DNA from: Ruminococcus sp.
GTDB lineage: Bacteria; Bacillota; Clostridia; Oscillospirales; Ruminococcaceae
DNA: 64,000 nt
Direction: 5' to 3'
Assembly (NCBI GenBank): GCA_016290875.1
Contig: JAEEVL010000001.1
Coordinates: 186,001-250,000 of the forward strand
Part shown: positions 1-64,000 of the stretch, piece by piece
Position numbering within the stretch: position 1 is the first letter of the stretch
How the letters are laid out: every line of letters starts with the position of its first letter
Notes under the pieces: generated by a model
Seen by the model: only the letters and a program-made list of their open reading frames with translations
What the model was told of the DNA's origin: nothing
Databases searched by the model: none
Program-made: the position numbers and the translations under genes

Positions 1-1
1 T

Positions 2-352
2 GACGGTCTTCTCAAGAGAGGTTTCAACCTCGTTTCAGGCGGTACAGATAATCACCTCATGCTCGTTGATCTTCGTCCTTTCAACATCACAGGTAAGGAG
101 CTCGAGCACAGACTTGATGAGGTTTACATCACAGTAAATAAGAATGCTATCCACAACGATCCTGAGAAGCCTTTCGTAACAAGCGGTATCCGTATCGGTA
201 CTCCTGCTGTTACTACAAGAGGTCTTGGTATCGAGGAAATGGAAAAGATCGCTGAGTACATCTATCTCTGCGCTACTGATTTCGAGAACAAGGCTGACGA
301 GATCCGTGCAGGCGTTAATGCAATCTGCGAGAAGTTCCCGCTTTACAAGTAA
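2..352 (+). CDS. glyA: Serine hydroxymethyltransferase, C-terminal part (5' end outside window)
   Basis: Open frame from base 2: [26 protein letters not shown]...[17 protein letters not shown], typical SHMT C-terminal region. Confidence 0.95.
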
Positions 353-365
353 TCAAATAGTTATT

Positions 366-396
366 AAGGGACGGACAGGCTGTCCGTCCCTGTATT
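366..396 (+). terminator. Intrinsic terminator after glyA
   Basis: GGGACGGACAGGCTGTCCGTCCC hairpin followed by TGTATTTTTAT. Confidence 0.8.
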
Positions 397-424
397 TTTA
401 TGAACGGAGATAATTAGCTTTACT

Positions 425-1081
425 ATGAAAGATATATGCTGTCTGGCTGCAGCTCTGATAGATCTTTTTAGTCCAACGGTATTGGTTATACTGTGGTACA
501 AAAAGACTGGTGCGAGGTTCTTCCCTGCTATTGCGGCATTTCTGGTGTGTTTTCCGGTCTTTTTTGTCGGCAATGCTATTCGTTCCGGATTTGATCACAG
601 CAACTTCATTGCTTTTTATATACAGCAAGGGTTGCTTTTCGGAGTGTTTGAAGAAGGTACAAAGTACCTGATGATGCGATATTTTCTTACTTCTTATGAT
701 AACCGTAAAGATGCGGTTACTTATTCTATAGGTCATGCAGCATATGAGGGACTCGGTTCAGGCATTTCTTGCATCGGCTTGATAGGAACTGACAAAGCTT
801 CGACAGATATATTGTTCTTTCATATTTGGGGAGTAGTCACTGGTGCTATTTCTTGTGCAGCTGTTGCTGTTATCATTTTTTATGGAATACAAAAAGGAAA
901 GTCTATTGTGACTCTGCCTGCCGTAATTCTTGCGCACGCATTTATGAATTCGTCTCATGGTATTTTTATTGATTCTTTTGGGACTATACTGCGTGCGGTG
1001 TTGATGGCTGGTATTTATTTTGTAGGATATCGTTGCTGGAAGTCTCTTAGAAGTCCTTTTGAAGAAATGTCTGAGACATAA
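425..1081 (+). CDS. Multi-pass membrane protein, YhfC/PrsW-like putative intramembrane protease
   Basis: Several hydrophobic helices with FEEGTKY and later conserved His residues (SIGHAAYEG, LAHAFMN), resembling the YhfC/CPBP/PrsW superfamily. Confidence 0.6.
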   Translation: MKDICCLAAALIDLFSPTVLVILWYKKTGARFFPAIAAFLVCFPVFFVGNAIRSGFDHSNFIAFYIQQGLLFGVFEEGTKYLMMRYFLTSYDNRKDAVTYSIGHAAYEGLGSGISCIGLIGTDKASTDILFFHIWGVVTGAISCAAVAVIIFYGIQKGKSIVTLPAVILAHAFMNSSHGIFIDSFGTILRAVLMAGIYFVGYRCWKSLRSPFEEMSET

Positions 1082-1093
1082 AGGAGGTTTGCT

Positions 1094-2365
1094 ATGGCTG
1101 CACCATTAGCTGATAAGATACGCCCGAAAACTCTTGCCGATGTAGTCGGTCAGGAGCATATACTTGCCCTCGGAAAGCCGCTTCGTAAGATAATAGAGAG
1201 CGGTACTGTCCCTAATATGATTTTTTATGGACCGTCAGGCGTAGGTAAAACTACCGTTGCGCGTATTATTGCTGAGAACTGCGGAATGTTGTTATATAAG
1301 CTGAATGGTACGAATGCTTCTATATCCGATATTAAAGATGTAGTTGCTGATATAGGAACATTCGGCAGCGAAAATGGTATACTTCTCTATCTTGACGAGA
1401 TACAGTATCTCAATAAAAAACAGCAGCAGAGCCTTCTTGAGTACATCGAGAACGGTGATATTACTCTTATAGCTTCTACTACTGAGAATCCTTATTTTTC
1501 AGTTTATAATGCAGTAATAAGCCGAAGTACGGTTTTTGAGTTCAAACCTGTAAGTGCAGAGCAGCTCTTCCCTGCTATCAGAAGAGCCTTCAGACTTATT
1601 TCAGAAGAAAACGGCGTTGAAGTTATTGCGGATGACAATGTTATAAAAACGATAGCTTACAACTGCGGCGGAGATGTACGCAAAGCTATGAACACATCAG
1701 AACTGGCTGTGATATGCGGAGAAGCCGGCAGCGGTACAGTTACTATAACCGAAGATTCTCTTAAGCTGCTTGCACAGCGCAGCAATATGCGTTATGATCG
1801 TGACGGTGACCAGCATTATGATATACTGTCGGCACTGCAAAAGTCTATACGCGGCTCTGATGAAAATGCAGCTCTTCACTATGCGGCAAGACTTATTGAT
1901 GCTGGAGATATTATTTCTTTATCACGCCGCTTGCTTGTTATTGCAGCTGAGGATATAGGACTTGCCTATCCACAGGCTATCACTATAACTAAAGCTTGTG
2001 TTGACTCTGCTTTGCAGTTAGGTTTGCCGGAAGCGCGTATACCGCTTGCAGAGGCTATTATAATGCTTGCTACTGCTCCTAAGTCGAATAGTGCTGAATC
2101 GGCTATAGATGCAGCTCTTGCGGCGCTAAAAGACTGCGACGCGCTTGATTTTCCGAGACATTTACAGAACAAGCATTTTGATGGCAAGGGTGCTGATGTT
2201 GTTGGACAGCATTATAAGTATCCGCACGATTATCCAAATCATTATGTCAAGCAGCAGTATCTTCCTGAGACTATCAAGGATCACGTTTACTATAAGTACG
2301 GTGACAACAAGCAGGAGCAGGCTGCTCTGCAATACCGTAAGAAAATCCTTGAAGAAGCAAAGTGA
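1094..2365 (+). CDS. rarA: Replication-associated recombination protein RarA/MgsA (AAA+ ATPase)
   Basis: GPSGVGKTT Walker A, LYLDEIQYLNKKQQQ, clamp-loader-like C-terminus (YKYPHDYPNHYVKQQYLP). Confidence 0.93.
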   Translation: MAAPLADKIRPKTLADVVGQEHILALGKPLRKIIESGTVPNMIFYGPSGVGKTTVARIIAENCGMLLYKLNGTNASISDIKDVVADIGTFGSENGILLYLDEIQYLNKKQQQSLLEYIENGDITLIASTTENPYFSVYNAVISRSTVFEFKPVSAEQLFPAIRRAFRLISEENGVEVIADDNVIKTIAYNCGGDVRKAMNTSELAVICGEAGSGTVTITEDSLKLLAQRSNMRYDRDGDQHYDILSALQKSIRGSDENAALHYAARLIDAGDIISLSRRLLVIAAEDIGLAYPQAITITKACVDSALQLGLPEARIPLAEAIIMLATAPKSNSAESAIDAALAALKDCDALDFPRHLQNKHFDGKGADVVGQHYKYPHDYPNHYVKQQYLPETIKDHVYYKYGDNKQEQAALQYRKKILEEAK

Positions 2366-2389
2366 CATGAGAGTTTTGCGTTATAATAC

Positions 2390-2420
2390 AAAATAAAAAG
2401 CCCCGAGAGACCTTCGGGGC
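2390..2420 (-). terminator. Intrinsic terminator of minus-strand ncRNA (possibly bidirectional with rarA)
   Basis: Minus strand GCCCCGAAGGTCTCTCGGGGC followed by TTTTTATTTTG. Confidence 0.8.
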
Positions 2421-3006
2421 TGTTATTATTCAATTGAGATTTTAAGCGACTTTCATCACTTAGCTAAATTTCCTGTGGGACTCACTCCTTTACTATTAAG
2501 GATTCTTATTATACCTGATAGTTGTCATAGTACCACATTCTTTCATAAGGATTCAATTGATTAACTTCTCATTGGACTCACCTTATTACTTAAATTTTCC
2601 GGTCATCCGGAATTAACGCCGGGCGTTGAATCAGCACTAATTTCTCATTGGACTCGTCCTTTACATTATATTTTCCGATCTATATTAAGACACATAGTCG
2701 AAATTTCAGAGTATACTGTATCCAATCGAAATAGCGTTGAAGCCGTTTCCATTCAGCAATGCGTCCGCCTGATAACTGAATTATTAACCTTTGAAACTTC
2801 AATCCGTGGAACAAGCCTGAAGCCTATATTCCCTCTTTCAAAAATTCAATTACTCAGCAAGCCCGCCGGCTTCACGCTGCTGTCCGGTCGTTTCTTCCAT
2901 TGGACTCACGCTCCCTTCCGCGTAGTATCATTTACATTGAGGTTAAACACCTCAGTCCAAGTAAATATCGCTTGGAGAACATTTCTATTGGTTCTTCCCT
3001 TTCTCT
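2390..3006 (-). ncRNA. Candidate large structured non-coding RNA (about 615 nt), family unknown
   Basis: No credible ORF; minus-strand promoter TTGACT-N17-TAATAT (extended TGG) at 3041..3013; intrinsic terminator at the other end; many hairpins; four copies of a GUAA...GAGUCC motif (around 2909, 2664, 2590, 2493). Confidence 0.75.
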
Positions 3007-3012
3007 GATTAT

Positions 3013-3041
3013 ATATTACCACATTTATTGGTGAAAGTCAA
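3013..3041 (-). promoter_or_regulatory. Sigma-A type promoter for the large ncRNA
   Basis: TTGACT (3041-3036), 17-nt spacer, TAATAT (3018-3013) with TGG extended -10. Confidence 0.75.
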
Positions 3042-3152
3042 TAGTAATTTTTGATATTATAGTGGATTTTCGTGTAAATCGGCGTAATATATAAAACTGA
3101 TATACAGGCTTACAGCATAATGCACAAATGATGATGTTCCTCTTATTACCTC

Positions 3153-3181
3153 TTGCAATTTTTCAGGATACATTGTATAAT
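3153..3181 (+). promoter_or_regulatory. Promoter upstream of DUF1292 gene
   Basis: TTGCAA-N17-TATAAT. Confidence 0.7.
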
Positions 3182-3220
3182 AGTATTATCACAAAGGCGA
3201 CAGCCGGAATGGAGAATACT

Positions 3221-3523
3221 ATGTCAGATATGAATGAATACACACCTGAGCTTTTTGAGCTTGTCGATGATGAAGGAAATAAAAAGAATTTCGAGTTAAT
3301 CGATGCTGCTGAACTCAACGGAGAGCAGTACTTCTGTATGGTCCCCTCTGTTGAGGACGAAAACTTCCTCGAAGAAGACTGTGATATCGTTATCCTGAAA
3401 ACTATTGAGGAAGACGGTGAAGAGATACTCGCTTCCATTGATGACGATGATGAATTTGAAAGAGTTTCTGCTTTCTTCCTTGAGCGTATGCAGGAAGCTT
3501 TTGAGTCTGAGGAAGAGGAATAA
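3221..3523 (+). CDS. DUF1292 family acidic protein
   Basis: MSDMNEYTPELFELVDDEGNKKNFELIDAAELNGEQYF...; start chosen at internal ATG preceded by GGAG; the longer ORF start lies upstream of the promoter. Confidence 0.85.
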   Translation: MSDMNEYTPELFELVDDEGNKKNFELIDAAELNGEQYFCMVPSVEDENFLEEDCDIVILKTIEEDGEEILASIDDDDEFERVSAFFLERMQEAFESEEEE

Positions 3524-3569
3524 TTACCGAATTGTAACCAATTGTTCGTAAAAATACATAAAATTGGTA

Positions 3570-3598
3570 TTGACAATTTGAGATTTCTGTGTTATAAT
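3570..3598 (+). promoter_or_regulatory. Promoter of 6S RNA
   Basis: TTGACA-N17-TATAAT. Confidence 0.8.
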
Positions 3599-3603
3599 AT
3601 ATA

Positions 3604-3795
3604 CAACAAAAGAATATTCTGCCTTGTACGGTGTATTATAGTTCATTTGATCCAACACATTTTACTAGGGAATTCAGCTCCGTTTGCGGACTGCAGACCT
3701 CCCGCCCAGCGGAAGAAGGGAGCGAGAAACATTCGGGCGTTTACCCACCTGCTTAGTGCGGGTTTCATTCACTATATGACGGCAAGGCGGATATT
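3604..3795 (+). ncRNA. ssrS: 6S RNA (SsrS)
   Basis: Closing stem AATATTC(T)GCCTTGT (3613-) pairs with GCAAGGCGGATATT (-3795); rod-like layout with internal hairpins; consensus promoter, downstream terminator; lies near rarA as 6S does in Firmicutes such as B. subtilis. Confidence 0.75.
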
Positions 3796-3824
3796 CTTTA
3801 TTTTTATCTTCCTTACAAAAATAA

Positions 3825-3852
3825 GCCGGAGCATTACGCTCCGGCTTTTCCT
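3825..3852 (+). terminator. Terminator after 6S RNA
   Basis: GCCGGAGC-ATTAC-GCTCCGGC followed by TTTTCCTTT. Confidence 0.85.
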
Positions 3853-4353
3853 TTATGGTTCTATTTCTATTGCTCTACCCTCTTTTAGACTCGCCTGGCA
3901 GTCTATATATCGCTGATTTGAGCTTCCTCTGAACTTGATCTCCCAATCCTTTTGTGCAAGGATGAAAGGTCCGTCGATCAGATAATCGGTTACTTCAAGC
4001 AGTTTGCCCCAGCCGTTCTTGTCACGGTCGGCATAGAGCTTTTCAAATGTATATCCGGTGTAGGTTATAACATTCAGTCCTGCTGAGTGTATTTCTTTTC
4101 CGAGCTCTGCAAGAGTTTCTGCCTGGCAGAAGGGTTCTCCACCGCTGAATGTCACACCATCCAGTAGCGGATTCTCTTTTATCTTGGTAAGCAACTCTTC
4201 GGTATCGACCAGCTTTCCGCCGTCAAATGCGTGAGTCTGAGGATTATGGCAGCCCTCGCAGTTATGCGGGCAGCCTTGAGTAAATATCGTAAACCTTATT
4301 CCGGGACCGTCAACGATTGAGTCGTTGACAGTTCCGGCTATTCTTAGTTCCAT
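3853..4353 (-). CDS. nrdG: Anaerobic ribonucleotide reductase activating protein (radical SAM)
   Basis: TQGCPHNCEGCHNPQTHAF CxxxCxxC motif; downstream of nrdD. Confidence 0.95.
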   Translation of the reverse strand: MELRIAGTVNDSIVDGPGIRFTIFTQGCPHNCEGCHNPQTHAFDGGKLVDTEELLTKIKENPLLDGVTFSGGEPFCQAETLAELGKEIHSAGLNVITYTGYTFEKLYADRDKNGWGKLLEVTDYLIDGPFILAQKDWEIKFRGSSNQRYIDCQASLKEGRAIEIEP

Positions 4354-4362
4354 TGTATCACC

Positions 4363-6681
4363 TTAAACGCTGTGCTTTACTCTGTCATGCTCCTCTGAAC
4401 GCTTACCGTTGTTGAAACGGTCAAGAGTTCCTACAAGGTAACCTGTGATTCGACGAATTCTGTCGAATGCGATGTTATCACTATGCTCCTTACGTCCGCA
4501 GCAAGGACAGGTATCACCGATTATTCCGGTGTATCCGCAGCAAGGATCACGGTCTACGGGGTGGTTTATAGCACCGTAGCCAATACCGGATTCCTTCATG
4601 CAGCGTACTATCTTCTCAAATGCATTGAGGTTTTCAAGCGGATCACCGTCAAGCTCGATGTAGCTGATGTGACCTGCGTTTGTAAGCTCGTGGTAAGGAG
4701 CTTCTATCTTGATCTTCTCAAATGCGCTTATCGGATAGTAAACCGGTACGTGGAATGAGTTTGTATAGTAATCACGGTCTGTTACACCTTCGATAACGCC
4801 GTACTTTTTAGCGTCCATACGGACAAAACGTCCGGAAAGTCCTTCGGCAGGAGTTGCGAGGAGTGAGAAGTTGAGACCTGTTCTGGTTGATTCTTCATCA
4901 AGTCTCTTTCTCATTGCTGTGATTATCTCGATACCGAGTTCGCGAGCCTCTTCGCTTTCGCCGTGGTGAGCACCTATGAGTGCCTTGAGTGCTTCTGCAA
5001 GTCCGATGAAGCCTACTGAAAGTGTACCGTGCTTGAGAACTTCGCCTACTGTATCATCAGTTGAGAGCTTGTCAGAGTCAATCCAGATACCCTGTCCCAT
5101 AAGGAATGGGTAGTTTCTCACTCTCTTCTGTGCTTGTATGCGAAATCTGTGCATAAGCTGATCGATAACGAGATCCATCATATCTTCGAGCTTTTCAAAG
5201 AAGAGACCAACATTGTGATCTGACTTTATAGCGAGTCTTGGGAGATTGATAGAAGTGAAGCTGAGGTTTCCTCTGCCGGTCACTATCTCGCGTGAAGGAT
5301 CGTGCTTGTTGCCGATAACACGGGTACGACATCCCATATATGCGATCTCGGTGTCAGGATTGCCCTCTTTGTAGTACTGAAGATTATAAGGAGCATCGAT
5401 GAAAGAGAAGTTCGGGAAGAGTCTCTTTGCGGATACTCTGCAAGCTAGCTTGAAGAGGTCGTAGTTAGGATCGGTAGGATTATAGTTGATACCGTCCTTG
5501 ATCTTGAAGATGTGTATCGGGAAGATAGGAGTCTCGCCGTTTCCGAGTCCTGCTTCCTGAGCGAGGAGAACGTTCTTGATTACCATTCTGCCCTCGGGTG
5601 AAGTATCGGTACCGTAGTTTATGGAGCTGAAAGGTGTCTGAGCACCTGCACGGCTGTTCATTGTATTGAGGTTATGGATAAGAGCTTCCATAGCCTGATA
5701 TGTAGCTCTGTCAGCTTCCTTGACAGCATTCTTGGTTGCGAAAGCCTGAACCTTCTGAGCAGTTTCCTTGTCTGTGTACTCAAGGAGAAGTTCGAGCTCC
5801 TTTGCCTGATAGTCATTATCGTTTGCGAGGACGGGCTTGAGATCATACTTTTCAAGTATCTCTCCGCTTATCTTCTTGACTATTTCATCTTCATTCTCTG
5901 CTCCTGCGATGAGTGAGAGTGCTCTTGCAACATTCTGTGTATAACGGGCAGCATATGTCTTCTTGACACCTTCTGCCATAGCATAATCAAATGTAGGTAT
6001 GCTCTGTCCGCCGTGCTGGTCGTTCTGGTTGGACTGGATAGCGATACATGCGAGAGCCGAATAACTTGCGATGTCATTGGGTTCACGAAGATAGCCGTGG
6101 CCTGTTGAGAAACCATTGTGGAAGAGCTTTGTAAGATCTATCTGACAGCAAGTAGTTGTCAGTGTATAGAAATCAAGGTCGTGGATGTGGATGTCACCGT
6201 TGCGGTGAGCCTTTGCGTGGGCAGGCTCGAGAACGTACATCTCGTAATATTCCTTAGCTGATACAGAACCGTATTTCAGCATTGTTCCCATAGCGGTATC
6301 GCCATCGATATTGGCATTCTCACGCTTGATATCGCTGTCTTTTGCGGGACTGAATGTGAGCTCGTTGAGTACGCACATAAGGTTGGTCTTCATTTCGCGT
6401 GAACGTGTACGCTCGTAGCGGTAGAGGATGTATGCCTTAGCTGTCTTTGCGTGGCCTTTTTCGATAAGAGTCTTTTCAACGAGATCCTGTATCTCTTCTA
6501 CGGTAGGGACTTTGCCCGGGTTCTGTTCCTCATATAATCTGCAAACTTCAACTGCAACGTCCATAGCGGCATTGAAATCTGTTCCGCCTTTAGCCTGTGC
6601 TGCTTTGAAGATAGCGTTTGCTATTTTTTCAATGTTGAATGGTACTTTTCTGCCGTCTCTTTTTATTATGTGTATTATCAT
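4363..6681 (-). CDS. nrdD: Anaerobic ribonucleoside-triphosphate reductase
   Basis: N-terminal ATP cone, NrdD core, C-terminal CxxC zinc motif and glycyl radical motif RRITGYLVGTLDRFNNGK. Confidence 0.97.
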   Translation of the reverse strand: MIIHIIKRDGRKVPFNIEKIANAIFKAAQAKGGTDFNAAMDVAVEVCRLYEEQNPGKVPTVEEIQDLVEKTLIEKGHAKTAKAYILYRYERTRSREMKTNLMCVLNELTFSPAKDSDIKRENANIDGDTAMGTMLKYGSVSAKEYYEMYVLEPAHAKAHRNGDIHIHDLDFYTLTTTCCQIDLTKLFHNGFSTGHGYLREPNDIASYSALACIAIQSNQNDQHGGQSIPTFDYAMAEGVKKTYAARYTQNVARALSLIAGAENEDEIVKKISGEILEKYDLKPVLANDNDYQAKELELLLEYTDKETAQKVQAFATKNAVKEADRATYQAMEALIHNLNTMNSRAGAQTPFSSINYGTDTSPEGRMVIKNVLLAQEAGLGNGETPIFPIHIFKIKDGINYNPTDPNYDLFKLACRVSAKRLFPNFSFIDAPYNLQYYKEGNPDTEIAYMGCRTRVIGNKHDPSREIVTGRGNLSFTSINLPRLAIKSDHNVGLFFEKLEDMMDLVIDQLMHRFRIQAQKRVRNYPFLMGQGIWIDSDKLSTDDTVGEVLKHGTLSVGFIGLAEALKALIGAHHGESEEARELGIEIITAMRKRLDEESTRTGLNFSLLATPAEGLSGRFVRMDAKKYGVIEGVTDRDYYTNSFHVPVYYPISAFEKIKIEAPYHELTNAGHISYIELDGDPLENLNAFEKIVRCMKESGIGYGAINHPVDRDPCCGYTGIIGDTCPCCGRKEHSDNIAFDRIRRITGYLVGTLDRFNNGKRSEEHDRVKHSV

Positions 6682-6701
6682 TGAATTTCATTTCCCTCCA
6701 A

Positions 6702-6717
6702 ACACAATATATAGTGT
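6702..6717 (-). promoter_or_regulatory. NrdR box in nrdD leader
   Basis: Minus strand ACACTATATATTGTGT matches the NrdR consensus acaCwAtATaTwGtgt; just downstream of TTGACT-N17-TATACT promoter. Confidence 0.8.
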
Positions 6718-6895
6718 CTCCGTTTCCATGTACATTTATTAGTATAGAACAATTTTGATACAAAGTCAATTGTATATATCACCAATCACGATAGTAAAAA
6801 TCATCGTGTTATTGTGCTGTTTGTGCATAATTCTTTTAAAAAAAGATTAATTGGCTATATTGCGTAATTTCAAAATGAGTTGTGTCTGAAATTAA

Positions 6896-6921
6896 AAGCA
6901 CCACTATATATAGTGGTGCTT
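6896..6921 (-). terminator. Perfect 26-bp palindrome acting as terminator of the SGNH-like gene
   Basis: AAGCACCACTATATATAGTGGTGCTT followed on minus strand by TTAATTT. Confidence 0.6.
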
Positions 6922-6926
6922 GGACT

Positions 6927-7808
6927 TTAAGCTGTGTGATTGAGGATATACTTTCCGATAGTCTTGCAGGCATCTTCTGTGAGCTTTGCAGAATCGTCGT
7001 CCCAGTAGTCGCCATCGATAGTTCCCTCTGAGGATCTGAGAGGAGTATTGGCATCGAGACAATACACTCCGATACTTTTGGCCATGTCCATGAGTCGTGT
7101 ATTATAGCTGTCTACGAGTTCTGTTGTGACAGTAGTGCTCTCTGCAGGTGCAGGCGGATACTGCATAACATATATCTTCATCTCAGGCAGATAGTTATGA
7201 AGGCTTGTGATGAGCTTGGTGTAGCCGGAAATCATATCATCTATCGAGCTTGTACCAATATCGCTTCCGAGCATGATATAGAGGTTCTGCGGCTTTTTGA
7301 GCTGTATGGTCTGATACGGAGTTACATTTCCGTAAGATGATGTGATAGAAGTCTCGTTGCAGTTTGAAGCATTGAGCTGTGAGCTTCCTAGAACGTCCTT
7401 GAAATCGCTGTACTGTGACATACTGAGCAGAGTCTGATCAGATATGAGACAGCAGTTTTCAAAGTAAGAAGAGTCTGCTTCTTCTGACTGAGGTACTGGG
7501 TAAGCTATATTTGAGTTGTTCTGCTGAGCTGCTGCTTCGGTTGTTTCTTCTGCCTGTGAACCGTCTTCACTTTCAGCGGAAGTTCCGTTCTCATCGGTAG
7601 CTGCTTCAGTAGTTTTTACTGTTGTTGTAGTTGAACTGTCATCGCTGTCAAGAACGTCACCAGTTATATTCGCATTTATCATATATAATACAAAGCAGGC
7701 AACAAATGTGAGTGCGGTGATGATTATAACGACCATAAGATTGAATCTTACCTTCGGTCTGCCGCGCTTTTTATTTGATATTCTCTGAACTGTATGCTTT
7801 TTATCCAT
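6927..7808 (-). CDS. Membrane-anchored extracellular protein with SGNH/GDSL-hydrolase-like domain and Thr/Ser/Glu-rich linker
   Basis: MDKKHTVQRISNKKRGRPKVRFN then TM helix, low-complexity TTTTVKTTEAATDE linker, then NLYIMLGSDIG and C-terminal catalytic-like region. Confidence 0.6.
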   Translation of the reverse strand: MDKKHTVQRISNKKRGRPKVRFNLMVVIIITALTFVACFVLYMINANITGDVLDSDDSSTTTTVKTTEAATDENGTSAESEDGSQAEETTEAAAQQNNSNIAYPVPQSEEADSSYFENCCLISDQTLLSMSQYSDFKDVLGSSQLNASNCNETSITSSYGNVTPYQTIQLKKPQNLYIMLGSDIGTSSIDDMISGYTKLITSLHNYLPEMKIYVMQYPPAPAESTTVTTELVDSYNTRLMDMAKSIGVYCLDANTPLRSSEGTIDGDYWDDDSAKLTEDACKTIGKYILNHTA

Positions 7809-8001
7809 ATTTACTCCATTATCTTGCTTAATTGAGTTGCCGTATGTCGGCACACAAATATATTATACCTTGATTCTTACGATTTTGCAAGAGATTTTTG
7901 ATAATTTGTGCAGATTTTTTAAATACGCTTGCAAATAGCCGGTGAATGGAGTATAATAATAGTGTTGGAATATTTCAGAAATGTATACGGAGGTACATAA
8001 A

Positions 8002-8655
8002 ATGACTTACAAAGAAAGCTTTATCAAGTTTATGGTAGACTGCGGAGTTCTTACATTCGGTGAATTTACTCTCAAGAGCGGAAGAAAAGCTCCATACTTC
8101 ATAAACTGCGGAAACTATAAGACAGGTGCTCAGCTTGCTAAGCTCGGTGAATACTATGCTGAATGTATCCATGAGAACAATATCCCTGTTGAGACTCTCT
8201 TTGGTCCTGCTTACAAGGGCATTCCCCTTGCAGTATCTGCTGTTGTAGCTCTCAGCAATAAGTTTGGTATAGATGTTTCTTACTGCTTCGACCGTAAGGA
8301 AGCTAAGGATCACGGTGAGGGCGGTATGTTCGTCGGAAAGACTCTCACAGACGGTGAAAAGGTCGTTATCATCGATGACGTTATGACTTCCGGAAAAGCA
8401 CTTCGTGAGTCTATGCCTAAACTCAAGGGGGCAGCTGATGTTGATGTTACCGGTATGGTAATTACAGTTGACCGTATGGAAAAAGGTACCGGTGAGCTTT
8501 CAGCAGTACAGGAAGTTAAGCGTGATTTTGGCGTAACTGTTTATCCTATTGTTACTATGGAAGACATAATCGACGCTATCAGAAATGATATCGTTCCCGG
8601 TAAGGAGTACCTCGACAAGATGCTTGAGTACAGAGAGACTTACGGTATTAAATAA
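8002..8655 (+). CDS. pyrE: Orotate phosphoribosyltransferase
   Basis: VVIIDDVMTSGKALRES PRPP motif; GGAGG before ATG; promoter TTGCAA-N17-TATAAT upstream. Confidence 0.93.
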   Translation: MTYKESFIKFMVDCGVLTFGEFTLKSGRKAPYFINCGNYKTGAQLAKLGEYYAECIHENNIPVETLFGPAYKGIPLAVSAVVALSNKFGIDVSYCFDRKEAKDHGEGGMFVGKTLTDGEKVVIIDDVMTSGKALRESMPKLKGAADVDVTGMVITVDRMEKGTGELSAVQEVKRDFGVTVYPIVTMEDIIDAIRNDIVPGKEYLDKMLEYRETYGIK

Positions 8656-8817
8656 TGAGTTAGCATTGCTGCTTAAAAGCGGCAATGCTTTTTTTTTGTA
8701 GAAAGAATAAAAGGCTGTTGTAAAACAGCCTTTTACAGATCAAAGATCCGATTTCAGATCCATTTGATTTATGTCTTCTGAGCATTCCGCGTTATAGTTG
8801 ATTATTTGTGTATCAGA

Positions 8818-9498
8818 TCAATAGTAAGTATGTACTACTGTTATTGTCTGAGTCGTTGTGTAAGAACCTGCTTTTTTGATTCTGATAGTATAGTATTTAT
8901 TATAATTTGATGTATTTGCGTATCTTGGATAGATTCTGAGATAATCTGTTGAAGCAATACCGTAATTGTTATTTGAACCGTAAGTCAGTCCTGAGTATAC
9001 AGTTGAACCGTATGATGTTTTTACGATAAGATCAGAAGGATACTCGATTGTGTATTTGCAGTTATAAGAAAGAGGCATACTTGCCCATGAAGTTGTATTC
9101 TTGGAAACTGTATTGTATGTTGAGCTTGTGTAGATGTAAGGTTCTACCTGCTTAACATTCAGAGTGTATACAGTGCTTCCCTTGCTGTTCTTGAAATTGA
9201 TATAAGCAGTTCTTGTTGTATTGATTGTTCTAACGGTTGTGTCAGGCTTAACTTCAACTCTGAAATAGCCGTTTACTACCTTTGTTACATTGATCCATGA
9301 GTAGAATCCGCTGTAGCTTACAGCATCTGACTGAGATACGTATGTAGTACCGCCGTCACAGCCGCATGAATATGTTGTTGAGAAATATGCGTTTGCCTTA
9401 ATTGCTTTATCCGGCATTGCTGTGAATAAACCGAGTGTTACGACAAGTGCAAGAAATATGCTGAGAATAGATTTGTTTGTTTTGCAAAGAATAGTTTT
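8818..9498 (-). CDS. Secreted protein with BACON-like beta-sandwich domain(s)
   Basis: Signal peptide (SILSIFLALVVTLGLFTAMPDKAIKANA) then WINVTKVVNGYFRVEVKPDTTVRTINTTRTAYINFKNSKGSTVYTLNVKQVEP, a BACON-type pattern. Confidence 0.55.
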   Translation of the reverse strand, partial: KTILCKTNKSILSIFLALVVTLGLFTAMPDKAIKANAYFSTTYSCGCDGGTTYVSQSDAVSYSGFYSWINVTKVVNGYFRVEVKPDTTVRTINTTRTAYINFKNSKGSTVYTLNVKQVEPYIYTSSTYNTVSKNTTSWASMPLSYNCKYTIEYPSDLIVKTSYGSTVYSGLTYGSNNNYGIASTDYLRIYPRYANTSNYNKYYTIRIKKAGSYTTTQTITVVHTYY

Positions 9499-9719
9499 CA
9501 TTTTTTCCTCCATTAATTAGTTTAGCGGAATGCCAAAAATAATTATAACATTTTATAGAAGGATTGTCAATGAAAATTGTAATAGTTTTTCTTAATACAT
9601 GTAAAATAAGCAACAGTAAATGGCGTGAACTGTTTCTTAAAACAAAAAAGCTCTATGCAGAACATAGAGCTTTTTTATTGGACGACTTTGACTTAACATT
9701 AAGTCTACTGATCAAATTG

Positions 9720-10946
9720 TTATAACAGCATGATTATCAGCTGCTCTGTAAGTACAACTGAAATAAGTGCTACGGGGTATGTTGCAGCATAAGCGGAAGC
9801 AACGTCCTCTGTGCCGGCTGTTGTGATAAGTGTTCCGAGTGCAGGTGTAGATGTCATACCGCCTGTGATAGAACCGAGGTTGTTGAGAAGGTTGAGCTTC
9901 AGAACGTACTTTGCAAACAAGAAGCCGATTATCATAGGTACGATAGTCATTATCATTCCGTATACAAAGTATACAGGCTTGAAGTATTCAACGAATTTAG
10001 CTCCACCCTTTACTCCTGAACCGATAAGGAACAGCATGAGTCCGAGTTCGCGGAGAACCTTGAGTGTAGAGTCCTTAGGCATTATGCTTATCTTGCCTGC
10101 ATGACCGAAGTGACCGAAGATAAGGCACACAAGCAGACAGCCACCAGTTGTTGAGAGTGAGAAGTTCTTGAACTTGAATGATCCGATGATTATACCGATA
10201 ACAGCTGCAAGTGCGAACGGCATAAGTCCAAAACTATCCATCTCGATGAGTTTAGTCTTGTCATCGTTCTTCTTGTTTCCCTTGCTTGCTGCTTTGAGAA
10301 GCTCGCGCTCCTTGTTCATATCAGCCTTGAGCATTTTGGGAATGAGCTGTACGAAGAGTACAACTCCGATAACGCCAAATATATAAGCAATACCGGAGCC
10401 GACTGCTACAGCGTCTTCAAGTTCGTGACCAGCAGCTTCCTTTGCTGCTGAGAGTCCGGGAGTGCTTGTGAGAGCACCTGAGAGAAGTCCTGCCATAAGG
10501 GCTGTGAATTCGTTATTCTCGAGTCCTGTGAAGTTTCTTCCTACAAGGATACAGCCTGCACAGGCAAGTCCGCCGCTGAGGATTACGATTATAGCAAGTG
10601 CTACGAAGGATTTGAAGTTTTTCTTGAAGTTGCTGAAGAAGTTCGGACCGGCGATGAAGCCTACCGCAGAAACGAAGAGTACAAGTCCCAATGTATCTAT
10701 TATCGACAGCGAATTCTTTACAAAACTCGCATTCATCTGATCGGAAAGCCTGTCGTAGAATACTCCGTCACAGGCACCGCCGTAAACGAGTGCCATAAGG
10801 AATACGCCGGCTGTTCCGAGCGAAACGCCCTTGATGGTTATTCTTCCGAGCAGATAGCCTGTCGCAGCTATTATCATTACGGAAAATATAAGGAAGGTAA
10901 CGCCCTTAACGCTTAGTATACCGTCAAATAATTCCATATTTACCAC
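9720..10946 (-). CDS. AspT/YidE-type permease (putative C4-dicarboxylate exporter)
   Basis: Two hydrophobic repeats with GLLSGALTSTPGLSAA and GSITGGMTSTPALGTL, typical of the AspT/YbjL/YidE family; end of fumarate reductase operon. Confidence 0.75.
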   Translation of the reverse strand: MVNMELFDGILSVKGVTFLIFSVMIIAATGYLLGRITIKGVSLGTAGVFLMALVYGGACDGVFYDRLSDQMNASFVKNSLSIIDTLGLVLFVSAVGFIAGPNFFSNFKKNFKSFVALAIIVILSGGLACAGCILVGRNFTGLENNEFTALMAGLLSGALTSTPGLSAAKEAAGHELEDAVAVGSGIAYIFGVIGVVLFVQLIPKMLKADMNKERELLKAASKGNKKNDDKTKLIEMDSFGLMPFALAAVIGIIIGSFKFKNFSLSTTGGCLLVCLIFGHFGHAGKISIMPKDSTLKVLRELGLMLFLIGSGVKGGAKFVEYFKPVYFVYGMIMTIVPMIIGFLFAKYVLKLNLLNNLGSITGGMTSTPALGTLITTAGTEDVASAYAATYPVALISVVLTEQLIIMLL

Positions 10947-11005
10947 ACAATCTTTCTTATTATTAACGTGACAGCGGGACGCTTTTTCAGCGTCCCGTGT
11001 CTGTA

Positions 11006-12610
11006 TTACTTTGATTTTCTTGCATAATGCGGGAGCAGCATCGGTGATGCTGTTTCGCTGCTGATACCTGCGGCAGCGAGCTCCTTGTTGAAGCGCTCGA
11101 TGTGCTCAAGAGTGAGTCCCTCGGGCTCTGCTGTCTCCTTTGCCTTTGCAGCTGCATAGATGCCGGCGTTTCTGCCGAATACTATTACATCGAGGAGAGA
11201 GTTGCCCATAAGACGGTTTCTGCCGTGGATACCGCCTGCGACCTCTCCGGCTGCATAGAGGTTCTCGACACCTGTTGCACAGTCATCAGAAATGTCAAGA
11301 CCGCCGTTCTGATAGTGGAGAGTGGGGTAAACGAGGATAGGTTCCTTTCTGATGTCGATGCCGTACTTGCCGAACATTCTCATCATTGCAGGGATTCGCT
11401 TCTCGATAGTGCCCTCGCCGTTCTTATACTCGATCATAGGTGTATCGAGCCATACTGCCTTGCCGAGGTCAGTCTCAACGCCCTTGCCGCGCTCTGTACA
11501 CTCACGGATTATTGAAGCAGCTGTAACGTCTCTGGTCTCGAGGGGGTGCATAAATACATCGCCGTCGATGTTTACGAGCTTAGCTCCGAGTGAACGTACC
11601 TTTTCGGTAACGAGCGCACCGAAGATCTGCTCCGGATAGCCTGTACCTGTGGGGTGATACTGGAGTGTATCAGCGTAGAGGAGCTTTGCTCCGACTCTGT
11701 AACCGAGGATAAGTCCGTCAGCTGTTGCACCGTAGTGGTTGGATGTCGGGAAGCCCTGATAGTGGAGTCTGCCTGCACCGCCTGTTGCGATGATGACTGT
11801 CTTAGCCTTTGCAACGAGGAGCTCCTTTGTCTCCATATTCATAAGAACTGCACCGGCAGCCTTGCCGTTCTTGTCGAGGATTATCTCAACAGCAGCTGTG
11901 AAGTCAACAACAGGGATTCCTCTGTTGAGTACCTCATCGCGGAGAGTTCTCATTATCTCAGCACCGGAGTAGTCTTTTGCAGCGTGCATACGCTTGCGTG
12001 AAGTACCGCCTCCGTGTGTTGTTACCATAGTTCCGTCTGCTTCCTTATCGAACTCTACGCCGAGCTTGTTGAGCCACTGTATAGCTTCAGGAGCCTTTGT
12101 AACGAGCTTCTTTACGAGCTCAGGCTTAGCTGCGAAGTGGCCGCCGCCAAATGCGTCGAGGTAGTGGATTGCCGGTGAATCATTGGGCTTGTCAGCAGCC
12201 TGGATACCGCCTTCAGCCATCATAGTATTAGCATCACCGATACGGAGCTTTGTTACGATCATAGCCTTTGCGCCAGCCTCGTCAGCTTCGATTGCTGCGG
12301 AAGCACCTGCACCGCCGCCGCCGATGATAAGTACATCTGTTACGTAGTCAGGCTTGCTGAGATCTACGTCTGATGCACTGATACGGCTCTTGCCCTGGAG
12401 AAGAGCTGCGAGCTGTGTGGGGACCTTGTCGCCCTTGTTAACGCCTGCTGTGAGGACTGTGAATTCATCCTGCTTATAGTCAGGGTGGAATGATGCGAGG
12501 AGGGTGTCCTTTTCATCTGCTGTCATTCTTCTGGGTTCAAGAGCTGCGTTGTCGGCTCTCTTGGCTGCAACAACCTTGGCAAGTTCGTTAAGTTTTTCTA
12601 CCTTGTACAT
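11006..12610 (-). CDS. frdA: Fumarate reductase/succinate dehydrogenase flavoprotein-type subunit
   Basis: VLIIGGGGAGASAAIEA FAD motif, LQYHPTG, HGGGTSRKRMHAAKDYSG, GGIHGRNRLMGNSLLDVIVFGR. Confidence 0.88.
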   Translation of the reverse strand: MYKVEKLNELAKVVAAKRADNAALEPRRMTADEKDTLLASFHPDYKQDEFTVLTAGVNKGDKVPTQLAALLQGKSRISASDVDLSKPDYVTDVLIIGGGGAGASAAIEADEAGAKAMIVTKLRIGDANTMMAEGGIQAADKPNDSPAIHYLDAFGGGHFAAKPELVKKLVTKAPEAIQWLNKLGVEFDKEADGTMVTTHGGGTSRKRMHAAKDYSGAEIMRTLRDEVLNRGIPVVDFTAAVEIILDKNGKAAGAVLMNMETKELLVAKAKTVIIATGGAGRLHYQGFPTSNHYGATADGLILGYRVGAKLLYADTLQYHPTGTGYPEQIFGALVTEKVRSLGAKLVNIDGDVFMHPLETRDVTAASIIRECTERGKGVETDLGKAVWLDTPMIEYKNGEGTIEKRIPAMMRMFGKYGIDIRKEPILVYPTLHYQNGGLDISDDCATGVENLYAAGEVAGGIHGRNRLMGNSLLDVIVFGRNAGIYAAAKAKETAEPEGLTLEHIERFNKELAAAGISSETASPMLLPHYARKSK

Positions 12611-12622
12611 ACTCTCTCCCCC

Positions 12623-13306
12623 TTACTTCTCGATCTCGCGGCTGTTGTACATAGCCTTGATCTCTTCTATATCATCAACTGATTTTGTCATGAGTTCCTT
12701 GATCTTTTCGTCGAAGATACCCTCATTCACTTCGTTTACACGGTCATTGAGGTGTCCGCACTCGGGAGCGATATACTTGCCGTTGAGACGTCTTGCGAGC
12801 ATAGCTACCTGAGGATGTGAGATACCTGCCGGGCAGCGTGATGAGCATACTCCGCACATTACACAGTCAAAGCTCTCTTCTGCACACTTGTCGTACTCGC
12901 CTCTCTGAGCATAAGCGATGTACTGCATAACATTGAGCTCCTGTGTACAAGCCTTGGTGCAGGCATTACAGCCAACACAGGCATATATCTCGGGGTAAAG
13001 CTGCATCATTACCTGCTGGTCAGGCTTGATGTCTTCGATGTTGTAGATCTTCTTTTCAAGCGGGAAGAAAGGCAGAGTTGCAACGTACATATTCTCCTGT
13101 ACCTCTGTCTGACAGGCAAGACAGCCGTGGAGCTGTGATTCGCCCTTTATCCTGTATATAGTAGCACAGGCACCGCAGAAACCATTTCTGCAGCCGCAGC
13201 CTCTTACCAGCTCATAGCCGGCATATTCCATAGCTGTCATTATCGTAAGACCTGCCGGCACCTGATACTTCTTGCCGAACAGATAAACGTTTATCATATT
13301 ATCCAT
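12623..13306 (-). CDS. frdB: Fumarate reductase iron-sulfur subunit (2Fe-2S plus two 4Fe-4S)
   Basis: GCGCRNGFCGAC...GCLAC plus CVGCNACTKACTQ and CVMCGVCSSRCPAG; start at ATG after GGAGGAGC. Confidence 0.8.
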   Translation of the reverse strand: MDNMINVYLFGKKYQVPAGLTIMTAMEYAGYELVRGCGCRNGFCGACATIYRIKGESQLHGCLACQTEVQENMYVATLPFFPLEKKIYNIEDIKPDQQVMMQLYPEIYACVGCNACTKACTQELNVMQYIAYAQRGEYDKCAEESFDCVMCGVCSSRCPAGISHPQVAMLARRLNGKYIAPECGHLNDRVNEVNEGIFDEKIKELMTKSVDDIEEIKAMYNSREIEK

Positions 13307-13323
13307 TATAGCTCCTCCTGAAA

Positions 13324-14154
13324 TCAATACTCGTCCGGCAGCTCACCGAGCTGGTCGTAACGGAAAACGGGACCGTCCTTGCAGACATACTTGTTACCGA
13401 TGTTGCAGCGTCCGCACTTGCCTACTCCGCACTTCATACGGAGCTCCATAGTTGTGTAGACCTGAGTTTCGGTGAAGCCGAGCTCCTTGAGTCCTGCAAG
13501 AGTGAACTTTATCATAATGGGAGGTCCGCATACAAGAACAGTCTTGTTAGTGGAAGGATTGAGTTCCTTTACATAGTTAGGTACGAATCCTACGTGACCG
13601 TCCCAGCCCTCCTGAGCGTTATCAATTGTGAGGTCTACCTCTACGCCGTCGTCAGTCATCCATTCGTCGAGTATCTCCTTGTAGTCAACGAGATCATCTT
13701 TTGAACGTGAACCGTATATTACCTGGATGCTTCCGTAGTTTTCGCGCTTATCACGAACATAGTTGATAACTGAGCGGAGCGGTGCAAGACCGATACCGCC
13801 GGCGATGAAGAGCAGATCCTTGCCCTTGAGTTCGGTTTCTACAGGGAAAGCGTTGCCATAAGGTCCTCTGATAGTTATCATCTGACCTACATCCATAGCG
13901 TGGAGCCAGTTTGTAAGACATCCGCATTTCTTTATGCTGAATTCCATGAATTCTTTATTTGTGGGAGAAGAAGTGATGGAGAACATCGCCTCTCCTACTC
14001 CGGGGATAGAGAGCATAGCGCATTGACCGGGCATATGCTCGAATACCTTGCCGCCCTCGGGAGCTTCTACTCTGAAGGTCTTTACATCGGGGGTGTCGAT
14101 ACGAATATCAGTTACTACGCCGATGTGGGGTATCAATGTATCGTTAGTGTTCAT
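13324..14154 (-). CDS. FAD/NAD(P)-binding oxidoreductase subunit, FlxA/AsrB-like
   Basis: IRGPYGNAFPV, LLFIAGGIGLAPLRSVI, CGVGKCGRCNIG 2Fe-2S motif; ATGA overlap with upstream gene. Confidence 0.8.
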   Translation of the reverse strand: MNTNDTLIPHIGVVTDIRIDTPDVKTFRVEAPEGGKVFEHMPGQCAMLSIPGVGEAMFSITSSPTNKEFMEFSIKKCGCLTNWLHAMDVGQMITIRGPYGNAFPVETELKGKDLLFIAGGIGLAPLRSVINYVRDKRENYGSIQVIYGSRSKDDLVDYKEILDEWMTDDGVEVDLTIDNAQEGWDGHVGFVPNYVKELNPSTNKTVLVCGPPIMIKFTLAGLKELGFTETQVYTTMELRMKCGVGKCGRCNIGNKYVCKDGPVFRYDQLGELPDEY

Positions 14155-15173
14155 CACTTTACCTCCAATGCTTTCATGACCTTGACGATGTTCATAGAGA
14201 TCGGACACTTGGAAAGACATCTTCCGCAGCCTACACAGCCGAATTCGCCGTTGTTGTTTGCCGGGAAGTATACAAGCTTGTGCATGAATCTCTGACGGAA
14301 GCGCTCAAGCTGAGTGAGTCTCGGGTTGCCGTGGGCCATTTTTGTGAAGTCTGAGTACATACATGAATCCCAGCAGCGGTAACGCTTGATGCCATGACCT
14401 GTGTTGAAGTCCTTTATGTCGTAGCACTGACAGGTCGGGCACACGAATGTGCAGGTTCCGCATCCGAGACAGCTTTCAGAGAGTTCTGCCCATTTATCTG
14501 AACTGAAGTATTCATTAAGCTTGTCACCGCCGAAGTTCTCGGTAGAGAGATTTGCGAGTGGGAGCTTTTTCATTACTTCCTTTGTCTTTTCGATAGACTT
14601 GTCGAGCTCAGCAGTATCGCTTTCTTCAAGGAGCGAAGTAACTGAGTCGATGAATTTCTGTCCCTTGTCTGTGTTGGATTTGAAGTAGTAGTAGCTGCCG
14701 TCATTCCAGACAGAGCAGTCTCCTTCCGGAGCTGTGGGATCAATGCCGAATGTCTGACAGAAGCAGGTCTCGGCAGGACGGCTGCAGGCCATAGTGACAA
14801 CAGTTCCGTGGTCACGGCGGTTCTTGTAGAAGCTGTCAACAGGTTCTACAAGATATACCTTGTCAAGTATAGTGAAGCTTCTTGCATCGCAGGGGCGTAC
14901 ACCGAAGATAATGAAGTCCTCTGATTCCTTGCGGACATCGCTTATTTCTATATTCTTTCCGTCGACTTTGAACTCAACGAGATCTTCTGTCTGAGGGAAG
15001 AAGAAATCCTTTGCACTGCGGAGAGTATTGAGGCGGTTTGTGAGCTTCATACCGGATTCGTACTTTTTGAACTCTGCTTCTCCGTCTTCACGTTCTGAGG
15101 GGATGTATACAGTCTGTGCAGCAGAAGCAGCTCCGAGGAGCTCGTAAATCTTATCAGCTGATATCCTAAGCAT
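14154..15173 (-). CDS. 4Fe-4S protein, AsrA/hydrogenase beta-like (Flx-type) subunit
   Basis: CLGCGTCTFVCPTC and CVGCGRCLSKCPIS; FGVRPCDARSF. Confidence 0.78.
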   Translation of the reverse strand: MLRISADKIYELLGAASAAQTVYIPSEREDGEAEFKKYESGMKLTNRLNTLRSAKDFFFPQTEDLVEFKVDGKNIEISDVRKESEDFIIFGVRPCDARSFTILDKVYLVEPVDSFYKNRRDHGTVVTMACSRPAETCFCQTFGIDPTAPEGDCSVWNDGSYYYFKSNTDKGQKFIDSVTSLLEESDTAELDKSIEKTKEVMKKLPLANLSTENFGGDKLNEYFSSDKWAELSESCLGCGTCTFVCPTCQCYDIKDFNTGHGIKRYRCWDSCMYSDFTKMAHGNPRLTQLERFRQRFMHKLVYFPANNNGEFGCVGCGRCLSKCPISMNIVKVMKALEVK

Positions 15174-16144
15174 TACTCGACACCCCTTTCATGAACTATG
15201 CTTGCTTCGCAGTCATCTGCGGTATAGTCTGTGAGCGGAGCGCGTGAAGTAGTGTCAGCGCCGGCCTGATACTCACCGTAGAGAGAATTTATGTCCTTGA
15301 TGAACTTTCTGTTGAGGAGATGGAGCGGAATATGCTGAGGGCATACTCTTGAACATTCGCCGCAGTCTGTACATCTTCCGGCAACGTGGAATGCACGGAT
15401 GATGTGGAACATATTCTCTTCAAAGCTGTCAGCAGGAGCCTTGTTGTCGATACCGGAAGCCGGATTGTCGAAAACACAGTTCTCACATGTGCAGGCAGGA
15501 CATACGTTGCGGCAGGCATTGCATCTGATGCACTTTGAAAGCTCACTTCTCCAGAAATCGTAGCGCTCCTGAGAAGTCATATTCTCGAGCTGTTCTACCA
15601 TATCGAAACGGTTGGACTCGAGTGTATCGCCGTCTTCACCGATGAGTTCGTCATATGTTACGTGCTTTTTGCTCTTGCATGAAGCACACTTGTCGAGGAC
15701 AGCCTCATAGAAAGGCATTGTCTCCTCACCGTAGAGAGTTTCTATCTTAAGTGTGAAGTTATCGTTCTTGACACTAGTGATACCTGTTATTCCCTTAGCT
15801 TTTATCTTTTCAATGTCGAGCTTGGGACCGCCGGGGATTCCGACGACATAGATATTGTCGCGGTCAACGCGGTGTTCTTTTGTGAGCTGGTTGAGACTGT
15901 AAGTATCGCAGGGCTTGAGGAAAACAAGAACCTTGCCCTCCTTCTTACTCTCCTTGACGAGATATTTGGAGACGTTTGCGGAGGTGAAATCGTCGAATAC
16001 GAAATCCTTCTCGAGCTCTTCAGCAGTCTCAAAAACAGCGGGTGTGATGTCGTATGCAAATTCTCCCCTCTTCCAGCCGATAACACGGCTTACTGTGCCG
16101 TCGGCGAGAAGCTGTTTTGCCTTGTTTATCATTGCTTCCTGCAT
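15173..16144 (-). CDS. 4Fe-4S dicluster protein, Flx-type subunit
   Basis: CIRCNACRNVCPACTCENC and CTDCGECSRVCPQH; LVFLKPCDTYSL. Confidence 0.75.
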   Translation of the reverse strand: MQEAMINKAKQLLADGTVSRVIGWKRGEFAYDITPAVFETAEELEKDFVFDDFTSANVSKYLVKESKKEGKVLVFLKPCDTYSLNQLTKEHRVDRDNIYVVGIPGGPKLDIEKIKAKGITGITSVKNDNFTLKIETLYGEETMPFYEAVLDKCASCKSKKHVTYDELIGEDGDTLESNRFDMVEQLENMTSQERYDFWRSELSKCIRCNACRNVCPACTCENCVFDNPASGIDNKAPADSFEENMFHIIRAFHVAGRCTDCGECSRVCPQHIPLHLLNRKFIKDINSLYGEYQAGADTTSRAPLTDYTADDCEASIVHERGVE

Positions 16145-16575
16145 CTTAGATCCTCCAATCTCCGGTTGGGACCGAGCTTCTTGACAGCTTCGGTGAATTC
16201 ATTCATAGTAGCTGCGAACTTAGCGCCTTCGGCAGCGGATACCCATTCAACTCTTGTACGGTCACGCTCTATGCCGAGGAAGTCGAGCATACTGAAAAGA
16301 AGTGTCATTCTTCTTCTTGTGAAGTAGTTTCCGGAAGTGTAGTGGCAGTCGCCGGGGTGACAGCCGCAGAGGATAACGCCGTCAGCGCCCTTCTGGAAAG
16401 CGCGGAGGATAAACATAGGGTTTACTCTGCATGAACAGGGGACTCTGATTATCTTGACGTTAGTCGGGTAATTGAGTCGGTTTGTGCCGGAGAGATCGGC
16501 TCCTGCATATGAACACCAGTTGCAGCAGAAAGCAACGATCAGCGGCTGAAATTCTTTATTATCATTTACTTGCAT
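16129..16575 (-). CDS. MvhD/FlxD-like 2Fe-2S hydrogenase delta subunit family
   Basis: VAFCCNWCSYAGADLSG, RVPCSCRV, GVILCGCHPGDCHY. Confidence 0.88.
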   Translation of the reverse strand: MQVNDNKEFQPLIVAFCCNWCSYAGADLSGTNRLNYPTNVKIIRVPCSCRVNPMFILRAFQKGADGVILCGCHPGDCHYTSGNYFTRRRMTLLFSMLDFLGIERDRTRVEWVSAAEGAKFAATMNEFTEAVKKLGPNRRLEDLRCRKQ

Positions 16576-18557
16576 ATCGCGTCAACCTCCGCCATTATCT
16601 GGCTGTTAGAGAAGCCGTTGAGGTCCATAGCGCCTGAAGGACAGGCAACTGTACAAGCACCGCAGCCCTGGCATACAGCCGGGTTGACGCTTGCGACTCT
16701 GCGTACCTTTGTGGTACGGTCGGGCATTCTAAATTCCTTGTCGATATAAGTGATAGCTCCGTATGGGCATACCTTTTCACAGGACGAGCATCCGTTGCAC
16801 ATGAGCTCGTTCGAGTGAGCAACACATGGGTTGCAGGTGATGCTGTTCTTGCAGAGGAGTCCGATAGCCTTAGCGGCAGCCGCACTTGCCTGAGCAACAG
16901 TTTCGGGAATGTCCTTAGGTCCCTGGCAGGCACCTGAGAGGAAAATTCCGGCAGTAGCACTTTCAACAGGTCTGAGCTTCGGGTGAGCCTCTGTGAAGAA
17001 GTCGTTTGTGTCCATCTGAGTTGTGAGCATTGTTGCAAGAGGACGAGCTGTCTTATCAGGTTCGATAGCAGCAGCGAGAACGACCATATCAGCGTTGATG
17101 TGGAGCTGTTCATTTGCGAGGAGGTCTGAAGCCTGAACGTCTATCTTTCCGTCAGACTTAGGTGTTACCTTTCCTACCATACCTTTGATGTAGTGAACAT
17201 TGTACTGTTCAACTGCACGGCGGTAGAATTCGTCGAAGTTCTTTCCGGGTGTACGGACATCTATGTAGAATACGTATACTTCCGTATCCGGGTATTTCTC
17301 ACGGATGAGCATTGCGTGCTTTGCTGTGTACATGCAGCAGATCTTTGAGCAGTAAGGCTTGCCCTTGCTGTCGTCACATCTTGAACCTACACACTGAACG
17401 AATACGATAGTGTGTGGGTGAGTCTTGTCTGAAGGACGAAGCAGTGTACCGCCGTTAGGTCCGGCAGCATTCATAAGTCTCTCTAGTTCAAGTGAAGTTA
17501 CTACATCAGGTGACTGACCGTATGCGAACTCGTCATACTTATCGAGGCTTATGGGATTGAAGCCTGTTGCTACTATGATAGCACCGTACTTCTCTTCGAT
17601 GATCTCATCCTGCTGCTTGTAGTTGATAGCACCAACTGAGCAGACCTTTGAGCATACACCGCACTTGCCTGTCTTGAGCATCATACAGTAGTTGGGATCA
17701 ATTGTAGCTACCTTCGGTACAGCCTGTGCAAACGGGATATAAACAGCACTCCTGTTGTCGAGTCCCATATTGAATTCGTTGGGAACTTTCTTCATAGGAC
17801 ACTTCTCTGTACAAAGTCCGCAGCCTGTACATTTTGTCTCATCAACATAGCGAGCCTTTTTCTTTATCTTAACTGTGAAGTTGCCGACAAATCCCTTGAC
17901 ATCAGTAACTTCGCTGAATGAACGGATGGTGATGCGCTCATTCTGTGATGCCTCAACCATTTTAGGAGTGAGTATACAAGCAGCACAGTCGAGTGTCGGG
18001 AATGTCTTGTCTATCTGAGCCATCTTACCGCCGATGGTTGGGTTCTTTTCAACGATGTCTACGTCGAAACCTGCCTCTGCGATGTCGAGAGCTGTCTGTA
18101 TACCGGCAATACCGCCGCCGATAACGAGTGCCTTTTTGACTACCGGGCTCTCACCTGCCGTGAGCGGAGCATTGAGGTGTACCTTTGCGATAGCAGCTCT
18201 TCCGAGTATAACTGCCTTTTCAGTAGCAGTAGCTATTTCCTTGTGTATCCATGAGCACTGTTCACGGATATTAGCGATCTCTACGAGGTAAGGGTTAAGA
18301 CCTGCGGCAGCTGCTGCCTTTCGGAATGTGTTCTCATGCATACGAGGTGAGCACGAGCATATAACGATACCTGTGAGGTTATGTTCCTTTATAGCGTCCT
18401 TAACAAGGTTCTGACCTGATTCGGAGCACATATACTGATAATCCTGCGAGATGACTACGCCCGGCTCTTTGCCGAGAGTCTCTGCAACTGTCTTGACGTC
18501 TACCGTAGCAGCGATGTTAGTACCGCAGTGGCAGACAAAAACGCCTATTCTCTGCAT
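16566..18557 (-). CDS. hdrA: HdrA, flavin- and FeS-containing heterodisulfide reductase subunit A family
   Basis: VFVCHCGTNI, ALVIGGGIAGIQTALDIAEAGF, several 4Fe-4S motifs. Confidence 0.92.
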   Translation of the reverse strand: MQRIGVFVCHCGTNIAATVDVKTVAETLGKEPGVVISQDYQYMCSESGQNLVKDAIKEHNLTGIVICSCSPRMHENTFRKAAAAAGLNPYLVEIANIREQCSWIHKEIATATEKAVILGRAAIAKVHLNAPLTAGESPVVKKALVIGGGIAGIQTALDIAEAGFDVDIVEKNPTIGGKMAQIDKTFPTLDCAACILTPKMVEASQNERITIRSFSEVTDVKGFVGNFTVKIKKKARYVDETKCTGCGLCTEKCPMKKVPNEFNMGLDNRSAVYIPFAQAVPKVATIDPNYCMMLKTGKCGVCSKVCSVGAINYKQQDEIIEEKYGAIIVATGFNPISLDKYDEFAYGQSPDVVTSLELERLMNAAGPNGGTLLRPSDKTHPHTIVFVQCVGSRCDDSKGKPYCSKICCMYTAKHAMLIREKYPDTEVYVFYIDVRTPGKNFDEFYRRAVEQYNVHYIKGMVGKVTPKSDGKIDVQASDLLANEQLHINADMVVLAAAIEPDKTARPLATMLTTQMDTNDFFTEAHPKLRPVESATAGIFLSGACQGPKDIPETVAQASAAAAKAIGLLCKNSITCNPCVAHSNELMCNGCSSCEKVCPYGAITYIDKEFRMPDRTTKVRRVASVNPAVCQGCGACTVACPSGAMDLNGFSNSQIMAEVDAICK

Positions 18558-18572
18558 TATGACTCCTCCTCC

Positions 18573-18956
18573 TTACTTTGCGTATTTTCTCAGAGCTGTG
18601 ACGATAGCCTGCTGTGGGAGATCATCGTCGAGCATTTCCGGTATCATGTCCGGACTGAGGTGATTGCCGTCCTGCTGGCGTACAGCAGCGAGACGTACCG
18701 CTTCTACGACCTTTGCAGGCTCTACGTTTCTCGGACATCTTTCAACGCAGGCAAAGCAGGTCAGACACTTGTAGATCGAGGGCGATTTCATAAGAGTCTC
18801 TATATCGCCTTTCTCGACCATATATACGAACTGGTGAGGATGATACTCCATTTCGTCGTAGGAGGGGCAGGTGCCGGAGCATTTGCCGCAGCGCATACAT
18901 TTGAGCACGTTTACTCCGCTTGAACGGAGCACCTGTTCTTTAAGGTTCTTATTCAT
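18573..18956 (-). CDS. hdrC: HdrC, 4Fe-4S subunit C family
   Basis: CMRCGKCSGTCPSY and CLTCFACVERCPRNVEP. Confidence 0.88.
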   Translation of the reverse strand: MNKNLKEQVLRSSGVNVLKCMRCGKCSGTCPSYDEMEYHPHQFVYMVEKGDIETLMKSPSIYKCLTCFACVERCPRNVEPAKVVEAVRLAAVRQQDGNHLSPDMIPEMLDDDLPQQAIVTALRKYAK

Positions 18957-19746
18957 TGCTTTCCTCCTTGACTCCGAGAGCCTCAGCGAGCAGTTCTGTG
19001 AAGTAGTACACAGGCAGCTCAGAGCCGGAATTCTTTTTAAGGTTGTAGAGACACAGCGGGCAGGCTGTTATGAGCATTTCTGCGCCCTGGTTCTCAGCGG
19101 AAGTCATAACTGCCGAGCTTCTCTTCTGAGCCTGCGCCTTGTCCTCGAGGGTTATATAGCCGCCGCAGCACTCGTTGCGCTGGGAGTATATAACAGGTGT
19201 GCCGCCGATAGCACGGATAAAGTCCTCGATGATCGTAGGATTCTCCGGATCGTCCATTGCAAGCGCCTTTGAGGGACGAAGGAGCAGACAGCCGTAGTAA
19301 GCAGCGATCTTCTTCCCTGTAAAGGGATTGACGACCTTTTCCTTAAGCTTGTCAAAGCCGACTACATCCCGGAGAAGTTCAAGGTAGTGATATACAGTAG
19401 TTTCACCGGTATAGGGCTCTTCAAGCGCAAGGTAACGATTTACCTTGGAAGCCATTTCCTCGTCGCGGGAAATATCATAGTTGGTCTGCTTTATAACATT
19501 GTGGCAGGCGGAACAGACTGTGACAAGAGGAGTTTCATTCTGCTTTGCAGAGTTGAGAACTCTTACAGCCGAGAGCTTTGTAGCTATCTCGTCCTTAGCT
19601 GTTGTGTAAGCACCGCCGCAGCATTGCCAGTCAGCAGGCTCAGCAAGACTGATACCAAGAGCTTCTGCGGAAGCTATTGCATATGTATCGAGGTCTTTTG
19701 CTTTGGTCCTCAGCGTACAGCCGGGGTAATATGTAAATGTTTCCAT
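18949..19746 (-). CDS. hdrB: HdrB, CCG-domain subunit B family
   Basis: YYPGCTL, CCGG x2 (WQCCGGAY, NECCGGYI), CSACHNV, CPLCLYNL. Confidence 0.9.
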   Translation of the reverse strand: METFTYYPGCTLRTKAKDLDTYAIASAEALGISLAEPADWQCCGGAYTTAKDEIATKLSAVRVLNSAKQNETPLVTVCSACHNVIKQTNYDISRDEEMASKVNRYLALEEPYTGETTVYHYLELLRDVVGFDKLKEKVVNPFTGKKIAAYYGCLLLRPSKALAMDDPENPTIIEDFIRAIGGTPVIYSQRNECCGGYITLEDKAQAQKRSSAVMTSAENQGAEMLITACPLCLYNLKKNSGSELPVYYFTELLAEALGVKEESNE

Positions 19747-19773
19747 GGTACTTTCCTTTCTGTAACGGCTGGA

Positions 19774-21150
19774 TCAAACCATTTCCTCGGGGTGGAATAC
19801 CTCGTCGAAGTGCTCAGCTGTAAGGAAACCGAGTTCTACGCACGCTTCTTTGAGGGAAATATTGTCCTTGAAAGCTTTCTTAGCTGTCTTTGCGGCGTTC
19901 TCATATCCGATGTAGGGATTAAGAGCTGTGACGAGCATAAGAGAGTTATGGAGATTGTGATGCATCTTCTCCTTGTTAGCCTTTATACCAACAGCACAGT
20001 TCTTGTTGAAGCTGAGGATTGACTCTGCAAGGAGTCTTGCTGACTGGAGGAAGTTGTATGCGCACACGGGCATGAATACGTTTAGCTCGAAATTGCCCTG
20101 TGAAGCTGCCATACCGACTGCGACATCGTTGCCCATTACCTGTACTGCCACCATAGTTGCCTGTTCGCACTGTGTGGGGTTTACCTTGCCGGGCATGATA
20201 GAAGAACCGGGTTCGTTCTCAGGGATAAGAATCTCTCCGAGACCGTCTCTGGGACCGGATGCGAGCCATCTTACATCGTTAGCAATCTTCATCATATCAG
20301 CTGCGAGTGCCTTGAGTGCACCGTGAGCAAACACGATCTCGTCCTTGGAAGTAAGGGAGTGGAATTTATTAGGTGAAGTTACGAAGTTTTTTCCTGTGAG
20401 CTTGCTGATGGCCTCTGCAGACTTCTCTGCAAATCCTTCGGGGGCGTTGAGTCCTGTGCCGACTGCTGTACCGCCGAGTGCAAGCTCTTTGAGGTCTTCG
20501 CAAGCTGTAATGAGCATTTTCTTGTCTTTTTCAAGTGAAGCTCTCCAACCACTGATCTCCTGAGAGAACTTTATAGGAGTTGCGTCCTGGAGATGGGTAC
20601 GTCCGCTCTTTACGATGCCTTCGTTCTCTGCTTCGAGACGCTTGAATGTTGCAACAAGTGTGTCGATTGCGGGAATGACTTTGTCCTCAACTGCTAATAC
20701 AGCTGCGATGTGCATAGCTGTCGGGAAGGTATCATTGGACGACTGGCTCATGTTGATATCATCGTTGGGGTGAAGAAGCTTTTCACCTGCAAGCTCGTTA
20801 GCGCGGTTTGCGATAACTTCGTTTGCGTTCATATTGGACTGTGTACCGCTGCCTGTCTGCCAAACTACGAGGGGGAAATGCTCGTTGAGAGCACCGCTTA
20901 TTACTTCGTCGCAGGCTTTTGAGATGACTTCGAGCTTCTTGTCGGTCATTCTGTCAGGCTTGATAGAGTTGTTAGCGATTGCGGCAGCCTTTTTGAGGAT
21001 ACCGAAGGCATGTGTGATCTCACGGGGCATTGTTTCTATGCCTACGCCTATGAGGAAATTCTCGTGACTGCGTTCGGTCTGTGCGCCCCAGTATTTGTCA
21101 GCAGGCACTTTGACCTCTCCCATTGAATCATGTTCGATACGATAATCCAT
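19774..21150 (-). CDS. fumC: Class II fumarate hydratase
   Basis: GSSIMPGKVNPTQCE signature; start at MDYRIEHDSMGEVKVP. Confidence 0.95.
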   Translation of the reverse strand: MDYRIEHDSMGEVKVPADKYWGAQTERSHENFLIGVGIETMPREITHAFGILKKAAAIANNSIKPDRMTDKKLEVISKACDEVISGALNEHFPLVVWQTGSGTQSNMNANEVIANRANELAGEKLLHPNDDINMSQSSNDTFPTAMHIAAVLAVEDKVIPAIDTLVATFKRLEAENEGIVKSGRTHLQDATPIKFSQEISGWRASLEKDKKMLITACEDLKELALGGTAVGTGLNAPEGFAEKSAEAISKLTGKNFVTSPNKFHSLTSKDEIVFAHGALKALAADMMKIANDVRWLASGPRDGLGEILIPENEPGSSIMPGKVNPTQCEQATMVAVQVMGNDVAVGMAASQGNFELNVFMPVCAYNFLQSARLLAESILSFNKNCAVGIKANKEKMHHNLHNSLMLVTALNPYIGYENAAKTAKKAFKDNISLKEACVELGFLTAEHFDEVFHPEEMV

Positions 21151-21208
21151 TATATCCACTCCATTAAGATTTTTACGGCAGTATGAGCCGCGATAATGTT
21201 CTATATTA

Positions 21209-21237
21209 AGTATAACAGCAATAGCATTGAAATTCAA
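21209..21237 (-). promoter_or_regulatory. Putative promoter of fumC-hdr-flx-frd operon
   Basis: Minus strand TTGAAT-N17-TATACT, preceded by TG. Confidence 0.55.
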
Positions 21238-21267
21238 ATTCACATTCCGCATATCGCCATTCTGATA

Positions 21268-21285
21268 TTGATATATAATTAACAA
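21268..21285 (-). promoter_or_regulatory. Rex-like operator upstream of fumC
   Basis: Minus strand TTGTTAATTATATATCAA; 12 of 14 informative positions match TTGTTAANNNNTTAACAA. Confidence 0.55.
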
Positions 21286-21597
21286 TGTTTTTACAGCTTC
21301 AGCTCCATATAATAATTTGCAAATAATATATCTGAAATCATATTTGAGAAGAAGTGCGAAAATTGTTGTGCGGACGTAGAAAGATTTTTGTTGCATTTGA
21401 CTTACACTTTGACAATACAAGGTGATTTCTGTAAACAGGCTCGCAAAGTGAGATTCTGATTCCGAGTGTGCTCAGTTGTAAAAGTATAGTCAGACTATCA
21501 AAAATTTACGTTAGCAATACGAATTGAGAATATTGTTATTCGATTCTTTATATGCTTGCTGTATAAGATTGATAATTGTTTCACATTTGATATACAG

Positions 21598-21632
21598 AGT
21601 ATCGCTGCGAAGTTCTCCTTCGCAGCGATACT
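21598..21632 (-). terminator. Hairpin 3' of rex (15-bp perfect stem, no strong U tract)
   Basis: AGTATCGCTGCGAAG-TTCTC-CTTCGCAGCGATACT. Confidence 0.6.
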
Positions 21633-21642
21633 AAAGGAGTTA

Positions 21643-22287
21643 TTACTCCCCTTCTTCATCTAATCTGTTCAGTCCGTACGAGAGCGTAGTAAGACTATCG
21701 CCGAGGTGTACGTTTTCAACGAGGATGTCTTTGTGTTCGATACGTATATCGTAGTGAGTAAAGTTCCAGAATGCTTTGATACCGCAGGCAATCAGCTTCT
21801 CAGTCATTGATGCAGCTACAGATGTAGGCACACAGAGAATAGCTGAGACAGGCTTGTGCTCAGCACAGAAGCTCTCGAGTTCGCTTATATCCGATACCAA
21901 TATGTCGCCCACAGGCTTACCGATTATGTCGGGGCTGACGTCAAAGGCTCCTGTTAGGATGAATCCCTTGCTGCGGAAGTCGAGATGACTTGCGATAGCC
22001 TTACCGATGTTGCCGGCACCTATAAGTATCATTGGGGTATACTTGTCAAGACCAAGGATCTTACCGATCTCGCGCCTGAGGTCACTTACATTGTATCCAT
22101 AGCCCTGCTGACCGAATTCGCCGAAGCAGTTGAAATCCTGTCTGATCTGAGAGGCTGTAAGTCCCATCTTTTCAGAAAGCTCGCGTGATGATATGCGAAC
22201 GTAGCCGTTTGCTTCGAGCTCTCCGAGAAATCTGTGGTATCTTGGCAGCCTTCTTATAACTGAATTTGAAATAGTATTTCTTGCCAT
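21643..22287 (-). CDS. rex: Redox-sensing transcriptional repressor Rex
   Basis: N-terminal winged helix (SVIRRLPRYHRFLGEL, ELSEKMGLTASQIRQDFNCFGEFGQQGYGY) and Rossmann GAGNIGKAIA. Confidence 0.95.
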   Translation of the reverse strand: MARNTISNSVIRRLPRYHRFLGELEANGYVRISSRELSEKMGLTASQIRQDFNCFGEFGQQGYGYNVSDLRREIGKILGLDKYTPMILIGAGNIGKAIASHLDFRSKGFILTGAFDVSPDIIGKPVGDILVSDISELESFCAEHKPVSAILCVPTSVAASMTEKLIACGIKAFWNFTHYDIRIEHKDILVENVHLGDSLTTLSYGLNRLDEEGE

Positions 22288-22318
22288 TTCTATGCCTCTT
22301 TTCGGACTGACGAGGTCC

Positions 22319-23530
22319 TTACATTAATTTATCGAGTCTTGTCTTTATCTCGTCAAGGAAAGTCTTGGAGTCGACCTTCTTCTTGTTCTCGAGCTTTGAG
22401 ATGAGATAAAGATCGCCTGTCATAACGCCGTCCTCAATAGTCTGAATAGTTGCCTTTTCGAGCTTGTCAGCAAATTCACAGAGCTCAGGAGTGCTATCGA
22501 GTTCTCCCCTCTTTCTGAGAGCACCGCTCCATGCAAAGATAGTTGCAACAGAGTTTGTGGAAGTCTCTTCTCCCTTGAGGTACTTGTAATAGTGGCGCTG
22601 AACTGTACCGTGAGCAGCTTCGTACTCATAGATACCGTCAGGAGAAACGAGCACAGAAGTCATCATAGCAAGGCTTCCGTAAGCTGTGGATACCATATCA
22701 GACATAACGTCGCCGTCGTAGTTCTTGCAAGCCCAGATATATCCGCCGTTTGAACGGATAACACGAGCAACTGCGTCGTCGATAAGAGTGTAGAAATACT
22801 CTATGCCGGCTTCTGCGTACTTTTCCTTGTACTCCTTGTCGAAGATCTCCTGGAAAATATCCTTGAAACGGTGATCATACTTCTTTGAGATAGTATCCTT
22901 GGAAGCAAACCATACGTCCTGCTTGAGGTCGAGACCATAGTTGAGGCAAGCTCTTGCGAAGCCTGCGATAGAATCGTCGAGGTTGTGTAGTCCCTGGATG
23001 ATACCGTCGCACTTCTTGAAGTCGTGGATGAGCTCGCGTGTCTCGTTGCCGTTTTCGTCAGTAACAACGAGTTCAGCCTTGCTTCCCTTGTTTACGCGCA
23101 TCTCTGTATTCTTATAAACATCGCCGTAAGCGTGACGTGCGATCGTGATAGGCTTTGTCCATGTAGGGATGTATGGCTCGATGCCCTTTACGATAATAGG
23201 TGTGCGGAATACTGTTCCGTCGAGAGCTGCACGGATGGTACCGTTTGGTGACTTCCACATCTGAGTGAGGTTGTACTCAGGCATTCTTGCAGCGTTAGGT
23301 GTGATAGTTGCACACTTTACAGCTACGCCGTACTTCTTTGTAGCTTCTGCGGAGTCGATAGTTACCTGATCCTTGGTTTCCTCACGGTGCTTGAGTCCGA
23401 GGTCATAGTATTCTGTATTGAGCTCTACATATGGTTCGAGGAGAGTTTCCTTGATCCACTGCCAGAGTATTCTTGTCATCTCGTCGCCGTCCATCTCTAC
23501 GAGAGGAGTTTTCATAGTTATCTTTGCCAT
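22319..23530 (-). CDS. icd: NADP-dependent isocitrate dehydrogenase, eukaryotic-like subfamily
   Basis: [53 protein letters not shown]. Confidence 0.93.
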
Positions 23531-23575
23531 TGTGGTTTACCTCCTTAGGTTTTTATCATGAAAAATCTACATACC

Positions 23576-23813
23576 ATCTGCTGTTGTGGATGATAAATAG
23601 AAAATGTCCATATCTTCGTCAGGTTCGCCGGTGCTGTCTGAGTAAGTGAAAGTGAGTTTAAGGAGAACAGCATATACAGGCTTACCGCTGTCCGGAACTG
23701 CTAAACTGCTGAGCTTCAGGTCAAATGCTTCCTCGGCATCGAGAGCTTCGCTGGTTCTTCTCTGTTTACGCTGAGCATTATACTGTTGAACTTGCCGTTT
23801 ACATCAATTCTAA
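23576..23813 (-). pseudogene. Possible remnant or unannotated coding fragment without ATG
   Basis: Minus-strand frame open without ATG: ...RRTSEALDAEEAFDLKLSSLAVPDSGKPVYAVLLKLTFTYSDSTGEPDEDMDIFYLSSTTADGM*. Confidence 0.35.
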
Positions 23814-24194
23814 CTACTCAAGTGCGAATACCACTGCAAAGTAGAGGAACACCGGGCTTATCATCAGTATATTCCTGACGATAGCCGGCATCAGCGATAA
23901 TTTGTCGTATGACACGCTCTTGTATACTCCTCCTATAATTGCGCAGAGAGTTCCGAGGGCTATATAACCGGAAAACGGAAGCTCAACGAGCCTTGCTATG
24001 GCTAGTCCGACTGCAAATCCGATGAAGTGAGGGACGAGCAGCACCAGAAAGCCGCCACCGCCTTGATTTCGTCTGCCATATCTGTCGTAGTTTCCCAGAC
24101 CGCCGTAGAGGTCTTTACTGCTGTCCTTGAGCCTTTTATCGGCTGTGCTGATGTCTGAGAAAATATCCTTGATTATCTCTTTCAGGTTCATGAT
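23814..24194 (-). CDS. Small membrane protein of unknown function
   Basis: Hydrophobic segments in C-terminal half; Gly/Tyr-rich linker. Confidence 0.6.
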   Translation of the reverse strand: MMNLKEIIKDIFSDISTADKRLKDSSKDLYGGLGNYDRYGRRNQGGGGFLVLLVPHFIGFAVGLAIARLVELPFSGYIALGTLCAIIGGVYKSVSYDKLSLMPAIVRNILMISPVFLYFAVVFALE

Positions 24195-24223
24195 ACAGCG
24201 CATGTACTATATTCCGGGGTGTA

Positions 24224-26161
24224 TTACTTCATCGACTCTCTTGTGTAGTCGAGAAGTCCGCCGGCGAGCATGATGTCCTTTGTACGTCCTGAGAGTTCGC
24301 AGAGTACGGGTATCTCATCGCCGCTTGTCTTGTTTACGACTGTGAGCTCAGACTTGCCTTCTGCAACAGCCTTTCTTACGTCAGCAAGAACGAGTTCGTC
24401 GCCCTGGCTGATCTTGTCGTAATCAGCTTCGTTCACAAATGTGAGCGGAAGGATGCCTGCATTTATGAGGTTAGCACGGTGGATACGTGCAAATGACTTA
24501 ACGAGTACAGCCTTTACGCCGAGATAGAGCGGTGCAAGTGCAGCGTGCTCTCTTGAAGAGCCCTGACCGTAGTTTGAACCGCCAACGATGATGCTCTTGC
24601 CGAGTGACTTTGCTCTCTCAGGGAAAGATTCGTCACATACTGCGAAACAGTGCTGTGAGATCTTCGGGATATTTGAACGGAGAGGAAGGATCTTTGCTCC
24701 GGCAGGCATGATGTGGTCTGTTGTGATATTGTCGCCGACCTTGAGTGAAACAGGTGCGTCTATAGTCTCAAGAAGCGGAGTTGTCTCAGGATATGGTTTG
24801 ATGTTGGGACCGCGGAGGATCTCAACGCTGTCCATCTCAGCTTCAGAAGCCGGAGGAACGACCATATTGTCATTTACTGTGAATATCTCAGGGAGCTTGA
24901 ACTCAGGCATATCGCCGAGTTCACGGGGATCTGTAAGGTAACCTGTGAGAGCTGATACAGCAGCCATTTCAGGAGATACGAGATAGATCTGACCGTCCTT
25001 TGTTCCGGAACGTCCCTCGAAGTTTCTGTTGAATGTACGGAGTGAGATACCCTTTGAGTTAGGTGACTGTCCCATACCGATGCAAGGACCGCAGGCACTT
25101 TCAAGGATACGTGCGCCAGCCTCGATGAGATCTGAGAGTGCGCCGTTCTGTGCGAGCATATTAAGAACCTGTTTTGAACCGGGAGCTATAGCAAGTGAAA
25201 CGCTCGGGTCAACTGTCTTGCCCTTGAGGATATGAGCTACCTTGAGCATATCAAGGAGTGATGAGTTTGTACATGAACCGATACATACCTGGTCAACCTT
25301 GAGTTTGCCGATCTCTTCAACGCTCTTAACATTGTCAGGAGAATGAGGACAGGCAGCAAGAGGAACGAGTTCGCTGAGATTTATAGTGAGTTCCTCGTCA
25401 TAAACTGCATCAGGATCTGCTGCGAGAGGTGTCCAAACTTCTTCACGCTGCTGAGCCTTGAGGAACTGCTTTGTAGTTTCATCTGAAGGGAAAATAGATG
25501 TAGTAGCACCAAGCTCTGCACCCATATTTGTGATAGTAGCACGCTCAGGAACTGAGAGAGTCTTGACACCCTCGCCTACGTACTCTATAACTTTGCCTAC
25601 GCCGCCCTTAACGGAGAGTCTGCGGAGGACTTCAAGGATAACGTCCTTAGCTGCTACCCAGGGACGGAGCTTTCCTGTGAGTTCTACTTTAACTACCTTA
25701 GGGCAAGTGATATAGTATGCACCGCCGCCCATAGCAACTGCAACGTCGAGTCCGCCTGCGCCGATAGCGATCATACCGATACCGCCGCCTGTGGGAGTAT
25801 GGCTGTCAGAACCGATGAGAGTCTTTCCGGGGATACCGAATCTCTCAAGGTGTACCTGATGGCAGATACCGTTGCCGGGACGTGAGAACCAGATGCCGTG
25901 CTTCTTTGCAACAGAACCGATGAAACGGTGGTCGTCAGCATTCTCGAAGCCGTTCTGAAGTGTATTATGGTCTATGTAAGCGACCGAGCGCTCAGTCTTT
26001 ACACGGGGAACGCCGATAGCCTCGAATTCAAGGTAAGCCATAGTTCCGGTAGCGTCCTGAGTAAGAGTCTGATCGATACGGATACCGATCTCTTCACCCT
26101 TGACGTATTCGCCGTCAACGAGGTGAGCGCGGAGGATTTTTTCAGTTAAAGTATAACCCAT
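24224..26161 (-). CDS. acnA: Aconitate hydratase
   Basis: IGSDSHTPTGGGIGMIAIG, CIGSCTNSS, GSNYGQGSSREHAAL. Confidence 0.95.
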   Translation of the reverse strand: MGYTLTEKILRAHLVDGEYVKGEEIGIRIDQTLTQDATGTMAYLEFEAIGVPRVKTERSVAYIDHNTLQNGFENADDHRFIGSVAKKHGIWFSRPGNGICHQVHLERFGIPGKTLIGSDSHTPTGGGIGMIAIGAGGLDVAVAMGGGAYYITCPKVVKVELTGKLRPWVAAKDVILEVLRRLSVKGGVGKVIEYVGEGVKTLSVPERATITNMGAELGATTSIFPSDETTKQFLKAQQREEVWTPLAADPDAVYDEELTINLSELVPLAACPHSPDNVKSVEEIGKLKVDQVCIGSCTNSSLLDMLKVAHILKGKTVDPSVSLAIAPGSKQVLNMLAQNGALSDLIEAGARILESACGPCIGMGQSPNSKGISLRTFNRNFEGRSGTKDGQIYLVSPEMAAVSALTGYLTDPRELGDMPEFKLPEIFTVNDNMVVPPASEAEMDSVEILRGPNIKPYPETTPLLETIDAPVSLKVGDNITTDHIMPAGAKILPLRSNIPKISQHCFAVCDESFPERAKSLGKSIIVGGSNYGQGSSREHAALAPLYLGVKAVLVKSFARIHRANLINAGILPLTFVNEADYDKISQGDELVLADVRKAVAEGKSELTVVNKTSGDEIPVLCELSGRTKDIMLAGGLLDYTRESMK

Positions 26162-26221
26162 TGTAGATCATTCCTTTCAATTCATAAGAATACACACTTA
26201 TTTTACTACATTTCAACGAGT

Positions 26222-26239
26222 TTGTCAAGAATTAAACAA
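26222..26239 (-). promoter_or_regulatory. Rex-like operator overlapping acn -35
   Basis: Minus strand TTGTTTAATTCTTGACAA; overlaps -35 TTGACA of TTGACA-N17-TAAAAT; 12 of 14 informative positions match. Confidence 0.55.
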
Positions 26240-26394
26240 TATTTTATTGCTGTTTGACGCTATGTTTTTGTACCATTTAAGCAAATATGAGTTTGGATTG
26301 TGTTCATAATAGTTTGATGGCTGGAATTGAAGTTAGCCAAACAATGAAACAGTGATAATGAAAAAGGACAGACAATGCGTCTGTCCTTTGTTTA

Positions 26395-26895
26395 TTAGTA
26401 ATAGTAGTGGTATATCTCCGGTAACTCGGAAAATGCAAGAAGCAGGAATACAAATAATGTCAGTAAAAATACAAACAGATGTGGCGTTATGCTCTTCGCT
26501 CCGAGGTTGGATTTCTTTTCGTCATCGCCTATCATATATACGTTAATAATGAACGGCGGACACTTTGGCATCGAAAATGAAAATTCGCGGCTGTACTCAA
26601 TGTTGTTACGGTCAGTCCATATGACTGGGTATTTAATTTGAATAGTATTGCTGTTATCCTGAGAGTCGATGTTCGATAAGATCCGTTCATCATCATAGTC
26701 GAAAATGGATAATGACGATTCAATATCGGATGTCTGAGCTTCTTTTTTGTATTCTGTCCTCATGACACAGATTCCTTTATAGAGGTCGCCGCGGAGCATA
26801 ATGTAGATGTTGCTTATCAGCCGCCATAGCTCCCGTAAAAGGACTATGCCTACAAATATTGTAAACGAACCGAATAATACGATAATTCCAGGCAT
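26395..26895 (-). CDS. Membrane protein of unknown function
   Basis: N- and C-terminal TM segments, abuts lysA stop. Confidence 0.6.
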   Translation of the reverse strand: MPGIIVLFGSFTIFVGIVLLRELWRLISNIYIMLRGDLYKGICVMRTEYKKEAQTSDIESSLSIFDYDDERILSNIDSQDNSNTIQIKYPVIWTDRNNIEYSREFSFSMPKCPPFIINVYMIGDDEKKSNLGAKSITPHLFVFLLTLFVFLLLAFSELPEIYHYYY

Positions 26896-28193
26896 CAGAC
26901 GTCGTTTCTGATGATGTCTTCAGGAGTCTCGCGCTTTACTGCTATTCTGGATTCGCCGCCGTTTACGAAAACTACTGCCGGCTTGGGTATGCGGTTGTAG
27001 TTTGAGGACATAGAGTAGTTGTATGCTCCTGTTGCGAGAACTGCAAGTGTATCTCCGCTTTCTGCGTGCTGGAGTGGCATATTCTCACCGATGAGATCGC
27101 CGCTCTCACAGCATTTGCCTGCGATGGTGACCTTCTCGGTTCTCTCCTGTGAAGCCTTGTTTGCAACAACTGCTTCATATTCAGACTGGTAGAGGATATA
27201 TCTCGGGTTGTCGGGCATACCGCCGTCGATAGATATGTAAGTTCTGATGCCGGGTATCTCCTTGCGTGCGCCCACTTTGTAGAGTGTTATGCCAGCCGGA
27301 GCAGCGATAGAACGGCCAGGTTCGATGAACATATAAGGCTGGTCAATGCCGAGCTTTGCACATTCCTTTGCCACAACTCCGGAAACTCTCTCGATGTAGT
27401 TCTCGAAAGGCGCAGGATCGTGTTCGTTGAGGTACTTGATACCAAAGCCGCCGCCGAGATTGAGACCTCTTACAGTGAAGCCAAGCTCGTTTTTGATCTG
27501 AGCGATGAAGCCAAGCATAACTCTTGCAGCCTGTTCAAACGGCTCAATGTCGAATATCTGTGAACCAATGTGGCAGTGAAGTCCCATGAGGTCAATATTC
27601 TCACAGTTTACAGCTTCTTTTACAGCTTCCATTGCTTCGCCTGTTTCGAGCGCAAAACCGAATTTACTGTCTATCTGACCTGTGAGTACGGCTTTGTGAG
27701 TGTGAGCGTCGATGCCGGGTTTGATACGGAACATTATCTGCGGCTTTACGCCTTTTTCACCAGCTATTCTCTCGAGCCTGTGAAGCTCGGGGATATTGTC
27801 AACGATGATGTGTCCAACGCCGCTCTCAAGAGCGTAAGCAAGCTCTTCATCGGTTTTGTTGTTTCCATGGAAACCAACTTTATCCATCGGGAAGCCTGCG
27901 CTCTTTGCTGTGTAGAGCTCACCTATGGAAACAGCGTCAAGACCGTCACCTTCGCTGGCAACTATTCTGCACATCTCTTTGCAGCAGAAAGCTTTTGAAG
28001 CATAGTGGACTTCTCCCTTGCCGCCGTAGAATTTACGCATACTGTCGTGGAAACGACGGAGGTTCTTTCTTACAAGCTCCTCGTCCATAACATAGAGCGG
28101 AGTTCCGTACTGTTCCGCAAGTGATACTGTGTCTATTCCGCCGATAGTCAGGTTGCCCTGAGAATTTACAGCGAGGTTTTCAGATACGAACAT
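26895..28193 (-). CDS. lysA: Diaminopimelate decarboxylase
   Basis: YASKAFCCKEM PLP lysine, GLNLGGGFGIKY, CESGDLIGE. Confidence 0.95.
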   Translation of the reverse strand: MFVSENLAVNSQGNLTIGGIDTVSLAEQYGTPLYVMDEELVRKNLRRFHDSMRKFYGGKGEVHYASKAFCCKEMCRIVASEGDGLDAVSIGELYTAKSAGFPMDKVGFHGNNKTDEELAYALESGVGHIIVDNIPELHRLERIAGEKGVKPQIMFRIKPGIDAHTHKAVLTGQIDSKFGFALETGEAMEAVKEAVNCENIDLMGLHCHIGSQIFDIEPFEQAARVMLGFIAQIKNELGFTVRGLNLGGGFGIKYLNEHDPAPFENYIERVSGVVAKECAKLGIDQPYMFIEPGRSIAAPAGITLYKVGARKEIPGIRTYISIDGGMPDNPRYILYQSEYEAVVANKASQERTEKVTIAGKCCESGDLIGENMPLQHAESGDTLAVLATGAYNYSMSSNYNRIPKPAVVFVNGGESRIAVKRETPEDIIRNDV

Positions 28194-28220
28194 TTAAGAT
28201 CATTCCTTTCAGTTTACGGC

Positions 28221-28832
28221 TCAGTCTTCTTCGTCTTCGCCGTTATCGTCTGCGATGTCTTCGATTATCGAGCGCAGTTCATCAACGCCCTCACCTGTCT
28301 GTGAGGAAAAGGCTATGTGATGTATTTCGTCAAAACACGGTATTTCAGACACAAAAGCTTCCATACGCTTGGTGCGTTCGGTCTTGTTCAGTTTATCGGC
28401 TTTAGTGAGCACGATTACGAACGGTGTTTCCGTGTCTATGAGATAATTTATCATATTTACGTCGTCATTTGTCGGCTTGTGACGCATATCCACAAGCATG
28501 AACACGAGCCTGAGGTCGCGCTCTGAGTTGAGGTATCCTTCGATTAGTCCTGCCCAGCGTTCCTTTTCACTCTTGGAGACCTTTGCGTAGCCGTAACCCG
28601 GCAGGTCTACAAGATAGATGTGCTCAAGCCCGAAGAAGTTTATAGTTGCTGTCTTTCCGGGGACTGAGCTTACTCTTGCGAGGTTGCGCCTGTTCAGGAG
28701 TTTATTTATCAGAGTGGACTTTCCGACGTTGGAATGCCCTGCGAAGGCTATTTCGATGCGTTCGGGGGCGGGTATCTGGGAGAATTTACCATATGCTGCG
28801 GTGAATTCTGCCTTGTTGTAATTGAGCTTCAT
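28221..28832 (-). CDS. engB: Ribosome biogenesis GTP-binding protein YsxC/EngB
   Basis: AGHSNVGKSTLINKL, DLPGYGYAKV, LTKADKL. Confidence 0.94.
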   Translation of the reverse strand: MKLNYNKAEFTAAYGKFSQIPAPERIEIAFAGHSNVGKSTLINKLLNRRNLARVSSVPGKTATINFFGLEHIYLVDLPGYGYAKVSKSEKERWAGLIEGYLNSERDLRLVFMLVDMRHKPTNDDVNMINYLIDTETPFVIVLTKADKLNKTERTKRMEAFVSEIPCFDEIHHIAFSSQTGEGVDELRSIIEDIADDNGEDEED

Positions 28833-28844
28833 ACTTCCCTCCGT

Positions 28845-31187
28845 TTACTGGAGAAGTGCTGTTCCGAGAACTGTTTTCAGGTCGTCAGCAGGTACGAATT
28901 CTATTGCAGATTTAACCTCTTCATCGACCTCTTCGAGATCCGGAACATTTGCCTTAGGTATTACCACAGTGCGTATGCCGGACTTGTAAGCAGCCATTGT
29001 CTTTTCGCGCAGACCGCCTATCGGGAGAACTTTTCCGTGAAGTGTTATCTCACCTGTCATAGCCACATCGGAGCGGACTTTTCTGCCTGAGAGAGCCGAT
29101 ACCAAAGCTGTGGTCATGGTCACGCCGGCAGAAGGACCGTCTTTGGGCACAGCACCCTCGGGAGCGTGTATGTGTATATCGTTGTTTTTGTAGAAATCAG
29201 GATCTATCTTGTACTTATCAGCAACGCTTCTCACGTAGCTTACAGCTATCTTAGCACTTTCCTTCATAACGTCACCGAGCGAGCCTGTTACCTCTATCTT
29301 GCCTGTACCGTTGAGGACTATCACTTCGAGCGGCATGAGAACACCGCCCACAGAAGTCCATGCAAGGCCATTCACAACTCCGACCTGATCTGTCTTTGAG
29401 GAGATATCTTCGAGGTACTTCTTTACTCCGAGGAATTCCTTGAGGTCCTTGGACTTGACTGTGACCTTCTTTGTCTCGCCGGAAGCAATCTTTCGCGCTG
29501 TTTTGCGGCATATAGAAGCTACCTTTCTTTCGAGTGTACGAACACCTGCTTCCTTTGTGTAGAACTGCACGATGTCGTTTATTGCCTGGTCATCTATTTT
29601 GAGCTGTGAAGCCTTCAGACCGTGTTCTTTGAGCTGTTTCGGTATGAGGTGCTCCTTTGCAATGTGGAACTTCTCAACTGCTGTATAGCTTGGGAGCTCG
29701 ATTATCTCCATTCTGTCGAGGAGCGGTCCGGGGATGGCTCCTGTATCATTTGCAGTGGTGATGAAAACTGCCTTGCTCAGGTCGAATGGCACTTCGATGA
29801 AGTGGTCGCGGAAGGTGTTATTCTGCTCTCCGTCGAGAACCTCGAGCATAGCCGATGAAGGATCGCCCTTGATGTCGCTGCAGAGCTTGTCTATTTCATC
29901 AAAAAGGATGAGTGGGTTCATAGAACCTGCCTGCGAAACTGCTGTGATTATACGTCCGGGCATAGCTCCGACGTATGTCTTTCTGTGACCTCTTATATCT
30001 GCTTCGTCACGGACGCCGCCGAGTGATACTCTTGCATATTTGCGTCCCATAGCCTTTGCTACCGACTTTGCAATAGAGGTCTTACCGATACCGGGAGGGC
30101 CTGCGAGACAGATTATCTGTCCCTTTATCTCCGGGTTGAGCATATGTACTGCGAGGAACTCGAGTATGCGCTCTTTGACCTTTTTCAGACCGTAGTGATC
30201 CTTTTCGAGTACAGCTTCAGCCTTGTCTATGGAGAGCTTGGCTTTTGTGTACTTGCCCCACGGGAGATCGAGTACTGTATCGAGATAGTTCTTTATAACG
30301 AAGGCTTCCTGTGATGACGGCGGCAGCTTGTTGAGCTTGTCAGCTTCCTTCATCAGCTTGTCCTTGGTCTTTTCATCAGCTTTGAGCTGTATGATCTCGT
30401 TTATGTATGAGTAAGCGTCATCCTCGTTGTCTTCGCCGAGCTGCTCCTGGATAATCCTCATCTGCTCGCGAAGGTAATACTCCTTCTGCCCCTTGTCGAT
30501 GCTGTTCTTGGTCTGCTCGTTTATGAGGTTCTCGAGTTCGAGTATCTCGACCTCTGAAGTGAGGCAGGCAAAGAGTACGGACAGCTTGTTTATGATGTTG
30601 GTCTCCTCGAGGAGTGTCTGCTTGTCACGGTAGTTGAGCGAGCAATTGAATGTTATAGTCTCGAAGAGCTTTATCAGTGAATCCTGAGTCATAACAGAGG
30701 TGAGAAGTTCCTTGGGCATTCTCGGGAAGTATGATGAATATCTCTCGAAAATGTCCTTGACAGAACGCATTATAGCCTCTGATTCAACTTCGTCTATCTT
30801 TGTGCGGGAGTATGTGGGAGTACGCTTGACTTCTGCTCTTAGAGCGTCGCCGTCATCAAAGAGATGAACGAGGTTAGCTTTGTATGAACCCTCAACGAGC
30901 ACCTTCATGATGTTGTCAGGGAGTTTGAGCACCTGCTTTATCTCAGCGACTACACCGACTTTATAGAGATCGGAAGCTTTTGGCTCCTCGACATACGCTT
31001 CGTGCTGTGTAACGAGAAAGAGCTTTCCGCCGTCTTTGAGTGCGCGTTCAATCGCTTTGACTGACTTGTCTCTCGAAACGTCGAAGTGCATCACCATTTT
31101 AGGGAATGCCACAAGCCCTCTCATAGCTACTGTATAGAAAACGTTTGAGTTTTCGGTATTCTTATCACTTTTTATAGTCTGTTCCAT
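28845..31187 (-). CDS. lon: ATP-dependent protease La
   Basis: [13 protein letters not shown], catalytic [11 protein letters not shown]. Confidence 0.96.
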
Positions 31188-31300
31188 GTGTTATCACCGC
31201 ATTTCTTTTTGCTTCATATTTATCCATATGCGGACGAAAAAGTTTCCGCACCTACTATTATACTATATTTTATAGAAAAATGCAATAGGCTGAGCGGAAC

Positions 31301-33253
31301 TTACCAGCGCTCCGCCATTGCCTTGAATTCTTCTTCTGTAACTATCGGGATATTGAGTTCTCTTGCAGTTTTGTTCTTGGACGAGCCGGATGTCAAGTCA
31401 TTGTTTATGAGATAGTTTGTCTTCGAGGAAACTGCCGATGCGACTTTTCCACCGTTAGCTTCAATGTATGCTTTTAGTTCGTTGCGGTTCTTCCATATAT
31501 GCACTGAACCTGTTATAACGAAGGTCTTGCCTGCTATCTCCGATGAGGTGTTTATCTCTTCGGGGGCAGCTATATCGAGCTCTGCTATAAGTTCACGGAA
31601 CTCTGCAAGATGTTTTTCATCTGCAAAGAAACGCTCATATTCTCTTGCAAGCACCTCGCCTATACCGTCTATCGCTGTAAGTTCTGCTGCTGTGAGTTTT
31701 TCAAGCTCTTCGGGAGTCTTGTATTCGGCACAAATTAGTCTCGAAGCTGCTCTGCCTATATTCGGTATGCCCATAGCGTAAAGGACACGGCTGAGCTCGG
31801 TATGACGTGAAGCTTCGGCAGCTGCTTCCATCTTTTCAAAGGACTTTTCGCCGAAGCCTTCAAGAGCGGTTATCTTTGCTCTGTGTTCTGCGAGGTGGTA
31901 GAAATCCCTGAAGCTGCTCACTATGCCTTCACTTATGAGAGTTTCTATCGTGGCCGTGGACATTCCCACGATGTTCATAGCGTCTCGCTGTACGAAATGT
32001 TCAAATCTGCCTATGTGTTTTGCGGCACAGTCCGGTGATGTGCAGTAGAGAGTCATTACATCATCGTCCGAGGAACTTATTTCTGTTCTGCCACCGCATA
32101 CCGGACAGACTTCGGGTATTTCAAGAGTTCCGGAAGCTGTTTTATTTTCAAGTATCTGCGGAATTATCATATTGGCCTTGTAGACGGTTATCGTGTCACC
32201 TATGCCGAGTCTGAGTTGTTTCACTATGCTGACGTTGTGGACAGATGCGCGGGAGACTGTTGTTCCTTCGAGTTCGACCGGTTCGAATATGGCTACCGGA
32301 TTGAGAAGTCCTGTACGGCTTGCTGACCATTCGACTTCAAGAAGCTTTGAATCAGCTGTCTCATCTCTCCATTTGAAAGCCATGCCGTTTCGCGGAGCGT
32401 GTGATGTCTCGCCGAGACTGAGTCCGTAGGCAACGTCATCGAGCATAAGAACAAGACCGTCTGACGGAAATTCGTTTTCGGCTATATTTTTCTCGAATTC
32501 GCGAATATTAGTTTCAAGGTCTGAGCTTGTCACAGGTACTCCGTATACAGTCTGGAAGCCGAGTCCTCTGAGCCATTCAAGGCGTGCGGCAAAGGAATTT
32601 TCCTCATATCCGTCAGCTGAAACGAGATTGAATGCAAAGAAGTTGATATTTCGCTCTGCTGTGACTTTTGAGTCGAGGTTGCGGACGGTTCCTACGCAGA
32701 GATTGCGAGGATTCTTGTACTTTGCTCCTTCATCTGCCTGAGCGTTCACGCGCTCGAAATCAGCGTACTTCATCAAACTCTCACCTCTGACAACGAGTCT
32801 GCCGGTGAAAGGTATCTGTGCAGGAATACCGATTATGTGCCGGGCGTTTGCGGTTATGTCCTCGCCGACCTCGCCGTCTCCTCGTGTCACAGCCTGTGAG
32901 AGAGAGCCATTCTCATAAGTGAGAACGAGGGTGAGTCCGTCGAGCTTCCAGCTGAGGAGACCTTTGTTGCTGCCGAGCCATGCCGTGAGTTCCTCCGGGC
33001 TTTTTGTCTTGTCGAGCGAGAGCATTTTTGATGGGTGGCGGACCTTTTTCAGCTCGGAAGCTACTTCGTATCCGACCTTCTGAGTACGGCTGCCGCTGAG
33101 TATAATGCCGGTATCTTTTTCAAGAGCTGACAGTTCATCGTATAGTGCGTCGTATTCATGATCTGACATTATTTCGACACCTGTATTGTAGTAGGCGTCG
33201 GCTGCTTTTGCGAGCTGTTCGTTCAGCTCTTTCATGCGTTCTATCTTATCCAT
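31301..33253 (-). CDS. ligA: NAD-dependent DNA ligase, divergent
   Basis: WKLDGLTLVL (KxDG), four-Cys zinc finger CPVCGG...CTSPDC, HhH and BRCT domains. Confidence 0.88.
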   Translation of the reverse strand: MDKIERMKELNEQLAKAADAYYNTGVEIMSDHEYDALYDELSALEKDTGIILSGSRTQKVGYEVASELKKVRHPSKMLSLDKTKSPEELTAWLGSNKGLLSWKLDGLTLVLTYENGSLSQAVTRGDGEVGEDITANARHIIGIPAQIPFTGRLVVRGESLMKYADFERVNAQADEGAKYKNPRNLCVGTVRNLDSKVTAERNINFFAFNLVSADGYEENSFAARLEWLRGLGFQTVYGVPVTSSDLETNIREFEKNIAENEFPSDGLVLMLDDVAYGLSLGETSHAPRNGMAFKWRDETADSKLLEVEWSASRTGLLNPVAIFEPVELEGTTVSRASVHNVSIVKQLRLGIGDTITVYKANMIIPQILENKTASGTLEIPEVCPVCGGRTEISSSDDDVMTLYCTSPDCAAKHIGRFEHFVQRDAMNIVGMSTATIETLISEGIVSSFRDFYHLAEHRAKITALEGFGEKSFEKMEAAAEASRHTELSRVLYAMGIPNIGRAASRLICAEYKTPEELEKLTAAELTAIDGIGEVLAREYERFFADEKHLAEFRELIAELDIAAPEEINTSSEIAGKTFVITGSVHIWKNRNELKAYIEANGGKVASAVSSKTNYLINNDLTSGSSKNKTARELNIPIVTEEEFKAMAERW

Positions 33254-33319
33254 AATAATTGCTCCTTATGGCAGTTGTCTTAATAAAAGAGGACTGTACA
33301 ACGGTACAGTCCTCATGAT

Positions 33320-34384
33320 TCACAGGGTTGCGTAGAGGTTCGTCTCCCATGCCGGTATATACAGCTGGTGACGTATATAGAGCTTGTATGAGGGATTGAG
33401 CTTCTTTATGAGAAGCGGCAGTTCAAATATATCCTCGTTCCTGTGGTAGAGAGCTATCATCAGCTTTGGAGCATAGTGCGCGATATTGAGCGCAGCTCCC
33501 CATATAGCTTCACGTTCAAAGCCTTCAACGTCCATTTTTATGAGAGTTGCAGGCTTTCTGCCAAGAATAGTGTCAACTGAAAGCGCTTGTACCCAGTTGT
33601 CAGACTCAGCTGTAATTGCAGACTGGCGTCCGGCTTTTGAGGAGAACGGCAGCTCACAGTCAATGCACCATGCAGCGGCATTATACGCATAAACATGGCT
33701 CATACCGTCGACGAACTTGGCGAGCTTGCGGAAATTTTTCCTGTCGGGTTCGAAAGCGTACACAGAGGCGTACTTGCCGTAGGTGTACTCGAGGAGTTCC
33801 TTGATAGTATCGCCGTTGTAAGCTCCGAGATCAACGTAGGTCTCGCTGAGACCGGGACGGATTATCTTCTTGTAGATCTCAGCCTTTGTGGAAGTAACGG
33901 CAGAGAGATATTCGATCTTTCCGCTGATCTTGAAATTTATTATATTGGCATAGACCTTGCGTGAATAGTCATCTGCAAGGCTGTCATAAACCTGCTGTAT
34001 CTTCTCCGCGTTTTCAACGCAGTATTCGTATGTGAAGAGTCCTTGTCCTATTACAGGCACATCCGGTACATAGAGAGTGTGGCGTGCAGCGATTGCGTGG
34101 ATCTTGTCCACTATCTCCTGATAGCCGGCTGCAAATGCGAGAACAACTACGAAATCGTCAACTGCTTCTTCAACTTCTGCCAGTTTGTGCACGCGATACC
34201 CCTCGAAAGAATGTCCTCTTACGAAATCGTCGCTTGCAAAAATTCCTGAAACAGCTATCTCGCGTTTCTCAAAAACTGACATTATTTTCAGAGCACCGTC
34301 GCCCATGCCGTAGATGAATATAGGACGTTTTTCAGCTTTGAGCCTGTCCCAGCAGGACTGTTTTTCTGTTATAAATGAAAGCAT
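33320..34384 (-). CDS. FkbM-family methyltransferase
   Basis: YVDLGAYNGDTI, YAFEPDRKNF, LIKMDVEGFEREAI. Confidence 0.85.
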   Translation of the reverse strand: MLSFITEKQSCWDRLKAEKRPIFIYGMGDGALKIMSVFEKREIAVSGIFASDDFVRGHSFEGYRVHKLAEVEEAVDDFVVVLAFAAGYQEIVDKIHAIAARHTLYVPDVPVIGQGLFTYEYCVENAEKIQQVYDSLADDYSRKVYANIINFKISGKIEYLSAVTSTKAEIYKKIIRPGLSETYVDLGAYNGDTIKELLEYTYGKYASVYAFEPDRKNFRKLAKFVDGMSHVYAYNAAAWCIDCELPFSSKAGRQSAITAESDNWVQALSVDTILGRKPATLIKMDVEGFEREAIWGAALNIAHYAPKLMIALYHRNEDIFELPLLIKKLNPSYKLYIRHQLYIPAWETNLYATL

Positions 34385-34401
34385 TGTATCACCTGCGATT
34401 A

Positions 34402-34812
34402 TCAGACGATGTCAAAATCGTTACTGGTGTCAACATCGTCGTAGTGATCGTGGAATCCCATCATATCTCTTCCTCTGATACCGTACTTGTCGCGTACTAT
34501 ATTGAGGTGCTTGTCTATGAGCTCGGATACCTGGCGGACATTCTTGATGCAGTGAACTTCCTTTGAAGGAGTATCTGCGTCACGGCTGTAGATTATAATG
34601 CTTCCGCATTTGAAAAGTCTCTGGAAGAATGGGAAGCGAACTTTTTTATCAGTTATCTTGTAGAGGTCTATCTCATCCTCGTCAACACTGAGGAAACCGG
34701 TTCTTGTAATGAATTTAGTTTCTGTAAGGAAGTAGCGTGTGAAAGAAATCGGCCATCCGAAGAGGGTGCGTTTCTTGTCAGTCCAAACATAATTGAATTC
34801 ATCTTTTTTCAT
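34402..34812 (-). CDS. PH-domain-like protein
   Basis: Short basic/aromatic protein similar to bacterial PH domains; pattern LTETKFITRTGFLSVDEDEIDLYKITDKKV. Confidence 0.5.
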   Translation of the reverse strand: MKKDEFNYVWTDKKRTLFGWPISFTRYFLTETKFITRTGFLSVDEDEIDLYKITDKKVRFPFFQRLFKCGSIIIYSRDADTPSKEVHCIKNVRQVSELIDKHLNIVRDKYGIRGRDMMGFHDHYDDVDTSNDFDIV

Positions 34813-34977
34813 CTATTATTACCTCCGTCCGGGTACTATAAATATAGTTGTGTTTATATTTTACCACAAATCGCCCTGATAGTCAACTATATTTTTTGCA
34901 TTTTTACATAATACAGCACGATTTTCGGTACAGGTGGTGTGCTTAGAGAAAAAATGGCGGAAATTTCAAAAAAACTC

Positions 34978-35006
34978 TTTACAAGTATACAATATTGTGG
35001 TATAAT
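34978..35006 (+). promoter_or_regulatory. rpsO promoter
   Basis: TTTACA-N17-TATAAT. Confidence 0.75.
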
Positions 35007-35012
35007 AGTATC

Positions 35013-35094
35013 ACCGCGTACTTGGACAAGGGCTTGTCCTCGACTTTCACCCTTCTCTGAGTTGTCGGAATATTTTTATACAGAGGTGCTTTCA
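35013..35094 (+). promoter_or_regulatory. rpsO leader with hairpin
   Basis: GGACAA-GGGC-TTGTCC hairpin in an approximately 80-nt leader. Confidence 0.4.
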
Positions 35095-35361
35095 ATGTTA
35101 CTGAAAGATGAAAAGACAGCCGTTATCGAGGCTAACAGAACTCACGAAAAAGACACAGGATCTCCTGAGGTTCAGATCGCTATCCTTACAAGAAGAATCA
35201 ACGACCTGACAAATCACCTCAAGACCCACAAGAACGACCACCACTCCAGAAGAGGTCTTCTCAAGATGGTTGGTCACAGACGTAACCTTCTCGCTTATCT
35301 CAAGAAGAAGGACATCAACAGATACCGCGCTATCGTTGAGAAGCTCGGTCTCCGTAAGTAA
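35095..35361 (+). CDS. rpsO: 30S ribosomal protein S15
   Basis: [39 protein letters not shown]. Confidence 0.97.
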
Positions 35362-35423
35362 TTATACGTTGCTGAAGGCAGAGGGGATTTCCCCTTCTGC
35401 CTTTACGTCTATTAGAGATTTGA

Positions 35424-35499
35424 TGTTAGAAGTCAGAGGTAAGCCTCTGATTCGCTCTTTTTATGCACATAATGCGGCGGTTTGCCTCTAACTTCTAAA
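35424..35499 (+). promoter_or_regulatory. Long inverted repeat in pnp leader
   Basis: GTTAGAAGTCAGAGGTAA ... TTGCCTCTAACTTCTAAAC, with alternative hairpin CAGAGG-TAAG-CCTCTG. Confidence 0.5.
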
Positions 35500-35544
35500 C
35501 GCTTCTCTCTGATAGATATACTAAATTTTTTCAGGAGGCATTTT

Positions 35545-37662
35545 ATGTTTGAGAATTACAGAAAATTTGAAACTACCTATGCCGGCAGACCTCTCGTTGT
35601 AGAGACCGGCAAGACCTGCGGACTCTCTAATGGTTCATGCTGGGTTAGATACGGCGAAACTGTCGTTATGGCTAACGTTACTGCAAGTGCTAAGCCCAGA
35701 GAAGGCGTTGATTTCTTCCCGCTTTCAGTTGACTATGAGGAGAGACTTTACTCAGTAGGTAAGATCCCCGGATCTTTCACAAAGAGAGAAGGCAAGCCCA
35801 CAGAAAAGGCTATCCTTACTTCAAGATGTGTTGACAGACCTATCCGTCCTCTCTTCCCCAAGGACATGAGAAACGACGTTTCAGTTGTTATGACTGTTCT
35901 TGCTGTTGAGCCCGACAATTCACCTGAGATCGCTGGTATGATAGCTACTTCCATTGCTATATCTATTTCCGATATTCCGTGGAACGGACCTATCGCTGGC
36001 ATCAACGTTGGTCTCGTTGATGGTGAGATTGTTCTCAACCCCAACCTCGAGCAGAGAGCTAAGACAGACCTTGTTCTTACTGTTGCTGGTACTGCAGAGA
36101 AGATCGTTATGATCGAGGCTGGTGCTAATGAAGTTCCCGAGGATACAATCCTCGACGCTATCCTCAAGGGACACGAAGAGATCAAGAAGATGGTTGCTTT
36201 CATCAACGACATCCGTGCTCAGATCGGTAAGCCTAAGTTCGCTTTCGAGTCTATGGAAGTAGACCACGATATGTTCGATGCTATCGAGGCTTTCGCTGCT
36301 GACAGAGTTAAGTTCGCTCTTGATACTAACGATAAGAACGTACGCGATGAGAGACTCGCTCCTATCGTTGATGATATCCACGCTAATTTCGATGAAAAGT
36401 ATCCCGAGCAGATCGCTATGATCGACGAGTGCATCTACAAGCTTCAGAAGAAGATCGTTCGTAACTGGCTCTATGAGGGCAAGCGTGTTGACGGAAGAGG
36501 TATCGACGAAATTCGTCCGCTTGCTGCTGAAGTTGGTCTTCTTCCCAGAGTTCATGGTTCAGGTCTCTTTACAAGAGGTCAGACTCAGGTACTTACAATC
36601 GCTACACTTGGTCCTGTAAGTGATGCTCAGAAGCTCGATGGTCTTGATGAAGAAGATTCAAAGAGATATATGCATCAGTACAACTTCCCGAGCTACTCAG
36701 TTGGTGAGACAAAGCCCAGCAGAGGTCCCGGACGCCGTGAGATTGGTCACGGTGCTCTTGCAGAGAGAGCTCTTGCACCTGTTATCCCGCCCGTTGAGGA
36801 ATTCCCCTACGCTCTCAGACTTGTTTCTGAGGTACTCTCTTCTAACGGTTCTACATCACAGGGTTCTATCTGTGGTTCAACTCTTGCTCTTATGGACGCA
36901 GGCGTTCCGATCAAGGCTCCTGTTGCAGGTATCTCCTGCGGTCTTATCACTAAGCCCGACAGCGATGAATTCATGACAATGGTTGATATTCAGGGACTCG
37001 AGGACTTCTTCGGCGATATGGACTTCAAGGTTGGCGGTACTCACAAGGGTATCACAGCTATCCAGGTGGATATCAAGGTTGACGGTCTTACACCTGCTAT
37101 CATCAAGGAAGCATTCGAGAAGACTCGTAAGGCTCGTATCTATATTCTCGACGAGATCATGCTCAAGGCTATTCCTCAGCCAAGAGATACTGTAAATGAG
37201 TATGCTCCCAAGATGCTCCAGACTAAGGTTCCTGTTGAGAAGATCCGCGAAGTTATCGGTCAGGGCGGTAAGGTTATTCAGAAGATCTCCGCTGACTGCG
37301 ATGTTAAGATCGATATCAATGATGACGGTAACGTATTTATTAGCGGCATCAACGGCAACAACGCAAGAAAGGCTCTTCAGATCGTTGACACTATTGCAAA
37401 CGGTCCTGAGGTTGGAGCTATCTACCGCGGTAAGGTCGTAAGACTTATGGAATTCGGTGCTTTCGTTGAGATCGTTCCCGGTATGGATGGACTTGTACAT
37501 ATCTCCAAGCTGGACAAGCAGAGGGTTGAAAAGGTTGAGGACATCGTTTCTGTTGGTGACGAGATCGTTGTTAAGGTTACAGAGATCGACCGTCAAGGAC
37601 GTATCAACCTCTCACGCAAAGATGCTCTTGCTGAGATCGAGGCTAAGAAGAATAATCAGTAA
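35545..37662 (+). CDS. pnp: Polyribonucleotide nucleotidyltransferase
   Basis: RNase PH repeats, KH and S1 domains; GGAGG before ATG. Confidence 0.96.
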   Translation: MFENYRKFETTYAGRPLVVETGKTCGLSNGSCWVRYGETVVMANVTASAKPREGVDFFPLSVDYEERLYSVGKIPGSFTKREGKPTEKAILTSRCVDRPIRPLFPKDMRNDVSVVMTVLAVEPDNSPEIAGMIATSIAISISDIPWNGPIAGINVGLVDGEIVLNPNLEQRAKTDLVLTVAGTAEKIVMIEAGANEVPEDTILDAILKGHEEIKKMVAFINDIRAQIGKPKFAFESMEVDHDMFDAIEAFAADRVKFALDTNDKNVRDERLAPIVDDIHANFDEKYPEQIAMIDECIYKLQKKIVRNWLYEGKRVDGRGIDEIRPLAAEVGLLPRVHGSGLFTRGQTQVLTIATLGPVSDAQKLDGLDEEDSKRYMHQYNFPSYSVGETKPSRGPGRREIGHGALAERALAPVIPPVEEFPYALRLVSEVLSSNGSTSQGSICGSTLALMDAGVPIKAPVAGISCGLITKPDSDEFMTMVDIQGLEDFFGDMDFKVGGTHKGITAIQVDIKVDGLTPAIIKEAFEKTRKARIYILDEIMLKAIPQPRDTVNEYAPKMLQTKVPVEKIREVIGQGGKVIQKISADCDVKIDINDDGNVFISGINGNNARKALQIVDTIANGPEVGAIYRGKVVRLMEFGAFVEIVPGMDGLVHISKLDKQRVEKVEDIVSVGDEIVVKVTEIDRQGRINLSRKDALAEIEAKKNNQ

Positions 37663-37750
37663 AATAATATGCGCTTCCGTTTTCGGGAGCGCATTTCTTT
37701 TTATAATAAAGTAAGGAGCAGAGATTTATGACCTTCTGCTCCTTTTTGTG

Positions 37751-38401
37751 TCAGTGATAATTGTGGCTCTGTTTGAGAACCATATCCTTAACTTTCATGA
37801 GGGAAGTAGTTGTGCTTCTTTCATTTTCTGAGAGCTTCATAGTAATGAATTTTATTGTTTCCTCATAGTCAGGTATCATGATGTGCTCGAGTGCGTTTAC
37901 GCGGCGGCGTGTCTTTTCAATTTCATCCGCCATAAGCTGACAGGCTTTTTCTATTTCTGCGAGCTTTATCATTTTCGGAAAGACTTCGCTGAGAGAACTT
38001 ACAGCTCCGTCAAGGTCTATTGAAGTAAAAGCCATACCGTATGAGTATATGTCATTGGCATCACTGGTGCGGTACTTGGCATCAAAGACAGGAATATATA
38101 CGCTCATTACGTTTTTTTCGCCGACTTCGAGTTCAACCTCCTGCTTGGGAAGCATAAGAGCAGTTTCGAGTACCTCGCGCTGCATTACGGAACCTGCAAC
38201 TGCCATATAACGGTTGGCTTCGGAGATAGCCGCTTCGACTTCGGTGCGGAGTCGGCGGTTCTCCTTTATAAGATCCATAAACTGGCGCATAAGCTCATCA
38301 CGCTTGTCCTTGAGCAGTTTGTGACCTCTTCGTGCTGATGCAAGCTTTGTTTTCAGCTTGCTGAGCTCCATACGGGTGGGATTAACATTAAGCCTTGCCA
38401 C
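37751..38401 (-). CDS. atpD: V-type ATP synthase subunit D
   Basis: [37 protein letters not shown] start inferred. Confidence 0.9.
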
Positions 38402-39788
38402 TTGCCTCACCCCGCTCCTGAGTATCATAATACTTCACAAGGTATTCTTCCCTGATACGGCGCAGCTCGCTGCGCGGGAGGAGCTTCAGCAGCTCCCAGC
38501 CGATGGAAAGTGTATCTTCGATAGTGCGGTCGTTATCAAAGCCCTGTGATACGTATCTGCGCTCAAATTCGTCTGCAAACTTTGCATAGAGCAAGTCAGT
38601 AGGTGCTAGGGCGGCTTCACCGAGTACGACCATGAGTTCCTTTGCATCCTTTCCTCTTGCATACGCAGAGAAAAGCTGATTCATTGTGTCGGAGTGGTCT
38701 GCTCTTGTCTTTCCCTCTCCTATACCCTTGTCCTTGAGTCGCGAGAGTGACGGAAGAACATCAACAGGAGGATTTATGCCTTTTCTGTAAAGTTCACGGG
38801 AGAGAATTATCTGTCCTTCTGTGATATATCCGGTAAGGTCAGGGATAGGATGAGTCTTGTCGTCCTCAGGCATTGTCAGAATTGGTATCATTGTGATACT
38901 TCCATCTTTGCCGTCCTGGCGTCCTGCACGTTCGTATATAGTTGCAAGATCTGTGTACATATATCCCGGGTAGCCTCTTCGTCCGGGAACTTCCTTACGT
39001 GCTGCTGATACCTCACGAAGAGCATCAGCATAGTTTGTAATATCTGTGAGAATTACAAGGACGTGCATACCCTTTTCAAATGCAAGGTACTCTGCTGCGG
39101 TCAGTGCCATTTTAGGTGTTGCAAGGCGCTCTATAGCAGAGTCGTTTGCAAGGTTTATGAACAGTACAGTTCTGTCAAGAGCTCCGGTCGAGCGGAAGCT
39201 GTTTACGAAGTATTCAGACTCCTCAAATGTGATACCCATAGCTGCAAACACCACGGCAAAGTTCTCCCCTGTTCCGCGTACCTTAGCTTGTCTTGCTATC
39301 TGTGCTGCGAACTGTGCGTGCGGAAGTCCGCTTGCTGAGAATATAGGCAGTTTTTGACCTCTTACGAGTGTATTCAGACCGTCTATAGCTGACACGCCTG
39401 TCTGTATGAATTCCTGCGGATACTTTCTTGCTACCGGGTTCATTGGCAGACCATTTACGTCCATACGCATATCAGGTATTATCTCCGGTCCGTCGTCGAT
39501 AGGACGTCCCATACCGTCAAAAACTCGTCCGAGCATATCTTCGGATACTCCAAGTTCCATTTGGTGACCTGAAAAGACTACACTGCTATCCTTAAGGTTA
39601 ATTCCTGCTGCATTCTCGAAGAGCTGAACTAGTGCATTTGAGCCATCGATCTCAAGAACACGGCATCTTCTTCTCTCACCGTTGCTGAGCCTAATTTCTG
39701 CGAGCTCTCCGTAGGAAACATTCTCAACGTCCTTGACAAGCAGCAGAGGACCTGCAGCTTCTTCAATTGTTCTGTATTCTCTTGGCAT
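38388..39788 (-). CDS. atpB: V-type ATP synthase subunit B
   Basis: [25 protein letters not shown]. Confidence 0.95.
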
Positions 39789-41557
39789 CAGTCCTGCTCC
39801 TTTCTGAGTAGACCGTCAAGCTCTGAGGAGATCTCCGTAGAGAGCTTGCTGAATTCTGCGTCTGTGTTTTCTTCGGGGACGTATTTGAAACGTCCGATTC
39901 TCTCTCTTACAGGGAGTCCGGCAACTTCTTCTATGTCTGCACCGTTCTTCACTGCTTCTATTGCTTCGTCATTGAAATTGAGTATCAGCTTCATCATAAA
40001 TAGCTGTTTCTTCAAGCTGGTGTAGGTGTCAACTTCGTGGAATGCGAGCTGATGCAGGAAGTCCTCGCGTATAGAACGTGCTGTTTCCATTTTTAGACGG
40101 TCGCCTGCTGAGAGTGCGTCCATACCTATTAGCTTGACTATTTCCTTGAGTTCAGCTTCGTCATGGAGTATCGCCATGAAACGTGCTCTGAGCGCCATCC
40201 AGTCAGCAGAAACATTGTTGTTGTACCAATTGGAAAGTGAATCTGCGTACAGTGAGTAGCTGGTGAGCCAGTTTATAGCCGGGAAGTGTCTCTGATAAGC
40301 AAGGTTGGAGTCGAGTCCCCAGAATACCTTGACCATACGCAGTGTTGCCTGAGAAACAGGCTCGGATATATCACCGCCGGGAGGAGATACTGCTCCGATA
40401 ACGGAGAGAGCTCCTTCCCTACCCTCTGTGCCGTTGGAGATAACTCTTCCTGCACGTTCATAAAACTGTGCAAGACGGCTTCCGAGGTAAGCTGGGTAGC
40501 CTTCGTCACCTGGCATTTCTTCAAGACGTCCGGACATCTCACGGAGAGCTTCTGCCCAGCGTGATGTGGAATCGGCCATAAGAGCGACTGAATAGCCCAT
40601 ATCACGGTAATACTCTGCAATTGTGATACCTGTGTAAACAGACGCTTCACGAGCTGCAACGGGCATATCTGATGTGTTGGCGATGAGTACAGTACGCTCC
40701 ATAAGTGACTTGCCTGTATGCGGATCTATAAGTTCAGGGAATTCGTTCAGAACGTCGGTCATCTCGTTGCCGCGCTCACCGCAGCCGATGTATACGATTA
40801 TATCTGCATCAGCCCACTTTGCAAGCTGGTGCTGTGTTACGGTCTTACCGCTTCCGAAAGGTCCAGGGATTGCTGCTACGCCGCCCTTTGCTATCGGGAA
40901 AAGGCAGTCAACTACACGCTGTCCGGTTACAAGCGGCATATCGGGAGAAAGCTTTTTCTTATAAGGTCTGCCGCGGCGGACAGGCCATTTCTGTATGAGT
41001 GAGAGTTCTTTGTCCCCCTTGTTGGTCTCAATTACACATACCGTGTCATCTGCATGGAACTCGCCTGCTTTTATGCTCTTGACAGTTCCCTCGGTGCCGT
41101 TGGGAATCATTATCTTATGGAGAACTATATCAGTTTCCTGTACTGTTCCGATTATGTCTCCGCTAACAACTTTGTCGCCTGCTTTTACAGCCGGTTTAAA
41201 CTTCCAGAGCGGTTCACGCTTGAGTGAAGGTACTTCTACACCTCGCTGGAGACTGTTTCCTGCTATCTTTCTTATATCATCGAGAGGACGCTGTATACCG
41301 TCAAATATACTGCCTATGAGTCCGGGGCCGAGCTCGACGCTCATGGGTTCACCGGTAGACTCAACTTCCTCGCCTGTACCAAGTCCGGATGTTTCCTCAT
41401 ATACCTGTATGGAAGCACGGTCACCGTGCATTTCTATTATTTCACCGATAAGGCGCTTGCTGCTGACACGGACTACGTCGAACATATTCGAGTCCCTCAT
41501 TCCCTCAGCAACTACAAGCGGTCCGGATATCTTAACGATTTTTCCAATACTGCTCAT
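39788..41557 (-). CDS. atpA: V-type ATP synthase subunit A
   Basis: [37 protein letters not shown]. Confidence 0.96.
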
Positions 41558-41578
41558 TGGTGTCTTTCAGCCTCTTTT

Positions 41579-41890
41579 CTAATTGAGTATGTCGGAGCCG
41601 ACAGCCTTTTCCACAGCTTCGTGGAGTGACCTCATACCGTCGCCGGTATTTCCCTCTATCGCAGGGATAAGAACTATTGAGGGCAGTTTTTTGCTCCTGT
41701 ATTTGTTTATAGTATCGCTGACAAGTGCAGCTGCTGGTTCAGTAATGTAAATTACCGCAAAGTCGCTGGCTGCGAGCTTGTTTATCAGCTTCTTTATCTT
41801 TTCCGGTTCGGTCTCACGGAAAACCGACAGTCCGAGCGCCGCAAATCCGGAAACGCTGGCTGTATCTCCGATGACAGCTGTTTTATACAT
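41579..41890 (-). CDS. atpF: V-type ATP synthase subunit F
   Basis: AVIGDTASVSGFAALGL; operon position. Confidence 0.9.
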   Translation of the reverse strand: MYKTAVIGDTASVSGFAALGLSVFRETEPEKIKKLINKLAASDFAVIYITEPAAALVSDTINKYRSKKLPSIVLIPAIEGNTGDGMRSLHEAVEKAVGSDILN

Positions 41891-42815
41891 ATAGCTTTCT
41901 CATCCTTTCCGTGATCGTATCTCTGTCTGTTCCGCTTTCACGGCATATCGAGATTATTCGGATATTCTTTATCTCAGCCTCTTTGGCGATGTAGTATGCC
42001 ATAAGCGGTTCTGCACCGAATGCCTGCATACGTGCAGATTCAGCGTGCTCTGTTATGACATCATCAAACCATTTCTCGAACTGTGCCGGTGTATTTTTCA
42101 GAAGTTCTGCTGCTTCTGCATAAGGCGTATTGTTCAGGAAACTGAACAGGCTTTCCGTTCCGGCAAGTGCGGCGCGTATAAGAGATGCTTTATCTAGTTC
42201 GCGGCTGCCGCAGACAGCTGTTTCCATGAACTGATTAGACTTGTGCATCACGCTGCATCTGTATGCAGTTTTTATATCAGCGCAGACTGTTGTGAGCTGT
42301 GCGTATTTTATGATGAAATCGTTGCCAGTCTCATCTGCACTCTGCTGCATTGCCGTGAGCGCTGCTGAATCTATCAGAGAATCAGAGAGCTGTCCGTCAA
42401 GAGTTCTTGTTGCTATCTCATAAGCTTCCTCAGCTGCTGCACGCATATAGACAGGCAGAGAGTCAGCTGATTTTGACGCATAGGCTTCCTTGATAGTTTC
42501 AAGGCTGACATTTGAAGGTCTTATATAATAGTTAGACGGATCTCTGCCCGAAAGCATAGCTTTAAGAACAGCTTTAAGATTGTGAAAATCGTTTCTGTAC
42601 AGAAGTATTTTCAGTTCAGCACAGTCAGGAGCGTATCCGGAGAGCATTTTCCATACATCTTCGAGAGTTTCTCCTCCAGTTCTTGAATCGAGGAGCATTC
42701 TGAGCTCGGAGAGTGTCGGAGCATTTATAAACTGTTCGATGTCGCTTCGTGTGAGAAGAGAGCTCTCCATCGTTTTTACAGCTGCTACTGCGCTTGCGTA
42801 TTCCGTAGTGCTCAT
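41883..42815 (-). CDS. atpC: V-type ATP synthase subunit C
   Basis: Operon position, EAEIKNIRIISICR. Confidence 0.88.
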   Translation of the reverse strand: MSTTEYASAVAAVKTMESSLLTRSDIEQFINAPTLSELRMLLDSRTGGETLEDVWKMLSGYAPDCAELKILLYRNDFHNLKAVLKAMLSGRDPSNYYIRPSNVSLETIKEAYASKSADSLPVYMRAAAEEAYEIATRTLDGQLSDSLIDSAALTAMQQSADETGNDFIIKYAQLTTVCADIKTAYRCSVMHKSNQFMETAVCGSRELDKASLIRAALAGTESLFSFLNNTPYAEAAELLKNTPAQFEKWFDDVITEHAESARMQAFGAEPLMAYYIAKEAEIKNIRIISICRESGTDRDTITERMRKLYV

Positions 42816-43417
42816 TTACTCACCTGCCTGAACAATTCGGTCGAAGCCAAGTCCTTTATGCTTTCACGCTCTGTTTCCAGTATAGCGCTGAAGCTGCAAT
42901 TCTCTGAAATAAGACCGTATGTGAGGATGAAACCGTCCTCTATATCTGCTGGTGCGGTATCTATTTTGATACTTCCGCCGATCTCAGCTGCTTTTGCTTT
43001 GAGTTTATCTTCAAATCCGGCAGGAAGTCTGCCGAGATCCTTGCTGCTGAGTGAGACAGTACCGTCATCCTTACGTATACTGCGTGTTATGAGTTTTTCA
43101 AGCATTGTAAAGTAGTCTGCATCGTTCTGGGAGCGAAGCTTCTGAAGAGTCTTTTCTATGACCTCATCTATGAGTCCGACTTTGCACTTCAATATCCTGC
43201 GCTTCATTTCTGCGTCAACAGATACACATGAACTTTCAAAGCTGCGTAGATTCTCTGCTTCTGCTTTTTTCATATAGTCAGAGTAAGCTTTATCTGCTTT
43301 AGCTGCGGCATCCTTGTTTATCTCGCGGACTTTGCTTTCGGCAGAGCTCATTATACGGCTTTCGGTCTCCTTCTGCTGTGAGTCTATGATATTGAGTATA
43401 TCTTCAAGTCCTGCCAT
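42812..43417 (-). CDS. atpE: V-type ATP synthase subunit E
   Basis: Coiled-coil stalk protein, operon position. Confidence 0.85.
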   Translation of the reverse strand: MAGLEDILNIIDSQQKETESRIMSSAESKVREINKDAAAKADKAYSDYMKKAEAENLRSFESSCVSVDAEMKRRILKCKVGLIDEVIEKTLQKLRSQNDADYFTMLEKLITRSIRKDDGTVSLSSKDLGRLPAGFEDKLKAKAAEIGGSIKIDTAPADIEDGFILTYGLISENCSFSAILETERESIKDLASTELFRQVSK

Positions 43418-43430
43418 TCTTCACACCTCC

Positions 43431-45870
<2,440 letters not shown>

Positions 45871-45902
45871 ATTTTACATCACCATCCAATCGTGAACACT
45901 TA

Positions 45903-46211
45903 TCAGAAAAACTTCTTGATTATCTCGTCTACTGTCGAGTCCATATTCTTTTCAGAAAGCTGTTTCAGCCTTTCGATTTCTTTCTGACACTCTTCTTCTG
46001 CGTGTTTCCTGTGTTCGGACAGTTTTTCATCAAGCTCTGTACGCATTTTGTGTGATGCTGCTGTTGCGGCACCGAGCTTTTTCTGGATAGTTCTTGCTGA
46101 ATTACCCATAGCGTCGTTGATGAGCTGTTCTTTACGCTGTCTTGCTTCGGCATTTTTTCTGTTGGATTCTGCCTCAGCCGCAAGTATTTTGCTTATCGCT
46201 TCAGACGCCAT
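45903..46211 (-). CDS. V-type ATP synthase subunit H/G-like coiled coil
   Basis: Ala/Glu/Lys-rich coiled coil at operon start. Confidence 0.75.
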   Translation of the reverse strand: MASEAISKILAAEAESNRKNAEARQRKEQLINDAMGNSARTIQKKLGAATAASHKMRTELDEKLSEHRKHAEEECQKEIERLKQLSEKNMDSTVDEIIKKFF

Positions 46212-46415
46212 AATTTCCCTCCTTTATAATTACAGACAGCCGGTTTATTACCGTCTATGCTATCATATGTAATATATCGTCGTTTAAACAGAAAGGGAGC
46301 TATCCCTTCAGACAGCTCCCTTGGTATCATTATTCAAACAACATATTTATTATAACTTATTTTTATATTTTTGTCAAGTGATATTTGCAGAATGACATAC
46401 GTTTTTGGAATAGGT

Positions 46416-46874
46416 TCATACACCGAATATCTCATATTCTCCTTCTTTGAGTGAGATCGAGCGGTACTCGCCCTTTTTGAGACTGTTGTCCCTATCGGCG
46501 ATGTAAGCTTTGAGTATAGCGCGGCTCATATTTGTTATATCAGGGCGCTCAATTGCTTCCTCAGGAGTGAGAAGGAGTACTTCACTGTTCTCATATCCGT
46601 CGGAATGAGGTTCGCCCTCTATGTATCTAAGTCTGAAAACTACGCACCACTGGTCTGTTTTGAACTGGATCGAGAAAACAGAAACAGCTTCTGCTGTGAC
46701 AGTAGTTTCCTCGAAGAATTCACGCTTAACGGCATCAGTAGGAAGTTCGCCTTCCTTTACATAACCGCCTGGAATGAGAATCCTGTTCTTTGCCTGACCG
46801 TAAGTGTGTCTTACAAAGAGTATCTTTCCGTCTATCTCAAGAATACCGCATACGGCATAAAATCTATTACTCAT
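46416..46874 (-). CDS. NUDIX hydrolase
   Basis: GGYVKEGELPTDAVKREFFEETTV Nudix box. Confidence 0.9.
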   Translation of the reverse strand: MSNRFYAVCGILEIDGKILFVRHTYGQAKNRILIPGGYVKEGELPTDAVKREFFEETTVTAEAVSVFSIQFKTDQWCVVFRLRYIEGEPHSDGYENSEVLLLTPEEAIERPDITNMSRAILKAYIADRDNSLKKGEYRSISLKEGEYEIFGV

Positions 46875-48645
46875 CTTCCTTTTTCACCACTTTGATTCCG
46901 AGTACGTCAAGGCTTTCATCGTCAACATATGACGGACACTCGGACATAAGCTCACTTGCATTCTGTACCTTTGGGAATGCAGTTACGTCACGGAGACTGT
47001 CTGTCTTGCACATTATCATTGCAAGACGGTCAAGTCCGATACCCATACCACCGTGAGGCGGTGCACCGTAACGGTAAGCATCTACGAGGAAGCCGAATTT
47101 AGCTTCGATCTCTTCATCTGTCATACCAAGTGCTTCAAACATCTTCTGCTGGAGCTCGAAGTCTGTGATACGCATTGATCCGCTGGAGAGCTCTGTTCCG
47201 TTGAGAACGAGATCCCATGCCTTTGCACGAACATTTGCCGGATCAGTATCAAGATACTCGAGACATTCTTCCATAGGCATTGTGAAGGGGTGATGTGCTG
47301 CTACCCATGTATCATTTTCATCGTCGTGCTCGAAGAAAGGCATTTCTGTGATCCAGAGGAAGTTGTACTTGTCTTCGGGAATGACTTCAAGTCTCTTTCC
47401 GCATATAAGGCGGATAGCACCGAGAGTTGAAAGAACTGTCTTGGTCTTGTCTGCACAGATGAGAACAAGGTCACCCTCATGTGCATCAACTGCTGAACAG
47501 ATCTTTTCAAGATCGCCGTCAGCAAGGAACTTTTTGAATGAGCAGTTAGGTTCATCAGCCCAGCGGATATAAGCAAGTCCCTTAGCGCCGATACCCTTTG
47601 CGTGCTCAACGAGCTTGTCGATTTCCTTACGTGTGTATGTAGCAGCACCGTTCTTTACGTTGATAGCTCTTACAGATCCGCCTTCTTCGATAGCGTTCTT
47701 AAATACAACGAAATCTATATCCTTTACTGTATCTGTGATATCCTGGATCTCGAAGCCGAAACGTGTATCAGGTTTGTCTGAACCGTAGCGGTTCATAGCA
47801 TCAGCAAATGTCAGACGTGGAAGCGGAGTAGGAACATCTACACCCATAACTTCCTTGAACACACGCTGTACAAAGCCTTCAACGCAAGACTGGATATCAT
47901 CAGCGTCAACAAATGACATCTCGAGGTCTATCTGTGTGAATTCAGGCTGTCTGTCTGCTCGGAGGTCTTCATCACGGAAGCAGCGTGCGAGCTGGATATA
48001 TCTGTCATAACCGGCTACCATAAGGAGCTGCTTGTATATCTGAGGTGACTGCGGAAGAGCATAGAACTTTCCGGGATGTACTCTTGAAGGAATGAGGTAG
48101 TCTCTTGCGCCCTCAGGAGTTGACTTCATCATCATAGGAGTTTCTATCTCAAGGAATCCGTTCTCATAGAAGTATTCACGGGTAACCTTTGCTATCTCAT
48201 GACGCATAATGATATTCTGCTGGATAGGAGCTCTTCTGAGGTCAAGATAACGGTATTTGAGACGAAGCTCTTCGTTAACCTTTGTTTCGTTTGTGATCTC
48301 GAAAGGTGTTGTCTGAGCCTTTGCGAGTACACGAAGATCTGTAACGAATATCTCAACATTACCGGTCTTGAGCTTGTCGTTCTTGCTTTCACGCTCACGC
48401 ACCTGTCCCTTAGCCATAAGAACAAACTCGCTGCGGCAGGAAGCTGCTTTATCAAATATCTCACGGTCAGTCTCGTCGTTGAAGAGAAGCTGAACTACAC
48501 CTGTTCTGTCTCTGAGGACAACGAAAATTACACCGCCTTTGTTTCTGATTCTCTCTACGAATCCGCCTACTACTACCTCTGCACCTATCTCAGTTACTTC
48601 GCCGCAGTAGTGAGTGCGCTTCAGACCTTTCATACTGTCTGCCAT
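46867..48645 (-). CDS. aspS: Aspartyl-tRNA synthetase
   Basis: Class II aaRS; GAPPHGGMGIGLDRLAM. Confidence 0.96.
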   Translation of the reverse strand: MADSMKGLKRTHYCGEVTEIGAEVVVGGFVERIRNKGGVIFVVLRDRTGVVQLLFNDETDREIFDKAASCRSEFVLMAKGQVRERESKNDKLKTGNVEIFVTDLRVLAKAQTTPFEITNETKVNEELRLKYRYLDLRRAPIQQNIIMRHEIAKVTREYFYENGFLEIETPMMMKSTPEGARDYLIPSRVHPGKFYALPQSPQIYKQLLMVAGYDRYIQLARCFRDEDLRADRQPEFTQIDLEMSFVDADDIQSCVEGFVQRVFKEVMGVDVPTPLPRLTFADAMNRYGSDKPDTRFGFEIQDITDTVKDIDFVVFKNAIEEGGSVRAINVKNGAATYTRKEIDKLVEHAKGIGAKGLAYIRWADEPNCSFKKFLADGDLEKICSAVDAHEGDLVLICADKTKTVLSTLGAIRLICGKRLEVIPEDKYNFLWITEMPFFEHDDENDTWVAAHHPFTMPMEECLEYLDTDPANVRAKAWDLVLNGTELSSGSMRITDFELQQKMFEALGMTDEEIEAKFGFLVDAYRYGAPPHGGMGIGLDRLAMIMCKTDSLRDVTAFPKVQNASELMSECPSYVDDESLDVLGIKVVKKEDE

Positions 48646-49980
48646 TTACTTATCCTCCCCTGTGAATGCGAAAAGCGAGCCGTTCTCGTCATCTATCACA
48701 TCAAGCATTTTATTGAAATATATTTCTTCAAAAGTGGCTTCGAACTTGTCATCGAGTGCGATGAGAGTTTCTTCGCCACTTTCCATTTCTTTGAGTTTAG
48801 CCTTATTGTCGTTTAGCTCATTGTCGCCAAGAACCATTGTGAAAGCTGCGCCTATCTTGTTGGCGTACTTCATCTGAGCCTTGAGACCGCGTCCCATAAG
48901 GTCGTATTCAGCATAGTAGCCGAATTCGCGGAGCTGTGTGGTGAGCTCCATAGCTTTTTCAAGAGCTACATCGCCCATCGTTGCAAAGTATATATCACAC
49001 TTCTTTGGTTCAAGGTAGCTGCAATTTTGCTTATCCATAACAAGAAGCAGACGCTCGAGTCCCATACCAAAGCCAAGAGCGGGAGTATGCTGTCCGCCGA
49101 GCTGTTCTATTAGGCCGTCATATCTTCCGCCGCCGCAGACAGTTCCCTGTGCACCTATCTCGGTAGTGATGAACTCAAATACGGTCTTTGTGTAATAGTC
49201 AAGACCACGCACGATCTTTGGATCGATAGTATAGGATATTCCCATGTTATCGAGATACTTCTTCAATTTGCTGAAGTGATCACTGCACTCATCACAAAGA
49301 TAATCAAGAATTACAGGAGCATCCTTGGCTATCTCACGGTCCTCAGGACTCTTGCAGTCGAGAAGTCTCATCGGATTCTTGACGAGTCTCTCTTTACAGG
49401 TGTCACAGAGTTCGTCCTTGTGAGGTTCAAAGTATGCTCTGAGAGCTTCGTGGTACTTTGCACGGCAGGTTGGACATCCGATCGAATTAATGTGAAGCTC
49501 GATATTCTTTATCTCGAGACGGTTGAGTATCTTATTTGCAAGAGCTATGACTTCTGCATCTGCTGCCGGAGACTGGCTGCCAGCCATCTCAACGCCGAAC
49601 TGATGGAACTCACGAAGTCTTCCTGCCTGCGGTCTCTCATGTCGGAAGCAGGAAATTATATAGAATATTCTCTGCGGAAGTGCTTCGTTGAGAAGACCGT
49701 TCTGGAGCATAGCACGGATAGCACCGGCAGTTCCTTCCGGACGGAGTGTAAACTTCGTTTCCTTTGCCATAACTGTGTACATTTCCTTCTGTACAACGTC
49801 TGTTGTTTCGCCGACAGATCTCAGGAAAAGGTCAGTGTTCTCAAAGGTAGGGACACGGATCTCACCGAATCCGAAGCTCTCGGCAGTTTCGCGTGCGATT
49901 TTCTCGACAGTGTGCCATTTGTGGATGTCTCTCGGGAGAACGTCTTCCGTACCGTTGGGGCGTTTGATGTTCATAGCCAT
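48646..49980 (-). CDS. hisS: Histidyl-tRNA synthetase
   Basis: RPEGTAGAIRAML, GLDYYTKTVFEF. Confidence 0.95.
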   Translation of the reverse strand: MAMNIKRPNGTEDVLPRDIHKWHTVEKIARETAESFGFGEIRVPTFENTDLFLRSVGETTDVVQKEMYTVMAKETKFTLRPEGTAGAIRAMLQNGLLNEALPQRIFYIISCFRHERPQAGRLREFHQFGVEMAGSQSPAADAEVIALANKILNRLEIKNIELHINSIGCPTCRAKYHEALRAYFEPHKDELCDTCKERLVKNPMRLLDCKSPEDREIAKDAPVILDYLCDECSDHFSKLKKYLDNMGISYTIDPKIVRGLDYYTKTVFEFITTEIGAQGTVCGGGRYDGLIEQLGGQHTPALGFGMGLERLLLVMDKQNCSYLEPKKCDIYFATMGDVALEKAMELTTQLREFGYYAEYDLMGRGLKAQMKYANKIGAAFTMVLGDNELNDNKAKLKEMESGEETLIALDDKFEATFEEIYFNKMLDVIDDENGSLFAFTGEDK

Positions 49981-50060
49981 ATAAGTTTCAGCCTTTCATA
50001 TAGTTTGCGGGCTAAGCCCATTACATTAAAATTGTCCCAATTAAGGGACAATTGAAAATA

Positions 50061-50462
50061 TCAGATACCGGGAGTACCGACTTCACGCCAGTCAAGGTCA
50101 CCGCGCTCGAGAGCGAGGATAAGAGCCTCAGCAGTAGCGATATTGGTAGCTACGGGCACATTATGTACGTCGCACAGTCTGAGAAGGTTCATTCCGTGAA
50201 CGTCAGTAGCCTTGGGATTGATAGGATCTCTGAAGAACAGGAGAACATCTACCTCATTGCAGGAAAGAAGTGCGAGTATCTGCTCAGCACCGCCCTGTCC
50301 GCTGAGATATCTCTTGATGGGAAGTCCGGTTGCTTCGCTTACTTGTTTACCTGTTGTGTTGGTAGCTATGAGCGTATGCTTTGACAGGATACCGCAGTAT
50401 GCGCTGCAGAACTGCACCATAAGCTCTTTCTTTGCATCGTGCGCAATAATTGCTATTTTCAT
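50061..50462 (-). CDS. mgsA: Methylglyoxal synthase
   Basis: IAHDAKK, NTTGKQV, LSGQGGAEQI, FFRDPINPK. Confidence 0.94.
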   Translation of the reverse strand: MKIAIIAHDAKKELMVQFCSAYCGILSKHTLIATNTTGKQVSEATGLPIKRYLSGQGGAEQILALLSCNEVDVLLFFRDPINPKATDVHGMNLLRLCDVHNVPVATNIATAEALILALERGDLDWREVGTPGI

Positions 50463-50636
50463 AATATACGTCCTTTCTCCTTTTTCGGTAAAAATTTCCC
50501 AACCGCCATAGAGGTCAAAGTAGTGTGTACAGCTGAGTGATACGATTAAAGTACCCGGATCGCTGTACTTATGTATCCAGGTCGGGAATCAGAAAAATAG
50601 TGCTAAAGGATAATACTGCTTATCGCTGAATGCTAC

Positions 50637-51371
50637 TTAGTTGCTGTATGTAAGCGGTACGAAATCTCCACCGAGTCTCTTTGTGATAGCATCGATAGCT
50701 CTCAGAGCCTCTGAATCGGACGGTATCGGTTTTCCTGTACCAGTAGCAACGGTCATCTTGAAATCATCGGGGATAACACCGATGAGCTGAATTCCAACTT
50801 TATCTATGATCTCGTCAAGGTTAGCGACGAGGGACTTGCCGATAACTTTCTTACTTACCTTATTGATGATAAGACGCTGTCTCTTGTTTCCTCTGTTGTA
50901 GAACTCGTCAGACATAAGGCTTGCGTCTCTTATACATACCTGATCCGGTGTAGAAACTACAAGAATGAGATTTGCCTGTTCCACGATGTCGAATACGTGA
51001 GAGTTGATACCTGCACCGGTATCGATTATTATGTACTCAAAGTATTTCTTGAGAGCTGAGCATATCTCGCCGATCTGCTGAGCCTTGACAGGTGTGAGTG
51101 TCTTAGGAGCACAGAGTATGCTGAGATTACTTGCCATAGGTACCTGAGCTACTGCTTCACGAGCTGTCTTTGTACCTTTAAGAACTTCGCCGAGGTCGTA
51201 CTTGATCTCGCCTTCCATACCGAACATGATATCGAGACATCTGAGACCGAAATCAAGCTCGATTATGAGTGTACGGTGTCCCTGCTTAGCAAGAGCGTAG
51301 CCAAGACCGGCACATATTGTTGATTTGCCTGTGCCGCCCTTTCCAGAAGTTACTGCAATGATTTTAGCCAT
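50637..51371 (-). CDS. minD: Septum site-determining protein MinD-like ATPase
   Basis: MAKIIAVTSGKGGTGKSTICAGLGYAL deviant Walker A. Confidence 0.88.
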   Translation of the reverse strand: MAKIIAVTSGKGGTGKSTICAGLGYALAKQGHRTLIIELDFGLRCLDIMFGMEGEIKYDLGEVLKGTKTAREAVAQVPMASNLSILCAPKTLTPVKAQQIGEICSALKKYFEYIIIDTGAGINSHVFDIVEQANLILVVSTPDQVCIRDASLMSDEFYNRGNKRQRLIINKVSKKVIGKSLVANLDEIIDKVGIQLIGVIPDDFKMTVATGTGKPIPSDSEALRAIDAITKRLGGDFVPLTYSN

Positions 51372-51582
51372 TTCATTTCCTTTCCGATATCCGCAAGCCA
51401 GAGCAGTATAGCTGCTGAACGGCACCGGATTCTCCAAAAATAAATACTGACGGACGTAATTCTCCGCAATATAATTCTATGATATATTATACCACAAAGT
51501 ATTATATTTGTCAAAGAAGATTTTGTACAAAAAACAAAATTGTATTTATAGCTATTTTTGTTAGTGTAATATTGTGTATATC

Positions 51583-52089
51583 TCACAAATGACTTCTGTA
51601 TGCTGCTATGACTTTTTCTACTGTTGCTTCTATGTCACAGTCGTCTTCGTCGATTATGATATCAGCGTATTTCTCGTAAAGAGGCATTCTTTCGTCATAT
51701 AACTCTCTGAGAGTCTGACCTTCGCGTATGATGACTCCCCTGTTTCTGATGTTGCCTAAACGTCTGGTGAGTTCCTCATAGCCAAGGCTGAGATATACTA
51801 CTGTTCCGATACTTTTCAAGTGCTGCATGGCTTCTTTGCCGTATACTGCGCTGCCACCGGTCGCAACTACCGCTCTGCCCGGCTGTATACAGCTGTTTAT
51901 TCGGTTCTCTATCTCTATAAAGCCGCCTATGCCTTCTGAAGCTATTATGTCTTTGAGCAGTCTGCCCTCGCTCTTCTGAATGAGCAGATCGGAGTCAACA
52001 AAGCTGTAACCCAGCAGTTTTGCGAGTATTACGCCGACTGTACTCTTTCCGGAACCGGGCATTCCGATAAGTATCAGATCATTTTTCAT
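51583..52089 (-). CDS. aroK: Shikimate kinase
   Basis: LIGMPGSGKSTVGVILAKLLGYSFVDSD. Confidence 0.9.
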   Translation of the reverse strand: MKNDLILIGMPGSGKSTVGVILAKLLGYSFVDSDLLIQKSEGRLLKDIIASEGIGGFIEIENRINSCIQPGRAVVATGGSAVYGKEAMQHLKSIGTVVYLSLGYEELTRRLGNIRNRGVIIREGQTLRELYDERMPLYEKYADIIIDEDDCDIEATVEKVIAAYRSHL

Positions 52090-52256
52090 GTTCTATACTC
52101 CTCAATATTTATTGAGTTACTGCCGTATGGCAGTTCCTTCAATTATTTTACCATATATTATTTTCTTTGTCAAGTGCAGATTCGCAGTATATCGCTGATT
52201 TTTCAGCTTGTTGACTTTCTTGCGGCAATATGATAACATATTCTTGAGGTGTATTT

Positions 52257-53201
52257 ATGAAAAGTCCTTTTTTATACTCGAATGATAACAAGAGATATCA
52301 TACATTGAATTATCATAACCGCTGTAATTTCGGCGAGAAAACATACAAAGCCGTACTTGAATGCGGGTTTACCTGTCCGAATATCGATGGCACCAAGGGC
52401 ACTGGCGGCTGCATTTTCTGCGATGGCGGCAGCGGATACTTTACTTCGCCGTCTTTGACTCTTAAACAGCAGCTTGCTTCTGAGATAGAAAGAATTTCGC
52501 GTAAAACTGAGCAAACTCCTCGAATAATCGCATATTTTCAGGCTAATACCAATACTTATGCCTCTGTTTGTGTTCTGCGTAGTTATTTTGAAGAAGTTCT
52601 TTCATTCCCTGAGGTATGCGGTATATCTGTTGGAACTCGCGCTGATTGCTTGCCCGACAATATTCTTGATCTGCTTTCGGAACTAAATGAACGTACTTAT
52701 CTTACAGTTGAGCTTGGTCTGCAAACTGTGCATGAGTCAACTCTCTCGTTGATAAATCGCTGTTGTTCACATGAAGAATTCATGAAAGGCTATGAGTCGC
52801 TAAGATCGCGTGGTATACGCACTTGTCTGCATATTATCAACGGACTTCCCGGTGAAACTCGTGATATGATGTTAGAAACGGCTACGCGTATTGCTGATAT
52901 GTGCCCTGATGCAGTAAAAATACAGATGCTGCACGTTATACGCGGTACGAAGCTTGCTGATATGTATGAAAATGGGGAGTGTTCTCTTCTTTCAAGGGAT
53001 GAGTACATTGACATCGTTATACGTCAGCTGGAACTACTTCCGCCCGAAACTGTGATCGAACGCATTACCGGTGATGGTGACAAGTCGAAACTTATCGCGC
53101 CATTATGGAGTGCTGATAAACTTGCTGCTCTTGGCGGTATTGATAAAAGGCTTGTTGATCTCGATACATGGCAGGGAAAGCTGTATATTCCCAGTAAGTA
53201 A
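52257..53201 (+). CDS. Radical SAM protein, YtqA/TIGR01212-like
   Basis: VLECGFTCPNIDGTKGTGGCIFCDGGSGYF, AYFQANTNTYA. Confidence 0.88.
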   Translation: MKSPFLYSNDNKRYHTLNYHNRCNFGEKTYKAVLECGFTCPNIDGTKGTGGCIFCDGGSGYFTSPSLTLKQQLASEIERISRKTEQTPRIIAYFQANTNTYASVCVLRSYFEEVLSFPEVCGISVGTRADCLPDNILDLLSELNERTYLTVELGLQTVHESTLSLINRCCSHEEFMKGYESLRSRGIRTCLHIINGLPGETRDMMLETATRIADMCPDAVKIQMLHVIRGTKLADMYENGECSLLSRDEYIDIVIRQLELLPPETVIERITGDGDKSKLIAPLWSADKLAALGGIDKRLVDLDTWQGKLYIPSK

Positions 53202-53202
53202 A

Positions 53203-53236
53203 AACGTCCGGAATCAATTTCCGGACGTTTTTGTTA
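53203..53236. terminator. Bidirectional terminator
   Basis: AAAACGTCCGGAAATCAATTTCCGGACGTTTTT-type hairpin between convergent genes. Confidence 0.75.
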
Positions 53237-53917
53237 TTTTGTGTGTTTTATCACTAAGAGGCTGTCTGCACACTTCTGAAATTCGTAGTTTGTTTTCTTT
53301 ATTTCAACTTTGAAATCCTTCCTGAAATATGAAATGACTTTTTCTATGATTTCTGATGAATTACTATCAAGGTCACAAAGTGGGAATATACGGATTTCTC
53401 TGCATACACGCAGTATTTCTGTTATAGCCGCGATATGAAAATCATATCCGAGAGCTGTATACATCAGCAGAAAATGCGAACTGAGTCCGATATCGAAACT
53501 GTTATCTTCATAAGGGAGTTTATCGGGCAGTTCGTGATATATGTAACGCCTTTCGAGCTTTCCTTTTTCGTAATCGTGCAGAAATGCTCTCATTGCGGAG
53601 ATTCGGACATTTTCAAGTGCTTCAAGTGATGGTATCCTGTCCCATACGTAATTATCCATGTTTTCAGACATTTGCTTCATTACTATGTTTTTGACTTCAT
53701 CTATACGCTGTTCAAGCTGTTCTTTTGTGAACTGGTATATCGGGTCAAATGAAGTTACCGAATAACCGGCTTCTGTTGCCTGATAGTTGAAGCTTGCCGG
53801 ACCGTCACCGAATCCAGCTATTTTCTTTTTCATATCACTATCTGTCAGAAGGAACATTTCTCTGTATTCGTCGATATTTCTGCCCCATGGGACTACACTG
53901 CTCAGTTTGAATGCCAT
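53234..53917 (-). CDS. SAM-dependent methyltransferase-like protein
   Basis: GFGDGPASFNYQATEAGYSVTSFDPIYQF, KLPYEDNSFDIGLSSHFL. Confidence 0.7.
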   Translation of the reverse strand: MAFKLSSVVPWGRNIDEYREMFLLTDSDMKKKIAGFGDGPASFNYQATEAGYSVTSFDPIYQFTKEQLEQRIDEVKNIVMKQMSENMDNYVWDRIPSLEALENVRISAMRAFLHDYEKGKLERRYIYHELPDKLPYEDNSFDIGLSSHFLLMYTALGYDFHIAAITEILRVCREIRIFPLCDLDSNSSEIIEKVISYFRKDFKVEIKKTNYEFQKCADSLLVIKHTK

Positions 53918-53954
53918 ATACTATCTCCTTTAAAGAAAGATTTATTGCTGTGAA

Positions 53955-54602
53955 TTATTTACGTCCCTCGGCACATATCCAGCTCGTGCCTGCCTTTTTG
54001 TGTATCTTCACGCTGTTGAAGCCTGCTTGTACAAGCAGTTCCTCGAGTTCAGCTGATGTCGGGTTATAGAGTGAGTATTTTTGAATGTTTGCTATGTCAT
54101 CCTGTGAAAGCTCTGCGTCGCCGTTTATGTCAGCTACGATAAGGAATATTCCATCCTTGTCAAGAACCCTGTAAACTTCTTTAAGACTGTTTGCAGGATC
54201 AGGCCAGAAATAAAAGCTCTCTACTGTAATTATGCGGTCAAAGTTATGGTCTACGAAAGGAAGCCTTTCAACTGAAGCCTCTGTAACGGTGAGTCTACCG
54301 TCTCTGACTGCTACTGCGTTGTGTTCAAGACTCATTTTTACCGATAGTGGAGAATGATCAGCCCCTGTAAGTTTTCCATTTGTGACTGTTTCCGACATAC
54401 GACGGAGTGTCTCCCCGCCTCCGCAGCCTATATCAAGGACTCTGCTGTTTGTTTTCAGATCAAGAAAGCTGAGTCCCCAGCCTGTGACCTCGTAGTGATG
54501 TTCGTTCATACCGATAAGCATTTCGGCTCCGGCTTCACCGTGCGGATTCGACGGATCTCCCAGTTCGGTTATACTGATTCCTGAAGTATTCTCTGTAGCC
54601 AT
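53955..54602 (-). CDS. Class I SAM-dependent methyltransferase
   Basis: VLDIGCGGGETLRRM, LTGADHSPLSV, ERLPFVDHNFDRIITVESFYFWP. Confidence 0.85.
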   Translation of the reverse strand: MATENTSGISITELGDPSNPHGEAGAEMLIGMNEHHYEVTGWGLSFLDLKTNSRVLDIGCGGGETLRRMSETVTNGKLTGADHSPLSVKMSLEHNAVAVRDGRLTVTEASVERLPFVDHNFDRIITVESFYFWPDPANSLKEVYRVLDKDGIFLIVADINGDAELSQDDIANIQKYSLYNPTSAELEELLVQAGFNSVKIHKKAGTSWICAEGRK

Positions 54603-54656
54603 TATGTTCTCCTTAAGATTTAATGAAAGAGCGGACTTTTCAGCCCGCTCATATTA

Positions 54657-56495
54657 TTATTCAACTGTAACGCTCTTTGCGAGATTTCTGGGCTTATCTA
54701 CGTCGTATCCCTTAGCTACGGAAACATAGTATCCAAGCAGCTGGAGCGGTATTACAGAGAGACTTCCTGCAAAGTGCGGATCAGTCTCGGGGATGTATAC
54801 TGTAAAGTCAGCAGTATCTTCCATGCTGTAATTTCCGTATGTTGTAAGTCCCATAAGTGAAGCGCCGCGGCTCTTTACCTCAACCATATTGCTGACGGTC
54901 TTCTCATAGAGATCCTGCTGAGTAAGGACACTGATAACAAGTATGCCGTCTTCGATGAGGCTGATCGGACCGTGCTTGAGTTCTCCGGCAGCGTATGCTT
55001 CGGAGTGAATATAGCTTATCTCCTTCATTTTGAGGCTTCCCTCGAGGCTTATAGCATAGTCGATTCCTCTGCCAATGAAGAAAGCGTCCTTAGCTCCTGC
55101 GAGCTTGTTTGCAAACCACTGGAGACGTTCTTTATCGGCGAGTATCTTCTCGATCTTTTCAGGGATAGTGTAGAGTTCTTTGAGAAGAGCTTCACACTCT
55201 GTATTCTCCATTTCGCCTCTTGCAACAGCAAACTGCATAGCAAGCAGATAGCAGGCTATAAGCTGAGTGCTGTAAGCCTTTGTAGTTGCAACCGAGATCT
55301 CAGGACCTGCAAGTGTATAGAAAACATTGTCTGCTTCTCGTGCGATAGATGATCCAACTACATTTACGATACCAAGAGTCTTGATGCCCTTGTCCTTTGC
55401 TTCTCTGAGAGCAGCAAGGCTGTCAGCTGTTTCACCGGACTGGCTTATGATTATTACAAGGCTGTCCTTAGCGAGTTTCATCTTTCTGTATCTGAATTCA
55501 GAAGCAAGTTCTACTCTTACGGGGATTGAAGTCATATCCTCAATAACGTACTGAGCTGCCATACCAACGTGGTATGCAGAGCCACAGGCAACGATGTATA
55601 TCTGAGTGATCTTGTTCATTTCTTCGTCTGTGAGTCCTACGCTGCTGAAATCTATCTTTCCGTCCTTAACGACAGAATTTATAGTATCTCTTACTACCTT
55701 AGGCTGTTCATGTATCTCCTTGAGCATAAAGTGCTCATAACCGCCTTTTTCAGCTGCTTCAGCGTCCCACTTGATCTCAGTAACTTCCTTTTCGATCTCT
55801 TCACGGTCGATATTGTAGAAAGTTGCTGTGCCCTTTGTGAGCTTAGCGATCTCGCGGTTGCCGATGTAGTAAACATTTCTTGTATATTTGAGAATTGCCG
55901 GTACATCGGAAGCAACGTAAGTTTCGCCGTTTGAGATACCAATTATCATTGGGCTGTCTTTACGTGCTGTGTATATCTCATCGGGATAGTCCTTGAACAT
56001 TACTGCGAGAGCGTAAGAACCTCTGATTCTTATCATTGCTCTTGCGATAGAGTCAACAGGACCAAGATTATATTTTTTGAAGTAGTAATCTATAAGCTTT
56101 ACTGCGACCTCTGTATCTGTCTGAGAATTGAAAGTATAGCCGCTCTTTGCAAGCTTTTCACGGAGTTCCTGATAATTCTCGATGATACCGTTATGTACAG
56201 CTATAACATTCTGATCGTCGCTGCTGTGGGGGTGTGCATTGGTAGTAGAAGGTTCGCCGTGAGTTGCCCATCTTGTATGACCTATTCCGCAGCTGCCTAT
56301 TACAGCTTTACCGTCATTGGTCATTTCCTTAAGGACTTTGAGCTTACCCTTTGCCTTCACTATCTCTGTTTCGCTGTTTCCGTCGCGGACGGCGATACCT
56401 GCCGAATCGTAACCTCTGTATTCAAGCTTTGAGAGTCCGTCGAGCAGTATCGGTGCTGCTTGTGAGCTTCCTGCGAAGCCAACTATTCCACACAT
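54657..56495 (-). CDS. glmS: Glutamine-fructose-6-phosphate aminotransferase
   Basis: MCGIVGFAG N-terminal nucleophile, SIS domains, C-terminal DKPRNLAKSVTVE. Confidence 0.97.
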   Translation of the reverse strand: MCGIVGFAGSSQAAPILLDGLSKLEYRGYDSAGIAVRDGNSETEIVKAKGKLKVLKEMTNDGKAVIGSCGIGHTRWATHGEPSTTNAHPHSSDDQNVIAVHNGIIENYQELREKLAKSGYTFNSQTDTEVAVKLIDYYFKKYNLGPVDSIARAMIRIRGSYALAVMFKDYPDEIYTARKDSPMIIGISNGETYVASDVPAILKYTRNVYYIGNREIAKLTKGTATFYNIDREEIEKEVTEIKWDAEAAEKGGYEHFMLKEIHEQPKVVRDTINSVVKDGKIDFSSVGLTDEEMNKITQIYIVACGSAYHVGMAAQYVIEDMTSIPVRVELASEFRYRKMKLAKDSLVIIISQSGETADSLAALREAKDKGIKTLGIVNVVGSSIAREADNVFYTLAGPEISVATTKAYSTQLIACYLLAMQFAVARGEMENTECEALLKELYTIPEKIEKILADKERLQWFANKLAGAKDAFFIGRGIDYAISLEGSLKMKEISYIHSEAYAAGELKHGPISLIEDGILVISVLTQQDLYEKTVSNMVEVKSRGASLMGLTTYGNYSMEDTADFTVYIPETDPHFAGSLSVIPLQLLGYYVSVAKGYDVDKPRNLAKSVTVE

Positions 56496-56531
56496 ATGAT
56501 TTCTCCGTTTCTATGTAAAAATAATATGTTA

Positions 56532-56560
56532 ATTATACACCTAATGATTGGATTTGTCAA
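56532..56560 (-). promoter_or_regulatory. glmS promoter
   Basis: Minus strand TTGACA-N17-TATAAT. Confidence 0.8.
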
Positions 56561-56577
56561 TCAAAATATGTGATGCA

Positions 56578-57924
56578 TTACTTAACGATGTCAGAATCGT
56601 TGAAAGGATCGCCGCACTCGGGGCAGAACTTAGGAGGGTTCTTAGGATCCTCTGGTTCCCATCCACACTTGTCACAGCGATAGAGCGGTTCTCCTGTCGG
56701 CTTCGGTTTACCGCAGTCTGAGCAGAATTTGCCCTTGTTTACAGCACCGCATGAACAGGTCCAGCCTACTGCTGGTGCCGGCTTAGGCTTTCCGCAATCT
56801 GAGCAGAACTTATTTGTGTTAACTGCGCCGCATGCACAAGTCCAGCTGTTTGCGGGAGCTGCTGCTGGTGCTGCAGCTGTATTCTGAGCCTGAGCAGCGT
56901 TATTCTGCTGTTGCTGCTGCTGAGCCATATTGAACAGTGCCTGAGCATTTACTCCGCCAGCCTGCTGAGCCATACCCATACCGAAGAGTCCCATAGCAGC
57001 ACCGTTGGGGTTGTTTGCAGCGTTCTGGAGAGCCTGAGCCTGAGCTTCAACGAGAGTTGCAGCTGCGTGGTTGGGATCAGCGTTCCATATTCTGTCTTCA
57101 AACTGCTGTATACGCTTAACGTCTTCGTCAGATATAGTTACAGAATTGATCGCAACTGTTTCAATTGTGATACCTCTTCTGTTTTTCCAATTGTCAACAA
57201 GCTCGCCCTGGAGAGCTTCCTTGAGTTCTTTCTGTCTGCCGGGGAGTTCATCGTATCTTATGCCTGTTGCAGATATCTTTGTGAATGCAGGTGCGAGAAC
57301 ATCAAGGAACTCGCCTTTGAGCTGATTATCAAGATTTGAGCGGCCAAAATTGCCTGAAACATTGCCGGCAACATTAGTGAAGAAGAGCACCGGATCGGTG
57401 ATTCTGTATGTATAGATACCGTTACAGCGAACACCGACAGTAAAGCTTCTGCCGATATCAGCATAGTTCATTCTGAAAGGAACAGGGTTCTGTGTGCCGA
57501 ACTTGTTGTCCATGATCTCCTTCATGTTGAAGTAGTAGATACGCTGATCCTTTGCAGCGTCACCGCCGTGCTTGATACGATCCCACATCTCTTTGAAAGT
57601 ATCCTTGAGACCTGCACCGAATGTGCTTGAGAAAATACTCGGTGAAGTACCTGTGCGGTATTCGTAAACACCGGGCTCGGAAGCAATTTCAACGATACAT
57701 CCCTGATCAACCATGATCATAGCCTGACCTTCGTGCACTACGATAGCACTTCCGTCAGATATAACGTTCTCGTTGCCTTTTTTATTTGATGAATGCTTGC
57801 CGACACGCTTTTCACCTTTTGTTATAAGTACATCAGCCGGCATAGATTCACATACGAAGAATTCTTCCCAGGTATCAGCCAGAGTAGAAGCTGCTCCGAC
57901 AAGTGCTGCTCTGATAAGTCCCAT
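56578..57924 (-). CDS. SPFH-domain protein with C-terminal zinc ribbons
   Basis: N-terminal SPFH-like (YdjI-like) domain, Q/A-rich linker, repeated WTCSCGAVNKGKFCSDCGKPKP motifs. Confidence 0.8.
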   Translation of the reverse strand: MGLIRAALVGAASTLADTWEEFFVCESMPADVLITKGEKRVGKHSSNKKGNENVISDGSAIVVHEGQAMIMVDQGCIVEIASEPGVYEYRTGTSPSIFSSTFGAGLKDTFKEMWDRIKHGGDAAKDQRIYYFNMKEIMDNKFGTQNPVPFRMNYADIGRSFTVGVRCNGIYTYRITDPVLFFTNVAGNVSGNFGRSNLDNQLKGEFLDVLAPAFTKISATGIRYDELPGRQKELKEALQGELVDNWKNRRGITIETVAINSVTISDEDVKRIQQFEDRIWNADPNHAAATLVEAQAQALQNAANNPNGAAMGLFGMGMAQQAGGVNAQALFNMAQQQQQQNNAAQAQNTAAAPAAAPANSWTCACGAVNTNKFCSDCGKPKPAPAVGWTCSCGAVNKGKFCSDCGKPKPTGEPLYRCDKCGWEPEDPKNPPKFCPECGDPFNDSDIVK

Positions 57925-58115
57925 AATAGTAACTCCTTCCGGGTTTTATCCCTATAAAATGATATTTCACGGGCGTATAGTCCGTTTTTATACTGTCAGA
58001 AAATAACTAACATAAAATTATTATAACATATTATTTCAAAAATAGCAACAATCGCGGCAAAAAAAGTTATTGCCTGTAATTATATGCTGAAATAATCATA
58101 ATGTGATTTGGGTGC

Positions 58116-58457
58116 TTATTCCCATTTACTCCAAACTTCCGGGCAGAAGCCGATAACTGCTTTCTTGCCGCTACGTACTATCGGAGTTTTGATAAGCTGC
58201 GGGTTTTCGAGAAGTTTTTCCTCACGATCGGAATCTCCGAGATATTTCAGCAATGTCAGAGTCTGCTTGTCGCTTGCCTTTTCGTTTATCATATTGTCTA
58301 TGCCGCCGACTGCCTGGCATACGCTTGTGAATTCGCCCTTGCTCATTCCCTTTTCTTTCATGTCTATAAGCTGATACTTTATGCCGCGCTCTTTGAACCA
58401 GCGTTCAGCTTTCTTGGTGTCAAAACACTTCTTGGTGCCAAATATCTGTATGTTCAT
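58116..58457 (-). CDS. ArsC/Spx-family thioredoxin-fold protein
   Basis: IFGTKKCFDTKKAERWFKERGIKYQLIDMKEKGMSKGE. Confidence 0.85.
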   Translation of the reverse strand: MNIQIFGTKKCFDTKKAERWFKERGIKYQLIDMKEKGMSKGEFTSVCQAVGGIDNMINEKASDKQTLTLLKYLGDSDREEKLLENPQLIKTPIVRSGKKAVIGFCPEVWSKWE

Positions 58458-61235
58458 TTATTTCTCCTCTGGTATGAATGCAGTATCAAAACTGTTTATT
58501 GGCTTTGTGAGCCTGAATTCAATGCTTTCAAGGTCAAGACCATTCTGCGCAAAGTAGAATCTCGCTGCTGTGAATCTTGAAAACAGCGGAACATTTGAAG
58601 AAAACGATACGGGTTTACCGCCTGTTCCGTTCCATGTGAATGTACCGCACGGTGTTCCCATCAGGAATAGTGTCAGCGGTATCTGTGCAACTTCGCTCTG
58701 GTTTGAGGAAGCGGTTATTGTTATATCGTAGAAACCAGGCTGAAGCACGTTAAGCGCAAAGCTGTAAACCTGTCCTTTTACTGATGTAACGCCTTTAAGG
58801 TCGATCTTCAGTTCGTCGCTGAGATCATAGAAAATAACGTCCTCATCGGAGAATGTTTCGTTGTCATCACGGTTGATTATGGTCACTTCATCTGCTGTGC
58901 CTAAGATGCGTTTCATGGCGTTGCTCTTCATAATAAATGAGAGAATGTTTTTAGCGTTGCGCTGGAGCTCTGCGCGTGTCAGAGCACCGCTTGCAAGAGC
59001 TTTATTTATGCCGCTGTCATTAGTAGAACAGTCTGAGCATACCATATAGACGTCATTCTGTGCTGCTGCCATCGGTGCGTAAAGATCGCGTGAAGGTGCA
59101 GAACCTCTGACGCTGACATTTGCCCACCAGTCTGTCATTGTAAAGCCAGTGAAGCCCCAGTCTTCTCGGAGTATCGTTGTGTTGAGATCAAAATTACCTG
59201 CTGTCCACAATCCGTTTACTGGTCCGTAAGTCGTCATAATAGAATCGGCGTTGCCTTGCTTTACTGCAATCTCGAAGCCTTTGAGATATATTTCTCGCAA
59301 CGCTCTGCCTGACACTACCTGATCTGTATAGTGGCGGTTGGTTTCCTGGTTGTTGCAGCAGAAATGCTTGATAGTTCCTGTTACTCCTAATGAATGAAGT
59401 CCCTGCAATTCGGCTGCCGCCATAGTGCCGGTCAGGAACGGATCTTCTGAGAAATACTCAAAATTTCTTCCGTTGAGCGGATGACGGTGTATATTCATTC
59501 CGGGACCAAGAAGACATTCGACTTTATTTACAGCCATTTCAAGTCCCATATAAGCAAATAATTCTGTTATCAGCTCTTGGTTGAAAGTTGATGCTATCAT
59601 TGTGCCGTTTGGCAGGCTGAAAGCCTTTGTGCCGCAATCAAGTCTCATACCGGACGGACCGTCATCGCAGCAGGCTGCAGGTATGCCGAAAGACTGCAAA
59701 CTATCAGTAACACCTCCGAAAGCAGATGCGGTGCCCGGAGTTACACGTGGACTTCCCATACCCTCGCCGCGTATGATGCTTGCAAGGTCAGTATCTGAAA
59801 GCTGTGCGATGAATTCGTCAATTGTATTCTTGCCTGAGCAGACATCAGCGAGTTTTATGTCATTATCTCCGGTCTGAGGTATCTCTGCCGGAAGTGCGTC
59901 TGTACGACGTTTGGCTTCATCTATCTTGCTTATAGGCGTTTCTTCTTCAGTTTGAATAAGTTTTCCGTTATATACGGATGCTTTGATTCGTTTGAAAGGC
60001 AGCACAGGCGCCATTGCCTGCACGCATTGCTTGACAATTATAGTTGCAGCCAATGTTTCTGTATGAACTGCTTCTGCTGATCTTACATCCGAACCTGCAT
60101 AAAATACGTAATCGCCCGCTTCGAGTACCCAGCAGTCAGATTGACTGGCCGCTCCGGAATCATCATACGATGCAATATCAGACATATTGATTGTAATGGA
60201 TAGTTCATCGGTTTCGCCTGGCTTCAGTTCCTTAGTTTTTGAGTAGCCGCAGAGCTGTCTTAAGGGCTGACCAAGCTTGCCTTGCGGTTTATCAACGTAC
60301 AGCTGAACAACTTCTTTGCCACTGAAACTGCCTGTATTCTTTACGGTAAATTTGAATGTGAGTTCATTTGTGCCTGTTACAGACAGAGCCTTTATATCAA
60401 ATGTAGTATATGAAAGTCCGAATCCAAACGGATAGCGTACTTTTTCCTTTGCAAAAGTTTCAAACCAGCGATAACCGACATATATATCTTCGCGGTAGAA
60501 ATTACGCTCATTATCGCCAAAGCAGCTGCTTGAGGGATAATCTTCAACTGTGTAAGCTATAGTATCAGGCAGCTTTCCGCTCGGACTTGCCTGTCCGGTG
60601 AGCACAGCAGCTGTTCCTGTTCCGCCTGTCATACCTCCCTGCCATACATAAAGAACTGAGTCAGGAGAATACTCGTCAACAAATGACATATCGATCAGTC
60701 CGCCGACATTCAGAAGGATAACAACTTTGCTGAAATGTTCACGAACCTTTTTCAGCATATCCTTTTCGGTTTCTGTGAGCAGATATGAACCGGCTTCGAG
60801 ACGTGCGTCCTGTTCTTCACCGGCTGTTCTGCCGATAATGACAATGGCAGTATTGCTGTTCTTTGACGCATTTGCAACAATTTCGTTGCTTAGGGGCATT
60901 TCTTTCTGAGACCATGGTTCACCGCCCCATCCTTCTCCGAGCTCAAACGGATTCTCAGCATCCCATTTGCGGTATTCTTCGAGGAGCTCTGTGTTCAGGT
61001 GTATTCCGGCTTCTGTGAGTCCTTCGATAATGTCTATGACCTTAGAAACGTTCACCATACCGCCTGAACCGGTGCCGCTCTTGTAATAATGTAGCTGTAT
61101 TCTTCCGAATACCGATACTATTTCGTTCTTATTCAGAGGAAGTGCATTGTTGTCGTTTTTAAGCATAACTATGCCTTCTGCTACTGCCTGTGCCGCAGTA
61201 TCGAGATATTTTTTCCAGTCGAGTGTTTTTTTCAT
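58458..61235 (-). CDS. Glycoside hydrolase family 3 beta-glucosidase-like, permuted domain order
   Basis: C-terminal sandwich and FnIII-like domain precede TIM barrel (DDGPSGMRLD, GRNFEYFSEDPFLTG, TIKHFCCNNQE, FTMTDWW). Confidence 0.88.
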   Translation of the reverse strand: MKKTLDWKKYLDTAAQAVAEGIVMLKNDNNALPLNKNEIVSVFGRIQLHYYKSGTGSGGMVNVSKVIDIIEGLTEAGIHLNTELLEEYRKWDAENPFELGEGWGGEPWSQKEMPLSNEIVANASKNSNTAIVIIGRTAGEEQDARLEAGSYLLTETEKDMLKKVREHFSKVVILLNVGGLIDMSFVDEYSPDSVLYVWQGGMTGGTGTAAVLTGQASPSGKLPDTIAYTVEDYPSSSCFGDNERNFYREDIYVGYRWFETFAKEKVRYPFGFGLSYTTFDIKALSVTGTNELTFKFTVKNTGSFSGKEVVQLYVDKPQGKLGQPLRQLCGYSKTKELKPGETDELSITINMSDIASYDDSGAASQSDCWVLEAGDYVFYAGSDVRSAEAVHTETLAATIIVKQCVQAMAPVLPFKRIKASVYNGKLIQTEEETPISKIDEAKRRTDALPAEIPQTGDNDIKLADVCSGKNTIDEFIAQLSDTDLASIIRGEGMGSPRVTPGTASAFGGVTDSLQSFGIPAACCDDGPSGMRLDCGTKAFSLPNGTMIASTFNQELITELFAYMGLEMAVNKVECLLGPGMNIHRHPLNGRNFEYFSEDPFLTGTMAAAELQGLHSLGVTGTIKHFCCNNQETNRHYTDQVVSGRALREIYLKGFEIAVKQGNADSIMTTYGPVNGLWTAGNFDLNTTILREDWGFTGFTMTDWWANVSVRGSAPSRDLYAPMAAAQNDVYMVCSDCSTNDSGINKALASGALTRAELQRNAKNILSFIMKSNAMKRILGTADEVTIINRDDNETFSDEDVIFYDLSDELKIDLKGVTSVKGQVYSFALNVLQPGFYDITITASSNQSEVAQIPLTLFLMGTPCGTFTWNGTGGKPVSFSSNVPLFSRFTAARFYFAQNGLDLESIEFRLTKPINSFDTAFIPEEK

Positions 61236-61358
61236 ACGCTCACCTCGCAAATATAATGTAAGTACATTATAGCAAATATCGGTTTATTCTGCAAGAGAAT
61301 TCATTAAAAATTAACAAAAGCGGCAGGGATGACCTGCCGCCTTGATATGTGTTCGTTA

Positions 61359-61910
61359 TCAGCCGAAGTATCTTTTGAGAAGTCCTTCAAATGCCTTGCC
61401 GTGGCGTGCTTCATCTCTTGCCATCTCATGTACGGTGTCGTGGATAGCGTCGAGGTTGAGTTCTTTAGCTCTCTTAGCAAGCTTGAGTTTGCCTTCTGTA
61501 GCACCGTGTTCAGCTGCAACTCTCTTTTCGAGGTTCTCTTTTGTTGAGTCAGAGAGAACTTCTCCGAGAAGCTCAGCGAATTTAGCAGCGTGCTCGGCCT
61601 CTTCAAAGGCAGCCTTTTCCCAGTATGCGCCAATCTCTGGATAACCCTCTCTGTATGCAACTCTTGCCATTGCAAGATACATACCGACTTCTGTACATTC
61701 GCCGGTGAAGTTGGAACGAAGTCCTTCGATGATCTCGGGATCTGAAACAGCCTTAGCTACACCGAGCTCATGTTCACAAGCAAAAACAAGTTTCTCTCCT
61801 GCTTCCTTTACGATGAACTTTGAACCGGGTACTCCGCACTGTGGACATTTCTCCGGTGGTTCTTCACCTTCATGGACGTAGCCGCATACGGGACATACAT
61901 ATTTTTTCAT
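61359..61910 (-). CDS. Reverse rubrerythrin (N-terminal rubredoxin domain)
   Basis: [32 protein letters not shown] then diiron four-helix bundle with ExxH motifs. Confidence 0.9.
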
Positions 61911-61960
61911 AATTCCTTTACCTCCGTAATATTATTTAAAGCCGGAAAAGAGTCCGGCGC

Positions 61961-62224
61961 TCAGACGTTATGCTTTACTCTGTCGTGTTCTTCGGCGCGC
62001 TTGCCGTTATTGAATCTGTCGAGAGTACCCACAAGATAGCCGGTGATCCTTCTGATACGGTCAAATGGGATATTCTCAAAATCATACTGTAGATCAACAT
62101 ATTCGCCGTCGATCTTTACTGTCATTCCGATTATCTCACGGTCGCTGTATTTCTTCTTTCCGTACTCTATGTAAGCATTGATCTCGTCCTGAGATATCTG
62201 TTCACCGATAACATTTACTTTCAT
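61961..62224 (-). CDS. Stand-alone NrdD-type glycyl radical domain protein (87 aa)
   Basis: FDRIRRITGYLVGTLDRFNNGKRAEEHDRVKHNV nearly identical to NrdD C-terminus in this window; start ATG after GGAGG. Confidence 0.85.
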   Translation of the reverse strand: MKVNVIGEQISQDEINAYIEYGKKKYSDREIIGMTVKIDGEYVDLQYDFENIPFDRIRRITGYLVGTLDRFNNGKRAEEHDRVKHNV

Positions 62225-62288
62225 GTGTATTACCTCCTGTTTTATTTCGGGACTCTGTACAGTTCCTGCCGACAAATAAAAATAAATA

Positions 62289-62317
62289 TTGACTTTTGTC
62301 TGAAAATATTGTATCAT
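62289..62317 (+). promoter_or_regulatory. Promoter of Crp/Fnr-family gene
   Basis: TTGACT-N17-TATCAT. Confidence 0.65.
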
Positions 62318-62334
62318 AAATAATACGAAAAATC

Positions 62335-62350
62335 TGTTGCAATTGCAACA
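62335..62350. promoter_or_regulatory. Perfect 16-bp palindrome, putative Crp/Fnr-family operator
   Basis: TGTTGCAATTGCAACA between the promoter and RBS of the regulator; about 41 bp upstream of the predicted divergent start site. Confidence 0.65.
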
Positions 62351-62364
62351 AGGAGGAATTTTTT

Positions 62365-63033
62365 ATGTTACCGGAAGATAACATACTTTTCAAAGGTGTA
62401 GATCAGTCTGATTGCCGCCGTATGATAAGTTGTTTCAATCCTGATATAAGAAAATACAAGTCAGGCAGCCGTATAGCTGAGTTTTCACGTGAAAACGACC
62501 GCATTGGCATTATTCTCAGCGGAAGAGCTGTTATGGAGCGATATGACATAAACGGCGTACGCACGATCGTTGAAGCTCTTGGCGAACAGAGTGTTTTCGG
62601 TGCTTTCTTTACCTATTCACCTTCTATCAGAAGCGTTATTGAGATAGTCAGCGAAACAGACTGTGAAGTAATGTTCGTAAAGCGTTCAGAGATCACCAAA
62701 AGGTGCGAGAATGCTTGCCCATGTCATTCGAGAGTTGTAGAGAATCTGCTTGAGCTTATGTCTGAAAAAGCTATAAATTTGAGTGAGAGGATCGAAGTTC
62801 TCAGTCAGCGTTCGATAGAAGATAAGCTTATAAGTTGTCTCCAGATTATTGAAGATAAAACACCTCAGGGAAAAACTCCGCTTATACCGTTTTCTACGAC
62901 CGCGCTCTCTGATTATTTATGCGTGAACAGAAGTGCTCTCCAGCGCGAGATAACAAGACTGAAAAAGAATGGTATTCTTACAATTTCTAAGCGAAAATTC
63001 CGTTTATATCACAATAAAGAGCAAGATTTCTGA
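62365..63033 (+). CDS. Crp/Fnr-family transcriptional regulator
   Basis: Cyclic-nucleotide-binding-like fold plus C-terminal HTH (TTALSDYLCVNRSALQREITRLKKNGIL); GGAGG before ATG. Confidence 0.88.
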   Translation: MLPEDNILFKGVDQSDCRRMISCFNPDIRKYKSGSRIAEFSRENDRIGIILSGRAVMERYDINGVRTIVEALGEQSVFGAFFTYSPSIRSVIEIVSETDCEVMFVKRSEITKRCENACPCHSRVVENLLELMSEKAINLSERIEVLSQRSIEDKLISCLQIIEDKTPQGKTPLIPFSTTALSDYLCVNRSALQREITRLKKNGILTISKRKFRLYHNKEQDF

Positions 63034-63130
63034 CTTCTTGCGGATTTTTGTTCACCTTGACTGTTGCTATTTTAGTTTAACTATGATATAATTACTCTTG
63101 TTTGCATTAAATCTGAAAGGAAATATATAT

Positions 63131-63979
63131 ATGTGGGAAATTTTTAAATCTGTCATTCTCGGTATCGTAGAAGGTATCACTGAATGGCTGCCAATAAGCA
63201 GCACGGGGCATCTTATACTTGTGCAGGAGTTTATGAACCTCGATAAATCCGATGATTTTAAAGAAATGTTTGACGTTGTCATTCAGCTTGGAGCTATCAT
63301 GGCTGTTGTTGTGATCTTCTGGCACAAACTCTGGCCGTTTGGCCAAAAGGGAAATACTCAGCCGTTCAGAAAAGAAGGCTGGGGTTCGTACGTTAAAAAA
63401 GATATATTTGTTATGTGGTTCAAAGTGCTTGCTGCCTGCATTCCGGCTGCTGTTGTCGGTCTTATCCTCGATGACTGGATAGATGAACACCTTTATAATC
63501 CGTGGACTGTCAGCATTGCTCTTATAGTTTTTGGTATTGCTTTTATTCTTGTTGAGAACTGGAACAAGGGCAGGACTCCGAAAATAACTTCGATAGATCA
63601 GCTTACATCCAAGGCTGCTTTCATTATCGGCTGCTTCCAGCTTATTGCAGCTGTCTTCCCCGGAACTTCACGCTCGGGAGCAACTATTGTCGGTGCTCTT
63701 CTCATCGGTATTTCGAGAGTTGTTGCTGCTGAGTTTACTTTCTACCTTGCTATACCGGTCATGTTCGGTGCAAGTTTGCTCAAGCTTGTCAAGTACGACG
63801 GTGGTTTCAGCGGAAGCGAGATTGCTGTTCTAGCGACAGGTATGATAGTAGCGTTCTTTGTATCCATTTTTGTTATCAAGTTCCTTATGGATTACATAAA
63901 GAAGCACGATTTCAAGGCTTTCGGCTGGTATAGAATAGTTCTCGGAACACTTGTACTCCTCTATTTTTCGCTTGTATGA
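63131..63979 (+). CDS. uppP: Undecaprenyl-diphosphatase
   Basis: GIVEGITEWLPISSTGHLIL, FPGTSRSGATI. Confidence 0.95.
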   Translation: MWEIFKSVILGIVEGITEWLPISSTGHLILVQEFMNLDKSDDFKEMFDVVIQLGAIMAVVVIFWHKLWPFGQKGNTQPFRKEGWGSYVKKDIFVMWFKVLAACIPAAVVGLILDDWIDEHLYNPWTVSIALIVFGIAFILVENWNKGRTPKITSIDQLTSKAAFIIGCFQLIAAVFPGTSRSGATIVGALLIGISRVVAAEFTFYLAIPVMFGASLLKLVKYDGGFSGSEIAVLATGMIVAFFVSIFVIKFLMDYIKKHDFKAFGWYRIVLGTLVLLYFSLV

Positions 63980-64000
63980 CGATATATGGCGGCAGATTTT

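Follow-up and report, generated by a model that had tools for sequence, protein, structure and literature searches.

Locus and gene neighborhood

In the stretch of 64,000 nucleotides of a Ruminococcus sp. contig analyzed here (the window), the gap between rarA (1094-2365, plus strand) and a DUF1292 gene (PF06949; 3221-3523, plus strand) harbors a structured RNA locus on the minus strand (2390-3041). The first-pass annotation had described this gap as devoid of credible open reading frames (ORFs) and as bounded by a minus-strand promoter and a GC-rich intrinsic terminator, all of which was borne out: ORFs of at least 60 amino acids number zero, the promoter TTGACT-N17-TAATAT with a TG extending the -10 element lies at 3041-3013, and the terminator (2390-2421) consists of a stem (2421-2399) and a T run. 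The positions of both elements predict a transcript of about 615 nt (2392-3006). The promoter was matched in 96 of 99 related loci and the terminator is present in 87 of them, with stems that differ between relatives yet stay complementary (GCCCCG/CGGGGC, CCTCAG/CTGAGG). Judged from sequence only, covariation, an own promoter and an own terminator point to independent transcription. A cis-regulatory leader of the uORF attenuator type was rejected, since in the window the RNA terminator is followed by rarA in convergent orientation and no downstream gene lies on the same transcript. Upstream of rarA, a gene for a YhfC-type intramembrane metalloprotease occupies 425-1081.

Of 126 genomes of the genus Ruminococcus, 99 yielded the region with blastn and 100 with the covariance model R2, the latter including 66 of the 69 genomes of good quality; Ruminococcus flavefaciens strains YAD2003 and Y1 are among the carriers. 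The loci share a gene order of divergent DUF1292 gene, 6S RNA and nrdG/nrdD. In the window, the 6S RNA gene (RF00013; 3613-3797, plus strand) lies directly downstream of the DUF1292 gene as the conserved next neighbor. Next to the RNA terminator, rarA occurs in many loci but is missing there in others; the stable neighbor is the divergent DUF1292 gene and not rarA.

Relation to known RNA classes

The window and 17 related loci were searched against Rfam 15 with cmscan at the gathering threshold, and the RNA region was also searched at E-values up to 5. The 6S RNA is the sole curated match in the window, and the RNA region yielded nothing but chance matches, none of them credible, whether the threshold was curated or loose. 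This includes the models of OLE, ROOL, GOLLD and raiA, in agreement with the earlier statement that no match to OLE, ROOL or GOLLD was recognized; the likeness to OLE, ROOL and GOLLD which had been seen in size and complexity is backed by nothing that ties the RNA to them at the thresholds tried. An identity with 6S RNA was likewise rejected, as the RNA does not match RF00013 and the 6S RNA is a separate gene on the other strand. No prior description of such an RNA was found in Rfam or in the searched literature.

Folded structure and covariation

The folding z-score of the RNA region is only -2.5; covariation provides the real evidence for structure. In the core alignment (A1; 41 sequences, 30 pairs), 17 of the 30 pairs show two-sided changes, a number reached in none of 500 shuffles, and 96.9% of the alignment cells are paired. 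The covariation score amounts to 0.334; shuffles give 0.200, and sliding the structure along the alignment gives no more than 0.09. Within the core, all on the minus strand, a covarying long-range helix joins UGAAGCC (2868-2874) to GGCUUCA (2738-2744), helix 3 joins 2844-2853 to about 2781-2772 with two-sided changes in 8 of 10 pairs, and the core alignment further defines a hairpin GGGAAUAUAGGC...GCUUGUUCC (2808-2833). A segment that is highly conserved among relatives, GGAUACAG..UCUGAAAUUUCGAC..GUCUU, lies at 2688-2722.

Both ends of the RNA feature hairpins as well. The 5' hairpin AUUUAC-UUGGAC-UGAGG...CCUCA-AU-GUAAAU (2930-2966, minus strand; alignment A2) covaries and contains the hairpin UGAGGU-GUUUA-ACCUCA (2953-2937) that had been proposed at the outset, which is conserved. 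A conserved start-stop AUG UAA is located in its 3' arm; the pairing of the helix accounts for it, although it may also be translated. In the 3' hairpin AAGUGAU-GAAA-GUCGCUU (2444-2461, minus strand), 4 of 7 pairs change on both sides. Thus, with core, 5' hairpin and 3' hairpin covarying, the RNA is structured, as had been claimed initially. The remaining proposed hairpins fared differently: variable sequence surrounds UUCCGG-AUGA-CCGGAA and AACGC-CCG-GCGUU (2627-2597), the covarying long-range helix (2874-2868 with 2744-2738) is in competition with AAGCC-GGCG-GGCUU, and ACGC-GGAAGGGA-GCGU overlaps the Shine-Dalgarno sequence of ORF A.

Ribosome-binding sites and minigenes

The RNA carries a repeated motif, A-GG-N(4-9)-CC-R-AUG, which reads as an extended Shine-Dalgarno sequence followed by a minigene of usually 2-7 codons; the repeat GAGUCC-R-AUG is accordingly the end of a ribosome-binding site with a tiny ORF next to it. 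In the window, the minus strand holds, in 5' to 3' order, the 16-codon ORF A (MEETTGQQREAGGLAE-stop, 2850-2900) behind its extended site GGAAGGGAGCGUGAGUCCA (2901-2919), two M-R-X-stop minigenes, namely B1 (AUG AGA AAU UAG, 2637-2648; site AAAGGACGAGUCCA, 2649-2662) and B2 (AUG AGA AGU UAA, 2561-2572; site AAGGUGAGUCCA, 2573-2584), the 10-codon ORF D (MTTIRYNKNP-stop, 2496-2528; MKxRYxxKx-stop in relatives) and an AUG-less extended Shine-Dalgarno sequence AAAGGAGUGAGUCCCACAGG (2472-2491), of which similar copies occur in L226 and L220. Hence, the large structured noncoding RNA of the first-pass annotation is indeed large, structured, apparently independently transcribed and outside Rfam, but not simply noncoding, since ribosome-binding sites with tiny ORFs form an array on it.

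The 16S rRNA 3' tail (GGAUCACCUCCUUUCU) was read in relatives belonging to the family and the order; the own assembly gave no match. The reverse complement of the tail is AGAAAGGAGGUGAUCC, and repeats such as AAAGGUGAUCCC, AGGUGAGUCC and AAAGGAGUGAGUCC are predicted to pair with the tail, most with a bulge, so that the AUG is normally spaced. This pairing explains the motif better than a small GG..CC hairpin within it, which was rejected since the counts at the third pair are mostly U-U. For the ORF A site, predicted pairing reaches -22.5 kcal/mol in the window (median of relatives, -18.4 kcal/mol), compared with a median of -10.3 and a best value of -15.7 kcal/mol for 39 genes of the window. 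The AUG-less 3' element attains -14.8 kcal/mol, and the minigene sites, at -11.7 kcal/mol, exceed the sites of ordinary genes only modestly (P 0.003). Clearly exceptional pairing is limited to two sites, that of ORF A and the AUG-less one.

The frame test comprised 146 distinct sequences downstream of start codons other than that of ORF A, from 99 loci. An in-frame stop within seven codons occurs in 134 of them, whereas the other two frames reach 36 and 47. When counted past the fixed hexamer, 117 sequences have an in-frame stop vs. a shuffle mean of 53 (sd 5.8), and none of 2000 shuffles reached this number. As sequences within a genus are related, these counts are not independent events, and the argument is therefore carried by the variety of stop codons and positions, with TAA, TAG and TGA all in use and most ORFs having 2, 3, 4, 6 or 7 sense codons, and by the recurrence in other genera. 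With a Shine-Dalgarno sequence, a start codon, a handful of sense codons and an in-frame stop, these ORFs correspond to the definition of a minigene. The encoded peptides (MRN, MRS, ME, MY, MK) are too short and too variable to be the product. For ORF A, part of the conservation is structural because it overlaps core helices; its stop (TAA/TGA) was not counted as coding evidence, as helix covariation also explains it, and some relatives carry a frameshift (L008).

Several further explanations of the motif were rejected. It is essentially confined to the RNA locus in these genomes, and five other genomic matches examined as a possible trans regulon with a shared start-site motif look like chance and are unrelated to the locus. 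A rare-codon trap depleting a scarce tRNA is unsupported because AGA, at 17 per thousand, is a common codon here. Internal antisense pairing between the 5' hairpin loop UUGGACU and the repeat AGUCCAA was dismissed, since many relatives have UUGGUCU with the repeats unchanged.

Relatives outside Ruminococcus

Model R2 gave weak matches outside the genus, three of which (L165, L166, L167) adjoin a DUF1292 gene and show the same plan. When the regions upstream of DUF1292 genes were surveyed, such arrays turned up both in the same family, where three further genera have them (L226, L227, L229-L235), and in a second one (L220, L267, L281); most other DUF1292 regions of the order had no minigene array. 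In the 90 upstream regions, 21 strong-site minigenes were observed vs. 2.5 expected from shuffles. The plan begins with a strong site and an ORF A of 15-20 codons, after which minigenes follow; in L220, no ORF A with a strong site was seen. The minigenes include AUG UAC UAA, AUG AGA UAA, AUG ACU UGA and AUG AAA UAG as well as AUG UAC AGG UAA, AUG AUU UAA and AUG CAG UAA, and some loci have AUG-less motif copies. 6S RNA also lies near the RNA locus in L226, L220 and L166, so that this vicinity recurs in the second family (L220, L166).

Proposed function and comparison with known systems

A conserved structured RNA with a minigene array is real and, according to Rfam and the searched papers, an undescribed class. 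Sequence evolution shows that a folded domain, early in-frame stops and complementarity to the 16S tail have been kept and that the plan is found in other genera and a second family. The anatomy described above is very probably correct, and loading of ribosomes on the RNA is, a little less firmly, probable as well. We propose, as an evenly balanced judgment, that a folded 5' domain followed by a series of ribosome-loading sites on about 615 nt enables the RNA to recruit and hold ribosomes, plus initiator tRNA, by reiterative initiation. Ribosomes would be loaded at ORF A with its exceptional site, at the minigenes with their extended Shine-Dalgarno sequences, at the 10-codon ORF and at the AUG-less site, and would initiate, terminate and re-initiate without leaving the RNA, given that strong sites precede ORFs of very small size (mostly 2-10 codons). 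The product would be the act of translation rather than peptides, and the folded domain would set the timing of the holding. That ribosomes are captured and kept is suggested by peptides too short and variable to be the product and by published work, in which ORFs of 2-8 codons were translated reiteratively without ribosome release, an ORF of 7 codons going through about 71 rounds in vitro (PMC6495379), and re-initiation without dissociation was promoted when a minigene was preceded by a strong Shine-Dalgarno sequence (PMC8708949).

Such holding may serve sequestration in trans or protection and positioning on the folded RNA in cis, both being compatible with the sequence. Sequestration as the biological function is a tentative suggestion, and its global form presupposes an abundant transcript. 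Possible, though on the whole unlikely, is a translational counterpart of 6S RNA, i.e., an abundant mRNA mimic holding ribosomes on extended Shine-Dalgarno sites and minigenes; if true, the conserved cluster with 6S RNA would be one locus tuning both transcription and translation capacity. It is equally unlikely that the folded domain is the actual worker and that ribosomes are loaded by the minigenes and strong sites to shield a long RNA from nucleases or Rho. The strong covariation of the core would fit, as would the two-codon minigene of axe-txe, which acts in cis, possibly by shielding its mRNA from nuclease (PMC8708949), but other genera retain minigene arrays although the model no longer recognizes the core there, and L220 has a short RNA made up largely of motifs.

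More improbable is a small-peptide messenger with functional peptides from ORF A (15-20 amino acids) and ORF D (8-12 amino acids) and minigenes serving translational coupling. Although ORF A has a similar length and a mostly acidic start in several genera and ORF D keeps MKxRYxxKx with a somewhat higher rate of third-position change, ORF A overlaps conserved helices and is barely similar in sequence between genera, and the minigene peptides are too short and vary freely. Structure, size and some motif copies without AUG would suit an ordinary structured noncoding RNA of the OLE or ROOL kind, whose repeats bind a protein and whose AUG-to-stop spacing is coincidental; in view of the frame-specific enrichment of stops, recurring in other genera, and of a motif resembling the 16S-tail complement at normal start-codon spacing, this is very improbable.

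For the proposed ribosome holding by reiterative initiation, the nearest known counterparts are minigenes. Those of phage lambda bar are ORFs of a few codons behind a Shine-Dalgarno sequence, and their effect is attributed to the act of translation, not to the peptide. Like these and the axe-txe minigene (PMC8708949), where the effect is attributed likewise, the present ORFs have two or a few codons behind such a site, and the same origin of the effect is proposed. However, both are single elements inside other transcripts, whereas here a single structured RNA bears several of them, has a promoter and a terminator of its own and is conserved throughout the genus and beyond. The 7-codon microcin C precursor gene mccA shares the very short ORF and the strong Shine-Dalgarno sequence; its reiterative translation without ribosome release is described (PMC6495379), while that of this RNA is only proposed, and its peptide is modified by MccB, an enzyme without counterpart among the genes adjoining this RNA. 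OLE, ROOL, GOLLD and raiA are, like this RNA, large, structured and standalone, but their covariance models do not match it. They are not known as minigene arrays, and 6S RNA is not known for reading frames of its own. The latter is the immediate neighbor, and no sequence or structural relation to it was found; if sequestration is true, both would be mimics holding a core machine, i.e., RNA polymerase and the ribosome. That the RNA keeps its place next to 6S RNA suggests a connection with global growth control. So far, minigenes have been known as isolated curiosities, and an array of them on a standalone structured RNA, genus-wide and recognizable in a second family, would represent an RNA of a new kind. 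Moreover, a natural ribosome-sequestering or ribosome-parking RNA would become directly testable.

Locus variants and distant candidates

Some loci deviate in copy number. In L013 (G032), the 3' module is multi-copy with a period near 183 nt (RNA coordinates about 480-1400), and the RNA extends to about 1400 nt. Loci L153 and L155 have four tandem minigenes (MER, MR, MR, MGKN) at a spacing of about 52 nt, and one short contig (G142:C117) holds the RNA locus twice, both copies scoring equally (L128 and L129). A class-wide pattern search gave few single matches only (L297, L299), which are not established as relatives. The match L299 (G049:C49), from another family, has a promoter-like sequence after a probable rlmH gene, followed at once by GGGUGAGUCCG-AUG-UAC-UAA, and is a possible relative.

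Follow-up and report, generated by a model that had tools for sequence, protein, structure and literature searches.

The window analysed here, a 64,000-nucleotide stretch of DNA from Ruminococcus sp., a gut/rumen bacterium, contains a gene for an 87-aa protein that is very likely a separately encoded glycyl-radical domain for the class III ribonucleotide reductase (NrdD). It would act as a conditional spare in this genome and as an obligate subunit in phages and in lineages whose NrdD is truncated. More generally, the widespread stand-alone family is probably an exchangeable cartridge that works in trans with NrdD, either spare or obligate depending on the lineage, phage-borne, and under dedicated Crp/Fnr-type control in the window's genus. 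Relatives that have lost the end of NrdD always carry the separate piece and, therefore, the 87-aa protein is very probably a plug-in replacement part. The nearest named relatives of the window's species are Ruminococcus flavefaciens genomes. The gene, its parts and its presumed partners are as follows.

61961-62224, minus strand: 87-aa stand-alone glycyl-radical protein (N-domain plus NrdD-type tail), with ATG at 62224 and stop at 61961
62066-62224, minus strand: N-domain, residues 1-53, predicted beta-alpha-beta-beta with pLDDT ~80 (alignment of relatives and AlphaFold)
61964-62065, minus strand: glycyl-radical tail, residues 54-87 (FDRIRRITGYLVG...) (Pfam, comparison with NrdD, PDB profile search)
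62039-62041, minus strand: predicted radical glycine Gly62, codon GGC (invariant column in 97 aligned sequences)
62233-62238, minus strand: Shine-Dalgarno sequence AGGAGG, eight bases 5' of the ATG
4363-6681, minus strand: intact NrdD (ATP cone, core, zinc site and its own glycyl tail), the presumed partner (Pfam, NCBIfam)
3853-4353, minus strand: NrdG, the presumed activase (NCBIfam)

A sequence-only reading of this DNA had described an open reading frame with an NrdD-like tail, and this was confirmed by residues 54-87, which are identical to the tail of NrdD at 32 of 34 positions. Its hand count of 27 differences in the matching 102 nt proved exact on recount. These differences are mostly synonymous, as had also been claimed, since 20 of the 22 changed codons encode the same residue (pS 0.98 and pN 0.06 against the NrdD tail). 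The zinc cysteines and catalytic core were correctly reported as absent, with Pfam NRDD covering profile positions 533-562 of 562 only, and the glycyl radical motif is kept, as both the RxxGY motif and the conserved R-V-x-H end are present. Pfam NRDD matches the protein above the cut-off at residues 54-85 only (E 1.2e-7). NCBIfam detected the NrdD tail alone, and the matches from both libraries are restricted to the last 31-36 residues. PF01228 (Gly_radical) did not match in the Pfam search, even at E 1. Only NrdD tails rose above noise in a PDB profile search; residues 54-85 correspond in alignment to the radical loop and the C-terminal tail of NrdD.

The N-domain, comprising the first 53 residues, gave no family above threshold in any library searched. 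An AlphaFold model of the isolated protein, built with 97 relatives, had low confidence in the tail (pLDDT ~55), which is to be expected if the tail depends on a partner. A fold search of this model against the PDB found nothing significant, with a best E of 0.13. At that non-significant value, the predicted N-domain fold weakly resembles ribosome hibernation factors (HPF/YfiA).

The occurrence of the stand-alone protein is far beyond chance, with orthologues at the same position in 18 genomes of the window's genus and relatives elsewhere. These relatives come from numerous other genera and from phage contigs. The claim of protein-level selection made in the sequence-only reading also held, as pN/pS within the genus is 0.075 for the tail and 0.20 for the N-domain, indicating purifying selection on both. 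The radical glycine is invariant in the 97 aligned copies, and each of the 79 long-form bacterial copies that could be read retains it; 1 of the 80 bacterial loci (L168) carries an early stop. NrdD is present in 49 of the 50 genomes with the long form, the exception being a 1.4-Mb MAG.

The strongest indication of function came from a class survey of Oscillospirales, which revealed genomes with a stand-alone tail and an NrdD that lacks its own. In the short kind, NrdD ends about 25 residues past the zinc site (often with VSxEKLRELRRKYPNMP) and is followed by a 52-66 aa glycyl-tail ORF and often then by nrdG. NrdD of the long kind stops immediately before Thr-Gly, at FERIRRI or a decayed form of this motif, and an 87-aa protein of the window's type is encoded elsewhere or adjoining. 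Genus g20 contains four truncated species of the long kind, in which NrdD ends SERVARIKA, TERVERIKL or CERIPRIKV, whereas one intact congener (G386) retains FERIRRITGYLVGT. The sole match to the A1 profile in the four truncated genomes is the long-form stand-alone protein. Eight further bacterial genomes are of the long kind. Two of these show decaying NrdD tails: the glycine is replaced by Asp in G604 (RITDYLAG) and the tail is scrambled in G590.

A stand-alone tail was present in 30 of 30 sampled Oscillospirales genomes with truncated or split NrdD, compared to 10 of 80 genomes without recognised truncation. The same 10 are among 25 genomes with an intact NrdD of the same type, defined as those of the 80 in which the A1 profile also detects the NrdD tail. 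Fisher's test, which ignores kinship, gave p values of 2.7e-7 (30/30 against 10/25) and 1e-18 (against 10/80). Truncation requires 11 state changes on a quick tree of 51 NrdD cores, on which long branches were noted, and the long kind requires at least five by well-supported branches. The intact NrdD of G356 is sister to the truncated ones of G576 and G574, and that of G386 groups with the truncated ones of G549 and G537. As read from this tree, truncation of NrdD arose several times. Also, five genomes have the stand-alone gene between an intact nrdD and nrdG.

Two other accounts of the truncated enzymes were considered and rejected. A dead gene is contradicted by the pN/pS of the truncated NrdDs (0.08-0.22), which is like that of intact ones, and by retention of the YMGC cysteine motif. 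A tail hidden in another frame was not found either: a six-frame search with the A1 profile detected nothing but short stand-alone ORFs in 30 of 30 truncated genomes. At those split cores whose downstream DNA was read, the tail has its own start.

Several further observations were made in these genomes. Among the NrdD cores split after the zinc site (L266, L268-L270, L272, L274-L279, L323, L324), many share the conserved short C-terminal extension VSxEKLRELRRKYPNMP, a possible dock for a separate glycyl subunit. One genome, G280, encodes three different short stand-alone glycyl tails (L334, L335, C10:40787-40900). A further NrdD-like protein (L284, L285, L337) has neither the zinc site nor the glycyl tail and terminates in GPKEIYQTAAGQAL or GPREIYQSAAGQAL; its gene immediately precedes nrdG in G326 and G216.

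The family was also found in phages. IMG/VR contigs contained 80 loci, mostly short ORFs with an intact glycine motif. In an NrdD profile search of 38 phage contigs, 31 had the stand-alone protein and no other NrdD match, which is not proof of absence since the contigs are fragments. Six had an NrdD core without a tail together with a stand-alone tail, and one (G468) had a broken NrdD carrying its own tail. Five phage contigs encode, in order, a truncated NrdD, a long-form protein and an NrdG-like protein. At a few phage loci, the neighbours include phage-type genes for a clamp loader, an integrase and an exonuclease. Matches in annotated phage records were mostly short unannotated fragments; matches in plasmids were partial (tail-only), and none covered 80% of the query. 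On two large phage contigs, genes for a caspase-like domain protein and an RNase A-like CdiA-CT domain protein adjoin the stand-alone glycyl gene (L027:3591-4421, L012:3744-4769).

The sequence-only reading had proposed NrdD as the target of the 87-aa protein, for which it would serve as a glycyl-radical domain in trans. This proposal is supported by evidence that was not available to that reading, namely the natural truncations of NrdD at the point of oxygen scission, always with a stand-alone tail. The recurrence of truncation on the NrdD tree and the gene order nrdD, stand-alone gene, nrdG further support NrdD as the target. A partner NrdD without the glycine, as in a split class III reductase, occurs in g20 and in the five phage contigs; NrdD in the window is intact. 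Judging by these distributions, the stand-alone tail would be obligate where NrdD is truncated, and where NrdD is intact, as in the window, the protein is apparently a spare. A conditional spare is the simplest reading in the window's genus because NrdD is intact there.

The following features lie around the gene.

62308-62313, minus strand: -10 element TACAAT, read by eye
62335-62350, no strand assigned: palindrome TGTTGCAATTGCAACA, a putative Crp/Fnr-type site centred at -41.5 from the predicted start
62365-63033, plus strand: divergent Crp/Fnr-family regulator with four conserved cysteines (Pfam, neighbourhood, alignment)
61359-61910, minus strand: rubrerythrin-type protein, downstream of the 87-aa gene on the same strand (Pfam, neighbourhood comparison)

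A centre at -41.5 is the class II position of Crp/Fnr activators. Throughout the genus, the spacing between the TATGATACAAT -10 element and the palindrome is near constant, with the centre at -41.5; a consensus scan of the promoter did not single out the TACAAT element. Nearly all congeners have a palindrome of the TGTTGCAATTGCAACA form (L133 has no obvious one), and variants of it are found in distant genera that have the divergent Crp-like gene. An exact search of the 3.4-Mb genome for GTTGCANNTGCAAC gave a single occurrence. An alignment showed that the four cysteines of the regulator are conserved in 14 orthologues (MxxC, xxxC, RCxxAC). The regulator is a candidate redox or Fe-S sensor whose predicted site has one exact copy in the genome; that its four cysteines bind a cluster is a guess.

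In the 18 readable congeners, the stand-alone gene is, with few exceptions, flanked by the divergent Crp/Fnr-family gene on one side and by rubrerythrin on the other, as far as the contigs extend. Rubrerythrin was not found adjoining the gene in one species (L130), and no crp is visible beside it on two short contigs (L116, L133). Some species have hairpins between the stand-alone gene and rubrerythrin, which makes co-transcription unsure. Outside the genus, the neighbours of most long-form genes vary, and the only shared one found was, in some genera, the divergent Crp-like gene, suggesting that the link to rubrerythrin is specific to the genus.

The genome that contains the window (G000) encodes one intact NrdD, the 87-aa protein and, at a distance of 107 kb, a third relative. 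The latter is a glycine-less paralogue of 87 aa with RSADYLVN replacing RITGYLVG and the same predicted N-domain (G000:C75:140533-140796 = L003:1501-1764). It adjoins rsmA, near an FAD-dependent oxidoreductase, in almost all genomes of the genus where the contig reaches, and a search of the family sample with its profile gave clear orthologues in the window's genus alone. The paralogue may be a partner without a radical, or a plug, for NrdD or NrdG. Since it has no glycine, the N-domain appears to have some other use too.

Glycyl radical enzymes that bear the radical are cut by oxygen at the glycine, as described for pyruvate formate-lyase (PFL) (PMC8683613) and stated for NrdD (PMC12288474). 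Homology, co-occurrence, conservation, recurrent truncation of NrdD, gene order and the promoter site are all read from sequence. We infer that the 87-aa protein forms a physical complex with cleaved NrdD, is activated by NrdG and responds to oxygen. The N-domain probably docks the protein, the last 34 residues would replace NrdD's own tail by bringing the glycine loop into the barrel, and NrdG would install the radical on Gly62. The spare would be made from the promoter with the dedicated Crp/Fnr-type site, next to rubrerythrin, and is most likely used when the NrdD tail is oxygen-cleaved or otherwise non-functional. Oxygen damage is the likely trigger because of the rubrerythrin neighbour and the cysteine-rich Crp/Fnr-type regulator, a setting that fits a stress role. 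The same kind of protein would have become the obligate radical subunit of a glycine-less NrdD in several sister lineages and phages.

Another explanation is that the protein is a trans glycyl-radical domain for NrdD with a purpose other than oxygen repair. It could be an alternative or regulatory domain used, for example, when NrdD's own tail is disordered (dATP) or for one half of the dimer. In several genomes the gene is part of an nrdDG operon whose nrdD is intact and adjoins it, and elsewhere it encodes an obligate subunit, so damage is no precondition for its use. The glycyl domain of Prevotella copri NrdD is ordered in just one of the monomers and becomes disordered with dATP (PMC11226230). 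However, the rubrerythrin neighbour and the cysteine-rich regulator in the window's genus speak against this explanation, and we consider it unlikely. It is highly improbable that the protein is an inhibitor or sink, lowering dNTP synthesis by competition with NrdD for NrdG or the barrel. The glycine-less paralogue conserved in the genus does imply that non-radical roles of the fold exist, but the glycine is invariant in the 97 aligned copies of the family, and an inhibitor would be useless in truncated-NrdD genomes, where the protein is the sole glycyl tail of its type. Service to a different glycyl radical enzyme, such as PFL, is more doubtful still. Oxygen cleavage is a problem common to all of these enzymes (PMC8683613), but the tail is of the NrdD type (RRITGYLVGT...RVKH), does not match Pfam Gly_radical, and co-occurs with truncation of NrdD. 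Lastly, a functionless, decayed fragment of a second nrdD is scarcely credible and was rejected: the tail is homologous to the NrdD end, but the gene has its own start, ribosome site and N-domain, has 18 orthologues in place, and is under purifying selection (tail pN/pS 0.075).

A spare glycyl-radical domain for NrdD would be a specific spare-part candidate for the enzyme from which strict anaerobes obtain their DNA precursors, and the naturally split NrdDs make the trans mechanism directly testable. If the proposal is true, the annotation of class III reductases would change, since glycine-less and seemingly dead enzymes are probably active. It would also suggest how anaerobes and their phages sustain DNA synthesis after oxygen exposure.

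A search of the open-access literature found no NrdD spare part and no class III reductase whose glycyl domain is split off. Other divided reductases have been described. The class II reductase NrdJa/NrdJb (PMC4520616; discussed in PMC9669993) also consists of two polypeptides, but it is cobalamin-dependent and its split does not separate off a glycyl-radical domain. Phage nrdD genes can be interrupted as well (PMC3653736), but by introns, inteins or breakage, and no separate glycyl-radical protein with its own N-domain results. The tail of the 87-aa protein is like the glycyl-radical domain of NrdD, for which Prevotella copri NrdD is a solved example (PDB 8p23); here, however, it is encoded by a separate gene, has its own N-domain and lacks the zinc site.

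The closest comparison is with GrcA (YfiD) of E. coli and Y06I of phage T4. According to Andorfer et al. 2021, these are the only validated spare parts, both for PFL, and others are possible for other glycyl radical enzymes (PMC8683613). The 87-aa protein appears to resemble GrcA/YfiD in function and is not GrcA by sequence. Like GrcA and Y06I, it is a small separate protein with an N-terminal, non-radical addition and a C-terminus that copies the glycyl domain of the big enzyme, radical glycine included, and it is found in both bacteria and phage. In contrast to them, its target would be NrdD and not PFL, PF01228 does not match it, and its N-domain is unrelated. The present family is also found mainly in anaerobic Clostridia and appears obligate in several lineages. 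The design is shared: oxygen-damaged PFL was mimicked in the laboratory by a stop codon at Gly734 (PMC8683613), and the natural NrdD truncations described here correspond to that construct.
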